The notes under the pieces: generated by a model | The model's database searches: none | Told to the model about the DNA's origin: nothing | Seen by the model: only the letters and a program-made list of their open reading frames with translations | Assembly (NCBI RefSeq): GCF_002563635.1 | Contig: NZ_PDIZ01000001.1 | Coordinates: 1,922,001-1,986,000, forward strand | DNA: 64,000 bases | Direction: 5' to 3' | Source of the DNA: Bacillus sp. es.036 | GTDB lineage: Bacteria; Bacillota; Bacilli; Bacillales; Guptibacillaceae | Position numbers and translations under genes: made by a program | Shown: piece after piece, positions 1 through 64,000 of the stretch | Position numbering within the stretch: the stretch's first letter is position 1 | Layout: every line of letters starts with the position of its first letter

Positions 1-221
1 GTTAGGATGCCAAGTAGAAATATCCACGACAAGGTGATTTGTTCACGATTTCTAAAATAAAGAAGAAAATAGCAACTTCCGCAACCAAGAACAAGCACAA
101 GAAAAGGGAAAATAGGCGGGAAGGTTTGTTCATATAAATAAAAGAACGCTAAAAGAAAATACACGAAAACCATATCATAAATATAATAGAGAAGATGAGG
201 AAGTTCTCTACGTACTTTCAT
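1..221 (-). CDS. yebA: YebA-like membrane protein, 5' part only (transglutaminase-family operon partner)
   Basis: This gene starts with ATG at 221 and runs off the left edge, so only about 73 codons are visible. The visible part starts with a short basic stretch and then has two hydrophobic membrane segments separated by a short basic loop. Its start overlaps the stop of the DUF58 gene (TAATG arrangement), so the two are translationally coupled. In Bacillus the MoxR ATPase, DUF58 protein and a large multi-membrane transglutaminase-domain protein (YebA) form one operon; the assignment rests on that context, because the transglutaminase domain would lie outside the window. Confidence 0.6.
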   Translation of the reverse strand, partial: MKVRRELPHLLYYIYDMVFVYFLLAFFYLYEQTFPPIFPFLVLVLGCGSCYFLLYFRNREQITLSWIFLLGIL

Positions 222-1429
222 TAATTCCGAACCCTTTCTATCTTACTAAGATACGCATAACCATCCGACATTTTCACGTCATAGCACATATGACCTATAC
301 TCTTCAAAAACTGATAAAATGTTTCTTCTTCCTTTGATTGAATCGGCTCACCTAATCGAATCAAAACAGAGCGCTCTGATAATCGCTTTTGGAGCAATAA
401 ACTCATCCGTTCAAAAGATAACAACGGTCTTGTGTCATCAATTCGAGCCAATAACTCTAGTGCCTTACTTAACTGAGCATTCCCCTCTCTCACTTCAAGT
501 ACCATAGAAGAAGCAGGTCCTTCAGGTTCAAGATTAATATGGATTTCAAACGCTATCCCTCGTTTTGTAGCGACTGAACAAAGAAAGGCTAGTTGGCTAA
601 TATATGCTTCGATGTTATTGGAGACTTGCCCAGGACTATTCTTTCTTTTAACAGATAAATCAAGAATAAAAACCCACCTCATCTCGATCGAACGCTCGTA
701 CACTTTCGATTTTAATTCTGAAGTTCTTGCCGTAGCTTTCCAATGAATACGATTAAAAGGATCAGAGTTCGCATATTCTCGTGCACCTGCAGGAGCACAC
801 AAGTTTTCATAGAGGGAATGTTCATAAGCGTGACTCCCCATTTCATAAGTCGAAAGTTGTTCTACGCCTTGCACCTCACTCAACTCAGGGTAAATCAATA
901 TTTCTGTTTCTGAGAAACCTTGAAAACTAGATAGGCGGCTTCCTAAACCAAAGAGATCCTTTATTATAAATTGAAGGTTCCTTATTCGCGTAGCTCCTCT
1001 TTCATAAGCATGGATGGAAAAGGAAATGTTCTTACGTTCATTTCGTCTCATAAAAAAAGGAACATCATAATAGTGAAGGTTTTTCGTGTTTTGAACAATT
1101 TCAAGTTGGGGGAGATGTATCACAGGCTCAACAGCAAAGCGCAGCTCGCCGTTCCAAATCGGCAACTTCCCTTGATTTTGTATCGAAAAGGAGAGCGTTT
1201 CATGTTCACCTTTGAAAAGCCTAATCGTATGTCGCTTATTTTCTACCTGAACAGATGTAGCTGCTTTCTTTAAGTAGATACGGGTTCCATAGCTAAGTAG
1301 CAATAATGCCATAGTAACTATGAATAGCTCGACCGATTGAAAATAAAAAGAAATAATAATCAAAACCCAGCTTAGTCCTAGAAAAGAAGAAAGGAATATA
1401 GAGAGTGTGGTTTTAGACTCCCACCTCAT
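221..1429 (-). CDS. yeaD: DUF58-domain membrane protein (YeaD-like)
   Basis: A 402-residue protein with two membrane segments near the N-terminus (about residues 10-50), a beta-rich middle part and the DUF58 signature DPFNRIHWKATART at about residues 223-236. A von Willebrand-like region follows (FILDLSVKRKN, with a D-x-S-type start). Members of this family occur beside MoxR ATPases and transglutaminase-domain proteins and are thought to act with them in assembling or maturing surface or membrane complexes; the substrate is unknown. Its ATG overlaps the moxR stop (ATGA) and its stop overlaps the next start, so the three genes form a tightly coupled operon. Length is normal for the family. Confidence 0.85.
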   Translation of the reverse strand: MRWESKTTLSIFLSSFLGLSWVLIIISFYFQSVELFIVTMALLLLSYGTRIYLKKAATSVQVENKRHTIRLFKGEHETLSFSIQNQGKLPIWNGELRFAVEPVIHLPQLEIVQNTKNLHYYDVPFFMRRNERKNISFSIHAYERGATRIRNLQFIIKDLFGLGSRLSSFQGFSETEILIYPELSEVQGVEQLSTYEMGSHAYEHSLYENLCAPAGAREYANSDPFNRIHWKATARTSELKSKVYERSIEMRWVFILDLSVKRKNSPGQVSNNIEAYISQLAFLCSVATKRGIAFEIHINLEPEGPASSMVLEVREGNAQLSKALELLARIDDTRPLLSFERMSLLLQKRLSERSVLIRLGEPIQSKEEETFYQFLKSIGHMCYDVKMSDGYAYLSKIERVRN

Positions 1430-2379
1430 GTTGTTGCCCCTCCCCTCACTTCCACCGGAACCTCGACTAGAGTAAGAATCTCTTGAAGCACAGCTTGTTT
1501 CGTCTTACGCATCGCTCCTTCCATCGTTAAGACTAGACGATGACTGAGAACATAAGGCGCCACGAACTGAATATCTTCAGGAGTAACAAATGATCTTCCT
1601 TCGATGAATGCTTTTCCTTGTGCTGCTTTCATAAAGGCAATCGTTCCTCGCGGGCTTACGCCAACACTTATGTACCCTCCGCTTCTCGTCGCTTGGACGA
1701 TACTTAAAAGATAATCCTCAATTACTTCAGAAAGCTCCACTCGCTTCACTTCTTTTTGAAATAATTCAATTTCTCCATCTTCAAAAATCGACTTCAAATC
1801 ATCGAATGGATTTTGAAGCCTCATCATTTGAATCATTCGTTTTTCTTCTATCGGTGTTGGATATCCGCTTTGCATCTGCATAAAGAAACGATCCATTTGG
1901 GCTTCAGGTAATGAAAAAGTTCCCTGTGATTCGAGGGGATTTTGCGTTGCGATTACGATAAAAGGCGTCGGAAGTTTGAGCGTTGTTCCTTCAATGGTTA
2001 CCTGCTTTTCTTCCATTACTTCTAGTAAACTCGACTGCGTTCGAGGCGTTGCTCGGTTGATTTCATCAGCTAGCAATACGTTCGTCACAACTGGTCCTGG
2101 ACGCAATTCAAAATCTTGCTTTTTTGGATTGAAAAATTGAATACCTGTCACATCACCTGGTAAAACATCTGGAGTAAACTGAATTCTTTTAAATTGCCCA
2201 CCTAGTAAAACAGCCATTGATTTAGCTAGAAGGGTTTTTCCAGTACCAGGAACATCTTCCAGCAATACATTACCATTATTTAACAAAGAAATCATCACCA
2301 GCTCAATCGTTTTTTTCTTTCCGATTAGAACTTTTTGCATCTCATGTTGGACAAGCTTCATCTTTTCAACAATAGTCAT
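1426..2379 (-). CDS. yeaC: MoxR-family AAA ATPase (YeaC-like)
   Basis: A 317-residue AAA+ ATPase of the MoxR family. The Walker A motif EDVPGTGKT lies at about residues 41-49, the Walker B LLADEINRAT at about 102-111, and an arginine-rich sensor region SVGVSPRGT near 245. MoxR ATPases act as chaperone-like assembly factors for partner proteins carrying von Willebrand-type domains, here probably the DUF58 protein encoded just downstream with a 4-base overlap. A good ribosome binding site (AAGGGG) precedes the ATG. It is the first gene of the operon that leaves the window on the left. In B. subtilis this operon is not next to dinB/yqjH, so the order here is rearranged. Confidence 0.9.
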   Translation of the reverse strand: MTIVEKMKLVQHEMQKVLIGKKKTIELVMISLLNNGNVLLEDVPGTGKTLLAKSMAVLLGGQFKRIQFTPDVLPGDVTGIQFFNPKKQDFELRPGPVVTNVLLADEINRATPRTQSSLLEVMEEKQVTIEGTTLKLPTPFIVIATQNPLESQGTFSLPEAQMDRFFMQMQSGYPTPIEEKRMIQMMRLQNPFDDLKSIFEDGEIELFQKEVKRVELSEVIEDYLLSIVQATRSGGYISVGVSPRGTIAFMKAAQGKAFIEGRSFVTPEDIQFVAPYVLSHRLVLTMEGAMRKTKQAVLQEILTLVEVPVEVRGGATT

Positions 2380-2413
2380 ATTAGCAGCCCCTTTTTAGAT
2401 GGAGAGATATCGA

Positions 2414-3694
2414 TTAATCCTTATCTTGCTTATACTTCCAGAGGAAGTCACGATCTAAACTTGTGCCACGCCTTTTCTCATCTCTTAACTTATGACTTCC
2501 ATCCTTACCGAGTTGATTTCCTTTAAGAAGAGCTCCCTCACCATATTTGGATCGAATCGAACCAATCGTATTCTGGAGATTGTATCGTTTTGAATCCGCT
2601 TCAAAAGAAAATAAATCAAGCTGAACAGTGGCCTCGTTTCGATCAACTAGCTGCTGTCCTGTTACGCCAAGTAAGCGAATCGGCTGCCCTGACCAATTCT
2701 TCTCAAAGAGAGCTTGAACAGCTTCAAGAATGTCCGCAGACTGAGATATGGGATTTTGAAGTTTTCTACTTCTAGTAACGGTTGTTCGATCACTGTAACG
2801 TATCGTTAGCTGAATATTAAAACTCAGAACGTTCTTTTTGGCCATCCGCTTAGCTACAGAATCAGATAAATTTGTGAGTGCGGTATGAATGCGGTGATGA
2901 TCAATAAGATCTTCCGGAAACGTAGTGGAATTGCCAACACTTTTAAATTCATCTATCGCATCTGGATCAACGGGGCGATTGTCTCGTCCGTTGGCACGCT
3001 CATGTAACCTTCTTCCATTAATGCCTAGCTTCATTTCAAGTTGTAGAGGATTCGCATGAGCTAGATCGTGGATGGTTTTAATTTCTAGCTCAAGTAATTT
3101 TTCTTTTGTTTTCTTTCCTACCCCATGCATTTCCCCAACATCAAGTGGCCAGAGCAATTGATCTAACTCTCGTTTACGAAGAATGGTAATCCCTAAAGGC
3201 TTTTTCATATCAGAAGCCATCTTTGCTAAAAATTTATTTGGTGCAATTCCAATACTACAAGGGATGCCAATTTCAGCATGAATGCGATTTTGAATTTCCT
3301 CCGCTATTTCAATAGGATTCCGATGTCCACAATCTTCTGTTATATCTAAATACCCTTCATCAATGGAAACTGGCTGGACGAGTGGCGTGTAGGTTTCTAA
3401 TAGTTCAAAAATTTGGAGAGAGGTTTGTCGGTAAAGTGGAAAATTAGGTGGCATAATGAGAAGTTCAGGACAGTGCTTTTTGGCTTCCCAAACCGGCATT
3501 GTTGTCTTGACGCCTTTCTTTCTCGCTTCATAGCTACTCGTTACAACAATACCTCGCCTTTCCTCTACATTCCCCGCAATAGCAAGAGGTTTTCCTCGAA
3601 GTTTTGGGTTATGAGCGACTTCGACAGACGCGTAAAAACTGTTCATATCCACATGAAAAATAATTCTTCCTCTTCCCTTTGTACTAAGGTCCAT
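2414..3694 (-). CDS. dinB: DNA polymerase IV (Y-family)
   Basis: Y-family translesion DNA polymerase like B. subtilis YqjH/PolY1. The catalytic carboxylates are visible: D16 in FHVDMNSF and D112-E113 in SIDEGYLD. A helix-hairpin-helix region (GVGKKTKEKLLEL) follows, then the little-finger domain, and a beta-clamp binding motif QLDLF near the C-terminus. The reading frame is open up to 3748, but the ATG at 3694 is preferred: AAGGAG lies 9 bases before it, and upstream candidates overlap the terminator of the preceding gene. This gives 426 residues, near the family norm of about 415. It bypasses lesions at the cost of fidelity. In B. subtilis it is also linked to the yqjC-yqjE genes. Confidence 0.92.
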   Translation of the reverse strand: MDLSTKGRGRIIFHVDMNSFYASVEVAHNPKLRGKPLAIAGNVEERRGIVVTSSYEARKKGVKTTMPVWEAKKHCPELLIMPPNFPLYRQTSLQIFELLETYTPLVQPVSIDEGYLDITEDCGHRNPIEIAEEIQNRIHAEIGIPCSIGIAPNKFLAKMASDMKKPLGITILRKRELDQLLWPLDVGEMHGVGKKTKEKLLELEIKTIHDLAHANPLQLEMKLGINGRRLHERANGRDNRPVDPDAIDEFKSVGNSTTFPEDLIDHHRIHTALTNLSDSVAKRMAKKNVLSFNIQLTIRYSDRTTVTRSRKLQNPISQSADILEAVQALFEKNWSGQPIRLLGVTGQQLVDRNEATVQLDLFSFEADSKRYNLQNTIGSIRSKYGEGALLKGNQLGKDGSHKLRDEKRRGTSLDRDFLWKYKQDKD

Positions 3695-3751
3695 TCCATC
3701 CATCTCCTTAAGCCCTCTATCGAAACCGTTGCGTTTCCCGCCACTCATGCT

Positions 3752-3776
3752 AAAAAGACAGGAGAGGTCTCCTGTC
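3752..3776 (-). terminator. Intrinsic terminator after the MarR gene
   Basis: An 8-bp perfect stem (GACAGGAG paired with CTCCTGTC, 3757-3764 and 3769-3776) with a 4-base loop is followed on the minus strand by five U residues. It begins one base after the MarR stop codon and ends before dinB. Confidence 0.8.
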
Positions 3777-4265
3777 TCACGTGGTGAGTACTTGCTTTCG
3801 TTCTACCCATTTCACAAATTCACTACCGTGAAAATGCTGGTTGAATTCCATTTGAAATTCGTACATAGCATCTAGAAATTCAGCATTTTCAGCTGATTTT
3901 GAGCGATACTCATCTAAGTAATTCATGACCGCATAGGAATACTGCGTACTAGCTTCCACTTTATGATGACCTTCTTCCGTCAAGGTCACGTATGATACGC
4001 GCCGGTCGTTCGCTTTCTTATCAAGTTTGACAAACAGTTTGTTCTTCAAACGTTTTAACACCTGCATAACTGTTGATACGTCCCAAAGCCCAATTTCTGA
4101 AACTCTTGTAATGGTAACTTCTTCTTCCAAATAAACAATCCACATCACATGCTGTTCGGCTTGAGTTAATCCAATTTCTCTCGCATTTTTTTGCCATTCA
4201 TTTTCCAGTACTTTATAAGTTCCTCGCATATAATTCATAAGTTTATGAGTTTGAATAGAGTCCAT
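3777..4265 (-). CDS. MarR-family regulator, ScoC/Hpr-like
   Basis: A 162-residue winged-helix regulator. The region ITRVSEIGLWDVSTVMQVLK followed by a wing with NDRRVSYVTLTEEG is close in layout to ScoC (Hpr) of B. subtilis, the transition-state repressor of extracellular proteases and peptide transporters, though this protein is shorter (ScoC is about 200 residues). It is monocistronic: a terminator follows its stop at once and another lies upstream at 4352-4388. Whether it is a true ScoC or a paralogue cannot be decided here. An AT-rich promoter region with a TATAAT hexamer lies before its ATG, but no convincing -35 was found. Confidence 0.75.
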   Translation of the reverse strand: MDSIQTHKLMNYMRGTYKVLENEWQKNAREIGLTQAEQHVMWIVYLEEEVTITRVSEIGLWDVSTVMQVLKRLKNKLFVKLDKKANDRRVSYVTLTEEGHHKVEASTQYSYAVMNYLDEYRSKSAENAEFLDAMYEFQMEFNQHFHGSEFVKWVERKQVLTT

Positions 4266-4351
4266 TTTAACACCGCTTCCACTTCAATAATTATAATCAT
4301 ACCGTTCTAGTTTAACATAATATAGAAGCAGTGCCACAAAGGTGTATGTAA

Positions 4352-4388
4352 CAAAAAAGAGAACATTGCCGAAAATCGACAATGTTCT
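4352..4388 (-). terminator. Intrinsic terminator of the methylmalonyl-CoA/yqjE operon
   Basis: A 9-bp stem (AGAACATTG with CAATGTTCT, 4360-4368 and 4380-4388), 11-base loop, followed on the minus strand by a six-U run. It lies 12 bases after the yqjE stop. Confidence 0.85.
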
Positions 4389-4399
4389 AAACAATGCTT

Positions 4400-5521
4400 C
4401 TACGCATTGGCAACTTCTTTAATAATTGAGATAACTGCTTCAGATACCTTTACTAATTCTTTTACTGGCATCCTTTCATTCGTTGTATGAATTTCTTCGT
4501 AACCAACTGCAAGATTGACTGTAGGGATACCATGCCCAGCAATCACATTGGCATCACTTCCACCGCCACTCGTTAATAGTTCTGGGCGACGCCCTATCTT
4601 TTCCATCGCTTTTTTGGCTACTTCAACAACATAGTCGCCTTCATTGAACTTAAAGCCAGGGTACATAACTTTAATATCAAGTTCTACAGAACCGCCCATT
4701 TCAGAAGCCGTTTTTTCAAAGGCTTGTTTCATTTTTTCGACTTGCGCTTCCATCTTCTCTGGAACTAGAGACCGCGCTTCAGCTAGTACTTCTACATGAT
4801 CACAAACAATGTTTGTTTGAGAACCACCTTCAAAACGACCGATATTCGCTGTTGTTTCATCGTCAAGTCGACCAAGCGGCATTTTCGCGATTGATTTGGC
4901 TGCCATGGTGATCGCTGAAACGCCTTTTTCTGGTGCAACACCAGCATGAGCTGTTTTCCCATAAATGGTTGCTTTTATTTTCGCTTGCGTAGGAGCAGCG
5001 GTAATGATTTTTCCGACTTCACCATCACTATCAAGCGCATAACCAAATTTGGCGATTAGCTTTTCAGGATCAAGAACTTTTGCACCTTGAAGCCCTGATT
5101 CTTCTCCAACCGTAATAATAAACTGAATCGTTCCATACTCAATGTTTTGTTCTTTTAATACGCGAATGGCTTCAAACATAGCAGCTAAACCGGTTTTATC
5201 ATCGGCTCCAAGGATCGTTGTTCCATCGGTTACCACATACCCATCTTTGATGGATGGCTTAATGCCTTTACCTGGCACTACTGTATCCATATGAGAAGTA
5301 AAGTAAATCGGATCTGCTTTTTCAATGTTCCCTTTAAGCGTGCAGATTAAGTTCCCTGCCTCATGATCTGTCTTATCTGCAGCATCATCTTCTTCTACTT
5401 CCACACCAAGCGATGTGAATTTCTCCTTTAAAATGGAAGCAATTTTCTTCTCGTGTTTCGTTTCAGAATCAATTTGAACCAACTCTAAAAATTCGTCTAC
5501 TAGTCTTTGTTCATTAATCAT
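4400..5521 (-). CDS. yqjE: M20-family dizinc peptidase (YqjE, peptidase T-like)
   Basis: A 373-residue M20 metallopeptidase like YqjE of B. subtilis. Metal-site motifs are in order: TSHMDT (H77, D79), LGADDKTG (D107/D108), VGEESG (E140, E141), and a later H in the C-terminal region (AVGYEEIHTTNE). The dimerisation domain sits between about residues 180 and 290. Such enzymes release amino acids from di- or tripeptides in the cytoplasm. It is the last gene of an operon with methylmalonyl-CoA enzymes, as in B. subtilis, so a role in amino acid or peptide turnover that feeds the propionyl-CoA route is plausible but not shown. Confidence 0.88.
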   Translation of the reverse strand: MINEQRLVDEFLELVQIDSETKHEKKIASILKEKFTSLGVEVEEDDAADKTDHEAGNLICTLKGNIEKADPIYFTSHMDTVVPGKGIKPSIKDGYVVTDGTTILGADDKTGLAAMFEAIRVLKEQNIEYGTIQFIITVGEESGLQGAKVLDPEKLIAKFGYALDSDGEVGKIITAAPTQAKIKATIYGKTAHAGVAPEKGVSAITMAAKSIAKMPLGRLDDETTANIGRFEGGSQTNIVCDHVEVLAEARSLVPEKMEAQVEKMKQAFEKTASEMGGSVELDIKVMYPGFKFNEGDYVVEVAKKAMEKIGRRPELLTSGGGSDANVIAGHGIPTVNLAVGYEEIHTTNERMPVKELVKVSEAVISIIKEVANA

Positions 5522-5547
5522 GTTGTTTGTGCCTCCTAGAAATCGGT

Positions 5548-7095
5548 TTAAAGCGGGATATTGCCGTGTTTCTTCTTAGGGCGTTCTTCGTGCTTATTCC
5601 GCATCATTTCGAGCGCTTCAATCAGTTTCTTTCTCGTTTCTCTTGGATCGATGACGTCATCAACCATCCCACGTGAAGCAGCTATGTATGGGTTCGCGAA
5701 CTTCTCACGATATTCTTCAATCTTTGCAGCTCGCGTTGCTTCTGGATCTTCACTCTCATTAATTTCTCTTGCAAAAATCACATTTGCTGCACCTTCCGGA
5801 CCCATTACGGCAATTTCAGCATTTGGCCATGCATACACGAGATCGGCTCCAATGGATTTGGAATTTAAAGCGACATAAGCGCCACCGTATGCTTTCCTTA
5901 GGATAACCGTAATTTTTGGTACGGTCGCTTCTGAATAGGAATAAAGAATTTTAGCTCCATGGCGGATAATACCTCCATGCTCCTGTTTAATACCCGGGAA
6001 AAACCCCGTAACATCTTCAAACGTAATTAATGGAATATTAAAAGAATCACAGAACCGAATAAAGCGCGCAAGCTTGTCAGATGAATCAATGTCGAGTCCA
6101 CCAGCCATAACTTTTGGCTGATTGCAGACCATTCCTACCGTCTCACCTTTTATTCTTGCAAAACCAACAACAATGTTTTTCGCAAAATATTTTTGTACTT
6201 CAAGAAATGAGTCTTTATCTACTACTGCATCAATCACCGTTCTAACGTCATATGGCCTGGTCGCATCAAATGGAACAATGTCAGCAAGATCTGCACAGAA
6301 ATCGTCACGTTCTTCACTTTTAATGATGGGGCTCTTTTCTTCATTATTGGATGGTAAATAGCTGATCAAATCTCGAACACTTGCGAGAACCTCTTCTTCT
6401 GTTTTACCTGTAAAGTGAGCATTGCCACTTTTAGAACGATGGACTTTCGCACCACCAAGGTCTTCTGCTGTAATCTTCTCACGTGTAACCGTTTCAATGA
6501 CTTTTGGTCCAGTTATAAACATCTGACTCGTATCTTCTACCATAAAAACAAAATCTGTAATTGCAGGGGAATAAACAGCTCCACCTGCGCATGGCCCCAT
6601 AATCACCGAAATTTGTGGAATCACACCAGAATAGATGGAGTTTCGATAAAAGATGTGTCCATACCCATCCAATGATACCACACCTTCTTGAATCCTCGCA
6701 CCTCCAGAGTCGTTCAAACCGATAATTGGCGCACCATTACGCGCTGCAAGATCCATAACGTGTGCTACTTTTTTGGCATGCATTTCACCTAGCGCTCCGC
6801 CAAAAACGGTAAAATCTTGCGCAAATAGATAAATAGGACGGCCATTCACCTTTCCATAACCGGTGACCACACCTTCACCCGGCGCTTTTACATCTCCCAT
6901 TCCAAAATCTTGAGATCGATGTTCAATAAACGAATTAAGTTCAACAAACGTACCCGGGTCAACGAGTAAATCAATTCGTTCTCGAGCCGTTAACTTTCCT
7001 TTCTCATGCTGTTTGTTAATTCGTTCATCCCCACCTCCAAGCTCTACTTCTCTCCGTCGATCGTACAATTCGTTGATTTTATCATACATATCCAT
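5548..7095 (-). CDS. yqjD: Propionyl-CoA carboxylase / methylmalonyl-CoA decarboxylase type carboxyltransferase subunit (YqjD)
   Basis: A 515-residue biotin-dependent carboxyltransferase of the PccB/MmdA family: N-terminal HEKGKLTARERIDLL, oxyanion-forming glycines in GGARIQEGV and a second crotonase-like half with GGAYVALNSKSIGAD. It moves carboxyl groups between carboxybiotin and propionyl-CoA. Its ATG overlaps the stop of the upstream gene (TAATG), with AAGGAGG before it. No biotin carboxylase or biotin carrier lies in this operon; the carrier and carboxylase could be shared with AccB/AccC at 37906-39773 (inference). Placement beside the mutase and epimerase supports action on propionyl-CoA rather than acetyl-CoA. 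Confidence 0.88.
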   Translation of the reverse strand: MDMYDKINELYDRRREVELGGGDERINKQHEKGKLTARERIDLLVDPGTFVELNSFIEHRSQDFGMGDVKAPGEGVVTGYGKVNGRPIYLFAQDFTVFGGALGEMHAKKVAHVMDLAARNGAPIIGLNDSGGARIQEGVVSLDGYGHIFYRNSIYSGVIPQISVIMGPCAGGAVYSPAITDFVFMVEDTSQMFITGPKVIETVTREKITAEDLGGAKVHRSKSGNAHFTGKTEEEVLASVRDLISYLPSNNEEKSPIIKSEERDDFCADLADIVPFDATRPYDVRTVIDAVVDKDSFLEVQKYFAKNIVVGFARIKGETVGMVCNQPKVMAGGLDIDSSDKLARFIRFCDSFNIPLITFEDVTGFFPGIKQEHGGIIRHGAKILYSYSEATVPKITVILRKAYGGAYVALNSKSIGADLVYAWPNAEIAVMGPEGAANVIFAREINESEDPEATRAAKIEEYREKFANPYIAASRGMVDDVIDPRETRKKLIEALEMMRNKHEERPKKKHGNIPL

Positions 7096-7931
7096 TATTC
7101 TGCCTCCTTCGAAGGTTTATCACAAAGTTCGTACAGGACCCCTCCTGCTGATTTAGGATGCAGAAATGCAATATTCGCTCCACCAGCACCTTTAACAGGC
7201 GTTTCATGAATAAGTTTCACTCCGTTTTCAGAAAGTTCACGTAGCCTGTCTTCAATTCGATCGTCTGCAAGTGCAATGTGATGAATTCCTTCGCCTCTTT
7301 TATTAATAAATGAAGCAATTGGACTTGAATCTCCAATAGGCTCTAGAAGTTCTATTCTAGACTCACCGATTTTCATAAAAGCCACTTTCACCCCTTCTGA
7401 AACAACTTCTTCAATTGCCTCTAGTTTCAAATGAAGCTGGTTCACATAAAAAGGGAGCGCCTCTTCTAGAGAAGATACTGCAATTCCGATGTGATCAATT
7501 TTTTTAGGAGGTTCTTTAATGGATTGATCGATTCCGTCTCGCTCGTACACTGCTTTTTCGATAAAAACAGCTGTATCTTTAGTTGGCGTACCTGGCGTAA
7601 ATACCTTTTGAATTCCTTTTGATTCTAAGAAGGGGATGTCTTCCCAAGGAATAACTCCACCTCCCACAACGATAATATCCCCTGCATTGCGCTGTTCTAG
7701 CAGTGAAACAATTTCAGGGAATAGTTCATTATGTGCACCTGATAAGCATGATAAGCCAATCGCATCCACATCTTCTTGTATTGCAGCTGTGACGATTTGT
7801 TGTGGCGTTTGCCTTAAACCCGTATAGATTACTTCCATTCCATAATCACGAAGGGCCTGAGCGATTACAAGAGCGCCTCTATCATGACCATCAAGACCTG
7901 GCTTTGCAATTAAAACGCGTATCTTCTTCAT
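7095..7931 (-). CDS. Fusion of methylmalonyl-CoA mutase cobalamin subunit with methylmalonyl-CoA epimerase
   Basis: One 278-residue frame holds two enzymes. Residues 1-130 are the B12-binding small subunit of methylmalonyl-CoA mutase, with the base-off signature DGHDRG (H16 is the expected cobalt ligand), the SCLSGAH loop and GGVIPWED. After a charged linker (about 131-144) residues 145-272 are a vicinal-oxygen-chelate methylmalonyl-CoA epimerase: DHIGIAV (H147), EGIHHIA (H217/H218), FLHPKSAGGVLYEL (E268). There is no internal stop or frameshift. The epimerase converts the S form made by the carboxylase to the R form used by the mutase, so the fusion joins consecutive steps. B. subtilis carries the epimerase as separate YqjC. 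The upstream gene supplies the catalytic large subunit. Confidence 0.88.
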   Translation of the reverse strand: MKKIRVLIAKPGLDGHDRGALVIAQALRDYGMEVIYTGLRQTPQQIVTAAIQEDVDAIGLSCLSGAHNELFPEIVSLLEQRNAGDIIVVGGGVIPWEDIPFLESKGIQKVFTPGTPTKDTAVFIEKAVYERDGIDQSIKEPPKKIDHIGIAVSSLEEALPFYVNQLHLKLEAIEEVVSEGVKVAFMKIGESRIELLEPIGDSSPIASFINKRGEGIHHIALADDRIEDRLRELSENGVKLIHETPVKGAGGANIAFLHPKSAGGVLYELCDKPSKEAE

Positions 7932-7952
7932 CTCTTTCCACTCCCCGTTTGT

Positions 7953-9611
7953 TTAGATTCCAGTGTATTCGCCAAATTCTTCTCGGAGTATGCCGCATAT
8001 TTCACCGACTGTACAATAATCTCGAACACAATTAATAATAAGCGGCATCAAATTACTTGTGCCTTTAGCTCCCGACCTTAATTCCTCCAACCGAGCGCTC
8101 ACTCGATGTTGGTCTCTTGTAGTCCTTAGAGTTTCAAGCTTTTCAATTTGTTTCCGTTGAAGCTCTGGATCAATACGATGTAATTCTGGTTTGGGTTCGT
8201 CTTCTAACTTGTATTGATTCATGCCCACGACGACTTCTTCACCACTCTCGATTTTCTTTTGCGTTTCATAAGAAGCCTGGTGAATTTCGCGCTGCATATA
8301 GCCCTGTTCAACAGCGGATACTGCTCCGCCCATATCATCGATCTTACGAATATAATCAAAAACATACGCTTCAAGCTGATCAGTCAAATTCTCTATAAAA
8401 TAAGAGCCACCAAGGGCATCAACCGTATCTGTTACGCCGCTTTCGTTTGCAATAATTTGCTGGGTTCTAAGAGCAATCCGTGCGGAATCTTCCGTTGGTA
8501 ATGCTAACGCTTCATCTTTCGCATTCGTATGAAGGCTCTGTGTCCCTCCTAGAACAGCCGCAAGTGCTTGAATGGTCACCCGGACGATATTGTTGTCCGG
8601 CTGTTGGGCTGTTAACGTTGATCCAGCAACTTGAGTGTGAAAGCGGAGCTGCAGACTTTTCGGCTTTTTTGCACCATACCGTTCTTTCATTATTTTAGCC
8701 CATATTCTTCGCGCTGCTCTAAATTTCGCAACTTCTTCAAGAAATTGATTATGCCCATTAAAAAAGAAAGCAAGCCTTGGCGCAAAATCGTCGACTTTTA
8801 ACCCCGTTTCAATTGCTGCATCGACATAAGCAATGCCATTCGCAATGGTAAACGCTAGTTCCTGAGCAGCCGTCGAACCCGCTTCTCGAATGTGGTAGCC
8901 AGATATACTAATTGTATTCCATCGCGGTACATACTCTGCGCAATAGGCAAAAATGTCTGTAATCAATCGCATAGATGGTTTTGGAGGAAAAATATACGTT
9001 CCCCTTGCTATATATTCTTTTAAAATGTCATTCTGGATCGTTCCAGAAATTTGTTCTTGTGATACTCCCTGTTTTTCTGCTACGACGATGTACATCGCTA
9101 GTAATACCGATGCCGGAGCATTAATCGTCATGGACGTACTCACTTTATCAAGAGGGATATCTCGTAAAAGCGCTTCCATATCATCGAGTGAATCAATCGC
9201 TACGCCTACCTTACCAACTTCTCCTTTTGCCATCATATCATCCGAATCATATCCAATTTGCGTTGGAAGATCGAAGGCAACGGATAAGCCAGTTTGACCT
9301 TGATCAAGTAAATAGCGAAAGCGACGATTGGTTTCCTCAGCTGAGCCAAACCCCGCATATTGTCTCATTGTCCATGTTCTACCACGATACATGGTTGGTT
9401 GAATCCCTCGTGTGTATGGATATTGTCCGGGTAAACCCAGTTTCTCCATATAATACTGATCTAAGTGATCCGGATGTCCAAGACGGTCTATGTCAATTCC
9501 AGAGCTCGTCTTAAACGCTTCTTTTTTCTCCGGAAATTTCTCGATTAATTTTTCAGTTAGTGCTTTCCATTCCTCGAATTGACTTTGAAAATCTTTCTTT
9601 TCTGTCTCCAT
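7953..9611 (-). CDS. mutB: Methylmalonyl-CoA mutase, large (catalytic) subunit
   Basis: A 552-residue TIM-barrel mutase subunit lacking its own cobalamin domain, so of the split type with a separate small subunit. The substrate-specificity residues match methylmalonyl-CoA mutase rather than isobutyryl-CoA mutase: Tyr in WTMRQYAGF (about residue 85) and Arg in [12 protein letters not shown] (about 203). It interconverts R-methylmalonyl-CoA and succinyl-CoA. Two in-frame ATGs exist six bases apart; the one at 9611 is 8 bases from GGGAGGA and is preferred over 9617. It is the first gene of the operon. No MeaB-type chaperone gene is seen in the window. Confidence 0.93.
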
Positions 9612-9690
9612 CCCCATTCCTCCCTGGTTGTCTTCCTCTAATTGAATTGATTTGAAATTTAGATGTCTAACTTATATCTAATTCTGGATA

Positions 9691-9706
9691 AAGTAAGCGT
9701 TTTCCT
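9691..9706 (-). promoter_or_regulatory. Candidate cre site (CcpA operator) upstream of mutB
   Basis: The minus strand reads AGGAAAACGCTTACTT, which fits the catabolite-response consensus WTGNAANCGNWWNCAW with one or two mismatches and keeps the central AANCG core. It lies about 80 bases before the mutB start. Repression of this carbon-salvage operon by CcpA is inferred from the motif only. Confidence 0.5.
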
Positions 9707-9758
9707 CTAAAATTCGTAAAATTTGTCGAAACACTTTCTAGTTTCATCAAGGATAGAC

Positions 9759-9787
9759 TTGTCCAACCGAACAAATCATTGTAAAAT
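9759..9787 (+). promoter_or_regulatory. Sigma-A promoter of the Prli42 gene
   Basis: TTGTCC at 9759-9764 and TAAAAT at 9782-9787 with a 17-base spacer, ending 33 bases before the Prli42 ATG. Confidence 0.6.
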
Positions 9788-9820
9788 AACGAAAGAATGC
9801 TTATTTTGGGAGGGACTCTC

Positions 9821-9913
9821 ATGCCTCGTAAAGCTACAAAGATCGTTGTTTATATTATGATTATTTCGATGCTTCTTAGTTTATTTGCTGGAGCAACAGC
9901 GATGTTGTTTTAA
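9821..9913 (+). CDS. prli42: Prli42-like membrane microprotein (stressosome-associated)
   Basis: A 30-residue protein, MPRKATK followed by a single hydrophobic helix ending in MLF. A strong GGGAGGG lies before the ATG, a sigma-A promoter lies upstream and a terminator downstream, so this is a complete small transcription unit. Length, basic N-terminus and one membrane helix match Prli42, the miniprotein shown in Listeria to tether the stressosome to the membrane. The B. subtilis relatives have the same plan. Similarity in so short a protein is mostly composition, so the name is likely rather than certain; that it is a real gene is well supported. Confidence 0.7.
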   Translation: MPRKATKIVVYIMIISMLLSLFAGATAMLF

Positions 9914-9956
9914 TGACTCAACTAGCTATTTCACAAATATAGGAAACAAAGCATAG

Positions 9957-9996
9957 AAAAGAAGAAGCTGCCATTAGACAGCTTCTTCTTTTTATG
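9957..9996. terminator. Bidirectional terminator between Prli42 and yqjB
   Basis: An 11-bp perfect stem (AGAAGAAGCTG at 9960-9970 with its complement at 9979-9989) and 8-base loop, followed by TTTTT on the plus strand and, in the other direction, by a U-containing tract. It can serve the convergent genes on both sides. Confidence 0.85.
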
Positions 9997-9997
9997 A

Positions 9998-10522
9998 TCA
10001 CTTTAATTCGATGTTTTCTCCTATCGCTCCAGCTTTACTTGCCAGTTCATAAAAAGATTGATCGCTTGAAGCAATTAGAATTTTAGTTCCAATTGGTATG
10101 TCATTATAAAGCAGTTCAACTTCCTCATTTAAAAGTCGGATACATCCAGCAGTTGTATATTTCCCAATTGAATCTGGACGATTTGTTCCATGGACGCCAT
10201 AAATTCGACCGTTTGTTCCTTTTGCATCAAAACCAATCCACCTTGTACCAAGCGGATTCTCTTTCACTCCACCTTCAATATTTTTCTTTCTGTAATAAGG
10301 ATTTTCCGCCTTCACAATTATTGTAAATAGTCCTTCAGGAGTCTGATCTATACTTTTACCAGTCGCTACCGATAAAACACGCTGAACTTCATTTCCATCA
10401 ATATAAGCTAATTCGTTCACCTTCTTATTTACAATAAGGAATGGGTCACCCGCATTTGGCTGAGTACCGAATGGAAAGAGAATGGATACCGATAAATACA
10501 GTGATAACATGATAGAGAACAA
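9998..10522 (-). CDS. yqjB: L,D-transpeptidase (YkuD domain), secreted
   Basis: A small exported protein with an N-terminal hydrophobic segment (about residues 2-18) and a YkuD domain. The active-site region has VHGTNRPDSIGKYTTAGCIRL, i.e. the conserved His, Ser/Thr-x-Gly-Cys-x-Arg arrangement with catalytic Cys. These enzymes make 3-3 peptidoglycan cross-links. The frame is open to a GTG at 10531, but the TTG at 10522 has AAGGAG eight bases before it and is the better start (174 residues). It follows yqjA in the same direction with a 45-base gap. The symbol rests on neighbour yqjA and on memory that YqjB is one of the B. subtilis YkuD proteins. Confidence 0.8.
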   Translation of the reverse strand: MFSIMLSLYLSVSILFPFGTQPNAGDPFLIVNKKVNELAYIDGNEVQRVLSVATGKSIDQTPEGLFTIIVKAENPYYRKKNIEGGVKENPLGTRWIGFDAKGTNGRIYGVHGTNRPDSIGKYTTAGCIRLLNEEVELLYNDIPIGTKILIASSDQSFYELASKAGAIGENIELK

Positions 10523-10567
10523 ATGTATCACTCCTTTTATTCTCTATCATGCAACCATTTATAGGAT

Positions 10568-11536
10568 TCATTCAGCTTTTGAAAAAGCTCCTGGTTTAAA
10601 GTAACGCTTTAGTAACAAATATTGTTCGACTTCATTTAGAAAGTACAGAAGGGCTGAGCGCGTTTCAAACTCTTCACGATCTGCAGGCAGTGGCGAATTC
10701 CGAAATTCCTCACGCATCGTTTCTAATTCTTCTAGAAAAACATTTGCTGTATTTTGGGGCTTTACTGAGCTACTAAGCTTCTCCATAAAATCAGCCATTG
10801 TACGACCATGAATATAAGTTTGATCAAGAGATGAAATAATTGGTAACACTCTCTCTAAGATCGCAAATTGTTTTTCGCGCATTTTAAAATAAACATAATA
10901 CTTATCATCATCACGTAACATGTGATTTTCTATATCTTTGAGTGCAAGGTTCTTAGCATACTGAAGTAAGTCACCAACTTCAATGATCTCTTTTCCATCC
11001 CAGTTACTTTCCCCTTCACGAAGATAAACAGCATACTCCATTAGGATAACTGAAAATTTTTCTTCGATTTGTTTTCTGATATTCAATAAATCTTTTTCAA
11101 GGCTTGGCATATACAAATTAAAGAGAAGTGCAACCCCAATTCCTATGACAATAATCGCTACTTCATTCCATACAATTCCCCAACTTACATGATTGAAATT
11201 ATAAATATGAAGTATGATAACTGAACTTGTAATAACGCCTTCCGTTGCTTTTATCGCAACAACCACTGGTATAAAGAAGAGTAGCAATAAAGATATGCTA
11301 AACGGTGTATAACCAATTCCTTCAAAAAATACTGCACTAAATACAATACCAAGTAAACAAGCCAAAAACCGTTCCCAAGAACTTCGAAATGATCGTTTAG
11401 TTGTTGGTTTAATACAAAGAATCGTTAAAATACCGGCAGAAACATAGTTATCAAGTGAGAAAAGTTGCGCAATGGTGATGGCAACCCCAGTTCCTATTGC
11501 TGTTTTTAACGTTCGATAGCCAATTTTCACTTTCAA
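10568..11536 (-). CDS. yqjA: Aromatic acid exporter family (DUF939) membrane protein YqjA
   Basis: A 322-residue protein with an N-terminal half of about five or six membrane helices (about residues 10-150) and a soluble, helical C-terminal half, the layout of the ArAE_1/DUF939 family. The TTG at 11536 is chosen: GGAAGGAAG lies 8 bases before it and the protein then begins MKVKIGYRTLKTAIGTG as expected for the family; the longer frame from 11557 would place the start inside that binding site. Substrate is unknown; export of aromatic or other organic acids is suggested by family membership only. Confidence 0.85.
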   Translation of the reverse strand: MKVKIGYRTLKTAIGTGVAITIAQLFSLDNYVSAGILTILCIKPTTKRSFRSSWERFLACLLGIVFSAVFFEGIGYTPFSISLLLLFFIPVVVAIKATEGVITSSVIILHIYNFNHVSWGIVWNEVAIIVIGIGVALLFNLYMPSLEKDLLNIRKQIEEKFSVILMEYAVYLREGESNWDGKEIIEVGDLLQYAKNLALKDIENHMLRDDDKYYVYFKMREKQFAILERVLPIISSLDQTYIHGRTMADFMEKLSSSVKPQNTANVFLEELETMREEFRNSPLPADREEFETRSALLYFLNEVEQYLLLKRYFKPGAFSKAE

Positions 11537-11690
11537 TAAAAATTCTTCCTTCCACAATAAGAGTTACTTCTTTAATATCCTTCAATTATCAGAGTCTAAA
11601 CCATTTTCTCTTGATTGAACAGTTAATTTCGTTTAGATAACGCTTTCATGATCATTTTTTTATTGAATACATAATAAACACTTAATAAAA

Positions 11691-11718
11691 CAAAAAAGTG
11701 AACACGAATGTTCACTTT
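11691..11718 (-). terminator. Terminator of the artPQR operon
   Basis: A 10-bp stem (AAAGTGAACA with TGTTCACTTT, 11695-11704 and 11709-11718) and 4-base loop followed on the minus strand by TTTTTTG. It overlaps the last codon of the ATPase gene. Confidence 0.85.
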
Positions 11719-12439
11719 ACAACACCTTATCTAAGAATACTTTTGCTCTATCTGTTTTAGGGTGATTAAAGAATGAAGTAGGTTCACTCTCCTCAACAAG
11801 TTTTCCTTCATCTAAAAACAAAATTCGATCTGCCGCTTCTCTTGCAAATGCCATTTCATGGGTAACGATGACCATCGTCATCCCAGATTGCCCAAGATCT
11901 TTCATGACGTCTAATACCTCTTTAACCATCTCAGGATCAAGTGCAGATGTAGGTTCATCAAACAACATATATTCTGGCTCCATTGCTAGGGCTCTGGCAA
12001 TCGCAACACGCTGTTTTTGTCCACCAGACAAGCGCTTTGGATACTCATTCGCCTTCATCGATAGACCTACTTGTAAAAGGAGCTCGTGAGCTTTTGCTTC
12101 AGCAATATCTCGCTTTATTCCCTTTACTTTCATTGGTGCGTAGATAAGGTTTTCTAGAACGGTTTTATGTGGAAAGAGATGAAAATGTTGGAAGACCATC
12201 CCAATTGTCTGACGTAAGTCCATGATATTTGTAGATGAGTCTGTTAGTTTCTTATCATCCACCCATATTGAACCAGAACTTACTTGTTCTAGTTGATTCA
12301 AACACCGAAGAAGAGTCGACTTACCAGATCCAGAAGGTCCTATAATCGCAACCACTTCACCTTTCTTAATCGATGTATTAATCCCACTTAATACTTCATT
12401 GTTACCGAAATTTTTGTGAAGGTTTTCTACTTTAATCAC
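11717..12439 (-). CDS. artR: Arginine ABC transporter ATP-binding protein
   Basis: A 240-residue ABC ATPase of the polar amino acid type: Walker [10 protein letters not shown], signature LSGGQKQR, Walker B YMLFDEPT, and the H-loop TH. It powers the importer with the two upstream genes. Its ATG overlaps the permease stop by 8 bases. Its order and relatedness correspond to YqiZ/ArtR of B. subtilis, the arginine transporter. Confidence 0.9.
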
Positions 12440-13091
12440 TGCGACTCATTCTCCTTTCGACTATTTTTCCTATCAGCGTTAAAATCATAACAAGCAAATA
12501 GTAAATAATCCCTGCAATTAGTAACGGTTCAAAGTATTTGAATTTCTCAGCAGCCACAATCTGACTTCGTCTCATAATATCAAATACACCAATAACAGAA
12601 ACAATCGCAGATTCTTTTGTTAATGTAATAAACTCATTCATAAGGGCAGGTAAAATATTTTTCATAGCTTGCGGCAAGATAATATCCTTCATCATTGGAC
12701 GATAAGGAATACCCAGGGCGGCGGCAGCTTCATTTTGTCCAGTGTCTACGGCACGAATTCCTGCTCGTATTATCTCAGATATATAGGCGGCAGAGTTGAG
12801 ACCAAATGAGAGAACACCCGCTTCAAAAGCTGAAATATCATAACCCGTTAACTGAGGTGTTGCATGATAAAATAATAATAACTGTAAGATAAGAGGGGTA
12901 CCTCTGAAAACAGATGTATAAGCATCAGCTAGCCAACTAAGCATCTTTACTCGCCCGATTTTAAATAATGCAAGTATTGTGCCGAGTACAAATCCTACTA
13001 TAGCTGAAACACTAACAAACTTTAACGTGACCAATATTCCTTGCAGGATGTAGGGAATATTAGGCACGAATTGACCGAAATCCAAATTCAT
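12432..13091 (-). CDS. artQ: Arginine ABC transporter permease
   Basis: A 219-residue permease of the HisM/GlnP family with about five membrane helices and the EAA loop region around [22 protein letters not shown], which docks onto the ATPase. It lies between the solute-binding protein and the ATPase gene, overlapping the latter. Corresponds to YqiY/ArtQ. Substrate is inferred from locus conservation. Confidence 0.9.
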
Positions 13092-13117
13092 GCCTGTTCA
13101 TCCTTTCTTCTATGATG

Positions 13118-13915
13118 TTATTCTACGGTGTCCTGTCCAAACCACTTTTCGATAAGCTCGTCCATCTTACCATTATCCTTCATTTCCTTAATTACTTCGT
13201 TAAACTCGTTCGTTAACTCACTATCTTTCGGGAAAGCGACAGCTGACCCCGCCTCTTCTGTATTAGGAAGATTCTCACCAGTGAGATCGTCATTACTTTC
13301 TAAGTAGCCTTTTGCTACAGTATCTTCAATAATAATGGCATCATAACGTCCTGATTTAAGTTCTTGAATCAGTTCTGGAATACGATTTAACGTGACGATT
13401 TCCATTTCGATTCCACTTTCTTTTAATTCGTTAGCTTTGTCTTCTTGAATTGAGCCGAGTTGAACCCCTACTTTTGCTCCATCGAGATCTTCAGGTTTTA
13501 CCATTTCATTATCCGTTGAAGAGACGATCATATGGTTAGCTGAATAATAAATATCCGAGAAGTCAACGTTCTCCTTACGCTCTTCTGTAGGCGTCATCCC
13601 TGCAAGAACAAAATCGACACGCTCACTACTTAATGCAGTAATTAGTCCACTAAAATCCATATCCTTTATCTCAACGTTATAGCCTAATTCATCAGCGATG
13701 TAACTGGCGATATCTACATCAAATCCAATAATCTCTTCTCCTTGCGCAGAATCAATATATTCAAACGGCGGATAGTCAGCAGAAGTGCCCATTACGAGAG
13801 TTTTTTCTGAATTCGCGCCATCATCTTGGCTTGCATCTTCATTTGAAGACCCGCATGCAGCAAGTCCCATAACCATAAATAATCCTACTATCACGATTAA
13901 CCATTTTTTCTTCAT
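13118..13915 (-). CDS. artP: Arginine-binding lipoprotein of the ABC transporter
   Basis: A 265-residue solute-binding protein. The N-terminus is a lipoprotein signal peptide with lipobox LAAC (Cys at about residue 21), then a low-complexity Asp/Ser/Glu linker and a type II periplasmic-binding-protein fold (TSADYPPFEYID ... GFDVDIASYIADELGY), typical of polar amino acid binding proteins. The linker and whole mature protein are acidic, fitting an alkaline or salty exterior. It is the first gene of the three-gene operon and corresponds to YqiX/ArtP. Confidence 0.9.
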   Translation of the reverse strand: MKKKWLIVIVGLFMVMGLAACGSSNEDASQDDGANSEKTLVMGTSADYPPFEYIDSAQGEEIIGFDVDIASYIADELGYNVEIKDMDFSGLITALSSERVDFVLAGMTPTEERKENVDFSDIYYSANHMIVSSTDNEMVKPEDLDGAKVGVQLGSIQEDKANELKESGIEMEIVTLNRIPELIQELKSGRYDAIIIEDTVAKGYLESNDDLTGENLPNTEEAGSAVAFPKDSELTNEFNEVIKEMKDNGKMDELIEKWFGQDTVE

Positions 13916-13993
13916 TTTTATTCCCCCTGATAAATGTATAATAATTCGTTAACTTGAATATTTATCACTATATCAGATATCTCGTTCTTATTC

Positions 13994-14009
13994 TACATAT
14001 TTATTCATA
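13994..14009 (-). promoter_or_regulatory. Candidate ARG box upstream of artP
   Basis: The minus strand reads TATGAATAAATATGTA. The left half TGAAT is perfect and the right half ATGTA is one or two bases off the TGAATWWWWATTCA operator core recognised by ArgR/AhrC. The argR gene is at 29704-30153. Weak because the region is very AT-rich. Confidence 0.35.
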
Positions 14010-14115
14010 TATTTTCATATAAATTAAAGTAATTTTTTTCTGTATATTCTGTTATTTTCACAAATATACATCACTACATTTAGTTTCATAAATTTTAGAA
14101 TGAATAAATAATGCA

Positions 14116-14146
14116 TAAAAAAGCACCAGGCATTTTGCCTGGTGCT
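14116..14146 (-). terminator. Terminator of brxB
   Basis: A 10-bp GC-rich stem (GCACCAGGCA with TGCCTGGTGC, 14123-14132 and 14136-14145), 3-base loop, followed by TTTTTT on the minus strand. Confidence 0.9.
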
Positions 14147-14159
14147 CACTGAAAAGCTA

Positions 14160-14588
14160 TTAGCAATATTTATTGAATAAATATTGTAACATTCCGGATA
14201 CTTCTTCAGGATCGCTTCCTTCGATTTCATGACGTTCTACCATGTTAATGATTTCTCCGTCTTTTAGAATAGCAAACGAAGGAGAAGATGGTGCAAACCC
14301 TGTAAAATAAGAACGTGCTTTTGCTGTTGCTTCTTTATCTTGACCGGCAAAAACCGTTACAAGATTATCAGGTGTTTTCTCGTTATTGATCGCGATCCTT
14401 GCAGCAGGACGCGCAACGCCTCCTGCACAACCACATACTGAGTTGACCATCACAAGTGTCGTTCCTTTACTTGTCACAACCTCTTCTACCTCTTCAGGTG
14501 TTGTTAATTCTTTATATCCTGCTGCTTTGATCTCTTCACGAGCTGTCGCGACAACATCATTCATAAATAGATTAAAGTCCATTGACAT
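14160..14588 (-). CDS. brxB: Bacilliredoxin BrxB (YphP/YqiW family)
   Basis: A 142-residue protein of the DUF1094 family with the unusual CGC active site in [10 protein letters not shown] (about residues 52-56). Bacilliredoxins remove bacillithiol from oxidised protein thiols, so it acts in cytoplasmic redox repair; bacillithiol is the main thiol of Bacillaceae. The gene is a single unit with its own promoter and terminator. In B. subtilis it is YqiW, next to the same arginine transporter. Confidence 0.92.
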
Positions 14589-14626
14589 GCTAGATTCCTC
14601 CCTTAATTCAAATCGCTTTCTTTCTT

Positions 14627-14656
14627 ATTGTATCGCGAATCACTTCACTTTTCCAA
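14627..14656 (-). promoter_or_regulatory. Sigma-A promoter of brxB
   Basis: On the minus strand TTGGAA (14656-14651) and TACAAT (14632-14627) are 18 bases apart, 38 bases before the brxB ATG and just after the bkd operon terminator. Confidence 0.55.
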
Positions 14657-14674
14657 GAAACGCTTTCATTCTAT

Positions 14675-14708
14675 CAAAAAAACAGCCATCCCTAAATGAG
14701 ATGGCTGT
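14675..14708 (-). terminator. Terminator of the ptb-bcd-buk-lpdV-bkd operon
   Basis: A 9-bp stem (ACAGCCATC with GATGGCTGT, 14682-14690 and 14700-14708), 9-base loop, followed on the minus strand by seven U residues, 6 bases after bkdB. Confidence 0.9.
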
Positions 14709-14713
14709 ACATT

Positions 14714-16021
14714 TTAGTAAACAGATGTGTTATCTTTTGAGATTGTTTCTAGGTTTTCTTTAACTCGAGCAAGAAACTTACCGCAAATCATGCCATCAAG
14801 TACTCTGTGATCAAGAGAAAGGCAAAGATTTACCATATCACGGACAGCAATCATCCCGTTATTCATAACGACTGGTCGTTTCACAATGCTCTCTACTTGA
14901 AGAATAGCAGCTTGAGGATAATTAATAATGCCCATAGATTGAACAGAGCCAAATGAGCCAGTGTTATTTACGGTAAACGTTCCACCCTGCATTTCTTCAC
15001 CTTTGAGCTTACCTGTTTTTGCTTTTTGGGCGAGCTCTTTCACTTCACGAGCAATCCCTTTAATTGATTTCTCATCTGCGTTCTTAATAACCGGAACGAA
15101 AAGTGATTCATCTGTTCCAACCGCAATCGAAATATTAATATCTTTTTTCTGAACGATTTTATCTCCAGCCCACATCGAATTCATTTGAGGGAATTCTTTA
15201 AGTGCTTCGACGACAGCTTTAACAAAGAAAGCAAAGAACGTTAAACCATACCCTTCTTTCTTTTTGAAATCATCTTTAATCCCATTACGGTATTCCACAA
15301 GATTTGTTACATCTACTTCCACCATTGTCCACGCATGTGGAGCTTCATGCTTACTGCGAAGCATATTGTTTGCAATGGCGCGACGAACACCTGTCACTGG
15401 AATCTCAATATCGCCTTCTGCAACAGGAACATCAGCGGCTTTTGATTCTGGCACTGATTTAGATGGAGCTTTTGGAGCTTTAGGTGCTTCACTCTTCGCT
15501 TCTTTTTTGTTTTCAGCAGGAGTTTGTTCTTGCTTTGGTGCTGGAATTTCACCTGAGTCAATTACCTTCTGAATATCTTTTCGAGTAATACGCCCACCTT
15601 TACCAGAACCACTAATTTGTTCAAGGTCGATATTATTCTCTTGAGACATACGAAGAACTGCTGGTGAGTAGCGACGTTTCATCGGTTGATCCTCATCCTG
15701 CTCTTTCTTTTCTTCAGAAATGTTTTCAATCGCCTGTTGACCTGTTGACTCTTCCTGCTTTTCTTCTTTAGCAGCTCCACCTTCAACATCGATGTAACAT
15801 ACAAGCTCACCGACTTCAATTGTATCGCCTTCTCCAGCGACTAGTTCTTTAATAACTCCTGAATAAGATGAAGGTACTTCCGCATTCACTTTATCTGTAT
15901 TTACCTCTGCAATTGGATCATATTTGTTTACAGTATCACCGACTTCAACGAGCCATTTTTCAATCGTTCCTTCTGTGACACTTTCTCCAAGTTGAGGCAT
16001 CAGTATTTTTTCAACTGCCAC
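14714..16021 (-). CDS. bkdB: Branched-chain keto acid dehydrogenase E2 (dihydrolipoyl acyltransferase)
   Basis: A 435-residue E2 subunit. One lipoyl domain at the N-terminus (lipoyl lysine in NTDKVNAEV), a flexible acidic and Pro/Ala linker, a peripheral subunit-binding domain (about residues 118-152, with YSPAVLRMSQ and GGRITRKDI), a second Pro/Ala linker and the C-terminal catalytic domain with the active-site HRVLDG motif. It transfers branched acyl groups from E1 to CoA. It is the last gene of the operon. Also named bfmBB in B. subtilis. Confidence 0.94.
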   Translation of the reverse strand: MAVEKILMPQLGESVTEGTIEKWLVEVGDTVNKYDPIAEVNTDKVNAEVPSSYSGVIKELVAGEGDTIEVGELVCYIDVEGGAAKEEKQEESTGQQAIENISEEKKEQDEDQPMKRRYSPAVLRMSQENNIDLEQISGSGKGGRITRKDIQKVIDSGEIPAPKQEQTPAENKKEAKSEAPKAPKAPSKSVPESKAADVPVAEGDIEIPVTGVRRAIANNMLRSKHEAPHAWTMVEVDVTNLVEYRNGIKDDFKKKEGYGLTFFAFFVKAVVEALKEFPQMNSMWAGDKIVQKKDINISIAVGTDESLFVPVIKNADEKSIKGIAREVKELAQKAKTGKLKGEEMQGGTFTVNNTGSFGSVQSMGIINYPQAAILQVESIVKRPVVMNNGMIAVRDMVNLCLSLDHRVLDGMICGKFLARVKENLETISKDNTSVY

Positions 16022-16048
16022 AATAAACCCTCCACTTCTTACAATCTT

Positions 16049-17032
16049 TTAGTATTCTGCTAGTTCTCGCATTGCTTTTTCTACTTTGTCAGGATTCAGC
16101 ATAAAGTACTTCTCCATTGGTGGGGAGTACGGCATAGCTGGTACATCCGGTCCTGCTAAGCGCTGAATCGGCGCATCAAGATCAAAAAGACACTCTTCTG
16201 CAATAATGGCAGAAACTTCACCAATGATACTTCCTTCTTTGTTGTCTTCCGTAACAAGAAGAACTTTACCTGTCTTTTTCGCAGCTTCCACAATGGACTC
16301 ACGGTCCAATGGGTAAACTGTACGAAGATCAAGAACATGTGCAGAAATACCGTCTTTTTCAAGCTTCTCTGCTGCTTGAAGAGCAAAGTGCACGCTTAGA
16401 CCGTATGTAATTACTGTAATATCGTCACCTTCACGTTTTACATCAGCTTTTCCAATTGGAAGCGTATACTCTTCTTCAGGGACTTGGCCTTTGATCAACC
16501 GATAAGCACGCTTATGCTCAAAGAAAAGAACCGGATCGTTATCACGAATGGCAGCTTTTAACAGCCCTTTTGCATCGTAAGGGGTAGAAGGCATAACAAT
16601 TTTAAGTCCAGGGACGTTAGCAAAAAGCGCTTCGACGGATTGTGAATGATAAAGTGCACCGTGAACGCCACCACCATAAGGGGCACGTATTGTAATAGGA
16701 CAATTCCAATCATTATTTGACCGATAACGAATCTTCGCTGCTTCAGATACAATTTGGTTAACAGCAGGCATAATAAAATCTGCAAACTGCATTTCTGCAA
16801 CAGGTCTCATTCCGTACATGGCAGCACCAATTCCAACACCAGCAATGGCCGATTCTGCAAGTGGGGTATCAATCACACGTTGTTCACCAAACTCGTCATA
16901 AAGACCGTCCGTTGCGCGGAAAACTCCTCCGCGTACACCAACATCCTCGCCTAGTACAAAAACTTTCTCATCGCGCTGCATTTCTTCTCTTAAAGCCTGG
17001 GTTATCGCTTGAATATATGAAATAACTGGCAT
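16049..17032 (-). CDS. bkdAB: Branched-chain keto acid dehydrogenase E1 beta
   Basis: A 327-residue E1 beta subunit of the transketolase-like type. Motifs include VFVLGEDVGVRGGVFRAT at the N-terminus, the glutamate-containing cofactor region MQFADFIMPA and the C-terminal transketolase domain. With E1 alpha it binds thiamine diphosphate and decarboxylates the keto acids of leucine, isoleucine and valine. It follows bkdAA by 12 bases. Also named bfmBAB. Confidence 0.94.
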   Translation of the reverse strand: MPVISYIQAITQALREEMQRDEKVFVLGEDVGVRGGVFRATDGLYDEFGEQRVIDTPLAESAIAGVGIGAAMYGMRPVAEMQFADFIMPAVNQIVSEAAKIRYRSNNDWNCPITIRAPYGGGVHGALYHSQSVEALFANVPGLKIVMPSTPYDAKGLLKAAIRDNDPVLFFEHKRAYRLIKGQVPEEEYTLPIGKADVKREGDDITVITYGLSVHFALQAAEKLEKDGISAHVLDLRTVYPLDRESIVEAAKKTGKVLLVTEDNKEGSIIGEVSAIIAEECLFDLDAPIQRLAGPDVPAMPYSPPMEKYFMLNPDKVEKAMRELAEY

Positions 17033-17044
17033 AATGGTTCCTCC

Positions 17045-18037
17045 TTACTCTTCGTATACATACTTCATTGCATCTTCAGCTGGTGCATAGTCTGCATTTT
17101 CTGCGTACTCTGTTGCTTCATCTACTTCTTTTTGAACACGCTCATGAATTTCTTTTTCAATTTCATCAGTCAAAACGCCTACTTCTTTTAAATAAGCTGC
17201 AAACGTAATAACAGCATCCTTTTTCTTCGCTTCTTCAACTTCTTCACGCGTACGATAAGCGCGATCATCGTCATCACTTGAGTGAGGTGTTAAACGATAA
17301 GATACAGTCTCAATCAATGTTGGGCCATCACCTCGGCGCCCTCTTTCTACCGCTTCTTTCGCAGCTTCATAAACAGCAAGTGGATCATTTCCATCAACCG
17401 TTACACCAGGCATGCCATAACCAATCGCGCGATCAGAAACTTTCTCACAAGCTAACTGCTTTGAAACTGGTACTGAAATCGCGTATTTGTTGTTTTCACA
17501 AACGAATAGCACTGGTAACTTATGAACGCCTGCAAAGTTAGCCGCCTCATGAAAATCTCCCTGATTAGATGAGCCTTCTCCAAACGAACAGAACGTTACA
17601 AGGTCTTTCCCTTCCATGCGACCCGCTAGAGCAAAACCAACTGCATGAGGCACCTGAGTTGTTACAGGTGAAGAGCCAGTGATGATGTTGTTCTTCTTCT
17701 GTCCAAAGTGACCCGGCATTTGACGACCTGCTGAGTTTGGATCTTCTGCTTTAGCGAAACCTGAGAGCATCAGATCTTTTGCTGTCATGCCGAAAGAAAG
17801 GACTACGCCCATATCACGGTAATACGGTGCAACAAAATCTTTCTCTGGATCCATTGCAAATGCAGATCCAACCTGAGCCGCTTCTTGTCCCTGACAGGAA
17901 ATAACGAAAGGGATTTTACCAGCGCGATTAAGTAACCACATGCGCTCATCGATTTTACGAGCCATTAACATTGTTTCAAACATTTCAAGCACTCTCTCAT
18001 CTGAAAGTCCTAATGCTTCATGACGATTTTCAGCCAT
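17045..18037 (-). CDS. bkdAA: Branched-chain keto acid dehydrogenase E1 alpha
   Basis: A 330-residue E1 alpha subunit. It carries the thiamine diphosphate binding motif starting GEGSSNQGDFHEA and ending in NNKYAISV (the GDG-N type motif), and the serine-containing phosphorylation-loop equivalent YRLTPHSSDDD. It partners with BkdAB. Its gene lies 30 bases downstream of lpdV. Also named bfmBAA. Confidence 0.94.
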   Translation of the reverse strand: MAENRHEALGLSDERVLEMFETMLMARKIDERMWLLNRAGKIPFVISCQGQEAAQVGSAFAMDPEKDFVAPYYRDMGVVLSFGMTAKDLMLSGFAKAEDPNSAGRQMPGHFGQKKNNIITGSSPVTTQVPHAVGFALAGRMEGKDLVTFCSFGEGSSNQGDFHEAANFAGVHKLPVLFVCENNKYAISVPVSKQLACEKVSDRAIGYGMPGVTVDGNDPLAVYEAAKEAVERGRRGDGPTLIETVSYRLTPHSSDDDDRAYRTREEVEEAKKKDAVITFAAYLKEVGVLTDEIEKEIHERVQKEVDEATEYAENADYAPAEDAMKYVYEE

Positions 18038-18067
18038 AATGTTTTACCTCCTTAAATAAACCTTTTA

Positions 18068-19489
18068 TTAAGAATGAATTGCTTTCCCATCCACTGCAAG
18101 TGCAGCTTCACCGATTGCTTCAGACAGTGTTGGGTGAGGATGAATTGTATGCGCCACTTCCCAAGAGGCCGCATCAAGAACTTTCGCTAGACCCGCTTCA
18201 GAAATCATATCGGTTACATGAGGGCCGATCATATGTACTCCTAAAAGATCCTCATTGTCCGCATCAGCTACAATTTTCACAAATCCATCAGATTCTCCGA
18301 AAACAAGTGCTTTTCCTATTGCTTTAAAAGGGAACTTTCCAATCTTAACGTTATGACCTTGCTCTTTCGCCTGCGCTTCTGTTAACCCTACACTTGCCAT
18401 TTCTGGACTGCTGTAAATACAGCTTGGAACCTGAGTGTAATCGATTGGGTCAGGATCTTGATCGGCTAAGTGTTCTACTGCAGTAATCCCTTCATGTGAA
18501 GCAACGTGAGCAAGCTGCATACCACCAATCACATCACCAATCGCGTATATATGAGATTCTTTTGTTTGGAAATATTCATTGGTTTGAATAACGCCGTTAT
18601 CTACTTCAATTGTCGTGTTCTCAAGACCGATGTTTTTCACGTTTGCTTCCCGTCCTACTGACACGAGCATCTTATCTGCAGAAAACGTTTTCGTTTCTCC
18701 ATCATGTTCCGCTTGAATGGATACACCCTGATCCTTTGTTAACGACTCGCCCATCACTTTTGCACCAGTGAAAAGCTTGATCCCCTTTTTCTTCATCAAT
18801 TTGTGTGCTTCTTTAGAGATATCTTTATCTTCTGTTGGCACAATACGATCAGCATATTCGAGGACAGTCACCTCTACACCAAAATCAACAAGCATGGACG
18901 CCCACTCAATTCCAATAACGCCACCGCCGACAATGATAATGGAAGATGGGAGGCTTTCCATATGAAGAGCTTCATCTGAGGTCATAACATACTCGCCATC
19001 TACCTCAAGTCCAGGAAGCGTACGAGGCTTCGAGCCCGTTGCAATAATAACGTTTTTAGGAATCAACATTTCATTTTCTTCCCCGTTATTCATTTCAACT
19101 GAAACCGTACCAGGCATTGGAGAGAAAATGGATGGCCCAAGAATTCGACCGAATCCTTCAAATACATCTATTTTCCCTTGTTTCATAAGGTGCTTCACGC
19201 CATTATGAAGCTGTTCAACAATTCCCTGCTTACGTTCTTGAACCTTTTTAAAATCTAACGCAATTTCCTTTGCCATCACGCCAAATTTCTCTCCATGCTT
19301 AGCAGTGGCATATACTTCTGCACTTCGAAGTAACGCTTTACTTGGAATACAGCCGCGATGCAAACAAGTACCACCAAGTTCACGCTTTTCAACGATTGCC
19401 GTTTTTAGACCTAGTTGGGAAGCACGAATAGCAGCTACATAGCCCCCAGTACCTCCACCCATTATGACGAGATCATATTCTTCAGCCAT
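18068..19489 (-). CDS. lpdV: Dihydrolipoamide dehydrogenase of the branched-chain complex (E3)
   Basis: A 473-residue flavoprotein disulfide reductase. FAD motif GGGTGGYVAA near the N-terminus, redox disulfide GGTCLHRGCIPSK, NAD motif GGGVIGIEWAS and the C-terminal catalytic HPHPTLSE. It reoxidises the lipoyl group of BkdB. Location in the bkd operon assigns it to this complex rather than to pyruvate or oxoglutarate dehydrogenase. Confidence 0.94.
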   Translation of the reverse strand: MAEEYDLVIMGGGTGGYVAAIRASQLGLKTAIVEKRELGGTCLHRGCIPSKALLRSAEVYATAKHGEKFGVMAKEIALDFKKVQERKQGIVEQLHNGVKHLMKQGKIDVFEGFGRILGPSIFSPMPGTVSVEMNNGEENEMLIPKNVIIATGSKPRTLPGLEVDGEYVMTSDEALHMESLPSSIIIVGGGVIGIEWASMLVDFGVEVTVLEYADRIVPTEDKDISKEAHKLMKKKGIKLFTGAKVMGESLTKDQGVSIQAEHDGETKTFSADKMLVSVGREANVKNIGLENTTIEVDNGVIQTNEYFQTKESHIYAIGDVIGGMQLAHVASHEGITAVEHLADQDPDPIDYTQVPSCIYSSPEMASVGLTEAQAKEQGHNVKIGKFPFKAIGKALVFGESDGFVKIVADADNEDLLGVHMIGPHVTDMISEAGLAKVLDAASWEVAHTIHPHPTLSEAIGEAALAVDGKAIHS

Positions 19490-19575
19490 TCAAATTCTCC
19501 TTTATAAAACGTTTTATTCCCCTTTTTTTAAAAGAGACACTGCACATGATTTTTAATGAAAATGCGTTAGAAGCT

Positions 19576-20679
19576 CTAAACCAGTGACTCCACAGAAGAA
19601 ACAGGATAAATTTTCGCTATTTCCTCTTCTCTTAACACGCGTAATCCACCTTCTGCGAGTGCCTGTAGCTCATTTTCACCAGGATGAACGAGAACATCAG
19701 CAATCCACTTGATTTGCTCAGTAATTTGCGAGACAAATTGTTTTCCATAAGCAAGCCCACCCGTTAAAACGATCGCATCCACTTCTCCAGCAAGAACAGC
19801 ACTAGCCGCTCCAATCTCTTTAGCTACCTGGTATGCCATGGCATCAAAGATCAGTTTCGCCTTCTCATCTCCATTTTGAATCCGCTGTTCCACTTTAACG
19901 GCATCGTTTGTTCCAAGATAACCAACGTAACCTGCTTGTCCAACAAGCTTTTTCATAATTTCGTCAGCATAATATTCTCCTGAAAAACACATGGAGACTA
20001 GATCACCAACAGGAACTGTTCCAGCACGTTCTGGTGAGAATGGCCCTTCACCGTGCAAACCATTATTTACATCCACGACTTTACCTTTTCGATGGGCGCC
20101 TACGGTTATCCCGCCACCCATATGAGTTACGATAAGGTTAAGATCTTCGTATTTGCTATTTAATTGAGAAGCTACTCGTCTGGCGACTGCTTTTTGGTTT
20201 AATGCATGAAAAATACTTTTACGTTCGATTTCTGGCACTCCAGAAAGGCGAGCTACATCTTGAAGCTCATCAACAACTACTGGGTCAACAATAAAAGATG
20301 GGATATTGAGCTGTTCAGCAATTTCAAAAGCAATAATCCCACCTAAATTCGAAGCATGTTCACCCGAATAACCATTACGAAGATCTTCAAGCATGCGTTC
20401 ATTAACTGAGTATGTTCCACCCTCGATAGGACGCAACAAACCACCGCGTCCTACAACCGCGGATAATCTCGAAATATTAATATCTTCTTCATCTAACGCT
20501 TCAAGAATAGTATTTTTCCTAAATTCATATTGATCGATGATTGTTTTAAATTGATTGATTTCATCTGTATCGTGCCGTAATGATTTCTCAAATACAGCAC
20601 GCTCATTATCAAATACGCCTATTTTTGTTGAAGTTGATCCCGGGTTGATTACCAGAAGTCTATATACTTTATCTGTCAC
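19576..20679 (-). CDS. buk: Butyrate kinase (branched-chain acyl kinase)
   Basis: A 367-residue acetokinase-family enzyme: N-terminal [13 protein letters not shown] phosphate motif, [12 protein letters not shown] in the middle and [10 protein letters not shown] near the C-terminus. It makes ATP from acyl phosphates such as isobutyryl, isovaleryl or 2-methylbutyryl phosphate, working with Ptb encoded in the same operon. An 86-base gap separates it from lpdV; no terminator was seen there. Confidence 0.93.
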
Positions 20680-20693
20680 TCCAAACCCTCCGT

Positions 20694-21791
20694 TTATCTA
20701 CGATGACCTAAAATATGCTGAGAGTTCATTAAGAATTGACTTCTTGACTGCTTCATTTGCTCAATTCTTTCTTCAGCAAGACGGTCTGCCGCTGCATAAG
20801 TAGGAATGCCATCGCGTTTAGAAATTTCGATAACTTTTGAAATAGTGTCATAAATGCCATCAACGCGCTTCATTGCACGATCGCGATTATAGCCATAAAG
20901 CTCATCTGCAACGTTAATAACACCACCAGCATTGATTACATAGTCTGGGGCATAAACAATACCCATCTCATGAATCTGATCACCGTGTGTTGTTTCGCGA
21001 AGCTGGTTGTTTGCTGCTCCTGCAATAACTTTCGCTTTAATTTTGCCAATTGTATCGTCATTGATAATTGCACCAAGTGCACATGGTGCAAAAATATCAC
21101 AGTCTACCTCGTAAATGTCGTCGGGATCTACAGCTTTTGCACCAAAGTCAGTTACTGCACGATCAACTGATTCTTTGTTGATATCTGTAACAACTAGAGA
21201 AGCTCCTTCTTCATGAAGGTGTTTGCAGAGATTATAGGCAACATTTCCTACACCTTGAACAGCTACTGTTTTACCTTGTAAAGAATCTGTACCAAACGCT
21301 TCTTTTGCTGCCGCCTTCATTCCTACATAAACACCATAAGCTGTTACAGGAGAAGGGTTACCAGAAGAACCAAACGCTGGTGAAATACCCGTTACATATT
21401 CTGTTTCTTCATGAATAGTATCCATATCTTGAACAGTAGTACCCACGTCTTCGGCAGTAATGTAACGACCGTTTAATCCCTGAATATATCGTCCAAATGC
21501 ACGGAACATCGCTTCATTTTTGTCTTTACGAGGATCACCGATGATAACTGTTTTTCCTCCGCCGAGATTTAAACCTGCTGCAGCATTTTTGTACGTCATT
21601 CCTTTGGCTAAACGAAGTGCATCCTCAAATGCAGCTTCTTCAGAAGCGTATGTCCACATTCTTGTTCCGCCGAGAGCTGGTCCTAGAGTTGTATCATGAA
21701 TCGCAATAATCGCTTTTAATCCTGAAGCTTTATCTTGACAAACAACCACTTGTTCATAATCGTATTTCTCCATATAAGTAAAAAGTTCCAT
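20694..21791 (-). CDS. bcd: Leucine dehydrogenase
   Basis: A 365-residue amino acid dehydrogenase, nearly colinear with B. subtilis Bcd from [14 protein letters not shown] on. The catalytic lysine region is GGTRMW...[20 protein letters not shown], and the NAD fold has [11 protein letters not shown]. It deaminates leucine, isoleucine and valine to their 2-keto acids, the substrates of the bkd complex encoded downstream. Confidence 0.95.
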
Positions 21792-21822
21792 CAGTAATCT
21801 CCCTCTCTGTTATCCTCTAATT

Positions 21823-22719
21823 TTATTTAGCTGAACTTACTGCAAGCGCGATACTATAAACTTTGCTTTCTGAACTATCTGCGCGAGAAGTTAAAACAAT
21901 TGGCGCTTTAGCGCCAGCGATGACTCCACCAACTTTTGCATTTGCAAAATAGACAAGTGATTTATACAATGCATTCCCTACTTCTATTGAAGGAACAAGA
22001 AGGATATCTGCTTTCCCAGCTACTTCACTTTGTATTCCCTTATGCTCTGCTGCTTCTATTGAAATAGCGTTATCCAATGCGAGTGGTCCATCAATCACGC
22101 ATTCAGAAATCTGGTCTCTTCTATTCATCTGAGTTAGCGCCGATGCATCAAGCGTCGCTTGCATAGCTGGATTAACGACTTCTACTGCGGCTAACGGAAC
22201 AACTTTAGGGCGCGCAATTCCAATACTTCTCGCAATCGATACGGCGTTATTAACAATTTCCACCTTTTGCGTTAAATCCGGCTCAATATTCATACCAGAG
22301 TCTGTTACAAAAAGCAGTCGTTCATATCCTCTAACATCGAATGCGGCTACGTGCGAAAGAACCTTTCCTTTTCGCAAGCCATATTCTTTATTTAATACTT
22401 CTTTCAAAATGACTGAAGTGGAGACCATTCCTTTCATTAAAACATCGGCATCTCCATTTCGAACGGCTTGAACAGCCATTCTCGAAGCTTCTTGATCTGA
22501 CTCCACATGCACAATTTGAAGAGATGATGATTCAGTTAAACCTTCATCAGTTAACATTCGCTTGATTTCTTGCTTTTCACCGTAAAGAATGAATGATGCC
22601 AGTTGTTTCTGAATAGCTTTATGAACCGCTTCAATCACTTCTTTATCTGCAGCAGCAGCAAGTGCAATCGTTTTGTTAGGTTGTTTGGATACTTCCATTA
22701 CAAGTTGATCTAGATTCAT
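21823..22719 (-). CDS. ptb: Phosphate butyryltransferase
   Basis: A 298-residue phosphotransacetylase-family enzyme (PTA_PTB fold) with SGMNIEPDLTQK and the C-terminal AGAKAPIVLTSRADSSESK motif typical of this family. It exchanges CoA for phosphate on branched acyl-CoA, giving the acyl phosphate used by Buk. It is the first gene after the sigma-54 promoter. Equivalent to YqiS/Ptb. Confidence 0.93.
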   Translation of the reverse strand: MNLDQLVMEVSKQPNKTIALAAAADKEVIEAVHKAIQKQLASFILYGEKQEIKRMLTDEGLTESSSLQIVHVESDQEASRMAVQAVRNGDADVLMKGMVSTSVILKEVLNKEYGLRKGKVLSHVAAFDVRGYERLLFVTDSGMNIEPDLTQKVEIVNNAVSIARSIGIARPKVVPLAAVEVVNPAMQATLDASALTQMNRRDQISECVIDGPLALDNAISIEAAEHKGIQSEVAGKADILLVPSIEVGNALYKSLVYFANAKVGGVIAGAKAPIVLTSRADSSESKVYSIALAVSSAK

Positions 22720-22750
22720 TGATGTCCTCCCTCTACGCCATCATACTATT

Positions 22751-22768
22751 ATGCAAGTTCCGTGCCAA
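22751..22768 (-). promoter_or_regulatory. Sigma-54 (SigL) promoter of the bkd operon
   Basis: The minus strand reads TTGGCACGGAACTTGCAT, a textbook -24/-12 element (TGGCACR-N4-TTGCW) with exact spacing. Transcription should start near 22740, about 20 bases before the ptb ATG. It sits right downstream of bkdR, which encodes a sigma-54 activator, as in B. subtilis. Confidence 0.92.
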
Positions 22769-22807
22769 TTCTACATTATTGTCGTAACAGGGTTTTAAGC
22801 TGATCGC

Positions 22808-22836
22808 CTACGCAAAATCCTGCACACCACGCAAAT
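22808..22836 (-). promoter_or_regulatory. Candidate BkdR upstream activating repeats
   Basis: The element TTTGCGT occurs twice on the minus strand (22835-22829 and 22816-22810), 19 bases apart, i.e. close to two helical turns and on one DNA face. It lies 42-85 bases before the -24 box, the region expected for an enhancer-binding protein. The distal copy abuts the bkdR stop codon. The link to BkdR is inferred. Confidence 0.45.
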
Positions 22837-24911
22837 TATTGCATGCCAGACTTTTCAATACCGTGTTTTTCCATCTTGTAGTACAGATTACGAAGTGACA
22901 CACCTAAGGCCTTTGCTGTCGCAGTTTTATTTCCCTCATAATGGGCAAGAGTTTGACGAATTGTCTTCTTTTCAAATTCATCGACTAGCTGAGACAACAT
23001 TTTGTCAGGTGTTCGTTCGACGAACAGCACATCAGCGTCTTTTTTCTCACTCAACAATGATGGGAGATGGTGCGAATCAATCATCGTTTCAGAGACATCC
23101 ATATGAATCACAATTCTTCCCAAAACATTCTCAAACTCCCTAACATTACCTGGCCAATCATAAGATTTTAAATAGTCAACAGCCGCCTCCGTTATCCCTT
23201 TAACATTTCTCCCATAATCTTGATTAATTTTCGTAAGTAAATGTTTCGCAAGGGCAGTAATATCTTCTTTCCGTTGTCTCAAAGGAGCTATTTGTATCGG
23301 CAGTCGATTTAATCGATAGTATAAATCTTCCCTAAATGAACCATCGATTATTCTTTTTTCCAGTTTCGCATTTGTTGCTGCAATTATTCTTACATTAATT
23401 GAAATTGGCTTCGCTCCACCTACACGAACTATTTCTCGCTCCTGAAGAACGCGAAGAAGCTTTGCCTGAGTCCCTAGAGATACCTCCCCTATTTCATCAA
23501 GGAATATACTCCCTCCATTCGCCTCCTCAAAAAGCCCTCGTTTACCACCCTGTCTAGCACCTGAAAATGCGCCATCTTCATAACCAAAAAGTTCGCTTTC
23601 AAATAAGGATTCAGAAATAGCAGCACAGTTCACTCTGACAAATTTGTTGTATTTACGATCACTTGCATTATGTATGGCATGGGCAAATAGTTCCTTACCT
23701 GTTCCCGATTCACCACGAAGAAGAACAGTAGCTGGCGTCGAGGCTGCCAGTTTCGCTTGTTGTACAGAGAAAGTCATTTCCTCTGACTTCCCGATAATGT
23801 CTTCAAAGGAATACTTCGCTTCAAGTGTTCTGATTATTTGTCTCGCTCGTTGAAGTTGATTGTTCAAAGAGTGTAGTTCTGAAATGTCATGAATCACACC
23901 GACACTTCCTTTTAATAGACCATCCACTATAACTGGTGAAACATTAACAACAACTTCTCTTTTTGAGGGACCGACTTTCATTTGCACGCCACGCACTGGT
24001 TTTCTCGTTCTGAGTACACGCATGTGCATGCTTTCACCTTCAGAAATATCCGTATTCGCCGGCTTTCCAATTACTTCTTCCCGTTGAAGACCAGTTAATC
24101 TTGTGTAGGCAGGGTTGATCATAAGCCCTTTCCCAGTTTCATCCACTACTGAGATTGCCTCGTCAGAAGACTGTATTATAGCTTCCAGCATTGATTGAAC
24201 ACTTTTTAAATTTGTTACCTCTTGCGCCATCTGTTCAATTGCGGTCATATCTTTAAAAACAGCCAAAGCCCCTATGCGTTTTCCTTCATCATTAAACATC
24301 GGAATTCTCGTGGTAATAATTTTCTTACCATTAGGAAGTAACTGTTCTTTATTAATTTCCGCTTTTCCAGATGAAAGGACGCGCGGAAGTCTACTTGAAG
24401 CCATAAGAGACCCAATTATTTTTCCATCCGCGAGCTCTTTGCTAATTCCCGTTATTTTCTCGGCACTTCGATTAAATAAGGTCACTTCCTCATTCACATC
24501 CACAGCAATCATGCCATCATGTGTTGAATCTAAAATAATTTCTTGTTGTTTGGATTGATGTCGTAACGTATCAATTAATATTTCTTTTTCTTCAATAAGC
24601 TTTAAAACAATATTAGCGACCGATCCTGGAATCAGGACAGTATGCTTTTCTCGCCTGTCTCTTATTTCTTCAAAAACCGCTTCATCCCCAGTAGCTTCTA
24701 CAATGACATCGATTTCAAATTGATTTAATGCTACTTTCCAATCTTCAAATACAGCTATCCCACTATTACGAGCTTTAAGAATACCAGGTGCGCCTTGGTG
24801 ACAATCCACCATCGCAATAACTTTCATCATTTTAGTTTCCTGCAAAATCTGCAAAAGCGCCAATCCGCCTCTTCCAGCACCTACAATCATACATGTTCGC
24901 AACTTTTTCAT
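22836..24911 (-). CDS. bkdR: Sigma-54-dependent activator BkdR
   Basis: A 691-residue enhancer-binding protein. Order: a dinucleotide-binding-like domain with [13 protein letters not shown] (residues about 7-100), two PAS domains (about 115-215 and 235-340), the AAA+ domain with GESGTGKE and the sigma-54 contact loop GAFSGA, and a Fis-type HTH at the C-terminus ([21 protein letters not shown]). The ATG at 24911 is preferred (AGGGTGCAGGTG just before it); one at 24929 has no binding site. It should activate the sigma-54 promoter just downstream in response to branched-chain amino acids. The closest annotated relative is B. subtilis BkdR of similar length. Confidence 0.93.
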
Positions 24912-24969
24912 CACCTGCACCCTATACATGCAATATATTTCATACTAATCATACATCTCTTTTTTAATT

Positions 24970-24998
24970 TTGACAAATTATGCACGGTTGTTTTTATC
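24970..24998 (+). promoter_or_regulatory. Possible promoter of yqzF
   Basis: TTGACA at 24970-24975 is perfect; TTTATC at 24993-24998 lies 17 bases on. It is about 90 bases before the gene, and the -10 is weak. Confidence 0.35.
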
Positions 24999-25086
24999 GT
25001 TTTTTGTAAGTTACAAACACTAATGGACACTTCATTCCTACTTCGCTACAATAGCACTAGTGATGTGTAGAGAGGGTGCACCAGTA

Positions 25087-25326
25087 ATGAGGTTAGTTGC
25101 TTTGCTTGTCGTATTAATTCCAGGAATCACCGGCGTTATCGGTATCAAATTAATGAGAGATGTTCTTTTCGGAGTAGTAAACCCACCGTTCACTTCTCTT
25201 GTTGTTCAATTTATTTTCGGACTCATTTTCCTTATCGCTGGCCTTGCTTTCGTTGGTGGATTTATTTTCTATCGTGATCGCAAGCGAAATAAAGTACAGC
25301 CAAGATTCTCTTCTAAAAAACAGTAA
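25087..25326 (+). CDS. yqzF: DUF2627 membrane protein YqzF
   Basis: A 79-residue protein with two membrane helices (about residues 3-22 and 35-60) and a basic C-terminal tail. The frame is open from 25060 but the ATG at 25087 is preceded by GAGAGGGTG and gives the family N-terminus MRLVALLVVLIPGI. It lies between bkdR and spo0A, where B. subtilis has yqzF. Function is unknown. Confidence 0.8.
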   Translation: MRLVALLVVLIPGITGVIGIKLMRDVLFGVVNPPFTSLVVQFIFGLIFLIAGLAFVGGFIFYRDRKRNKVQPRFSSKKQ

Positions 25327-25385
25327 TCTTTCATTGAAAGATCTTTCGTAAAAGTACAGGTTCACATTGTAGTCATCTCCCAGAC

Positions 25386-25430
25386 ATAAAAACAAAGCCA
25401 ACTTCACAAAAGAAGGGGCTTTGTTTTTCC
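25386..25430. terminator. Bidirectional terminator between yqzF and spo0A
   Basis: An 11-bp stem (AAAACAAAGCC at 25389-25399 with its complement at 25417-25427), 17-base loop, followed by TTTTT on the plus strand. The A-rich left arm allows use in the other direction after spo0A. Confidence 0.75.
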
Positions 25431-25507
25431 ATATTTTATTTGGAACGTTTTGTTAAGCTTTCATCAACTCTCAAATAGAGATAACTTGATTTATGTTTGA
25501 ATTCGAA

Positions 25508-26308
25508 TTACCTGCTATGAGAATAATTATCCATGTTGTGCTCAATCCGAAGCTTATCAGCAACCATTGCAATGAACTCAGAATTTGTTGGTTTCGCTTT
25601 AGACATACTCACAGTATAGCCAAACAAGTTTGAAATAGACTCTACATTACCTCGACTCCAAGCAACCTCAATCGCATGACGAATCGCACGTTCAACTCTG
25701 GATGAAGTTGTATTGAATTTTTTCGCAATATCAGGATATAGGACCTTCGTGATTGAACCTAATAGTTCAATATCATTATAAACCATCGTAATCGCTTCTC
25801 TTAAGTACATATAACCTTTAATATGTGCCGGTACCCCGATTTCATGAATAATACTCGTGATGCTCGCATCAAGGTTTCTAGGGCGACTTTCACGCTGAGG
25901 ACGCTTATATGAGCCATTACTTGTTGTAAATGTTGTTTTCTTACCACTTACTTGCCTTACATGACTTGCTAAATTATCCATATCAAACGGTTTTAAAATA
26001 AAGTAGGATGCTCCTAAATCTACTGCTTTTTTCGTTACGTCTTCCTGACCGAAGGCAGTGAGCATAATAACGCTACAAGTATAATTCATTTCTCTTAAAC
26101 GTTCTAGAACAGCCAGGCCATCTAAATGCGGCATAATAATATCAAGTACAAGTACATCAGGTTCTTGATCTTCAAGAACTTCTAAGCATTCCTGTCCATT
26201 GGAAGCGGTTCCGACTACCTCCATATCCTCTTGTCGTGACATATATTCCTCAATTAAATTCACCAATTCACGATTATCATCAGCTAGACATACTTTTATT
26301 TTTTGCAC
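25508..26308 (-). CDS. spo0A: Sporulation master regulator Spo0A
   Basis: A 266-residue response regulator. The receiver domain has the acidic pair D10-D11, phosphoacceptor D56 in VLDIIMP and a conserved Lys in LKPFD. The C-terminal domain carries the Spo0A DNA-recognition helix region ([19 protein letters not shown]) and the sigma-interacting loop. Translation starts with GTG after GGAAGGAGAG, as in B. subtilis. The gene is monocistronic downstream of spoIVB, the invariant order in Bacillaceae. Confidence 0.97.
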
Positions 26309-26353
26309 GGCTCCGTCTCTCCTTCCACAAGTTTGGTTACCGTAGTAGTATAG

Positions 26354-26382
26354 AAATTCAACGGAAGTTGTAAATTCCCTCT
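26354..26382 (-). promoter_or_regulatory. Sigma-H promoter of spo0A
   Basis: On the minus strand AGAGGGAAT (-35, consensus RnAGGAwWW, one mismatch) and GTTGAATTT (-10, RnnGAATww, full match) are 11 bases apart, the correct sigma-H spacing. Transcription would start about 40 bases before the GTG. This matches the known sporulation promoter of spo0A. Confidence 0.7.
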
Positions 26383-26485
26383 AAAATTTCTAAAAACATT
26401 TAAAAACAATATTTATTCTTCATCATTCTCTAGCATACTTCAATTTACTACACATAACTACATTTTCTGAATAATCTTTCAATTT

Positions 26486-26492
26486 TGTCGAA
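26486..26492 (+). promoter_or_regulatory. 0A box upstream of spo0A
   Basis: TGTCGAA, the exact Spo0A-binding heptamer, lies about 110 bases before the sigma-H -35 element. Autoregulation by Spo0A is known in B. subtilis; this single box is consistent with it. A heptamer can occur by chance. Confidence 0.5.
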
Positions 26493-26529
26493 TTTTCTTC
26501 ATCCAAAGTATACCATGGTTTGAAAATGA

Positions 26530-26572
26530 AAGAAAGCGAACATTGAGCTTTTTTAGCTCGCTGTTCGCTTTT
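26530..26572 (-). terminator. Terminator of spoIVB
   Basis: A two-part stem: AAGCGAACA/TGTTCGCTT (26534-26542 and 26562-26570) enclosing GAGCT/AGCTC. It overlaps the last spoIVB codons and is followed on the minus strand by TTCTTTC, a weak U tract. Confidence 0.6.
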
Positions 26573-27875
26573 CATTACGACTTTCTTCATAAATATTAAT
26601 ACCAGCTTCTTCTAACATCCATTCAATATGAACGCCATAGCCTGAAGTGGAATCATTAACAAACACATGAGTAACCGCTCCAATTACTTTTCCATCTTGA
26701 ATAATGGGGCTTCCACTCATCCCTTGTACAATCCCACCCGTTTCATTTAACAACTGCGGATCAGTTACTTTAATAACCATTCCTTTTGTAGCAGGGAACT
26801 TCTGAGGAATTGAACTGATAACTTCTACATCATATTCTTTTACCTCACTACCTTTTACTACTGTTAAAATTTTAGCGGGACCTTCTTTCACTTGATGAGA
26901 TAGCGCAATCGGCATCGGCTTATCATACAGGCCTTTTTTTACTTCCTGGTTCATTTCTCCGAAAATACCGAAAGGACTGTTCCGCGTTATTGTACCAAGC
27001 TTTTGATCCGTTTTAGAAAATCTTGCTAGCTTTTCACCAGGGTGACCGTTGCTACCTTTTTCAATTGATGTTACAGAAGAGGGATAAATCTCTCCCCGAT
27101 TAACTACAATTGGCTTCTTCGTATCCATATCAGAAATAACATGTCCTAGAGCACCATATTTTTTCGTATCTGGATGATAAAACGTTAGCGTGCCAACTCC
27201 TGCTGCAGAGTCACGTATATACAACCCAATCCTGTATGCTTCATTTTGTTTATCCTTAACAGGAACCAACTTCTTACTAAGTTCTTCGTTTTCTCTTACA
27301 ATCGTCACTTCTAATGCTTGGCCATTATTTGCTGCTTTTTTTACAATTGAGCCAATGTCGCTCATTTTTTGAACGGCTTGACCATTTATCTTAGTGATAA
27401 TATCGCCTACTTGAATGTCAGCAATTTCTCCTGGTGACCGATCTCCTTGATTCGTATGAATTAAATGGTGACCAACAACGAGTACACCACGAGTGTTTAA
27501 TTTTACACCAATTGATTGCCCACCAGGTATAACTTTAAAATCAGGAAGAACTTTCACATCAACTTTTTTAATGGGAATATTTCCAACAGTTAAATCCAGA
27601 ATATCAGAACCGCTTTTGGCGCCGTTAACCGCAATTTCTTTCCCCGAAGGGTTAAGACTTGCCACTTCAGAGCTTTCAAGCGTTGCAACGGCAGTAGTAA
27701 CAGAGGATATTGTTGTTTGATCTCCTTCAAACATGATAATCTCATCTGGAATTGATAAAAATAACTGTATTGGTTTTGAAAACCCAAGTACGATTAAACC
27801 TCCAAGGAGAACTACTCCTAACAGCTTTCGAAACATCTCTATCTTCAATCCTTCACTCTCCTCGCTCTTGCTCAC
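26553..27875 (-). CDS. spoIVB: SpoIVB signalling serine peptidase
   Basis: A 440-residue S55-family peptidase, close to B. subtilis SpoIVB along its length. It has an N-terminal membrane anchor (about residues 15-35), a PDZ domain (about 130-205, [18 protein letters not shown]) and a catalytic domain with H245 in GALGHVISD and the active serine in [10 protein letters not shown]. Made in the forespore and secreted to the intermembrane space, it cleaves SpoIVFA to start sigma-K activation. The GTG at 27875 has GGAGGT directly before it with little spacing; an ATG at 27836 is an alternative start. Confidence 0.95.
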
Positions 27876-27897
27876 ACCTCCAACATGGCTGTATCTA

Positions 27898-27929
27898 TAA
27901 TTTTGCCTTGAGTGGCTGTTATTATAACC
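27898..27929 (-). promoter_or_regulatory. Forespore (sigma-F/G type) promoter of spoIVB
   Basis: GGCAAAATTA (27907-27898 on the minus strand) fits the sigma-F -10 consensus GGNRANANTW fully. GGTTA 17 bases upstream resembles the GYWTA -35. Forespore expression of spoIVB is established in B. subtilis. Confidence 0.5.
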
Positions 27930-27934
27930 TCTAA

Positions 27935-27968
27935 AAATGAAAATGCTACCCTCAGTTGGATAGCATTA
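27935..27968 (-). terminator. Terminator of recN
   Basis: A 10-bp stem with one G-U pair (27942-27951 with 27958-27967), 6-base loop, followed on the minus strand by TTCATTTTT. Confidence 0.7.
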
Positions 27969-27972
27969 CATA

Positions 27973-29670
27973 TCATGATTTAATTTGGTTTGCTTGATAT
28001 AACAATTCTTTTGCATGTTTCTTTGTAAGCTCTGTCATTTCGGCGCCAGCAATCATTCTTCCAAGTTCTTCTATTTGTTCATCTGTACTTAAATTTCCAA
28101 CACTTGTCTTTGTTCGACCTTCACCCGTTTCTTCTTTTGAAATATAAAGGTGATGATCAGCCATTGCTGCAACTTGAGGAAGGTGAGTAATAACAAGTAC
28201 TTGGGACCCGGCGGAAAGACGCTGTATCTTCTCCGCCATCGCTTGAGCAACCCTTCCACTTACACCAGTATCTACTTCGTCAAATATAATTGATGTAATA
28301 CCTTGATGTTTTGAGAAGATGGACTTCAACGCTAACATGATACGAGATAACTCGCCACCAGAAGCCGTTTTAGAAAGCTCCTTAAGCGGCTCGCCTGGAT
28401 TGGTAGAGATCATAAAATCAATATCATCTTGTCCGGATCGATGGAAAAAGTCTTTCTTACTTTCATCACGGTCATTAAAATGAATTGCAAATTCTGTTTT
28501 TTCCATATAAAGATCTCTAAGCTCATGGTGAATGGATCCAACAAGCTCACTAGCAACTTTTTTTCGCAGACCGGTCAAATTATTAGCCTCTACAGTTAAA
28601 TCAGCCTTAATACCCTTTAAGTCAGCCTGTAGCTCGTCTACGCGATCTTCTCTGTTTAATAATTCATCTACTTCATCTTCAATCGAAGCTGCATATTCCA
28701 ATATATCTTCTACCGATTCTCCATACTTTCGCTTTAATAATTGAATTTCGTTTAGTCGTTCTTCTACAAAATCCAATCGTGCGGGATCAAATTCAAGTTG
28801 ATCACGATATGTATTTAATTTACCTGCCGTTTCTTCAAGTAGATAAAATTGATTGGCTACTTCTTCATGGTATCCCTGTAGTTCTTCATCAAGGTCCGCA
28901 ACTGACTCTAGTTGTGACATCGCAAGCCCTACCCAGTCTAGTCCTTTATTATCTCCATGTAGGGAATCATAAACATCCTGAAGAGCGGTATATAGTTTCT
29001 CAAAATTACCTAATCGTAATTTCTCGTCCATTAACTGATCATCTTCATTAGGAGAAAGCTCAGCTTTCGTGATTTCTTCAAGTTGATATTGAATTAAATC
29101 CAGCCTATGAGCCATCTGCTGTTCATTCTCAGTTAAATTTTTCATTTGCTGCTGGATTTTTTTGTATCTTTGAAAGATTTCCCTGTATTCAAAAAGAGCC
29201 GGACCAATTGACCGTTCCCCAAACTGATCGAGCAAAGTAAGATGCTTATCAGATTGCATTAAATCCTGATGTTCATGCTGACCGTGAATGTCAATAAGTG
29301 TTTGACCAATCTCTCGCAAAATTCCAAGCGTCACTAACTTTCCATTTACTCGGCAGATGCTTTTACCTGTATGTGAAATATCACGGCGCAGTACCACCAT
29401 GTCATCTGTAAACTCGATTCCGACATCTTCAAGTTTTTGCACCGTTGGATGGCTTGTATCAATATGAAATAACCCTTCAATTTCTGCTTTTTTCGTTCCA
29501 TAACGAACGAATTCAGCTGAACCTCTCCCACCAACTAATAGCCCTATGGCATCAATAATGATGGATTTACCAGCACCTGTTTCTCCAGTAAGAACGGTTA
29601 ACCCACGCTCAAATGAAACGGTAATCGCTTCTATGATCGCAAAATTACGAATGGATAGTTCCGCTAACAT
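27973..29670 (-). CDS. recN: DNA repair protein RecN
   Basis: A 565-residue SMC-like ATPase: Walker A GETGAGKS at the N-terminus, two coiled-coil arms (about residues 155-370), and at the C-terminus the ABC signature ASGGELSRIML and Walker B SIIFDEVDTG. It gathers broken DNA ends in double-strand break repair. It lies 33 bases after argR, in the order argR-recN-spoIVB that is standard in Bacillus. Confidence 0.96.
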   Translation of the reverse strand: MLAELSIRNFAIIEAITVSFERGLTVLTGETGAGKSIIIDAIGLLVGGRGSAEFVRYGTKKAEIEGLFHIDTSHPTVQKLEDVGIEFTDDMVVLRRDISHTGKSICRVNGKLVTLGILREIGQTLIDIHGQHEHQDLMQSDKHLTLLDQFGERSIGPALFEYREIFQRYKKIQQQMKNLTENEQQMAHRLDLIQYQLEEITKAELSPNEDDQLMDEKLRLGNFEKLYTALQDVYDSLHGDNKGLDWVGLAMSQLESVADLDEELQGYHEEVANQFYLLEETAGKLNTYRDQLEFDPARLDFVEERLNEIQLLKRKYGESVEDILEYAASIEDEVDELLNREDRVDELQADLKGIKADLTVEANNLTGLRKKVASELVGSIHHELRDLYMEKTEFAIHFNDRDESKKDFFHRSGQDDIDFMISTNPGEPLKELSKTASGGELSRIMLALKSIFSKHQGITSIIFDEVDTGVSGRVAQAMAEKIQRLSAGSQVLVITHLPQVAAMADHHLYISKEETGEGRTKTSVGNLSTDEQIEELGRMIAGAEMTELTKKHAKELLYQANQIKS

Positions 29671-29703
29671 ATTCTCCCACCTTTAAAGATCCTCATTCAT
29701 ATT

Positions 29704-30153
29704 CTACAGCATATCAATAAACCGTTGTGATAACATCGGGGCCGCATCGGCGCTCTTACATATAATTAGAATCGTATCATCTCCGCTTATATTCCCCATA
29801 ATCTCTTCCCAGTCTAAATTATCGATTAGAGCACCGATAGCATTAGCGTTACCAGGAAGCGTTTTCATTACAATAAGATGATCCGCATGATCAATACTAA
29901 TAAACGCGTCTGTTAAAGTTCTTTTTAATTTTTGAAGCGGGTTAAAGCGCTGATCTGCTGGCAAACTGTATTTATATCTGCCGTCGATTGTTGGAACTTT
30001 AACAAGATGAAGCTCTTTAATATCTCTTGAAACAGTTGCTTGCGTAACGTTAAATCCTGCACTTTTAAGACAATAGACGAGCTCATCCTGTGTCTCAACA
30101 TCTTGATTGGCAATCATTTCCCGTATCTTGATATGGCGTTGTCCCTTATTCAT
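29704..30153 (-). CDS. argR: Arginine regulator ArgR/AhrC
   Basis: A 149-residue protein with the N-terminal winged-helix domain ([30 protein letters not shown]) and a C-terminal hexamerisation and arginine-binding domain with the GTIAGDDT-type motif, here [13 protein letters not shown]. It represses arginine synthesis and activates catabolism; the arginine transporter at 11717-13915 is a likely target. An ARG-box-like site lies in its own upstream region. Confidence 0.95.
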
Positions 30154-30221
30154 TGTATAACCTCCGGCAAGTAAAATCTGACAGCCTTATTATATAGTCC
30201 CAAACCTTTTTTGTATAGACC

Positions 30222-30237
30222 CTCATAAATATTCACT
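30222..30237 (-). promoter_or_regulatory. Candidate ARG box upstream of argR
   Basis: Minus strand AGTGAATATTTATGAG has a perfect TGAAT left half and a partial right half (ATGAG for ATTCA). Located about 70-85 bases before the argR start, it could serve autoregulation. Confidence 0.35.
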
Positions 30238-30295
30238 TACTAAAAGAAAAGTCCAACGTTCCGAATTCAGAAAACCTGATAGAATGTTAAACGAG

Positions 30296-30324
30296 AAAAA
30301 GGACACACATCGTGTATCCTTTAT
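30296..30324 (-). terminator. Terminator of the dxs-yqxC unit
   Basis: An 11-bp stem with one G-U pair (30298-30308 with 30312-30322), 3-base loop and TTTTT on the minus strand. It includes the yqxC stop codon. Confidence 0.8.
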
Positions 30325-31127
30325 AATTTCTGATGTGCTTCTTCAACAACTTCTTCTGCAGAAGGAACATTTTTGACTTTGCTCTCCTGTTTCCAGCCAA
30401 GATATAATAGAAATTCGATATTTCCTTCGCCACCAGTTATTGGTGAATATGATATACCGTTTACTTGATATCCTTCTAGTTCAGCAAAATCCATCATTTC
30501 TTTCAGTACACGATGATGAATGTTTTTATCACGGACAATTCCTTTTTTGCCTATTTCTCCACGGCCTGCTTCAAATTGCGGTTTGACGAGGGCGATAACT
30601 TCACCTTTCTCTTTCAAAATCCCTTTTAATACAGGTAGGATTAATTTTAAAGAAATGAACGAGACATCTATTGTGGCGAGATCAGGGAGTCCTTGTTCAA
30701 AATCCTCTTTGACAGCATATCGAAAATTCGTTCTTTCTTTTACAACCACACGATCGTCTACTCGCAGTTTCCAGGCTAATTGATTGTAACCTACATCAAG
30801 TGCATAAACGAGGGAAGCGCCATTTTGAAGTGCACAGTCTGTAAAACCACCAGTAGAAGAACCAATATCTAAAACCACTTTGTTTTCGGGATCGAGAGAG
30901 AAGACGTCAATGGCCTTCTCCAACTTTAAACCCCCACGTCCAACATAACGGAGCGTATCTCCTTTAATTTGAAGAAGAATATCTTCTGGCACTTTCATAC
31001 CTGGTTTGTCCATTCTTTCCGTCTCTGAAAAGACAAGACCTGCCATAATTGCTCTTTTTGCTTTTTCTCTCGTATCAATTAAACCTCGGTTTACAAGGAG
31101 TACATCTAGTCTTTCTTTTTTTGCCAT
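30321..31127 (-). CDS. yqxC: TlyA-family rRNA methyltransferase (YqxC)
   Basis: A 268-residue protein with an N-terminal S4 RNA-binding domain (ERLDVLLVNRGLIDTREKAKRAIMAG) and an FtsJ-type SAM methyltransferase domain (VLDIGSSTGGFTDCALQNGA; catalytic K in VKPQFEAG). The family 2'-O-methylates ribose in rRNA; some members were called hemolysins. It lies 6 bases after dxs and is the last gene of that unit. Confidence 0.9.
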   Translation of the reverse strand: MAKKERLDVLLVNRGLIDTREKAKRAIMAGLVFSETERMDKPGMKVPEDILLQIKGDTLRYVGRGGLKLEKAIDVFSLDPENKVVLDIGSSTGGFTDCALQNGASLVYALDVGYNQLAWKLRVDDRVVVKERTNFRYAVKEDFEQGLPDLATIDVSFISLKLILPVLKGILKEKGEVIALVKPQFEAGRGEIGKKGIVRDKNIHHRVLKEMMDFAELEGYQVNGISYSPITGGEGNIEFLLYLGWKQESKVKNVPSAEEVVEEAHQKL

Positions 31128-31133
31128 GCTTTT

Positions 31134-33026
31134 TTATGCCCTCTTTTGTTTTGCTGGAATCATTTTCTTTGCTTTCTCAGCAATATCATCTGAAGTTAAT
31201 CCAATTTCTTTTAATAACTCACTTACACTGCCGTGTTCGATATAAGCATCGGGGATTCCCATTCGTTGAATACCACCATGCTGATAGCCACTGTCATTAA
31301 CATATTCTAGAATGGCACTACCAAATCCACCTTGGAGTATAGCTTCTTCAACTGTAAGCATCGGTATGCCATCTTGCATGAGATCTGCAATCATTTTCTC
31401 ATCTAAGGGTTTTATGAAGCGAGCGTTAATAACACGAGCTGAAATACCTTCTTTTTCTAATTTATCCGCAGCACTCAACAGATCTTGTAACGTAGGGCCA
31501 AATGACAAGAGAGCAATATCCGTACCTTCACGAATAACTTCCCAGCTACCAATTTGAATTTCCTTTAGTTCTTGATCCATCTTTGTACCAATCCCGTTCC
31601 CTCTAGGATAGCGTACAGCAATTGGTCCCTGATTGTACTTCAAACTAGTATAAACCATATGCTGCAATTCATTCTCATCTTTCGCCATCATAAGGACCAT
31701 ATTAGGTAAGTGTCTAAGGAATGAGATATCGAAAACACCTTGGTGCGTTTCACCATCTGCTCCTACAAGCCCAGAACGGTCAATCGCTAGGAAAACATTC
31801 AAGTTTTGTCTGCAAACGTCATGAACGAGCTGATCATAAGCTCTTTGAAGAAACGTAGAATAAATCGATAAAACCGGTTTTAATTCCTGAGTTGCAAGTC
31901 CTGCAGCCATTGTAGTAGCATGCTGCTCAGCTATACCAACATCAAAAAGCCTTTCTGGGAATTGTTTTTCAAATGCTTCCCACTTAGAGCCTACTGTCAT
32001 GGCTGGCGTGATGACTGAGATGCGATCGTCCTTCTCTGCAAGCTTTCGCACTGTTTCACTAACGACCTTACTATATCCAGGCGCTGCGACCTTCGGTTTA
32101 ATTTGTTCACCTGCTTCAATCTTATAAGGACTCACACCGTGCCAAACGCCAATTTGATCGCTTTCTGCAGGTTGATAGCCTTTTCCTTTTTTCGTAAGTA
32201 CGTGAATAAGGACCGGTCCTTTTGTCTTCTTAGCATATTTAATGTTTTCCATTAACGCTTCAACGTCATGACCATCTACTGGTCCAAGGTAGGTAAAACC
32301 AAGCTCCTCAAAGAAAATTCCTGAAACCAACAAATATTTCAATGCATCTTTCACACGCTCAGCCGTTGAAGCTAGCGCTCCGCCAAACGCAGGGATTTTT
32401 TTAAGTAAATACTCAAGTTCATCTTTCGCTTTATGATATTTGCCAGCTGTGCGGAGCTTTCCTAAAATGTTATGAAGAGCACCTACATTTGGAGCAATGG
32501 ACATTTCATTGTCATTTAAGATGACGAGCATATCTTTTTGTTCGTGTCCGATATGATTAAGAGCTTCAAGTGCCATCCCACCTGTAAGAGCCCCATCTCC
32601 AATAATCGCAACTACACTTTCGTCAGAGCCTTTCATATCTCGAGCAGCCGCCATCCCCATTGCTGCTGATAGTGAGGTAGAGCTGTGCCCAGTTTCCCAG
32701 ACGTCATGCTCACTTTCATTTCGTTTTGGAAAACCACAAAGACCTTTATATTTACGTAGCGTGTCAAATCTCGAAGCTCGTCCAGTGAGGATTTTATGAA
32801 CATACGCCTGATGACCAACATCCCAAATAAATTTATCTTTTGGGCTATCATAAATTTTATGAAGCACAATTGTAAGTTCTACTACGCCAAGGTTAGGTCC
32901 AAGATGTCCACCAGTTTCGGATAGTTTGTTAATTAAAAAGCCTCTAATCTCTTCAGCAAGCTCGGTCATATCGTTCATATCATAATTCTTTAGAAACTTA
33001 GGATTCTCAATCTTTTCTAAATCCAT
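31134..33026 (-). CDS. dxs: 1-Deoxy-D-xylulose-5-phosphate synthase
   Basis: A 630-residue thiamine diphosphate enzyme, normal family length. Motifs: [14 protein letters not shown] with catalytic His, the cofactor motif [18 protein letters not shown]...[12 protein letters not shown], and the second-domain [15 protein letters not shown]. It condenses pyruvate and glyceraldehyde-3-phosphate, the first step of the MEP isoprenoid pathway. It follows oapA by 18 bases and precedes yqxC by 6. Isoprenoid genes on both sides of the OLE locus are a known trait of OLE-containing genomes. Confidence 0.97.
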
Positions 33027-33044
33027 GGGAATGTCCTCCCCTTC

Positions 33045-33653
33045 TTATTTCGATTTACGGTTTCCCTTTTTCTTTTTGGATTGTTTGTCCACCATCTTAA
33101 TCTTAAATGTTTTTTCTACATAGTATAAAAATCTCCCTACTTGAAAGATGATTCCTGTAGAAAAGTGGATGGCAAACGTTTTTCCGAGCGCTTTTCCTCC
33201 AACCGTTAACGCAGCAATGACGCTTGTAAATACTACTGATATTATATATTGAAACAAAGATCCATCGCTATGTCCAAGCTGAAGTGTTAATTGGACGACA
33301 ACGGTTGCAGAGGCTGTACCGCTTATAATACCCGATATATCACCAATTACATCATTACAGAAGCTTGCAACACGATCTGCGTTACGTGTCACAAAGATTG
33401 CATGTTTCGCACCAGTAAGACGTTCTGCGGCCATCGCATGAAATGGCACTTCGTTTGCGGCAGTAGAAGCTACACCAATTGTATCAAAGAATATCCCAAT
33501 TAGAACGATCAACAGAACTACAATCATACCAATTGCCCATGAAACTCCACTTAATACCGCTGTTGATATAATTGAAAAAATAGCCGCTAACACAAGTGTG
33601 ATAACGGCAATAGCTAAACTCCAGTTTATGGATTTTGATACGGAAGCTTTCAT
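33045..33653 (-). CDS. oapA: OLE-associated protein OapA (CNNM/DUF21-like membrane protein)
   Basis: A 202-residue protein with about four membrane helices (roughly residues 10-35, 39-60, 95-120 and 130-150) and a very basic tail (KQSKKKKGNRKSK). The middle part, GAKHAIFVTRNADRVASFCNDVIGDISGIISG, resembles the DUF21/CNNM transmembrane domain of magnesium transporters. It lies between an OLE RNA gene and dxs, the place of oapA in Bacillus halodurans, where OapA binds OLE RNA and takes it to the membrane. AAGGAG lies before the ATG. Loss of OLE or OapA in B. halodurans is linked to sensitivity to ethanol, cold and magnesium; that is knowledge of the relative, not seen here. Confidence 0.9.
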   Translation of the reverse strand: MKASVSKSINWSLAIAVITLVLAAIFSIISTAVLSGVSWAIGMIVVLLIVLIGIFFDTIGVASTAANEVPFHAMAAERLTGAKHAIFVTRNADRVASFCNDVIGDISGIISGTASATVVVQLTLQLGHSDGSLFQYIISVVFTSVIAALTVGGKALGKTFAIHFSTGIIFQVGRFLYYVEKTFKIKMVDKQSKKKKGNRKSK

Positions 33654-33690
33654 ATCTACTCCTTGTCCATTATATAATCACATAAAAATA

Positions 33691-33757
33691 GGTATCCAAC
33701 TAACAGGACATCAAGGGGTCAGATCGTTTCCCCCTGTTCCCTGTCAGTTGAATACCC
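33691..33757 (-). promoter_or_regulatory. Long hairpin between OLE RNA and oapA
   Basis: In the minus-strand RNA the first arm begins at 33757 and the second ends at 33691. The outer 17 positions pair without interruption (two G-U pairs), then an internal loop, then GGGG/CCCC. The sequence after it, CCTATTTTTATG, has a short U tract. It could be a leaky terminator that sets the level of oapA-dxs relative to OLE, or a processing site that makes the OLE 3' end. The oapA start is 37 bases downstream. Confidence 0.7.
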
Positions 33758-33769
33758 CTGCTGTATTAT

Positions 33770-34380
33770 GTATCGCAGAGTGGTCACTTAAAGAGTAAAG
33801 ACTGCGGCTTAGGTCCAGTAGGTTTTCCCAGATTGATACCTCAACGTCGCCGTTCAGGCGGTTTCCCTTTACATCAATCTTAGCGTAGTCACCATGCGCT
33901 AGACTGGATTACCACTTAGTCCGCACTATAATCCCCTTTAAGTGTCACTCGGAACAGTCTAGGAGTTTTCCTCAACAGTTCCACACATTTCCTAGCCTCT
34001 TTTGCAGAGCAGATTTCATATGGGTGGTAGGAAAAAAGCGGCCGGCCGAGCTGCAAATTTCCAATAATCCATAATCCCCTCTAGCTCCACTCAAGGCAGG
34101 CTACGCTGTTCAACTGCGTTCCCATGCAGCTGCAACAGGTTCATACCCCAATTCATAGCAGGCAGCGTTAACCGCTCTGCTACAAGAATGGGCCTCCGCG
34201 GAAGCAGGGTCAACGCCCACATGCCTTTGTGGATCGCCCTGCGACCTTAACTCCCAGCATCGACCCAAGTCTGGGCGACTCAAGCCAACACCAGGAACTT
34301 CATCGATGTGCCCTATGGCGGATTTTTAGGCCCGCCTTCAGAAATGGCGAACTGACTAGAATACTGCACCACTCAGTCTT
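33770..34380 (-). ncRNA. ole: OLE RNA (ornate, large, extremophilic)
   Basis: About 610 nt with no coding capacity and much higher GC than its surroundings. Many local helices can be read: 7-bp GATTGAT/ATCAATC at 33831-33837 and 33873-33879 enclosing a GCC/GGC hairpin; TAGCG/CGCTA at 33881-33885 and 33897-33901; GGCGG/CCGCC near the 5' end. The two ends are complementary: 34368-34374 pairs with 33778-33784. Length, position directly after ispA and before oapA and dxs, and the OapA homologue match the OLE RNA of alkaliphilic Bacillus. A promoter lies just upstream. Ends are estimates, about 10 nt uncertain at each side. No covariance-model search was possible. Confidence 0.9.
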
Positions 34381-34385
34381 AGTTT

Positions 34386-34414
34386 ATTATACCACACATT
34401 AGTTTTATGCTCAA
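34386..34414 (-). promoter_or_regulatory. Sigma-A promoter of OLE RNA
   Basis: Minus strand TTGAGC (34414-34409), 17-base spacer, TATAAT (34391-34386) preceded by TGG, giving an extended -10. It sits between the ispA stop and the OLE 5' end; predicted start about 34380-34378, which yields the observed RNA length of about 610 nt. Confidence 0.8.
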
Positions 34415-34421
34415 TTATGTG

Positions 34422-35303
34422 TTAGTGGTCCCGCTCTACAATAAATTTCGCAATAGATTGTAAAGTGTCTTTTTCTACGTTAGCAGCAGTTAGATGGGCT
34501 AATCCCTCTTTAAAATGGTGATTAAGTTTTTCTTTTGCTCCGTCTAGCGTGAGAAGCTTTGGATAAGTACTTTTTTCGTTCGTTTCATCACTACCAGGAA
34601 GTTTTCCGATCTTCCCTTCTTCTCCTTCAACGTCAAGAATATCATCGCTAATTTGGAAGGAAAGACCTATGTGTTCGCCAAAAGCACGTAGATGTTCACG
34701 TTGATGACTTGTTGCATGACCAATTATTGCCCCAGCCATAATAGAGAATACAAGAAGTTTTCCTGTTTTATGATGATGAATGTATTCAAGTTGTTCTAGC
34801 GTTAATTCTTGCTTCTCCCCGTCTAAATCCGCCATTTGTCCTCCTACCATTCCGGAAGGACCAGCAGCGTGTGATAATAATTTAATCAAGTCAACTTTTT
34901 GTTCACTTGTTAAATTGGAATCTGCAATAAGTTCAAAGCTTTGGGTTAATAGCGCATCCCCAGCAAGAATTGCAGTTGCCTCTCCAAAAACGATATGATT
35001 TGTTGGTTTACCTCGACGTAAATCGTCATCGTCCATTGCAGGCAAGTCATCATGAATCAATGAGTACGTATGAATCATCTCAACCGCACACGCCACTGGA
35101 ATGGCTTCTTTAATGGAGTGACCAAATGCTTCTACGGTAGCGAGCATTAATATTGGACGGATACGTTTTCCACCTGCGTGAATCGAATACAACATCGCAT
35201 TCTTCAATGATTCCGGCATCTCCAAGCGGTCAATGTATGCGGGAAGTTCTTCATCCAACAGTTTCTTACATTCGTTCATATAGGAACTGAGATCTGAAGT
35301 CAC
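34422..35303 (-). CDS. ispA: Farnesyl diphosphate synthase (geranyltranstransferase)
   Basis: A 293-residue trans-prenyltransferase with first Asp-rich motif [16 protein letters not shown] and second motif SDDILD. The two residues inserted in the first motif (DDxxxxD) are typical of bacterial type II farnesyl diphosphate synthases. It starts with GTG overlapping the xseB stop (GTGA). Product feeds undecaprenyl and menaquinone chains. The next gene on the strand is OLE RNA. Confidence 0.95.
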
Positions 35304-35536
35304 GCTTCATCCTCCTGGACAGAAAAACGTTTAATTTCACCGTTTTCTTCAACGATTTGATCCATTTTACCCTCAACAGATTGCAGTTTCTCATGACATA
35401 CATTTGATAAATTCATTCCTTCTTGAAAGAGTGAAATCGCTTTTTCAAGAGGTACATTACCTTCTTCCAATGCTCCGACAATTTGCTCTAACTTTTCCAT
35501 CGCTTCTTCAAATGTTACGTTCTCATTTTTCTCCAT
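35300..35536 (-). CDS. xseB: Exodeoxyribonuclease VII small subunit
   Basis: A 78-residue all-helical protein, [26 protein letters not shown], typical XseB. The ATG at 35536 is 10 bases from AGGAG; a GTG at 35545 lies within the binding site and is less likely. The start lies inside the 3' end of xseA and the stop overlaps ispA, so translation is coupled. Confidence 0.94.
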
Positions 35537-36881
35537 TCGAATCACTCTCCTCTAATCCCCATACATGGCAATCAATTTTTCCATCTGTCATTTCAAGTTT
35601 TAGAATATCTCCAGGTTGAACCTGATGAACAGATTTAATGAGTTCTTCTTCTTTATATGCAAGGCTATAGCCACGCTCCATTACTTTCAATGGACTTAAA
35701 GCATTCAGTTTCCCTGCAGCAAGCGAAAAATCACGTTGTTTTCCCAGTAGAACACGCTGCATTTCTTTATTTAAAGAATGCTTAAGCTCTTCAAGCTCCT
35801 GACTCGCTTCTTTAAGAAGTTTTTGTGGATGCTGCTTCACTAGCTGCTTATGATTTCGTTCTACTCGCTCTGTTGTATATGATAGCAATCGCTTCATATT
35901 TCGTTGCATTCGTTCAACTTGCAAATCAAGCTCTTGTTCCTTTTGTTTCAATAATTGATCAGGGTAACGAAATGCATATGACTTCTGGAGGTTTGACAAC
36001 CGATCTCGATCCGTAGCTAACTTTTCTTGCATGACTCTCATTAACCTATGTACTCGTTGGTCAACCCGCTCTTTTAATTCTACTACGCTGGGTACTGCCA
36101 GTTCAGCTGCTCCAGTTGGGGTCGGTGCTCTTAGATCTGATACAAAATCAGCAATTGTAAAATCGGTCTCATGGCCAACAGCTGATATAATTGGCACTTT
36201 TGAATTTGCTATGCTTCTGGCAACTTCTTCTTCGTTAAACGCCCATAACTCTTCAATTGACCCTCCACCACGTCCAACAATCAGCACATCAATCATTTTC
36301 ATGGCATTTGCCATCTCGATCGCCTGAACAATTGATCCCTTAGCACTATTCCCCTGAACGAGAACGGGAAACACCGTTATCCTAGCAGCAGGATAACGTC
36401 TTTTGATCGTTGTAAAAATATCTCGAATAGCTGCTCCAGTTGGGGAGGTAATCACTCCAATTTCTGTAGGATATCGGGGTATTTGCTGTTTGAGGTTTTC
36501 TGAAAACAATCCTTCAAAATCGAGTTTTCGTTTCAATTCTTCATAAGCTAAATACAAATTTCCAATTCCATCAGGCTGCATTTCTTTTGCATAGAGCTGA
36601 TATTGACCATACGGTTCAAACACTGATATCTCGCCTCTAATAAGGACTTTCATCCCACTTTCCGGCTTGAATTTCATATGTCGATTGTTTCCAGCAAACA
36701 TCACTGCCTGAACACGCGACTTATCATCTTTTACAGTAAAATAAAGATGCCCTCGATTGTGAAGCTTCACATTCGATAGTTCACCACGTAACCAGACATC
36801 TTGAAGTGCTGGCTCATTATCAATCATCCGCTTCACGTGTCTCGTAAGGGCTGTAACCGATATATAGCGATCCGCTTTCAC
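35523..36881 (-). CDS. xseA: Exodeoxyribonuclease VII large subunit
   Basis: A 452-residue protein: N-terminal OB fold ([25 protein letters not shown]), catalytic region with [14 protein letters not shown] and [39 protein letters not shown], then a long coiled coil. It degrades single-stranded DNA with XseB. GTG start after AGGGGAACGTT. It follows nusB by only 21 bases, where B. subtilis has folD. Confidence 0.95.
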
Positions 36882-36902
36882 AACGTTCCCCTCCTCATTG
36901 AA

Positions 36903-37289
36903 TTAGCTTTTTTGTATGATTTTAGAGAGGACTCCATTTACAAAGCGTCCCGATTCTTCTCCACCGAACAATTTTGCTAGTTCAACGGCTTCATTTAAAC
37001 TAACATTTACTGGTATATCATCTCTCATCACTATTTCATACGAAGCCATTCGAAGAACAGAACGGTCTACATTACCAAGTCGGCTAAAGGTCCAGTTAAC
37101 AAGGTTCTCTTTAATGACTGCATCAATCTTTTCGAGATTCTCAAGCGTTCCGAAGACAAGCTCAGATAAAAACTCGTCACCTTCTCCCTCATTTAAAACG
37201 TGTTGCAGGGCCTCACGTGGATCGGTGTCTGTTACATCTATTTGAAACAATACCTGGATGGCTTTTTCTCTTGCATGTCTTCTTTTCAT
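36903..37289 (-). CDS. nusB: Transcription antitermination factor NusB
   Basis: A 128-residue all-helical RNA-binding protein beginning MKRRHAREKAIQVLFQIDVT, with SVLRMASYEIVMRDDIPVNVSLNEAVELAKLFGGEESGRFVNGVL, fully typical. It acts with NusE at boxA during rRNA transcription. First gene of the nusB-xseA-xseB-ispA unit, separated from yqhY by a terminator. Confidence 0.95.
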   Translation of the reverse strand: MKRRHAREKAIQVLFQIDVTDTDPREALQHVLNEGEGDEFLSELVFGTLENLEKIDAVIKENLVNWTFSRLGNVDRSVLRMASYEIVMRDDIPVNVSLNEAVELAKLFGGEESGRFVNGVLSKIIQKS

Positions 37290-37328
37290 TGCTATACTCC
37301 CTTTACGCTAATATTGCTATACCAATAA

Positions 37329-37337
37329 ATAATAGCA
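37329..37337 (-). promoter_or_regulatory. Extended -10 promoter of nusB
   Basis: Minus strand TGCTATTAT (TGn plus -10 hexamer) lies about 40 bases before the nusB ATG and after the yqhY terminator. No good -35 is seen. Confidence 0.4.
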
Positions 37338-37463
37338 TAATGTTGAGGACAAATACAGGTTTTGCAATGTCCAATTGTTTTCACAAACTTAGGAAGGTTC
37401 ATGAAAGTTGCTCGGATGCGTAAAATTTATTTCATTAATGAGTGGAGTCACATTCGTAAAAAA

Positions 37464-37500
37464 AGCAAAAAAACAAGCAGAGGGGACATGCCCCGCTGCT
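37464..37500 (-). terminator. Terminator of accB-accC-yqhY
   Basis: A stem of AGCAG-x-GGGG with CCCC-x-CTGCT (37476-37485 and 37491-37500) and seven U residues on the minus strand. It touches the yqhY stop codon. Confidence 0.8.
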
Positions 37501-37895
37501 TATTCTTCGTCTTCAGTTTCTTTTTTATCAAACGTGATTCCAACAACGCTCACATTAACTGCGCTGATTTCTAGCGCAGTCATTGTTAGAAGCGCCTGTC
37601 GAATGTTTTCTTGTACCTTCTCACACACTTCAGGAATAGATAAACCATAGCTTACCACAACGTATGCATCCAAGATAATGCCATCCTCATCAAGCTCTAC
37701 CTTGACACCTTTTCGATGATCTTTTCGTCCAAAGCGTTCCACAACACCTGAAGCGAAATTCCCTCTCATTTCTGCAACACCGTCAACTTCTGAAGCAGCA
37801 ATACTACCGATTACTTCAATAACTTCTGGTGATATTTCGACTTTTCCAAGTCCAGTATCGTGCTCTTCCATTTCAAATGATTGAAGTTCATTCAT
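37500..37895 (-). CDS. yqhY: Asp23/Gls24-family protein YqhY
   Basis: A 131-residue Asp23-domain protein (GKVEISPEVIEVIGSIAASEVDGVAEM), acidic at the C-terminus. The ATG at 37895 follows GAGGTG by six bases; a GTG at 37904 lies inside that site. It is cotranscribed with accB and accC; in B. subtilis yqhY mutants acquire suppressors in acetyl-CoA carboxylase genes, pointing to a role in limiting malonyl-CoA synthesis. The gene cluster is conserved here. Confidence 0.88.
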   Translation of the reverse strand: MNELQSFEMEEHDTGLGKVEISPEVIEVIGSIAASEVDGVAEMRGNFASGVVERFGRKDHRKGVKVELDEDGIILDAYVVVSYGLSIPEVCEKVQENIRQALLTMTALEISAVNVSVVGITFDKKETEDEE

Positions 37896-37905
37896 ATTGA
37901 ACACC

Positions 37906-39273
37906 TCACTTAGAATTCGTTGATTGTTCTGTTAAATCGTATTTCTCAAGAAACTTAGTATTGAAATCGCCGCTTACAAATTTCTCGTGACTCATTAAAC
38001 GCATATGGAATGGAATGGTCGTTTTGACACCTTCCACCACAAACTCTCCAAGAGCTCGTTTCATTCTAGCAATCGCTTCTTCTCTTGTATCAGCGTAAGT
38101 AATGAGCTTTGCTACCATTGAATCATAGAAAGGCAAAATATCATAACCAGGATAGACAGCAGAATCTACACGAACGCCAAACCCACCTGGAGGGAGGTAC
38201 ATGTCGACTTTCCCTGGAGATGGCATGAATTTCTTGTCAGGGTCTTCTGCATTAATGCGACATTCAATCGCCCATCCTTTGAACGTTACATCTTCCTGAG
38301 TGTACCGCAACGTTTCATCAGAAGCTGCTCGAATTTGCTCTTTAATTAAATCAATACCCGTTACCATTTCTGTCACAGGATGCTCAACCTGAATACGTGT
38401 ATTCATTTCCATAAAATAAAAATTCCCTGTTGGCTCAAAAATAAACTCAACAGTTCCTGCACCAGAATATTGGACGGCTTTCGCAGCACGAACGGCAGCA
38501 TCGCCCATTTTTTTTCTGATGGTTTCATCAAGAGCTGGGGAAGGGGTTTCCTCTACAAGCTTCTGCAAACGTCTTTGGATTGAGCAATCTCGCTCTCCAA
38601 GATGGATCGCATTGCCATGATTATCAGCAAGGACCTGAATTTCCACATGGCGAAAATCTTCGATAAACTTCTCAATGTAGACACCAGGATTACCAAATGC
38701 AGTCGATGCTTCCTGCTGGGTAATGTTAATTCCTTTTACTAATTCGTTTTCATCCTTAGCAATCCGGATACCTTTACCACCACCGCCAGCGGTCGCTTTA
38801 ATAATGACAGGGTACCCCATCTCATTAGCCAGAGCTACCGCTTCGTCTGCATCCTTCACGATGCCCTCAGAACCAGGTACAATCGGAACTCCAGCTTCCT
38901 TCATCGTTGTTCTAGCAACGTCCTTTGTACCCATACGACTAATCGCCTCAGGGCTTGGTCCAATGAAGGTAATATTGCACTCTCTACATAACTCTGCAAA
39001 GTCTGCGTTTTCCGAAAGAAATCCATAACCAGGATGAATCGCATCAACACCGGTTACCGTTGCAATACTCATGATATTGGTGAAGTTTAAATAGCTGTCT
39101 TTTGAAGCAGTTGGTCCAATACAATAAGCTTCATCAGCTAACCTAACATGCAGGGCTTCTTTATCGGCTTGAGAATACACAGCAACCGTTTCAATGCCAA
39201 GCTCTTCACAAGCACGGATAATTCGAACAGCAATTTCTCCTCGATTGGCTACAAGTACTTTCTTAATCTCCAT
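37906..39273 (-). CDS. accC: Acetyl-CoA carboxylase, biotin carboxylase subunit
   Basis: A 455-residue ATP-grasp enzyme: N-terminal [22 protein letters not shown], Gly-rich ATP loop [24 protein letters not shown]-type motif (here [12 protein letters not shown]), [18 protein letters not shown]. It carboxylates biotin on AccB. It lies 11 bases after accB. It could also serve the carboxyltransferase YqjD, for which no separate partner is seen. Confidence 0.96.
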
Positions 39274-39284
39274 ACCATCATCAC

Positions 39285-39773
39285 CTATGCTTTCACTAAA
39301 AACAGAGGTTGTCCGTATTCAACTAGCTGTCCATCCTCAACTAGCATTTCAACGATTTCTCCATTTACCTCTGCTTCTATTTCATTAAAAAGCTTCATTG
39401 CTTCAATGATGCAGACTACGCTATCTTCTGAAACTTTCTCTCCAGTTTTCACGTAAAGTTCCGATTCTGGATTCGGACGAGCATAGAACGTTCCAACCAT
39501 TGGTGATTCAATCTTATGTAATGATTCATCTTGTACTTCTTCTTTTTCAGCCGCTTTAGGTTCTTCTTTTACAGGAGAAGAAGCCGGCATCGTTTGATCA
39601 ACAGGCTGTTGCGCAATGGTTTGCTGTACAGGTTGTTGAACAGGTGCTTCTGCATATTGCACTTCATTTTTCTTTAATACAATCTTAGATCCATCACTTT
39701 CATATTCAAATTCATCAATGCTTGATTGATCAATTAGTTTGATCAATTCGCGAATTTCTTGAACTTTTAACAA
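39285..39773 (-). CDS. accB: Acetyl-CoA carboxylase biotin carrier protein
   Basis: A carrier protein of about 162 residues with N-terminal helices, a Gln/Pro/Val-rich linker, and a C-terminal biotinyl domain with [15 protein letters not shown] (biotinyl lysine in EAMK). The frame is open to a GTG at 39782, but the TTG at 39773 is 8 bases from GGGAG and gives the family N-terminus [14 protein letters not shown]. First gene of accB-accC-yqhY. Confidence 0.94.
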
Positions 39774-39856
39774 GATTTCCACTCCCTGTCGTCTTTTTGC
39801 TAATTTTAGATAGTAAGGAGGTTTTCTGTATAGAAGACACTCTCCAACTTATAGCG

Positions 39857-39865
39857 ATTATAGCA
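39857..39865 (-). promoter_or_regulatory. Extended -10 promoter of accBC
   Basis: Minus strand TGCTATAAT, a perfect extended -10, about 84 bases before the accB start. No good -35 at 17 bases. Confidence 0.5.
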
Positions 39866-40073
39866 TAATAATAATGACCATTAGTATCTCCCGTAAAACT
39901 TACAGTCAATCAAACCTCATGATTAAGACCATTATATAACAGCTGGTCCTAAGCCTATATATCATATCATATCTTACGGTTACTTGGTAGAAGTCAACTT
40001 TGCATGACCTCCTCCACTAAGGGTAACAAATAAAGAAATCGTTTTCACTAGTATTTTTTGAAACGCGCTTAAT
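39866..40073. other. Intergenic stretch between accB and spoIIIAH, no gene seen
   Basis: The 300-base gap holds the accB promoter and leader at its left end and the spoIIIAH terminator at its right end. In between, a GGAGGAGGTC followed by ATG on the minus strand near 40003 opens only a three-codon frame (ATG CAA AGT TGA), and TTGACT lies close by. No longer gene, repeat or known RNA motif was recognised. Confidence 0.5.
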
Positions 40074-40108
40074 TATAAAAAAAAAGAGATGGAGTAATCT
40101 CCATCTCT
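40074..40108 (-). terminator. Terminator of the spoIIIA operon
   Basis: A perfect 10-bp stem AGAGATGGAG/CTCCATCTCT (40085-40094 and 40099-40108), 4-base loop and a run of U on the minus strand, touching the spoIIIAH stop. Confidence 0.92.
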
Positions 40109-40673
40109 ACTTTGCCACAGGCTGAAATTCTACAGCGATTCTATGACCTTCCCCTAACTGTTCTTCTGCTAGCACCATAATGTTATTTGCTTCTTCATTT
40201 GATAGCTGATCCGCTTTAACAATTACTCTTACTTTCTCGTCTTCAAGGGTATAAACCACTGCATCGCTATACCCTTCTGACTTGATCACATTTTCTAGAA
40301 CTGATTCCTTTTGAGACAAAGCCATTAATTCTTGACGCTGTTCGTGTGCTTCATTTCGTAAGTCTGCTGATGCTTCACTTGCTATCACAGCCGTATAATC
40401 TTCAATCGCTGCATCTCGCTTTTCTTGAATTTCAAGCCTTAGCGCAGCAAAGACTTCATCACCAGAAACATTCATCGAAACAGATTTATCTTCAACACCA
40501 TTCGTTTCTTTTGCTTCTTTTGCTTCTTCTCCTTTCGCCCCTTCCTCGCTTTGCTCCTGATCTCCCACATATGCCACATTATCCGAACCAGGTGTCATGA
40601 TGTAATAAGCTGATAAAACAATAATTAAACTTAGCATTGTCAATAACCATACCGTTTGCTTTTTTAAGACCAT
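40107..40673 (-). CDS. spoIIIAH: SpoIIIAH, mother-cell side of the feeding-tube channel
   Basis: A 188-residue protein with one N-terminal membrane helix (about residues 8-26), an acidic Glu/Lys-rich linker and a C-terminal YscJ/FliF-like domain (VLENVIKSEGYSDAVVYTLEDEKVRVIVKADQLSNEEAN). It binds SpoIIQ from the forespore and forms a ring in the septal channel. Shorter linker than in B. subtilis (218 residues). Last gene of the operon. Confidence 0.93.
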   Translation of the reverse strand: MVLKKQTVWLLTMLSLIIVLSAYYIMTPGSDNVAYVGDQEQSEEGAKGEEAKEAKETNGVEDKSVSMNVSGDEVFAALRLEIQEKRDAAIEDYTAVIASEASADLRNEAHEQRQELMALSQKESVLENVIKSEGYSDAVVYTLEDEKVRVIVKADQLSNEEANNIMVLAEEQLGEGHRIAVEFQPVAK

Positions 40674-40674
40674 T

Positions 40675-41313
40675 TTATGATTCCCCCTTTAGTTTTTTCG
40701 GCAAAACCATCACCCGATGACTTTTCACATCAAGTAGTCTCGTCACTGCATCGACAATCATTTTCTTCACTTCCATGTTTTCTGCTCCAACTGCCACGAC
40801 AACTACACCTCTTACAACCGGTTTCTTCGTACTTACTACGATCGGTCCTTGACCATTATCATTCTGGACAATAACGACTTGTTCATCGTTTGATTGTTCT
40901 TCAATCTTTCTCGAACCTCCATCGTTTGGAGATTCATAAGTATATTTATCAGTAGAAGTGCTGTTTTTCTCCACAACTTTTTGCTCTGTAGAATCTAAAT
41001 TTACAATGACAGTGGCGTCTGACACTCCAGCCACTTCGTCTAACGCTTCCTTTAATTGAGTTTCATACATATTTTCATATTCTGACATTGACGAGGGACT
41101 GGACTTTTTTTGACTAAAGGCTTCTTCACTTTCCGATGAGCTTTCCTGCTCACTGAACACTTGCTGGCCCGGTTCAGGCGTCGAGAAGAAACTACCGGAA
41201 AACATGAAGATGACACCAAGCCCTGCTGCAATCATTAAATAATAAAGCGGGATTCCTTTTTTCTTCTTCGGTTTTTTCAATTGATCTAGCCAGCTTGTTG
41301 GTTTTTCATCCAT
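40675..41313 (-). CDS. spoIIIAG: SpoIIIAG, channel ring protein
   Basis: A 212-residue protein with a Lys-rich N-terminus, one membrane helix (about residues 22-42), a Ser/Glu-rich stretch and a ring-building motif domain (EVAGVSDATVIVNLDS ... GPIVVSTKKPVVRGVVVVAVGAENMEVKKMIVDAV). The ATG at 41313 lies just after the spoIIIAF stop and follows GGGAGGAG; an in-frame ATG at 41370 would overlap spoIIIAF. SpoIIIAG oligomerises into a large ring in the mother-cell membrane. Confidence 0.92.
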   Translation of the reverse strand: MDEKPTSWLDQLKKPKKKKGIPLYYLMIAAGLGVIFMFSGSFFSTPEPGQQVFSEQESSSESEEAFSQKKSSPSSMSEYENMYETQLKEALDEVAGVSDATVIVNLDSTEQKVVEKNSTSTDKYTYESPNDGGSRKIEEQSNDEQVVIVQNDNGQGPIVVSTKKPVVRGVVVVAVGAENMEVKKMIVDAVTRLLDVKSHRVMVLPKKLKGES

Positions 41314-41318
41314 GTTAC

Positions 41319-41921
41319 CTACTCTCCTCCCTTCACCTGAACGCCAACCTGGTTTGGATATAATCCCCATTCATCAGCTAGAAAATAAGCGACTTTCTTT
41401 GACTGTGCATCTGATGATTGAACCTCTTCTTCCGAAAGTTCAAATGATACCGATACAGCTTCGACGTCCTGAACATCCTTTTCTACTGCCTTACTTACCG
41501 TTACTGCAATTTGTTCAATATTCTTTTCTCCCTCTGCATCTTTTAGCTCAAGACCTACATGTGTAATTTCAAGGTTAAACTGGTCTCTCAACTCCTTTTC
41601 AACCTGGCTTTTCATTTGGACAGCCATTTGTTCTTCAATATATGCAGCATTGGATGCTTGTATTTCACTTTTCTTTGATTCTATCTGATTTTCCATCCTT
41701 ACATCCGGAGTCGCATCTGTGAGAGCTGCTGATCTTAACATTGAATCAAAATCTTTTGTGAAGATTGTTAGAATAGGCGATAGAATAACAGCCATTAACA
41801 TTAATCCGATGACCATTTTGACATATCGCTGCATATTGGAATTTGGCAACAACAATTCAAGAACGGTAGCAAGTAAAATAAGAACAATGATATTCGTGAT
41901 CCATCCCGTAATAACTGCCAA
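41319..41921 (-). CDS. spoIIIAF: SpoIIIAF
   Basis: A 200-residue protein with two N-terminal membrane helices (about 5-25 and 34-52, NMQRYVKMVIGLMLMAVILSP) and a soluble ring-building domain towards the C-terminus. Component of the SpoIIIA-SpoIIQ complex. It lies 11 bases after spoIIIAE. Confidence 0.93.
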   Translation of the reverse strand: MAVITGWITNIIVLILLATVLELLLPNSNMQRYVKMVIGLMLMAVILSPILTIFTKDFDSMLRSAALTDATPDVRMENQIESKKSEIQASNAAYIEEQMAVQMKSQVEKELRDQFNLEITHVGLELKDAEGEKNIEQIAVTVSKAVEKDVQDVEAVSVSFELSEEEVQSSDAQSKKVAYFLADEWGLYPNQVGVQVKGGE

Positions 41922-41931
41922 TTCAAACCTC

Positions 41932-43125
41932 CTAACGCACCATTAGCGTAATATTTCCAGATGCTATAATAATTGTTACCGCTAAGAAAAACATCAATGA
42001 AACAATGGCAAGAGCTGCAAAAATAAACAAAATACTTTTTGATATTACATTAAGAGACTGGATAATTGGTCCTCCTCCTAATGGTTGAATGACTGCTGCC
42101 GCAATATTATAAATCAGCACTAGTGATAAAACTTTTAGTGCAGGGAAGGCACATATCATTAGTAAAATGACAACCCCAGCTAGTCCTACCGTATTTTTCA
42201 AAAGCACCGATGCACTTAGTACGGTATCTGTTGCGTCCGTGAACATCCGTCCTACAACAGGTATGAAATTACCAGTTACAAATTTAGCCGCACGAATCGT
42301 CACACCATCTGCTACGGCGGTTGAGGCACCCTGCACTGAAATCACACCTAAAAATACTGCAAAAAATACTCCTAGTGTACCGATCGCTATATTTCGTAGT
42401 AAATTAGAAAGCTGGGTAACTTTGTACTGCTCACTAATCGTACTTACAATCGCAAGAACTGCGGATAGAAAAAGCATTGGTAGTACAAACTTCTGGATAA
42501 GCAATCCACCAGTGTTAACTAAAAACAGGACGATTGGGTGAAAAAAAGCTACAGAAGCCACGCCACCAACAGAAGCAATCAATGCTAAAAGTAGCGGAAT
42601 TAACGCTAAGAGAAACCCCATCATATTCGCTATCGCGCTTTCTGTATATTGAATTGCCACGTGAAAACTATTAAGCGCAAGAATAATTAAAACCATATAG
42701 ATAATGCCATACGCCACTGTGCTTACTGCTTTATGTTCAAAGGCATTTTGCATGTTTTGTAACAGAATGCTGAAAATAGTTAACAATATTAAGCTACCAA
42801 GCAATTTGCCATGGACAAGTAATTCATGAAAAAGAAATTTCAATAAACCTAATAAATAAGCTTTTAGAGAAAATTGTTTTTCTCCTTTTATAAATTCCAA
42901 GAAGGAACCTTTCTGACTTTCAGGCAAAAAGCCGCCATACTCTTCGATCACTTCGTCCCAATAGGCCTGAATCTCTTGTAATCCGAGTGTGTTTAACTGC
43001 TTGTCTACAATTTGAGTTGTTAGCGGCTCATTTTCTTCGCCCTGAGCAAGTACTGTAGATTGAAATTGCAATAAGGTGAAGCAGAGGAATAGTAGCATCA
43101 ACATCGTTTTTTTCATGTGAGGCAT
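41932..43125 (-). CDS. spoIIIAE: SpoIIIAE membrane component
   Basis: A 398-residue protein with an N-terminal signal-like helix and seven or more membrane helices with many Gly and Ala residues. The ATG at 43125 follows GGAGG by 8 bases and gives the usual length (399 in B. subtilis); the frame continues to 43173 only by overlapping spoIIIAD. It is the multi-span core of the SpoIIIA machinery. Confidence 0.94.
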   Translation of the reverse strand: MPHMKKTMLMLLFLCFTLLQFQSTVLAQGEENEPLTTQIVDKQLNTLGLQEIQAYWDEVIEEYGGFLPESQKGSFLEFIKGEKQFSLKAYLLGLLKFLFHELLVHGKLLGSLILLTIFSILLQNMQNAFEHKAVSTVAYGIIYMVLIILALNSFHVAIQYTESAIANMMGFLLALIPLLLALIASVGGVASVAFFHPIVLFLVNTGGLLIQKFVLPMLFLSAVLAIVSTISEQYKVTQLSNLLRNIAIGTLGVFFAVFLGVISVQGASTAVADGVTIRAAKFVTGNFIPVVGRMFTDATDTVLSASVLLKNTVGLAGVVILLMICAFPALKVLSLVLIYNIAAAVIQPLGGGPIIQSLNVISKSILFIFAALAIVSLMFFLAVTIIIASGNITLMVR

Positions 43126-43141
43126 GTCCTGCTCCTCCCTC

Positions 43142-43540
43142 TTATGATGGTAAAAGTTTAAGCACCGTTTCAATAATCAGTGTGAGAATCGGTATGGCCA
43201 TCGCTAAGATTAATAATTTACCAGCAAGTTCAATCTTCGAAGCAATCGCCCCTTGACCAGCATCTCTCACAATTTGCGCACCGAATTCAGCAATATAGGC
43301 AATTCCTATAATCTTTAACACCGTTTCAACATAGACAATTTCGACATTTGCTTTTGACGCCAGACTTTCTAACATTTGAATAATATGTTGAATTTCTCCA
43401 ATTAAATATAGAAAAATCAAAGCGCCTGTGAAAACCGTTATTGTAAAGGCAAACACAGGCTTTTGTTCTTTGACAACAATGACAAGGAAGGTAGCGATTA
43501 AACCTAGACCAACGATTTGCAAAATATCAATCGCAGTCAC
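43142..43540 (-). CDS. spoIIIAD: SpoIIIAD
   Basis: A 132-residue membrane protein with four hydrophobic segments and the family sequence IAYIAEFGAQIVRDAGQGAIASKIELAGK. GTG start. It follows spoIIIAC by 3 bases and pairs with it in the operon. Confidence 0.94.
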   Translation of the reverse strand: MTAIDILQIVGLGLIATFLVIVVKEQKPVFAFTITVFTGALIFLYLIGEIQHIIQMLESLASKANVEIVYVETVLKIIGIAYIAEFGAQIVRDAGQGAIASKIELAGKLLILAMAIPILTLIIETVLKLLPS

Positions 43541-43543
43541 CCC

Positions 43544-43750
43544 CTAACCCTGGAAAAGGAAGACCCCTCGTATTTTCTGAAAAAGATCGTCAATGATCGT
43601 GATTACCATATAAAGAACAACGATAAAACCAATTAAGGTAACCCAGTGCGCATATTCCTCTTTCCCCATTTGCTTAAGAATCGTATGAAGCATTGCCACA
43701 ATGATTCCGATACCCGCTATTTGGAAAATTGTATTCACATCATGATTCAT
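43544..43750 (-). CDS. spoIIIAC: SpoIIIAC
   Basis: A 68-residue protein with two membrane helices, IFQIAGIGIIVAMLHTILKQ and the C-terminal FQKIRGVFLFQG identical in pattern to the B. subtilis protein. The ATG at 43750 has GGAGGA eight bases upstream and gives the family length; the ATG at 43756 is too close to the binding site. Confidence 0.94.
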   Translation of the reverse strand: MNHDVNTIFQIAGIGIIVAMLHTILKQMGKEEYAHWVTLIGFIVVLYMVITIIDDLFQKIRGVFLFQG

Positions 43751-43769
43751 TTCCATTTCCTCCCAATGA

Positions 43770-44282
43770 CTAAATCAATAGAATGACAAGAAGAATCCCT
43801 CCAAGAACACCAAGACTCTTGAACATCCGTTCATACTTCATTTGGTTGTCTCTTGCTTCACTTTCTTCTCTTTCTAAATGAATCAAGGCAAGTTTGATTT
43901 GTTTCTGTTCATGCTCCCTATCGTGTTGTCCAATAGTGGCACCAAGTTGTTTCATTACTTCTTTTTCTTCTTGCTTAAAAGCCGTATACTTCCAAACCTC
44001 ATCCATACTTTCCATCCACGCTTCATAAGCTGTGCCTTGTCCAGCATCGAGCTTTTTCCGAAATGAATCGAAAAACCAGGAAATTGGGTGGCCTACCTGT
44101 CTACAAATGTGACTACAGGCAACACTGAGCGGTGTCATTCCATATACAATTTCAGCTTCCAATGACTGAAGTGCCGCTTTTAACTGCCGCAATTGTCGAG
44201 ATCGTTCGCTCACAGTTCTTGACCATTCCACACCTGCCCACGTACTCGCTAAAATAATGAGCACTGCACCTAATAGCTTCAT
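43770..44282 (-). CDS. spoIIIAB: SpoIIIAB
   Basis: A 170-residue protein with membrane helices at both ends and a cytoplasmic helical domain between, including LQSLEAEIVYGMTPLSVAC. The fold is related to type II secretion protein GspF. It lies 1 base after spoIIIAA, which encodes the ATPase it is thought to contact. Confidence 0.94.
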   Translation of the reverse strand: MKLLGAVLIILASTWAGVEWSRTVSERSRQLRQLKAALQSLEAEIVYGMTPLSVACSHICRQVGHPISWFFDSFRKKLDAGQGTAYEAWMESMDEVWKYTAFKQEEKEVMKQLGATIGQHDREHEQKQIKLALIHLEREESEARDNQMKYERMFKSLGVLGGILLVILLI

Positions 44283-44283
44283 G

Positions 44284-45219
44284 CTAGATCACCTTTTTAC
44301 GTCGAATTTCCTTACCCGTTTTATCTTTGATCGCATGAATCGTCCCAGGACCATTTTTACGTGACAGTTCGACAATTCTTTCAAAAGATCCAGAGTTCAA
44401 TAAACCTTTCATACTTGGCCTTCTGTGTAAATCATCCATGCACGTTCCGTGGACAGTTACAACAAGGTTAATACCAGCATTAATTGCTTCAACAATAGCT
44501 TCACTATCTTCTTTTCGACCAATTTCATCAACGATCAATATTTCTGGACTCATGGAACGAATCATCATCATCATTCCTTCTGCTTTTGGACAAGCATCCA
44601 AAACATCGACGCGATTTCCTAACCGATGTTGAGGGATTCCATGGACACAACCAGCAATTTCAGATCGTTCATCAACAATCCCTACTTTAGCTGACGGAAT
44701 CCTTCTTACGTCATCGCCTTCAGCCATTATTCGAGTTAAATCACGTAGCATCGTCGTTTTGCCGGATTGAGGTGGTCCTAGAATAATTGTATTTGTCCAA
44801 CCCCCTGCATAAAGATATGATACAAGCGGTACAGCTATACCAAGCTTTTGTTTTGCGATTCTGACATTAAATGATGCAATGTCACGGATCGCTTTAACAT
44901 GTCCGTTTAGCGTAATGACTTTTCCTGCAAGACCGACGCGGTGCCCGCCTTCAATCGTGACAAATCCCTTTTTTAATTCTTCTTCTAACGCGTACAGGGA
45001 ATAATGGCTAAGTTTATTTATCATTTGTTGACTATCATCTTTTGAAATGAAGTATGTTTGACCGTTTAAGAGAGGAAAATTCGGTTTTCCATTGATCATT
45101 ATTTCAAGCGGACGGTTAATGCGCATTCGAATTTCTTCAATCGTTGATTTTTCCATTTCTGTGTATTGACGCAGGATTTTCTTTACGTTTTCTGGAAGCA
45201 CACGAAGAGCTTCTTCCAC
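44284..45219 (-). CDS. spoIIIAA: SpoIIIAA, ATPase of the sporulation channel
   Basis: A 311-residue secretion-type ATPase: Walker A GPPQSGKTT, GIVDERSEIAG, Walker B EILIVDEIGR, and the arginine-rich VEAINAGINLVVTVHG region. GTG at 45219 follows GGAGGAGGG; the frame extends to a GTG at 45237 that lies inside this site. It energises the SpoIIIA complex needed for late sigma-G activity. First gene of the operon. Confidence 0.95.
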   Translation of the reverse strand: MEEALRVLPENVKKILRQYTEMEKSTIEEIRMRINRPLEIMINGKPNFPLLNGQTYFISKDDSQQMINKLSHYSLYALEEELKKGFVTIEGGHRVGLAGKVITLNGHVKAIRDIASFNVRIAKQKLGIAVPLVSYLYAGGWTNTIILGPPQSGKTTMLRDLTRIMAEGDDVRRIPSAKVGIVDERSEIAGCVHGIPQHRLGNRVDVLDACPKAEGMMMMIRSMSPEILIVDEIGRKEDSEAIVEAINAGINLVVTVHGTCMDDLHRRPSMKGLLNSGSFERIVELSRKNGPGTIHAIKDKTGKEIRRKKVI

Positions 45220-45255
45220 GAATGTCCCTCCTCCCACTGCTTGTTTCTCTCTACA

Positions 45256-45285
45256 CTACTATTCCTATTACGATCGAAATATGTC
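45256..45285 (-). promoter_or_regulatory. Candidate sigma-E promoter of the spoIIIA operon
   Basis: GACATATT on the minus strand (45285-45278) fits the sigma-E -35 consensus GKMATATT well; AATAGTAG 14 bases later (45263-45256) shares only the ATA core with the -10 CATACAMT. Sigma-E control of spoIIIA is established in B. subtilis. Confidence 0.35.
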
Positions 45286-45295
45286 TCTATCAAAT

Positions 45296-45556
45296 CTATG
45301 AGAGCGTCCCAATTAAAATAAAGCCTACACCAATTACAATGAATAGAATTTTTGTGATTGATAGATCTCCTGCTAGACCAATTAGTCCAGCTGTCATCGT
45401 AACGACAAGGATGATAGGCCCGACAATGGCTAAAAATGCATTGATCAACATTGCGGTTTTAAGATCATGAATAACTAGAATCAATACAGCTGCAATGAGC
45501 TCAATAACACCAGATAGTATGCGAAGTAAACCCATTAAAAGAACGGAATGAATCAT
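45296..45556 (-). CDS. yqhV: DUF2619 membrane protein YqhV
   Basis: An 86-residue protein with three membrane helices. LRILSGVIELIAAVLILV and AMLINAFLAIVGPIILVVTMT align well with B. subtilis YqhV. It precedes spoIIIAA in the same direction, as in B. subtilis. Function unknown. Confidence 0.85.
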   Translation of the reverse strand: MIHSVLLMGLLRILSGVIELIAAVLILVIHDLKTAMLINAFLAIVGPIILVVTMTAGLIGLAGDLSITKILFIVIGVGFILIGTLS

Positions 45557-45639
45557 CCTAACCCTCCCTAATCAGTACAACTTATGATGACACCGATTAT
45601 TTCAGAAGACTAAGTTATAGACCAGTTCTTAAAAGAACA

Positions 45640-45668
45640 CAAAAAAACCACCCTAATGTGGGTGGTTA
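45640..45668 (-). terminator. Terminator of the ABC exporter-TetR operon
   Basis: An 8-bp stem AACCACCC/GGGTGGTT (45646-45653 and 45660-45667) with a 6-base loop, followed by a seven-U run on the minus strand; overlaps the TetR stop. Confidence 0.88.
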
Positions 45669-46325
45669 TCTTGCTTTTAAACCATGTAATATGAATTGAA
45701 CAGTTATTTCAATTTCTTTCTCATCATCCCAATCACGGTCCGGAACCATAATATATCTTGCTAGAAAAAAACCGAGAATGGCGGTTAATGAAAGTCGAAT
45801 TGCAGAGGAAGGTGGGATTTCAATCAATTCTCCTTTTTCTTGAAAGTGAACGACTACTTTTCCAAATCGATCAAATAAATCTTTCGCTATATGCTCGATA
45901 AATTGTGTGCGAAGTTCTTCATGAAAGGGAATTTCCTGAATAAGGATTTTCACAATCGGTAAGTGCTTACGAATAAATGTTTGTCTATTTCTTACAACCG
46001 CCTTTAAAAAATCTTCATAGTGCTCATAGTCTTGTTTTAGTACTTTATCTAAATCTTTAACGATAAAAGGAGCAACAAGATGACTCATGACAGGTGTAAC
46101 AATAGCTAGAAGCAAATCTTTTTTCGTACGATAGTGGCGAAATATGGTTCCTTCTGCTACACCAGCACGTCTGGCAATTTCGCTAGTTGATGAAGCAGAA
46201 AATCCCTTTTCCTGAAACATCTCAACCGCTGCTTTTACGATGCGCTTTTGCTTCTCAGTTAAATCTCCAGAATCGCTCACTTCTTCATCAAAAAGCCATT
46301 CCATGTCATTCTCTTCCTTCTTCAT
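45666..46325 (-). CDS. TetR-family regulator of the adjacent ABC exporter
   Basis: A 219-residue TetR protein. HTH region about residues 24-70: KQKRIVKAAVEMFQEKGF, SASSTSEIARRAGVAEGT, IFRHYRTKKDLL. The rest is a helical ligand-binding domain. It is the last gene of the three-gene operon and probably represses it through the two palindromes at 48090-48150, since no other gene of the operon encodes a DNA-binding protein. The inducer is unknown. Confidence 0.9.
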   Translation of the reverse strand: MKKEENDMEWLFDEEVSDSGDLTEKQKRIVKAAVEMFQEKGFSASSTSEIARRAGVAEGTIFRHYRTKKDLLLAIVTPVMSHLVAPFIVKDLDKVLKQDYEHYEDFLKAVVRNRQTFIRKHLPIVKILIQEIPFHEELRTQFIEHIAKDLFDRFGKVVVHFQEKGELIEIPPSSAIRLSLTAILGFFLARYIMVPDRDWDDEKEIEITVQFILHGLKAR

Positions 46326-46340
46326 ATGCTCCCCCTGATT

Positions 46341-47354
46341 CTAAATTCGTCGATGTTTTTTTAGTGCGTATATGTTTAAAATCATAAAAACGATTGAAAA
46401 TCCAAGTAAAACAAGTAAATCAATCCATATATCTGTTAAGCCTTGTCCTTTAATCATAACACTTCTCAGGGCATCAGCTCCATAATACAAAGGAGTTAAC
46501 GGACCAATCCAACTAAGATAGTTTGAGATCGTATCAAGATTAAACAGCCCAGAGAAAAAGATTTGGGGAACGACCACAAGAGGAATGAACTGAATCATTT
46601 GCAATTCATTTTTTGCGAATGAGGAGAGTAAAGTTCCCAACGTTAGTGCACTTAACGCTAGCATAAGTGTAATCAACAAGACATAAAGAAAAGCTCCTTC
46701 CATCATGAGATCAATCACATAAATACTATATAATGCTATTATGGCCGATTGAAGCATTGTAAATAATCCAAAACCGATTACATAACCTGTTACAAGTTCC
46801 CACCGTTTTATTGGGGTAGCCAAAACTCGTTCAAGCGTCCCTTGTGTCCTCTCTCTTAAGAAAGAGACTCCAGCAATCAAAAACACAAAGAAGAATATAA
46901 AGAAGCCTACTAAAACAGGTCCAAAGTGATCAAATGAACTCATATTGTTCGAACCAAACAAATAGGACACTTCCAAATCCATTTTTTGATTTTTCCCCAT
47001 TGAACTACTTTGAACCATATTTATGACTGCTCGATTAATAGAAGGATCGCTTCCTTCAAGATATAGCTTTTTCGCACCGTTCCCAAAATCAATCACAGCA
47101 TCATAATCTTTTTTTAAAGTAGATTCAATAGCTTCATCTGAAGCAATGGGTTTTACACTAGCGTGTTTTTCCATTTGTTCAACGATCGATTCAGGGGTGT
47201 TTCGTACGCCTAATTTCAATTCCAGATCTTCTCCGTTAAAGACAAGAGATAGCATGGTTAAAATGATAATAGGTGCCACAATCATTAAAGCCATCGTTCG
47301 TTTATCACTTATAAACTGCCTCAATATCCTTATTACAACTGCAAATATCCTCAT
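46341..47354 (-). CDS. ABC-2 type export permease
   Basis: A 337-residue permease: one N-terminal membrane helix, an extracellular domain of about 140 residues, then five helices, with the ABC-2 signature LRERTQGTLERVLATPIKRWELVTG. This layout is that of drug or lipid exporters such as the daunorubicin/LinearmycinR type. Its start overlaps the ATPase stop by 4 bases. Not part of the B. subtilis yqh region, so the three-gene unit is an insertion between efp and yqhV. Confidence 0.85.
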   Translation of the reverse strand: MRIFAVVIRILRQFISDKRTMALMIVAPIIILTMLSLVFNGEDLELKLGVRNTPESIVEQMEKHASVKPIASDEAIESTLKKDYDAVIDFGNGAKKLYLEGSDPSINRAVINMVQSSSMGKNQKMDLEVSYLFGSNNMSSFDHFGPVLVGFFIFFFVFLIAGVSFLRERTQGTLERVLATPIKRWELVTGYVIGFGLFTMLQSAIIALYSIYVIDLMMEGAFLYVLLITLMLALSALTLGTLLSSFAKNELQMIQFIPLVVVPQIFFSGLFNLDTISNYLSWIGPLTPLYYGADALRSVMIKGQGLTDIWIDLLVLLGFSIVFMILNIYALKKHRRI

Positions 47355-48073
47355 TCCACCCCACCTCCAAACGAAAGAAACGCTTCCTCGATTGTTACTG
47401 AGTCAGTTTGTTTTTTTAATTCGTCCGGTGTACCGACTGCAATCAATTGACCATTTCGGATCATACCAAGCCTTGAACATCTTTCAGCTTCATCCATTAC
47501 ATGAGTTGTTACCAATATGAGGACTCCATTGCTTCTTAGTTTTTCAAATGTCCACCAAATTTTTTGTCTAAGTGAGGGGTCAATTCCAACAGTTGGCTCA
47601 TCTAACAATAAAATATCAGGATTGTGCAACAAAGCAATGGCGAGGGATAAGCGTCGCTTCATTCCACCCGAAAAATCTTCTACTTTCTTTTGAAGTTCAT
47701 TTTCTAAATTAACGAGCTTCATTACCTCTATAATCCGTTCTTTTTGATCACGTCGATGGACACCGCTTAGAGTTGCAAAAAACTTCAGATTTTCATAAGC
47801 TGTTAATTCACCATACAAAGCATCCGCCTGCGCCATATAACCAACTTTCTTCATCATACCAAGATTGGGCATTTTCGTATCGAGCACCTTCACCTCACCT
47901 TCAGAAGCCTCTTCAATACCACATAAGAGTTTCACTAAGGTAGTCTTACCAGAGCCGGATGGTCCTAAGAGACCGAATATCTCACCGCGTTTTAGTGAAA
48001 GATTAACATGATCTAAAATGGTAGTTTTGCCGTAGTTCTTCGTAACATTTGCTTCAATTGCATCTTTGGGCAT
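47351..48073 (-). CDS. ABC exporter ATP-binding protein
   Basis: A 240-residue ATPase of the drug-export (DrrA/CcmA) type: Walker A GPSGSGKTT, signature FSGGMKRRLSLA, Walker B DILLLDEPTVGID, H-loop TTHVMDEAERCS. First gene of the exporter operon; TAGGAGGGG precedes the ATG. Confidence 0.9.
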   Translation of the reverse strand: MPKDAIEANVTKNYGKTTILDHVNLSLKRGEIFGLLGPSGSGKTTLVKLLCGIEEASEGEVKVLDTKMPNLGMMKKVGYMAQADALYGELTAYENLKFFATLSGVHRRDQKERIIEVMKLVNLENELQKKVEDFSGGMKRRLSLAIALLHNPDILLLDEPTVGIDPSLRQKIWWTFEKLRSNGVLILVTTHVMDEAERCSRLGMIRNGQLIAVGTPDELKKQTDSVTIEEAFLSFGGGVE

Positions 48074-48089
48074 GTGACCCCTCCTAAAA

Positions 48090-48103
48090 TGAGTGATTAC
48101 TCA
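48090..48103 (-). promoter_or_regulatory. TetR operator 1 (downstream site)
   Basis: TGAGTGATTACTCA: five-base arms TGAGT/ACTCA around a 4-base centre. It overlaps the expected transcription start of the ABC operon. Identical in reverse complement to the second site 47 bases away. Confidence 0.75.
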
Positions 48104-48107
48104 CTAT

Positions 48108-48135
48108 ATTTTATCACGAAATCATTCAATGTAAA
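48108..48135 (-). promoter_or_regulatory. Promoter of the ABC exporter operon
   Basis: Minus strand TTTACA (48135-48130), 16-base spacer, TAAAAT (48113-48108). It is framed by the two operator palindromes. Confidence 0.65.
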
Positions 48136-48136
48136 G

Positions 48137-48150
48137 TGAGTAATCACTCA
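48137..48150 (+). promoter_or_regulatory. TetR operator 2 (upstream site)
   Basis: TGAGTAATCACTCA, the exact reverse complement of operator 1, directly upstream of the -35 element. Repression by covering both promoter ends is the simplest reading. Confidence 0.75.
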
Positions 48151-48160
48151 TTTTTAAAAA

Positions 48161-48192
48161 ACAAAAAAACCGCTCATACAGAGCGGTTTTAA
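48161..48192. terminator. Terminator of the aroQ-pepP-efp unit
   Basis: A 10-bp stem AAAACCGCTC/GAGCGGTTTT (48166-48175 and 48181-48190), 5-base loop, U tract on the minus strand. It is symmetrical enough to act in both directions. Confidence 0.9.
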
Positions 48193-48203
48193 AAATCATT
48201 TCA

Positions 48204-48761
48204 CTATCCCCTTGATACATATTCACCTTTAGAAGTATCAATAATGAGAATGTCTCCCTGGTTCACAAAGAACGGTACTTGAACCGTTAAACCAGTTTCA
48301 ACAGTTGCAGGCTTTGTTCCTCCTGAAGCTGTATCACCTTTAATACCAGGCTCAGTTTCAGTAACAACGAGTTCAACAGTATTTGGTAATTCCACACCAA
48401 TTGTTTCTTCACCGTAAGTACGAATGGAAATTTCCATGTTTTCTTTTAGGAATTTGAGTTCATAATTAATTTGCTCTGTAGGAAGTTCCACTTGTTCATA
48501 AGATGTTGTATCCATAAATGTGTGCATATCTCCACTTGCATAAAGGTACTGCATTTTACGGTTTTCAATATGAGCTTTAGAAACCTTTTCGCCAGCACGG
48601 AATGTTTTTTCTTGAATACCGCCAGTACGAAGGTTACGTAGCTTTGTTCTTACGAAAGCTGCACCTTTACCAGGCTTCACGTGTTGAAATTCCATTACTG
48701 TCCAGATCCCATTATCCACTTCAATCGTAAGACCAGTTTTTAAATCGTTAACAGAAATCAT
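48204..48761 (-). CDS. efp: Elongation factor P
   Basis: A 185-residue three-domain translation factor. The modifiable lysine is K32 in the [11 protein letters not shown] loop; the C-terminal S1-like domains end with [23 protein letters not shown]. It relieves ribosome stalling at proline runs. It follows pepP by 19 bases, an order conserved in Bacillus. Confidence 0.97.
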
Positions 48762-48780
48762 AAGTAGTCCCTCACTTTCA

Positions 48781-49848
48781 TTATTCGCCGAGAATCAGCA
48801 ATTCCTTAGTTGAATGAGACAGCGTCTCATTGCCAGTCTCGGTAATGACTGTATCATCTTCTATTCGTACTCCGCCCTTACCAGATAAGTAAATGCCTGG
48901 TTCAACGGTAACGACCATACCCGGTTGTAACACCGTATCAGATTTAGCTGAAAGCCCAGGGCCTTCATGTACTTCAAGACCAACACCATGACCAAGTGAA
49001 TGCCCGAAGTATTCTCCGTAACCTTTTGCAGCAATTAAATCCCGGGATATAGCATCTGCTTCTTTTCCACTCATTCCAGGCTTAATTTGTTCCATCGCCT
49101 TAAGCTGAGCTTCAAGGACCGTGTGATAAACACCTTTAAGTTCTTCGCCAGGATCTCCAACAGCCACAGTACGTGTAATATCAGAACAATATCCTTTATA
49201 ATAGGCGCCAAAATCTAGTGTAATTAGTTCGTTTTTGCCAATAACTTTATCACTTGCAACACCGTGTGGAAGGCTTGAGCGAATACCCGACGCAACTATA
49301 ATATCAAATGAAGACGAGGTTGCGCCATTTTTTCTCATAAAAAACTCAAGCTCATTGGATACATCAAGCTCGGTTAAACCCGTACGGATATAGCTTGTGA
49401 TATGTTGAAAAGCAGCATCTGCTATTTCAGTAGCTTCTTTCAAAACGTTTAATTCACTAGCATCTTTGATCATACGTTGTTTCTCAAGAAGTCCATTTAT
49501 AGGAACAAAACTTGCTTCTACTTTGGATTCATATGTCTTAAAAATCTGATATGTAACTTGTGTTTCTTCAAACCCTAACTTTTTAACGCCTAGTGCATTT
49601 GCTATTTTTGCCACTTCATCTACAATTGGGCCTTTGTGTTGTACAATTTCAAAACCCTTCGCCTGTTCTTTTGCCTGGTCAATATAGCGGAAATCAGTTA
49701 CAAACTTGGCTTCATTCTCAGTAATTAGAACAACGCCTGAACTTCCCGTAAACTGAGAGATATACCTGCGATTGCTTGTTGATGTAATTAACATCGCATC
49801 AATATCATACTCTTTAAATGACTGACGTAGATTCTCAATACGTTCCAA
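48781..49848 (-). CDS. pepP: Xaa-Pro aminopeptidase (M24, YqhT)
   Basis: A 355-residue M24 peptidase with creatinase-type N-terminal domain and pita-bread catalytic domain. Metal ligands are visible: [17 protein letters not shown] (two Asp), [13 protein letters not shown] (His), VEPGIYL (Glu) and GVRIEDDTV (Glu). It removes N-terminal residues before proline. TTG start after AAGGAGG. Equivalent to YqhT. Neighbour efp also concerns proline-containing proteins. Confidence 0.93.
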
Positions 49849-49868
49849 AACTTCGTCCTCCTTTAGAA

Positions 49869-50288
49869 TTATAAAAATGATCGCAACGCTAGTTCATAAC
49901 CCACTAATCCAAATCCTACAATTTGCCCTGTAGTGACAGGGGAAATGACAGACGTGTGTCGAAAAGGCTCTCGCTTATGTACATTTGAAATATGTACCTC
50001 TACCACTGAAACAGGAACACTAGCAATTGCATCACGGATTGCATAACTATAATGAGTGAAGGCGCCTGGATTTAGTATAATACCCGAAGCATTCTCTGCT
50101 TCATGAATCCAATCAATTAGATCTCCTTCGTGATTCGATTGACGAAAAATTACAGTTGCCTCATTTTCACGAGCTAATTGAGATAATCGCTGTTCCACAT
50201 TTTCAAGCGTTTCGTTCCCATAAATGTCGGGTTCACGTTTACCCAGTCGATTTAAATTAGGTCCGTTTAGCACATAGAATGTTTTCAT
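49869..50288 (-). CDS. aroQ: 3-Dehydroquinate dehydratase, type II
   Basis: A 139-residue type II dehydroquinase: YVLNGPNLNRLGKREPDIYG with the active-site Tyr/Arg loop, NPGAFTHYSYAIRDAI and VEVHISNVHKREPFR. Third step of the shikimate pathway. The ATG at 50288 follows AAGGAG by 6 bases and gives the normal N-terminus; an in-frame ATG at 50306 is unlikely. Equivalent to YqhS. Confidence 0.95.
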   Translation of the reverse strand: MKTFYVLNGPNLNRLGKREPDIYGNETLENVEQRLSQLARENEATVIFRQSNHEGDLIDWIHEAENASGIILNPGAFTHYSYAIRDAIASVPVSVVEVHISNVHKREPFRHTSVISPVTTGQIVGFGLVGYELALRSFL

Positions 50289-50342
50289 GCCAGTCTCCTT
50301 AATCATGACGATTCGGCAGTTCTCTCTAACTCAGATGTTGCA

Positions 50343-50372
50343 TAAAAAAAGAGAATGTTCCATGAACATTCT
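50343..50372 (-). terminator. Terminator of yqhR
   Basis: A 9-bp stem AGAATGTTC/GAACATTCT (50352-50360 and 50364-50372), 3-base loop, and seven U residues on the minus strand. Confidence 0.85.
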
Positions 50373-50381
50373 ACCATAGCT

Positions 50382-50921
50382 TCATTTGTTTGAATAGGAA
50401 GTGCCCTTTTGCTGGTTCTCATGATACTCAAAGGAGATCGAATAGCCAATGAATACTCCATAAAGTAAATAGAGGCAGATTGTTGTAATAACTGTATTGC
50501 GATCTAGTTTTGTAATTGTTGGCAAGTCAATAAACATTGGATTAAGCAAGTAGAATACAATGATCCATAGTACAACCCCATAAGCAAGCCCTGCCAGCAT
50601 ATTATTGATTTTCACAAGCGTTATTTTATATAAAAATGCAACGAGAATGGAAATGAGTCCAATTGAAAGGATACCTATCCATTGACCTAGCTGTTCATTC
50701 TTCCACTCTCCAAGTGCCCACGGTGAAAGAATTAACGAAGGCGGTATTTTCGTGAACTTAAACAAATAAGTCAAGTACCCAATAAGCCCCCAAAACAGCC
50801 CCCCCGCTATTCCGATGGTAACAATTTTTGATGTGAAAGAAAGAGGTTGTTCTTGCTTATTCTGTTCAAGCTGCTCGTTTTCTTTTGAGTCCTGCTGCTT
50901 TTCTTTTTCCATTACATTCAC
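50382..50921 (-). CDS. yqhR: Conserved membrane protein YqhR
   Basis: A 179-residue protein with a charged Glu/Gln/Lys-rich cytoplasmic N-terminus and four membrane helices. It lies between yqhQ (divergent) and aroQ, the position of yqhR in B. subtilis. Function unknown. Confidence 0.8.
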   Translation of the reverse strand: MNVMEKEKQQDSKENEQLEQNKQEQPLSFTSKIVTIGIAGGLFWGLIGYLTYLFKFTKIPPSLILSPWALGEWKNEQLGQWIGILSIGLISILVAFLYKITLVKINNMLAGLAYGVVLWIIVFYLLNPMFIDLPTITKLDRNTVITTICLYLLYGVFIGYSISFEYHENQQKGTSYSNK

Positions 50922-51135
50922 CTCATACCTAGCATTTCCTACTGTACACGAAATTATTTATTAGAAAATATGTGTATTGAAGAGATTAAAATCGCTAACG
51001 TTGGGGAAAATGATTATTAACATCTCCTATCTAGAGGTTTTTGCCTATTTCTTGTAGAATGGTATTAAGTACATTTAATTAAGAGTATAATCGTTTCAAA
51101 ACATTCTACTTCATACTATAGGTTGGTGAGAGATA

Positions 51136-52083
51136 TTGTCAGATACTAACAAGCCTGCATATGGCGGGCAAGCGGTTGTGGAAGGCGTCATGTTTCAGGG
51201 GAAACATACATCTGTAACCGCTATTCGGCGAAAGGATGGATCGATTGATTATCTAGAAGTTCCCAAACAGCCGAAACCAATACGAACAAAACTTAAGAAA
51301 ATCCCCTTCATACGCGGAGTTGTCGCAATCATTGATGCTAGTGGAAATGGGACGAAGCATTTAAATTTCTCTAGCGAGCGTTACGATGTTGATCCTTCTG
51401 AAGATGAGGAAGTCCTTGGAAAAGATGAGCCTTCTAAACTAACTCTTTTATTAGGTGCTGCTGCTATAGGCGTTATTTCTTTCGCTTTTGTGAAAACGAT
51501 TTTCACCTTATTACCAGCATTAGCTGCAGCTTCACTGGAGTTTATATTTCCAGGTCACGTGGTTCAGAATTTAATAGAAGGTTTCATTAAACTGATTCTA
51601 CTGCTAGGCTATATTTATTTCATTTCACTCACACCTATCGTTAAAAGAGTGTTTCAGTATCATGGTGCAGAGCACAAAGTAATTAATGCTTATGAAGCTG
51701 GATTACCCATTACAATCGATAATGTGCAGAAACAATCACGACTGCATTACCGATGCGGAAGTAGCTTTATTCTTTTCACAGTCGTCATTGGAGTATTTAT
51801 TTATCTATTAGTTCCCACTGACCCTTTATGGGTCAGGTTAGTATATCGTGTGGCATTAATACCAGTTGTCCTTGGTGTCTCTTTTGAAGTTCTTCAGCTA
51901 ACGAACAAAGTGAGAGATATCCCAGTTTTGAAGGGGCTTGGCTATCCAGGATTATGGGTACAGCTCCTAACGACGAAAAATCCTGATGACAAGCAAGTAG
52001 ATGTAGCAATTCACTCATTTAAAGAACTACTTTCTCGAGATAAATTACGAGAGGAAGATGATTCAAGCACAAAAGTTGTGTAA
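51136..52083 (+). CDS. yqhQ: DUF1385 membrane protein YqhQ
   Basis: A 315-residue DUF1385 protein. It begins with the family N-terminus YGGQAVVEGVMFQGKH, has about five membrane helices from residue 110 on, and the conserved cytoplasmic loop FQYHGAEHKVINAYEAG with His and Glu, suggestive of metal binding. TTG start after GGTGAG. It is divergent from yqhR and followed by yqhP. Role not established. Confidence 0.9.
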   Translation: MSDTNKPAYGGQAVVEGVMFQGKHTSVTAIRRKDGSIDYLEVPKQPKPIRTKLKKIPFIRGVVAIIDASGNGTKHLNFSSERYDVDPSEDEEVLGKDEPSKLTLLLGAAAIGVISFAFVKTIFTLLPALAAASLEFIFPGHVVQNLIEGFIKLILLLGYIYFISLTPIVKRVFQYHGAEHKVINAYEAGLPITIDNVQKQSRLHYRCGSSFILFTVVIGVFIYLLVPTDPLWVRLVYRVALIPVVLGVSFEVLQLTNKVRDIPVLKGLGYPGLWVQLLTTKNPDDKQVDVAIHSFKELLSRDKLREEDDSSTKVV

Positions 52084-52105
52084 AGATGAACAGGAGGTGA
52101 ATCAT

Positions 52106-52495
52106 TTGTCGCGCCGTGTTGTTCAACCTCTGATTTATTTATTAATAGGTCTTGCAGCTATTGGTTTTTTATGGAAAATACTCACAGATCCAAGCGGACT
52201 TTTCAAGCAGCTTCTTATCACTGCAGCAATTGCCGTCGTGATCATCTTTATTGCCAAAAAATTGATGGCAAAAAAAATGGGGCAACAATCAACTGCCTAT
52301 CAAAGAGCTGCAAAACAATCTTCAAAATTAAAAAAGAAAAAAGCTACACCTAGAAGAAATGCCACTCACCTGCGGGTCATCCCATCTAAACGACTTACGC
52401 CTAAGAAGCGTTCATTACAAGAAGACAAGAAAGAAAATCCTTTTACGGTCATTGAAGGACGTAAAGGCAAGAAGAAAAACAGAGCTCTTTTTTAA
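52106..52495 (+). CDS. yqhP: SA1362-family membrane protein YqhP
   Basis: A 129-residue protein with two membrane helices (about residues 6-24 and 32-52) and a very basic, Lys-rich C-terminal tail. The TTG at 52106 is 6 bases from AGGAGGTGA and is the clear start; the frame is open further upstream but overlaps yqhQ. Position corresponds to YqhP. Function unknown. Confidence 0.82.
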   Translation: MSRRVVQPLIYLLIGLAAIGFLWKILTDPSGLFKQLLITAAIAVVIIFIAKKLMAKKMGQQSTAYQRAAKQSSKLKKKKATPRRNATHLRVIPSKRLTPKKRSLQEDKKENPFTVIEGRKGKKKNRALF

Positions 52496-52566
52496 AATTG
52501 TGGCTTTAAAGTGAAGCACCGTGCTTTTAGCAAGAGTTTTCATTTGAATTTAAGTCTTTAAATAAG

Positions 52567-52597
52567 AAAGGATGGCTGATATTCAGCCATCCTTTCT
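52567..52597. terminator. Bidirectional terminator between yqhP and yqhO
   Basis: A perfect 13-bp stem (52567-52579 with 52583-52595) with a 3-base loop and T-rich flanks on both strands, between convergent genes. Confidence 0.9.
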
Positions 52598-53497
52598 TTG
52601 TATTTCGGGCATTTTCCGCCACGTATTGAGGAATTGAGAAGTTCGCTCCTTACCTAACATGATTAATTTCTTCTGCCCATGTCTCTCTAATTTAAATGCA
52701 GTGGTAATATCCTGATTGATCGGAATGAATACGATATTTTGAGCTTTTTGATCATCAATGTATCGTGCATCATGAGCTCGTTTCATTGTTTCAAAGAGAG
52801 CCTGATACATGTCAACGGCATTTGATATTTTATTTTCAGGAATTTGATTAAAGTTTGCACTCAGTTGAAACCCCAGCACAGGGCGAAGCGGTTTTTTATG
52901 ATCAGGCGTTTGAAAAACCCACAGTGGAAAATTACTCAATATCCCCCCATCTACCATGTAATGTTTTTTTCCATTAATGGAATAAAGAGGCTGAGGCTTA
53001 AAAAAGAATGGCAAACTTGCACTCATACGCACTGCTTTAGCAACTGAAAATTGCTCTGGCACGAATCCATAATGGGCAAGGTCATCAGGTAATACAACAA
53101 GCCTTCCTTTCGTAATATCTGATACGATAATCTTAAGGGAACCTTCAGGCAGATCTCCAAATGTTGAAATTCCCTTCTTTTTCAATAATCCCCCCACCCA
53201 AAGTTCTAGGTCCTTTCCAGAATAAAGACCAAGATTCCAATATAACATCAACCAGCGAAGAAGCGGGAACGTAAAACCTGAATTTTTCTCTAATAATGAA
53301 GTCAAATCTGTATCAAGCAATGTGTTTTCTAACTCATGCCCCTTATACCCTGCAATGATCAGTGCAGCAATAAGAGCACCAGCACTCGTTCCAGCTGTTC
53401 TCTTAAATGAAAGCCCTTTTTTCTCCACAGCTTGAAGTGCTCCCACAAGTGCAATTCCTTTTACTCCCCCACCTGAAAACACTCCGTCAATATACAC
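52583..53497 (-). CDS. yqhO: Patatin-like phospholipase YqhO
   Basis: A 304-residue patatin-family protein: oxyanion motif GGGVKGIALVGAL at the N-terminus, nucleophile elbow GTSAG (Ser in GTSAGALIA) and catalytic Asp in VDGGILSNFP. The GTG at 53497 follows AAGGAGG by 7 bases and gives MYIDGVFSGGG; the TTG at 53515 lies inside that site. Likely a cytoplasmic lipid acyl hydrolase; substrate unknown. Confidence 0.9.
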   Translation of the reverse strand: MYIDGVFSGGGVKGIALVGALQAVEKKGLSFKRTAGTSAGALIAALIIAGYKGHELENTLLDTDLTSLLEKNSGFTFPLLRWLMLYWNLGLYSGKDLELWVGGLLKKKGISTFGDLPEGSLKIIVSDITKGRLVVLPDDLAHYGFVPEQFSVAKAVRMSASLPFFFKPQPLYSINGKKHYMVDGGILSNFPLWVFQTPDHKKPLRPVLGFQLSANFNQIPENKISNAVDMYQALFETMKRAHDARYIDDQKAQNIVFIPINQDITTAFKLERHGQKKLIMLGKERTSQFLNTWRKMPEIQRKDG

Positions 53498-53597
53498 ATC
53501 TCTACCTCCTTCCAACCTTATTAAAGCCTAAGCTTATAAGCTAAGATTTAGTACAGAAAAAAAGATATTGTTTCATATCCAAAAAGCCTTTATTGAT

Positions 53598-53633
53598 AAA
53601 AAAAGAACAATCCGATTACACCTCGGATTGTTC
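53598..53633 (-). terminator. Terminator of mntR
   Basis: An 11-bp perfect stem (53605-53615 with 53623-53633) whose loop contains the mntR stop codon; a seven-U run follows on the minus strand. Confidence 0.85.
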
Positions 53634-54062
53634 CTCGTGAGCTTCTTCATTTTTCCGCTGGACTTCCCTAAGTTCATCCACTCGTCCATTCGTTTCTTCA
53701 AAATATTGGACTAGATCTCCAATTCGATCAATAGCATCCCAACTTAAATGATGCTCGATCCCTTCAACGTCTTCGTATATGTTCTCTTCATTAACCCCGA
53801 TAACACCTAGAAATTGTTCAAGCAAAGCATGGCGATCAACGAGTCGCTTGCCTAGCTTTTTCCCTTTGGGAGTAAGCATGAAGCCGCGATACTTTTCGTA
53901 AACGACATATTTACCTTTATCTAATTTTTGAATCATTTTTGTTACCGAGGAGGGATGTACCTCTAGTGCTTCCGCAATGTCTGATACGCGAGCATACCCT
54001 TTTCCGTCTATTAGTGCATAAATACGTTCAATATAATCTTCCATACTTGGAGTAGTGGCCAT
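53616..54062 (-). CDS. mntR: Manganese-responsive regulator MntR
   Basis: A 148-residue DtxR-family regulator without the SH3 domain, the MntR type. N-terminal [15 protein letters not shown] holds metal ligands D9 and E12; [19 protein letters not shown] holds further Glu and His ligands. [28 protein letters not shown]. The ATG at 54062 follows GGAGGG by 6 bases; the frame is open for 35 more codons, but those are not family-like. It represses manganese uptake genes when manganese is ample. Confidence 0.95.
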
Positions 54063-54097
54063 TGGATTCCCTCCATCTTTTATTCCATTTAAGCCAG

Positions 54098-54160
54098 TTA
54101 ATAAAAGCATACACCATAGTATGGGCGGATACAAGGAAAGGTTCCATATGCTTTTATTAA
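54098..54160. repeat. Perfect 14-bp inverted repeat upstream of mntR
   Basis: TTAATAAAAGCATA at 54098-54111 is exactly reverse-complemented at 54147-54160, with 35 bases between. It lies 36-98 bases before the mntR start. It could form an RNA hairpin in the leader or be a protein binding site; it is not followed by a U run. Confidence 0.7.
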
Positions 54161-54195
54161 GAGGCAAACCTTAGTGAACCAGCTAAAGGAGATCA

Positions 54196-54232
54196 CAAAA
54201 AGATGAAGGATAAACGTTTCCGCTTATCCTTC
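54196..54232 (-). terminator. Terminator of nrdJ
   Basis: A 12-bp stem with one G-U pair (54205-54216 with 54221-54232), 4-base loop, followed by a five-U run on the minus strand. Confidence 0.82.
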
Positions 54233-54243
54233 GCTCCCAGATC

Positions 54244-56808
54244 CTAAAGTCCGCACTTCAGTTGTGCACTACAATTATCACATGTATTACATCCACCGAT
54301 TTCTTTTACTTGTCCTTTCCGACAGACTGGACACGTATTACCTACTTCAGACCCGATTGTTACATCAGTTGAACGAAGGTCAGTGATTGTATCAACAAGA
54401 ACAACTTGTTTCTTTTCTTGCATCCCATCCTCAAATTCAAGCTGCTCAAATGAATTATCCTCAGCTTTAAGGGTTAGAACTTGAGAATCACGGCTTCCAT
54501 CTACATAAACCGTGCCTCCCTTAGCGCCGCCATTATAAAGACGCTCATAAACAGCTTCTACTTGCTTTACGGAATAACCTTTTGGCGCATTTACCGTTTT
54601 AGAGATCGAACTATCTACCCAGCGTTGAATCACACATTGCGTATCAGCATGATCTTCAGGGGCAAGTTCCATTGCGGAAACAAACCATTCTGGCAACTTC
54701 TCTGGATCTGCTTCTGGATTTTTTTCGTAGTATTCTGCTAGTATATCTGCTTTCACTTCGATAAATTTACCGAGGCGACCACTGCGGAAATAAGAGAACG
54801 AGAAGTATGGCTCAAGACCGGTTGAAACGCCAACCATCGTACCTGTACTACCCGTAGGCGCTACAGTTAGTAGATGTGAGTTACGAATACCATAATCCAT
54901 AATGCTGTCTCGTAAATCATTCGGCATTTGTTGCATATAGCCAGTGTTAACAAAAGCTTCACGTAACCGATTTGTTTCGTCTGCTGTCTCACCTTCTAGG
55001 AACGGGAAACTGCCTTTTTCCTTAGCTAAGTCAACTGAAGCACGATAAGCCGTAGTCGCGATTGTTTCAAATATTTGATCAGTTAACTTATTTCCTTCTT
55101 CAGAGCCGTACACTGTTTCGCAATAGATCAATAAATCATGAAGCCCCATTACTCCTAGACCCACGCGGCGCTCACCAAGAGCTTGTTTTTCGTTTTCTCT
55201 TAAGAAATATGGCGTTGCATCAATAACGTTATCTTGCATTCTTACGCCTACTTCGACAGTTTCTTTCAATTTTTCGAAATCAACTGTTTTCTTCTCTTTA
55301 TTTGCCATTTCAGCGAGGTTTACAGCCGCGAGGTTACAAACTGAATAAGGCGCTAACGGTTGCTCTCCACAAGGATTCGTTGCTACCACTTTTTGGCCAT
55401 AAGATGTAGCGTTTGTTTTTTCATTAGCATTATCAATAAAGAAGATTCCTGGTTCTGCCGAATATGTTGCACAAATATTGATAAGATCCCATAGCTCTTT
55501 TGCCTGAACTTTACGATACGTTCTTACAGGGAATCCTTGTTCTTTCCAATCACGAACATCACCAGATTCGTGCCAGTTCTCATTGTAGAAACTCATTTGT
55601 TCTTTCGTATAGTTTTCTACATCAGGAAAGCGCAGTTCATACTCAGCATCATTTTCGACTGCATCCATGAAATCCTTCGTGAGACAAACAGAAATATTTG
55701 CTCCAGTTAAAAAGTCTGGATTATGAACGGAATACGTACCACCAGTCGCTAATTTTTCCTGTGCGTCTTGCATCACTTTTTCTTCAAAACCACCTGTACC
55801 GGGGATACTACGATAATTTAGAATGCTTTGGTACATCGATCTCTCAGCATCAGAAAGAGGCGTGAATTTCAGTTTATCTTCTGCAAGCTTTTTAATCTGC
55901 TCGTCTTTTGTGTTTTCCACAAGAAAACGAAGGATGCGTGGGTTTTGCATTTTTGAAATGATGAATTCAATAATATCAGGATGCCAATCTGCAAGCATGA
56001 TCATCTGTGCACCGCGACGTGATCCGCCCTGCTCTACGAGATGTGTAAGCTTTGCAATATCATCAAGCCATGAAACGGACCCCGATGACTTTCCATTAAC
56101 TCCTCTTGCAAGAGTGTTCCTCGGACGAAGCGTTGAGCCATTTGTTCCTACCCCGCCTCCGCGACTCATAATTTCCATTACCTGTTTGCGGTGCTCCGAA
56201 ATGCCTTCTCTTGAATCTTGTGGAAACGGCATAACATAACAATTGAAATAGGTTACTTCCGTATCTGCACCTGCGCCATATAGTACTCGTCCTGCTGGGA
56301 CAAAGTTCATTGATGAAAGTTCATTATAGAAACGATCTTCCCAATATTTCTTTTCACCATCCGTTTTCTCAACATCTGCCAAGCCCCGAGCGTTCCGTCG
56401 TGCAATTTGCTCATAGTAAACTTCAAGAGGCTTCTCAATAACGTCCAATGAACGTACAATTAAGCCAGTTTCTCTCTCTTCTTCAGTATCCAGTACACCG
56501 ATATAGTCTTCATGCACAGCAACAGTCGCTTTCTTTGAAGCTAGATCCAGTTTTTCAATATATCCAAGACCTCGTGCTGGGAACTTTGGATCTTCCTTAA
56601 TCGTTAAGACAACAAAATCACCTTTTTGCAACGTCTTTTTTTCAGTATCTTTAAAGGCATAGCGATCCAGCATAACAAGACGACTTACACCTTTGTGGCT
56701 AAGGTGCATATCTTCTGTAATAGGATGAACCTGCGCGAACATCTCAATATCTTTATTTAACTGTGCGATGTTAATGGACCTTCTTTTTTCATTGGTTTTT
56801 ATTGTCAT
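54244..56808 (-). CDS. nrdJ: Adenosylcobalamin-dependent ribonucleotide reductase (class II)
   Basis: An 854-residue class II reductase. Features: VPAGRVLYGAG, the first active cysteine in YFNCYVMPFP, the radical-loop region NPCGEQPLAPYSVCNLAAVNL with the N-x-C-x-E pattern, VAPTGSTGTMVGVSTGLEP, and a C-terminal zinc-ribbon-like cysteine cluster (CPVCRKG ... CNTCDNC). It makes deoxynucleotides and needs adenosylcobalamin, not oxygen. The ATG at 56808 follows GGAGGGG; the frame extends 10 codons further without support. NrdR boxes lie in its promoter. It is absent from this place in B. subtilis, so it is an accessory insertion between mntR and lipM. Confidence 0.94.
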   Translation of the reverse strand: MTIKTNEKRRSINIAQLNKDIEMFAQVHPITEDMHLSHKGVSRLVMLDRYAFKDTEKKTLQKGDFVVLTIKEDPKFPARGLGYIEKLDLASKKATVAVHEDYIGVLDTEEERETGLIVRSLDVIEKPLEVYYEQIARRNARGLADVEKTDGEKKYWEDRFYNELSSMNFVPAGRVLYGAGADTEVTYFNCYVMPFPQDSREGISEHRKQVMEIMSRGGGVGTNGSTLRPRNTLARGVNGKSSGSVSWLDDIAKLTHLVEQGGSRRGAQMIMLADWHPDIIEFIISKMQNPRILRFLVENTKDEQIKKLAEDKLKFTPLSDAERSMYQSILNYRSIPGTGGFEEKVMQDAQEKLATGGTYSVHNPDFLTGANISVCLTKDFMDAVENDAEYELRFPDVENYTKEQMSFYNENWHESGDVRDWKEQGFPVRTYRKVQAKELWDLINICATYSAEPGIFFIDNANEKTNATSYGQKVVATNPCGEQPLAPYSVCNLAAVNLAEMANKEKKTVDFEKLKETVEVGVRMQDNVIDATPYFLRENEKQALGERRVGLGVMGLHDLLIYCETVYGSEEGNKLTDQIFETIATTAYRASVDLAKEKGSFPFLEGETADETNRLREAFVNTGYMQQMPNDLRDSIMDYGIRNSHLLTVAPTGSTGTMVGVSTGLEPYFSFSYFRSGRLGKFIEVKADILAEYYEKNPEADPEKLPEWFVSAMELAPEDHADTQCVIQRWVDSSISKTVNAPKGYSVKQVEAVYERLYNGGAKGGTVYVDGSRDSQVLTLKAEDNSFEQLEFEDGMQEKKQVVLVDTITDLRSTDVTIGSEVGNTCPVCRKGQVKEIGGCNTCDNCSAQLKCGL

Positions 56809-56922
56809 ATAAACCCCTCCGTTTCGACATTTATACATATAAGAGCAACTCTAGATGTATGTAACTGTGATAAATCGTCTTGATTAATAGTAGCACATGT
56901 CCATCATGCAGACAATCATTTT

Positions 56923-56938
56923 AAACCATATATAGTGT
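56923..56938 (-). promoter_or_regulatory. NrdR box 1
   Basis: Plus strand AAACCATATATAGTGT, 14 of 16 matches to the palindromic NrdR consensus ACACWATATATWGTGT. It overlaps the -10 element. Confidence 0.7.
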
Positions 56939-56956
56939 TCAGAATTCTTTGCCCAA
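56929..56956 (-). promoter_or_regulatory. Promoter of nrdJ overlapped by NrdR boxes
   Basis: Minus strand TTGGGC (56956-56951), 16-base spacer, TATATA (56934-56929), about 120 bases before the ATG. Confidence 0.5.
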
Positions 56957-56971
56957 TACTACATATAGTAA
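56956..56971 (-). promoter_or_regulatory. NrdR box 2
   Basis: Plus strand ATACTACATATAGTAA, 12 of 16 consensus matches, 33 bases from box 1 (three helical turns), the usual spacing of NrdR box pairs. Confidence 0.6.
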
Positions 56972-57200
56972 AACGGCGGATGTTCGTTTAATTTGTCAAC
57001 TTTCAAATTAAGTGAAAATACGAGATTACACTCGATAAATCCAGGTTGAATTACAAGAACAGAGAAAAAAGAGGAATTTTGTCTATTGCACATTTATCCA
57101 CATTCTGTCTTTTGATCTTAGCCTATCTTTAAATAAAGAACGCGTTTCGTTAATGCAACAAGAATAACTTTAGAACATTTGTTCCTCTATAGTCAATAGG
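56972..57200. other. Intergenic stretch upstream of nrdJ, no gene seen
   Basis: AT-rich DNA between the NrdR boxes and the lipM terminator. No open frame with a ribosome binding site, no cobalamin riboswitch hallmark and no repeat was recognised. Confidence 0.5.
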
Positions 57201-57224
57201 AAAAAGCACCCATGGCAGGTGCTC
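57201..57224 (-). terminator. Terminator of lipM
   Basis: A short stem AGCACC/GGTGCT (57205-57210 and 57218-57223) with further pairing possible in the loop, followed by TTTTT on the minus strand, at the lipM stop. Confidence 0.7.
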
Positions 57225-58053
57225 ATTTACTAAAGTTCCATTCGTTACTTGCATACTTGTCCATTGCCAAATCGTTCACGTAAGCTTCTTGTTCTTTTGA
57301 TAGCTCAAATAGGACTAACTCAATGTTAAGGCCTTTTTGAAATCCATCATAAAAGGCTTTAATCGCTTCTGAAATTGATACTGGTGTATCGCGAAGTGCA
57401 TTAATAGCCACCGCTTTGTTTCTGAATCCTCTTTGCATCCGTTCACGAATTCGATCATTTTTAAATTTAAAGCAATCAAACAATTTATCTTCATCAATAT
57501 CTAGCAAAATAGATCCATGCTGGAGGATGACACCTTTTTGGCGCGTTTGAGCACTCCCAGCCACTTTCCGTCCTTCTACAACAAGTTCATAATACGAGGG
57601 AGAATCAAAGCATACACCAGACCTGGGAGCCCTAAGTTCTTCTTTTTCTTTCTCAGTTTCAGGAACAGAGAAGTAAGCATTTAAACCAAGTTGTTGAAAA
57701 CCAATCAATAGGCCTTCAGAAATAACACGGTATGCTTCCCTTACTGTAGTTGGCATATCAGGATAATCTTCAGATACAATAACGCTGTATGTAACCTCTT
57801 TATCATGAAGAACAGCTCTTCCACCTGTAGGTCTTCTCACAAAGCCCAACCCATAGTTCTCTACGGCTTCCATATTTATATCTTTTTCAATACGTTGGAA
57901 GTAACCGATTGATAGGGTTGGAGGGTTCCATCCGTAAAATCGAATGACTGGAGGTATGCTCCCTTCACTGTGCCATTTCAACAACGCTTCATCTAGTGCC
58001 ATGTTATATGCTGGAGAACGTTCTCCCGAATCAATAAATGCCCATTGCTTCAT
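57223..58053 (-). CDS. lipM: Octanoyltransferase LipM
   Basis: A 276-residue LplA/LipM-family acyltransferase: [18 protein letters not shown], catalytic Cys at about 148 in [20 protein letters not shown], and conserved Lys in GRKVAGSAQ. It moves octanoyl from acyl carrier protein to GcvH, the first step of lipoate assembly in Bacillus. The ATG at 58053 follows AAAGGAG by 8 bases; 12 further upstream codons are unsupported. The glycine cleavage genes nearby encode lipoate-dependent partners. Confidence 0.94.
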
Positions 58054-58096
58054 TATCGGTACTCCTTTATCACAGTTAATTTCTAACACCTCTCCT

Positions 58097-58126
58097 ATTC
58101 TAGCAGAGGTGAAAATGGATGACCAA
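58097..58126 (-). promoter_or_regulatory. Promoter of lipM
   Basis: Minus strand TTGGTC (58126-58121), 18-base spacer, TAGAAT (58102-58097), about 44 bases before the ATG. Confidence 0.5.
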
Positions 58127-58311
58127 TGAACACTCTCTTATTTTATAAAAGAAAGATCGATACGTGACGGACGTTATTTCTAACCAAGTTTCTTTTTAAA
58201 ACAAAAATAAATGACGAACAATCTCAGAACTACCTATCGGAACTAGAAAATAATATTCCGCATTTAATTCAGTAACCTTCAGGTGAATTTTTTATTTATT
58301 CTTTTTTTCTT

Positions 58312-58340
58312 TTGCGGAAAGGGGAAAAGACGTGTAAACT
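58312..58340 (+). promoter_or_regulatory. Promoter of yqhL
   Basis: TTGCGG (58312-58317), 17-base spacer, TAAACT (58335-58340), 40 bases before the ATG. Both hexamers are imperfect. Confidence 0.4.
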
Positions 58341-58380
58341 TAAGGTTGTCGATTTTACTTGAAAGGGTGTAACAAAGTAT

Positions 58381-58752
58381 ATGGAATGGATTATCGCATT
58401 ACTCGTCGCGATCATTGTGTATGTTGTCATTACTCGCTACATACAGAAAAGGAATTTGAAAACGTTAACGGAGGAAGAATTCCGAGCGGGCTACCGTAAA
58501 GCCCAACTGATTGATGTTCGTGAACCAAACGAATTTGATAACGGCCATATTCTTGGCGCAAGAAATATTCCTGTTAGTCAACTCAAAATGCGTATTAAAG
58601 AAATTCGCAAAGACCAGCCAGTCTATATGTATGATTACAACGGAATTATTGTCGCTCGTGCTGCAAGCATCCTTAGAAAGCACGGGATCAAGGACCTTTA
58701 TCAGTTAAAAGGCGGCTTCAAAAAATGGGGCGGAAAAGTAAAGAAGAAATAA
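58381..58752 (+). CDS. yqhL: Membrane-anchored rhodanese-like protein YqhL, lacking the catalytic cysteine
   Basis: A 123-residue protein with one N-terminal membrane helix (residues 1-20) and a rhodanese domain: LIDVREPNEFDNGHILGARNIP. The active-site loop, which normally begins with Cys, reads YMYDYNGIIVARAA; Asp stands where Cys is expected and no Cys occurs anywhere in the protein. Sulfur transfer by the usual mechanism is therefore not possible. The rest matches B. subtilis YqhL closely (LYQLKGGFKKW at the end), so the gene is intact and likely has a binding or regulatory role. Confidence 0.88.
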   Translation: MEWIIALLVAIIVYVVITRYIQKRNLKTLTEEEFRAGYRKAQLIDVREPNEFDNGHILGARNIPVSQLKMRIKEIRKDQPVYMYDYNGIIVARAASILRKHGIKDLYQLKGGFKKWGGKVKKK

Positions 58753-58782
58753 AAAGCAGCTGCGTAGCAGCTGCTTTTTTAT
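58751..58782. terminator. Bidirectional terminator between yqhL and gcvPB
   Basis: A perfect 13-bp stem (58751-58763 with 58767-58779), 3-base loop, A run on one side and T run on the other, between convergent genes; overlaps the yqhL stop. Confidence 0.95.
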
Positions 58783-58816
58783 TTCCGCAAAGTATTTAAT
58801 TACGCTGATACGCAGA

Positions 58817-60274
58817 TTACGCTTTTTGGTATCGTAATATTGGTTTTCTAGCAGCGGTCGTTTCATCCAGTCGACCAATGACAGTTGTATGAGGAGCTTC
58901 CTGCACAATTTCAGGGTTATCTTCTGCTTCTTTAGCAATCTGAAGCAGTACATCACAGAATTCATCAAGCGTTTCTTTTGATTCTGTTTCTGTAGGTTCA
59001 ATCATCATACACTCTTCGACATTGATAGGGAAATAAATCGTAGGTGGATGATACCCAAAATCAAGCAAACGCTTGGCCATATCTAACGTTCGAACACCCA
59101 GTTTCTTTTGTTTCTTACCAGAAATAACGAATTCGTGCTTACAATGCTGTTCATACGGCAACACAAAAGCATCTTGAAGACGTCTCATCATATAATTTGC
59201 GTTCAAAACCGCGTTTTCAGATACTTGCTTTAGTCCTTCTGGCCCCATCGTACGAATGTACGTATAAGCACGGACGTTAATACCAAAGTTTCCATAATAA
59301 GGTTTCACTCGTCCAATCGATTGAGGACGATCATAGTCAAAACGATACGCATCATTTGCTTTTACAAGGACTGGTTTCGGAAGATATGGGATTAAATCTG
59401 ATTTAACGCCCACAGGTCCTGAACCAGGTCCTCCTCCACCGTGTGGTCCAGTAAAGGTTTTGTGTAAATTTAAATGCACGACATCAAAGCCCATATCCCC
59501 CGGGCGAGCTGCCCCCATAATGGCATTCATATTTGCACCATCATAATAGAGTTTTCCACCAGCATCATGAATAATTGTCGCCATCTCGGTAATTTGCTCT
59601 TCAAACAGACCAAGGGTATTGGGATTTGTAAGCATAAGAGCTGCCGTGTCATGATCTACAACACGCTTTAGATCTTCAAGATCAACTAGCCCTTTTTCAT
59701 TTGATTTAACGGTCACTGCCTCAAAACCAGCAACGGTGGCAGAGGCGGGATTTGTACCGTGGGCAGAGTCTGGGACAATGACTTTTGTACGATTAAAATC
59801 CCCATTTGCTTCATGATAGGCACGAATCATCATTAATCCTGTCCACTCGCCATGAGCACCTGCAGCAGGTTGTAGGGTCACTTCGTCCATACCTGTTACA
59901 GCGACAAGGTTTTCCTGAAGGTTGTACATCATTTCTAGCGCACCCTGAACGGTCTCCTCTTCTTGAAGCGGATGGACAAAAGCAAAACCAGGATACCTTG
60001 CCACATCTTCGTTAATTTTTGGATTATACTTCATCGTACATGAACCAAGCGGATAAAATCCAGAATCCACCCCGTGATTACGTTTCGATAAGGCGGTATA
60101 GTGACGCATTAGCTGCAGCTCTGACACTTCTGGTAGCTCCGGTTCAGTATTGCGATTAAATTCCTCCGGTAACCATTCATCTAAATCAATGTCAGGAACA
60201 TCAAGTTCAGGAAGACTGTATGAAATACGCTCCGGTTCACTTAGCTCAAATATTAACGCCTGGTCTTTACTCAT
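58817..60274 (-). CDS. gcvPB: Glycine dehydrogenase (decarboxylating) subunit 2
   Basis: A 485-residue PLP enzyme subunit. The PLP lysine is in [18 protein letters not shown]; the Gly-rich loop is next to it. Together with GcvPA it forms P-protein, which decarboxylates glycine and passes the aminomethyl group to lipoyl-GcvH. It overlaps gcvPA by 4 bases (ATGA). Confidence 0.96.
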
Positions 60275-61614
60275 TTTGCTCCCCCCACTTCTTCTACAAA
60301 CATATCAATTTCCGCTTTTGTACGATTTTCTGTTACTGCGACAAGCATGTGATTGTTAAGTTCCGGATAATCGCGACCAAGATCATACCCGCCGATGATT
60401 CCTTTAGTTAATAACTTGCGATTCAATTCCTTGATTGGGCCGTTAACCTTAATAACAAATTCATTGAAATAGATGCCATTGAACACAGTCTCTACACCAG
60501 CTTCTTGAAGACGTGCTTTCGCATAATGAGCTTTTTTTATATTTTGCTCTGCCATTTTGCGTACGCCTTTCTTTCCGAGCGCGCTCATAGCAACTGAGGA
60601 AGCTAGCGCATTTAGTGCCTGGTTTGAACATATATTGGACGTCGCTTTATCCCTGCGAATATGCTGTTCTCTTGCTTGTAACGTAAGTACAAAACCACGC
60701 TGTCCATTATCATCAGTTGTTTGTCCAATCAAACGTCCTGGAACTTTCCGCATTAGTTTTTTCGTCACTGCGAAATATCCACAGTGAGGCCCACCAAATT
60801 GAGCTGGGATACCAAACGGCTGACAATCTCCCACAACAATATCTGCACCCATCTCACCAGGTGGAGTTAAGCGCCCAAGCGCCAGTGGGTTACTTGAAAC
60901 GACAAACATTGCTTTTTGCTCATGTACAAGCTTTTCAATATCTGGCAATGGTTCAAGTTGCCCGAAAAAGTTCGGATACTGAACCATCACACAAGCAGTA
61001 TTTTCGTCAATTTCTTGCTTCAACTTATCTAAGTCTGTAACTCCATTGCTCGAATCGACTTCAACCACGGATAAGCGTTGCCCTCTAGCATAAGTATCAA
61101 TTACGGCACGCGCTTCTGGGTGGACCGTTTTAGATACGATGATTTTTTTCTTTTTTGTTTGTCCGGCACTTAGCAGACCCGCTTCAGCTAGAGCCGTAGG
61201 ACCATCGTACATCGAGGAATTCGCTACTTCCATTCCTGTTAATTCACTAATCATCGTTTGAAACTCAAAAATAGCTTGCAATTCACCTTGAGAAATTTCA
61301 GGTTGGTATGGCGTGTAGGCCGTATAAAACTCAGAGCGACGAATAACGTGATCTACGACAGAAGGAATGGCATGATCATAAACGCCTGCACCGAGGAAAG
61401 ACGCATTTTCGAGAGTATTCGCATTTTGGGATGATAGCTTTGACATGTAACGAATCAATTCCGATTCAAAAAGCTGCTTTTCCACCTTAAGTTCGCCTTT
61501 AAAACGAATGGCTTCTGGAATATCCTCAAAAAGATCCTGAACAGAGTCCACCCCAATTGTTTCAAGCATTTCTTTCCTGTCCTGGTCAGTCGTTGGCAAA
61601 TAGCGATGTTTCAT
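60271..61614 (-). CDS. gcvPA: Glycine dehydrogenase (decarboxylating) subunit 1
   Basis: A 447-residue N-terminal-type P-protein subunit, beginning [17 protein letters not shown], with [23 protein letters not shown] and [15 protein letters not shown]-type sequence (here [12 protein letters not shown]). Forms the alpha2beta2 P-protein with GcvPB. 26 bases after gcvT. Confidence 0.96.
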
Positions 61615-61640
61615 ATGTTCATTTCCTCCTCAGTATCCGT

Positions 61641-62741
61641 TTATTTCTGACGTTTATAGAATGGTGATGGAATAACTTTTGCTTGTACACGCTTATTGCG
61701 AATTTCCACATCTAACTCAGTATCCATTTCTGTATACTCTTTCTTAATTAGCGCAAGACCAACGTTCTTTTTTAAAGTTGGCGATTGTGTACCTGTTGTC
61801 ACTTCTCCAATCAGTTGTTCCCCTTTATAAACAAGGTAGTTCGTACGAGGAATACCCCTCCCAATCATTTCAATGCCAACCAATTTTCGCTCCAGGCCTT
61901 TTTCACGCTGACGAAGGAGAGCAGATTTACCAATAAAATCAGCCTCTTTACTAGTTTTAACAGCAAAACCGATTCCCGCTTCAAGCGGAGTGATATCCTT
62001 CGTTAGCTCCTGTCCGTAAAGAGCCAGCTTAGCTTCAAATCTAAGAGTATCACGAGCTCCCAAGCCGCAAGGTAAGATATTTTCAGGTTCACCCGCAGCT
62101 AAAATTGCCTTCCAGAGAGCAGGGGCATCTTCTGAAGCGGTATATAGTTCAAATCCATCTTCACCTGTATAACCAGTTCGAGAAACTAACGTTTTAATTC
62201 CCGCGATCATAAGATCAGCCTGAAACTTAAAGAAACCAATTGATGAAAGATCTGTATTTGTGAGACGTTGCAGAATGACCTCTGCTTTTGGACCTTGAAT
62301 CGCTAGTTGAGCCATCTCATTCGATATATTGTTAAGGGATACACCTTCAATGATGTGCTCCTCAAGCCAGTCAAAATCCTTAACGGTATTCGCTGCATTT
62401 ACGACTAATAAGTAATGTTCCTCCGAGTATTTGTAAACGAGAAGGTCGTCTACCGTACCACCATCCTCATAGCACATCGCAGTATACTGGGCTCCATTTA
62501 CTTTCAGTTTGCTAACATCATTTGTCATCATCTTCTGAAGATAATCAAGGGCTTGTTCACCTTTGACATCAATTTCTCCCATATGAGAAACATCAAATAA
62601 ACCAGCTCTTGTTCTCACAGCTTCATGCTCTTCCTTAATACTAGAAAATTGAACAGGAAGTGCCCATCCACCAAAATCAATCGTTTTAGCACCCATTGAC
62701 TTATACGTTTCAAATAACGGGGTTTTCAATAACTCGCTCAT
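61641..62741 (-). CDS. gcvT: Aminomethyltransferase (T-protein)
   Basis: A 366-residue folate-dependent T-protein: [32 protein letters not shown] with the folate-binding region, and [25 protein letters not shown]. It releases ammonia and makes methylenetetrahydrofolate. First gene of gcvT-gcvPA-gcvPB, directly under the glycine riboswitch. gcvH is not in the window. Confidence 0.96.
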
Positions 62742-62824
62742 CTTGTTCCCTCCTATAACATCGAAATCAAAATCGTTTCATTTAACCCTAACCAACTATG
62801 CAAACCAAACCATGTCCAGCCATT

Positions 62825-62872
62825 AAAAAAGGACAGAGAAAACCCGCTGTCAGTAGCGCGTTTTCTCTGTCC
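62825..62872 (-). terminator. Riboswitch-controlled terminator before gcvT
   Basis: A 13-bp stem (62860-62872 with 62831-62843), 16-base loop and a six-U run. Its first arm contains CAGAG (62869-62865), which is also the 3' strand of the aptamer 2 closing helix, so terminator and ligand-bound aptamer exclude each other. Confidence 0.92.
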
Positions 62873-63034
62873 TTTTGACCTGAAAGTTTCTCCTCACATT
62901 AAAGTGCGAGGATTACATCTTTGGCGGCTTAAAGAAGCTCTCTCCAGAGGTGCGTCTAACAAGAGTCTTTTTGCCTGAGAGATTCACAAATTTGCTTGCT
63001 CCTTCGGCGCTGCATCTAGCAGTCTCTCCTCTTG
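62865..63034 (-). ncRNA. Tandem glycine riboswitch
   Basis: Two consecutive glycine aptamers upstream of gcvT. Aptamer 1 (63034-62960) is closed by CAAGAG/CTCTTG and contains GGAGAGACTGC, GCGCCGAAGGAGCAA and CTCTCAGGCAAAAAGAC. Aptamer 2 (62949-62865) is closed by CTCTG/CAGAG and contains GGAGAGAGC, GCCGCCAAAG and TTTCAGGTCAAAAGGAC. These core segments are the known gcvT motif. Overlap of the second closing helix with the terminator predicts that glycine turns expression on, as shown for B. subtilis gcvT. A TACAAT hexamer at 63075-63070 could be the promoter -10, without a good -35. Confidence 0.95.
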
Positions 63035-63250
63035 CCTTCATTCGCTTATTTTCAGTTTTAAGGTATTGGATTGTATGGATTGATTCATACTATTAATGCT
63101 TTCGATTTCAATCCTACCACTACCACAGGAGCGTTGGCAACAATCTTTTTAATAATAAAAGTATTTTAACTACTATATTAAACACGAACAATATTATACA
63201 TTAAACTTATATCATTCGTAAATAACAGTTTTAAAGAAAGGGTTTTCATT

Positions 63251-64000
63251 TTGAGGACTGAATTACAATTCGATCAACAGTGGACAAACAACTTTCTCAA
63301 ACAAATTGAAGAGGATGGACCATGGGCTAATTGGGAGCTTTTTAAACTGGCTATCGAAGCTGAACAACATCGGGCTATCCCATCGTTTAAAGGATTACAA
63401 GCTCCTACTTACCTTCCTGACTTAACACCCCACCCTTATCAACTCGAAGCTGCACGGCGAGTCGTTGAGGAGATGAACGGAAAGGCTATTCTAGCAGATG
63501 AGGTTGGTCTCGGAAAGACAATCGAAGCTGGTCTTATAATTAAAGAGTATATGATTCGTGGGTTAGTAAAAAAAGTTCTTATTCTTGTCCCAGCCTCGTT
63601 AGTGTCTCAATGGGCTATCGAGCTTAACACAAAATTTTATATACCTGCTGTCGTTCAACGAAAAAGCTATGTTTGGGATCAGTGTGATGTCGTCGTATCC
63701 TCGATTGATACAGCAAAACGTGAGCCCCATCGGTCAATTGTTTATGAGCAACATTATGATATGGTCATCATCGATGAAGCGCACCGTTTAAAAAACAACC
63801 GAACAAAAAACTATGAATTTGTCCAACATTTGCCTAAGAAGTTCTGCCTTCTATTAACAGCTACTCCCGTTCAAAACCGTCTTGATGAAGTTTTCAACCT
63901 AGTATCATTACTAAAACCAGGTCATCTCGGCAGCTTTGAGAATTTCGAAAAGGATTACAAAGGAAAAGAAAAAAATGCTGAAGACGAAGAGAGACTTCGC
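63251..64000 (+). CDS. yqhH: SNF2-family DNA/RNA helicase YqhH (5' part)
   Basis: Starts with TTG at 63251, eight bases after AAAGGG, and runs off the right edge; 250 codons are visible. SNF2 ATPase motifs appear in order: HPYQLEAARR (Q motif), DEVGLGKT (motif I, 83-90), LILVPASLVSQW (Ia), IIDEAHRLKN (II) and LLTATPVQN (III). It is divergent from the gcv operon, as yqhH is in B. subtilis. Related to RapA-like proteins that remodel protein-nucleic acid complexes; precise role unknown. Confidence 0.92.
   Translation, partial: MRTELQFDQQWTNNFLKQIEEDGPWANWELFKLAIEAEQHRAIPSFKGLQAPTYLPDLTPHPYQLEAARRVVEEMNGKAILADEVGLGKTIEAGLIIKEYMIRGLVKKVLILVPASLVSQWAIELNTKFYIPAVVQRKSYVWDQCDVVVSSIDTAKREPHRSIVYEQHYDMVIIDEAHRLKNNRTKNYEFVQHLPKKFCLLLTATPVQNRLDEVFNLVSLLKPGHLGSFENFEKDYKGKEKNAEDEERLR

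Follow-up and report, generated by a model that had tools for sequence, protein, structure and literature searches.

OLE is, to our knowledge, among the largest conserved bacterial RNAs for which no biochemical function is known, and a locus that carries it raises the question of how the ends of such a molecule are made, in particular the 3' end that faces the downstream gene oapA. The locus considered here lies in a stretch of 64,000 nucleotides, referred to throughout as the window, from a Pseudalkalibacillus near P. hwajinpoensis, one strain of which (L031) encodes an identical OapA. The features on which the argument depends are the following, in the direction of transcription; published work is cited by PMC number.

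34422..35303, minus strand: ispA, polyprenyl synthase gene and upstream neighbour (Pfam PF00348, E 1.1e-60)
34386..34414, minus strand: dedicated sigma-70-type promoter with an extended -10, TTGAGC-17-TATAAT after TGG (pattern scan)
33764..34388, minus strand: OLE RNA gene, RF01071 over its full length (cmscan, 528.2 bits)
33767..33772, minus strand: TACATA, in RNA UACAUA, predicted EndoA/MazF site (U^ACAUA; sequence match to enzyme specificity)
33690..33757, minus strand: genus-specific stem-loop of 19 bp, then T5 at 33688-33684 (fold z-score -4.77 for 33654-33770)
33669..33698, minus strand: possible separate oapA promoter, TGGATA-18-TATAAT, overlapping the stem-loop (pattern scan only)
33045..33653, minus strand: oapA, OLE-associated membrane protein A (69% identity to H. 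halodurans OapA; 23-sequence alignment)
31134..33026, minus strand: dxs, downstream neighbour (Pfam PF13292, E 7.5e-122)

The OLE RNA gene and its protein partners

It is virtually certain that the locus encodes a member of the OLE family. A cmscan search of the whole window places the Rfam OLE match (RF01071) at 33764-34388 on the minus strand with E 4.6e-152; the match covers the model from end to end (1-616 of 616), scores 528.2 bits where the gathering score is 50, has a G+C content of 50% and aligns to the model with a mean accuracy of 0.97. The initial annotation had proposed an OLE RNA at this place, a proposal that the lack of a covariance-model hit was to count against, and the 528 bits obtained bear it out. 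The properties it had read from the letters hold as well: no open reading frame of at least 80 aa overlaps 33654-34421, where an interval free of coding frames had been claimed; the two ends are complementary as described, GAGUGGU at 34374-34368 pairing by eye with ACCACUC at 33784-33778; the RNA does sit between ispA and the gene for the OapA membrane protein; and the limits it gave, 33770-34380, fall within a few bases of the RNA predicted here, which runs from about 34379 to 33772 and would be 607-609 nt long (about 608). As an OLE locus the window is ordinary, and the identification of OLE is by itself routine.

The predicted start of transcription, 34380-34378, precedes the conserved 5' end GUGGUGCAG by about 7 nt. 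An element resembling TGnTATAAT stands upstream of OLE in every one of the 74 distinct Bacilli loci; 57 of them also have TTGAG. The OLE of H. halodurans is already reported to have its own promoter within an operon, and presumably to be processed (PMC9723947), so that the promoter described here is a confirmation. An attempt to carry over the published H. halodurans OLE numbering with a single offset put nucleotide 1 inside the -10 element, and that numbering was left unused.

On the minus strand the gene order is nusB, xseA, xseB, ispA, OLE, oapA, dxs, a gene for an FtsJ-type methyltransferase and argR, with xseB assigned from position and size only. The argR gene of this cluster occupies 29704-30153 on the minus strand of the window, and ArgR has been named as a possible OLE partner (PMC12265935). 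At some distance, the window also contains a Glycine riboswitch (RF00504, 62953-63041, minus strand, 70.7 bits by cmscan), downstream of which lie gcvT (61641-62741), gcvPA (60271-61614) and gcvPB (58817-60274), open reading frames that were named by eye.

The gene directly downstream of OLE encodes a protein whose 69% identity to the OapA of Halalkalibacterium halodurans extends over 185 residues, which upholds its earlier designation as the partner of the RNA. Its description as CNNM-like is weak by Pfam, where the score against the CNNM family is 12.1 bits, under the cut-off of 28.4. In a search of the genome itself, however, residues 47-179 hit (E 9.8e-4) the region that encodes the CNNM domain of a protein of 427 aa. 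A structure prediction for OapA (pLDDT 63, pTM 0.44) was too poor for use. MpfA, a CNNM-domain protein, has been called structurally related to OapA and is reported to anticorrelate with OLE (PMC11332333); the OLE-bearing genome studied here also has two full CNNM-domain proteins (G000:C1:2840007 and G000:C1:176264).

Candidates for the other two known partners, for which a look in the genome had been recommended, were found in a ribosomal-protein region away from the OLE locus, and are identified by sequence similarity. The candidate for OapB (L116:7307-7627) matches 7k9b, the solved OLE-associated protein B, with E 8.6e-38, and that for OapC (L115:770-1024) matches 3v7e with E 9.9e-27 and 'Ribosomal protein YbxF' 4lck with 1.3e-26; besides the latter, the genome encodes a second protein of the L7Ae family (L111). 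A search with the KOW Pfam family missed OapB, which was found from its position between map and infA, presumably the place of B. subtilis ybzG.

OLE occurs in 43 of 61 genomes (the window's own and 60 relatives), and a match to OapA at E 1.1e-57 or better is present in all 43; a strong OapA is found in none of the 18 OLE-negative genomes, two of which show a marginal match near E 6e-4. Across the phylum, 182 of 249 genomes drawn have OLE. Individual genomes present departures of their own. In G004, of the same genus, OLE is full-length but the match to the adjacent oapA is split in two and its read-through contains stops, either a sequencing error or gene decay. Second OapA-like matches, at 42-47% identity, lie away from OLE at G010:C3:265384-265947 and G046:C1:467997-468573; the one in G046 is in two pieces, and both genomes have one OLE match each.

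A conserved hexamer beside the OLE 3' end

When the spacers between OLE and oapA were read by eye, the hexamer TACATA was found to be common to them, although the bases around it do not align. In the window it follows the closing helix by 5 nt, within the unpaired stretch that ends the Rfam match, and a cut there, at 33772-33767, would lie 607-609 nt from the predicted start. A first count, which used 72 of 110 loci, found TACATA in 68 of the 72, against 2.7 expected from shuffles. The fuller survey used 112 of 139 loci (26 were missed by the patterns and one had no closing-helix match), reduced to 74 distinct Bacilli loci and 25 others, or 99 OLE bodies in all. In 71 of the 74 distinct Bacilli loci TACATA is found downstream of the closing helix at no more than 70 nt, and it is the top hexamer of that 70-nt interval, in which permutations of the same composition average 4.3; the spacing from helix to site is 0-19 nt in 69 of the 71, and 40 and 55 nt in the other two. 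The first TACAT is followed by A in 70 of 73 Bacilli loci, and when one position was left out at a time each of the six proved strongly preferred, with mixed bases on either side. Among 80 named loci, 72 carry TACATA between OLE and oapA, 16-224 nt upstream of the oapA start codon. The eight that do not are L047, L071, L089, L090, L099, L104, L105 and L107; three of these belong to Lederbergia (L089, L104 and L107), and two bear the name Bacillus sp. (L090 and L105).

Outside the Bacilli the hexamer is less general and still prominent. The genomes considered, 129 in number, were taken down a score-ordered list, with some skipped, from the 182 OLE-positive ones; TACATA is present in 48 of them and in 26 of 57 families. 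It is the top hexamer of a 67-nt interval spanning the end of the Rfam match (permutations average 4.0), ahead of the hexamers of the helix and of the Shine-Dalgarno sequence, and the final A is missing in four of the 52 genomes with TACAT. Most of these sites are found in the unpaired tail of the match, 14 bases or fewer from its end, and for this reason TACATA stands outside the 15 hexamers found in most families when only bases beyond the match are counted. One-base variants of the site, such as TACAAA, occur 0-7 times in the 81 genomes that have no TACATA, near the values for permutations of the same composition for the ten variants compared.

Within the 99 OLE bodies, taken from GUGGUGCAG to the closing helix, TACATA does not occur at all, the lowest count of 60 permutations of the same composition (mean 8.4), and TACAT occurs eight times, the rarest of its 30 permutations; the sequences of these bodies are related, so that both counts are descriptive. 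Upstream of OLE the hexamer is at background (2 of 74 loci; permutations 3.8). Downstream of RNase P RNA, which served as a control, it is found in 0 of 30 loci (permutations 0.7), and OLE treated by the same scheme gives 29 of 30, both sets holding many genomes of one genus. Single-sequence folding, here applied to long RNAs, favours an unpaired site to a moderate degree only, the mean unpaired probability being 0.58 at the site (median 0.64, n=79) and 0.35 over the whole RNA. Inspection by eye disclosed no consistent partner for TACATA in the 5' leader. Terminators and missing sites show no significant trade-off overall (p 0.29). In family f80 all four genomes (G170, locus L138; G091, locus L140; G205; G133) have no TACATA and have a terminator-like hairpin after OLE, which suggests that in this family the 3' end is made by a terminator.

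EndoA as the candidate nuclease

The hexamer is one to which an RNase specificity has been assigned. EndoA of B. subtilis is reported to cut U/ACAUA strictly, UACAU requiring a following A (PMC11780869), and the MazF of Symbiobacterium to prefer UACAUA (PMC10893535); for other Gram-positive MazFs the site is given as U^ACAU, and the enzymes tested cut single-stranded RNA only (PMC5408214). The MazF of Desulforudis prefers UACAAA, unlike enzymes of the UACAUA type (PMC8634880). The genome from which the window comes has one MazF-family gene, whose product matches 'mRNA interferase EndoA' 4me7 over its full length (E 1.3e-66); a gene for EndoAI (E 1e-24) is beside it and precedes it, as does an alanine racemase-like gene recognized by eye. 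The specificity of this EndoA is taken from its homologue.

Genes of the MazF family (PF02452) are present in 172 of 173 OLE hosts, comprising all 44 Bacilli searched, which represent 44 of the 80 named loci, and 128 of 129 others; in 118 of the latter 129 the best E value is of the order of 1e-34 or below. H. halodurans (G323) has four such genes, one at EndoA strength. It was considered whether a missing MazF accounts for a missing site, and this was set aside: the enzyme is nearly universal, and a test of its absence therefore has little power. All eight named loci without TACATA come from genomes with an EndoA-type MazF, and several families combine strong EndoA-type matches with no site at all (f86, 0 of 5; f80, 0 of 4; f132, 0 of 3; f83, 0 of 3). 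Site presence and MazF strength are associated only marginally (Mann-Whitney p 0.027; Fisher p 0.053 at a threshold chosen post hoc), and one family, f77, drives the association: eight of eight of its genomes have neither the site nor a strong EndoA-type match. Taken with the position and conservation of the hexamer, the published specificities make it probable that the UACAUA next to OLE is a functional EndoA site.

Maturation of OLE and competing readings

For H. halodurans, 3' processing of OLE has been reported; the RNA can be cut by RNase P, and a part for RNase PH has been speculated upon (PMC11332333). A plausible sequence of events for the window can be set against this background. Transcription of OLE would start at the dedicated promoter and run on into oapA, and the 3' end would come from a cut at the conserved UACAUA just past the closing helix and not from a terminator. 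The cutter would be EndoA, a MazF-type RNase and the toxin of the EndoA/EndoAI pair, and its action would both free a compact OLE of about 608 nt and part it from the oapA message. The body of OLE, having no further UACAUA, would resist the enzyme; stress that frees EndoA would raise the amount of mature OLE, which would then assemble at the membrane with OapA, OapB and OapC into the complex known from H. halodurans. The variable distance of the site from the helix, the site-free body and the presence of a stress-linked enzyme in the host genome are all compatible with processing of OLE by EndoA. For H. halodurans itself a cut at U^ACAUA predicts an OLE of 611-613 nt, slightly under the reported length of about 630 nt (PMC9723947).

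That EndoA cuts at this UACAUA in living cells and thereby makes the mature 3' end is, on balance, somewhat favoured by these comparisons of sequence. In B. subtilis, cutting by EndoA is reported from exonuclease mutants and described as absent in the wild type, and on that account (PMC11780869) the enzyme may not explain an abundant OLE in unstressed cells; constitutive maturation would need a basal activity of EndoA or another nuclease.

Several other readings have to be weighed, and they are not all mutually exclusive. UACAUA could instead be the binding site of a protein, whether one of the OLE complex or another RNA-binding protein, with its likeness to the EndoA site a coincidence. A hexamer that is near-invariant in Bacilli and keeps roughly the same place would suit such a role, as would the lack of visible EndoA cutting in wild-type B. 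subtilis in the same report (PMC11780869). We consider this unlikely: all six positions, the sixth A included, fit the strict hexamer of EndoA, binding would not require the body of OLE to be free of TACATA, and the spacing between helix and site varies.

Somewhat less likely again is the reading in which the main effect of EndoA cutting is to eliminate or silence the ole-oapA cotranscript during stress, so that OapA falls, and not to mature OLE. It draws on the location of the site between OLE and the oapA start codon in most of the named loci (72 of 80) and is compatible with maturation by EndoA, but an OLE whose body contains no site would outlast the cut, and ethanol is reported to raise OLE fivefold (PMC9723947).

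A comparably small probability attaches to a 3' end made by RNase P, by RNase PH or by the genus stem-loop at 33757-33690 acting as a terminator. The two nucleases have the published mentions given above in their favour (PMC11332333), and the stem-loop is strong and followed by T5; by DNA similarity it is present in 12 of 14 genomes of the genus (the window's own included), in single copy and beside OLE. Among 11 aligned sequences, 17 of its 23 pairs are never broken and two are changed on both sides, and the divergent relatives L036 and L037 retain a hairpin. The stem-loop may serve in termination or as a signal for processing. It is missing from the output of a terminator scan, which, being limited to loops of 3-8 nt, could not have reported it; a search of Rfam with the stem-loop returned three matches, all far under their gathering scores. 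Against the terminator stands the restriction of this sequence to the genus and its absence from the neighbour species L038, and against all three agents that they leave the conserved UACAUA unexplained. Four Fictibacillus loci (L041, L043, L044 and L046) have an unrelated hairpin, recognized by eye, at the same place.

Finally, it is very improbable that TACATA serves as the -10 of a promoter for oapA, as its A+T-rich composition and position upstream of oapA might suggest. This reading was rejected by a test for the -35 element, none being found at 16-18 nt (the best match there averages 2.41 of 6, and 2.65 at other offsets), and the hexamer moreover ends in A, not T, at a very variable distance from oapA. 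The pattern scan that gave the possible separate oapA promoter returned four promoter-like sites in the stretch scanned, against 1.4 expected.

Returning to EndoA, the wider proposition is that in site-bearing lineages of the Bacillota an EndoA/MazF enzyme matures or releases OLE at one UACAUA, so that a stress-activated toxin directly controls the amount of the RNA. This is put forward tentatively, as a possibility somewhat short of an even one. If it is true, OLE would be a conserved and dedicated substrate and would give EndoA a physiological task, where the physiological role of MazF systems is debated (PMC6562991). No link between OLE RNA and MazF or EndoA was found in the literature searched, outside which most subscription journals fall. 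An EndoA site beside OLE, near-invariant in Bacilli and found in 26 of 57 families beyond them, would join the question of how the OLE 3' end is made to that of what MazF enzymes do.

Three known systems come closest. The magnesium transport proteins of the CNNM/MpfA group share with OapA a membrane domain that it matches weakly; OapA, with 202 aa, corresponds to just one portion of them and scores under the Pfam cut-off. Cleavage by B. subtilis EndoA/MazF at U/ACAUA involves an identical hexamer, and the window's genome encodes a closely similar EndoA together with EndoAI; in B. subtilis this is RNA cleavage by an RNase toxin, whereas the window has a predicted site that is kept at a single position next to a structured non-coding RNA. 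The third is the OLE of H. halodurans, which is the same RNA (RF01071) with oapA downstream, a promoter of the same type and TACATA after the closing helix (L074), and whose partners OapB and OapC have candidates in the genome of the window; the two differ in the spacer between ole and oapA, which by eye is shorter and of other sequence in H. halodurans, and in the window contains the stem-loop of about 68 nt.
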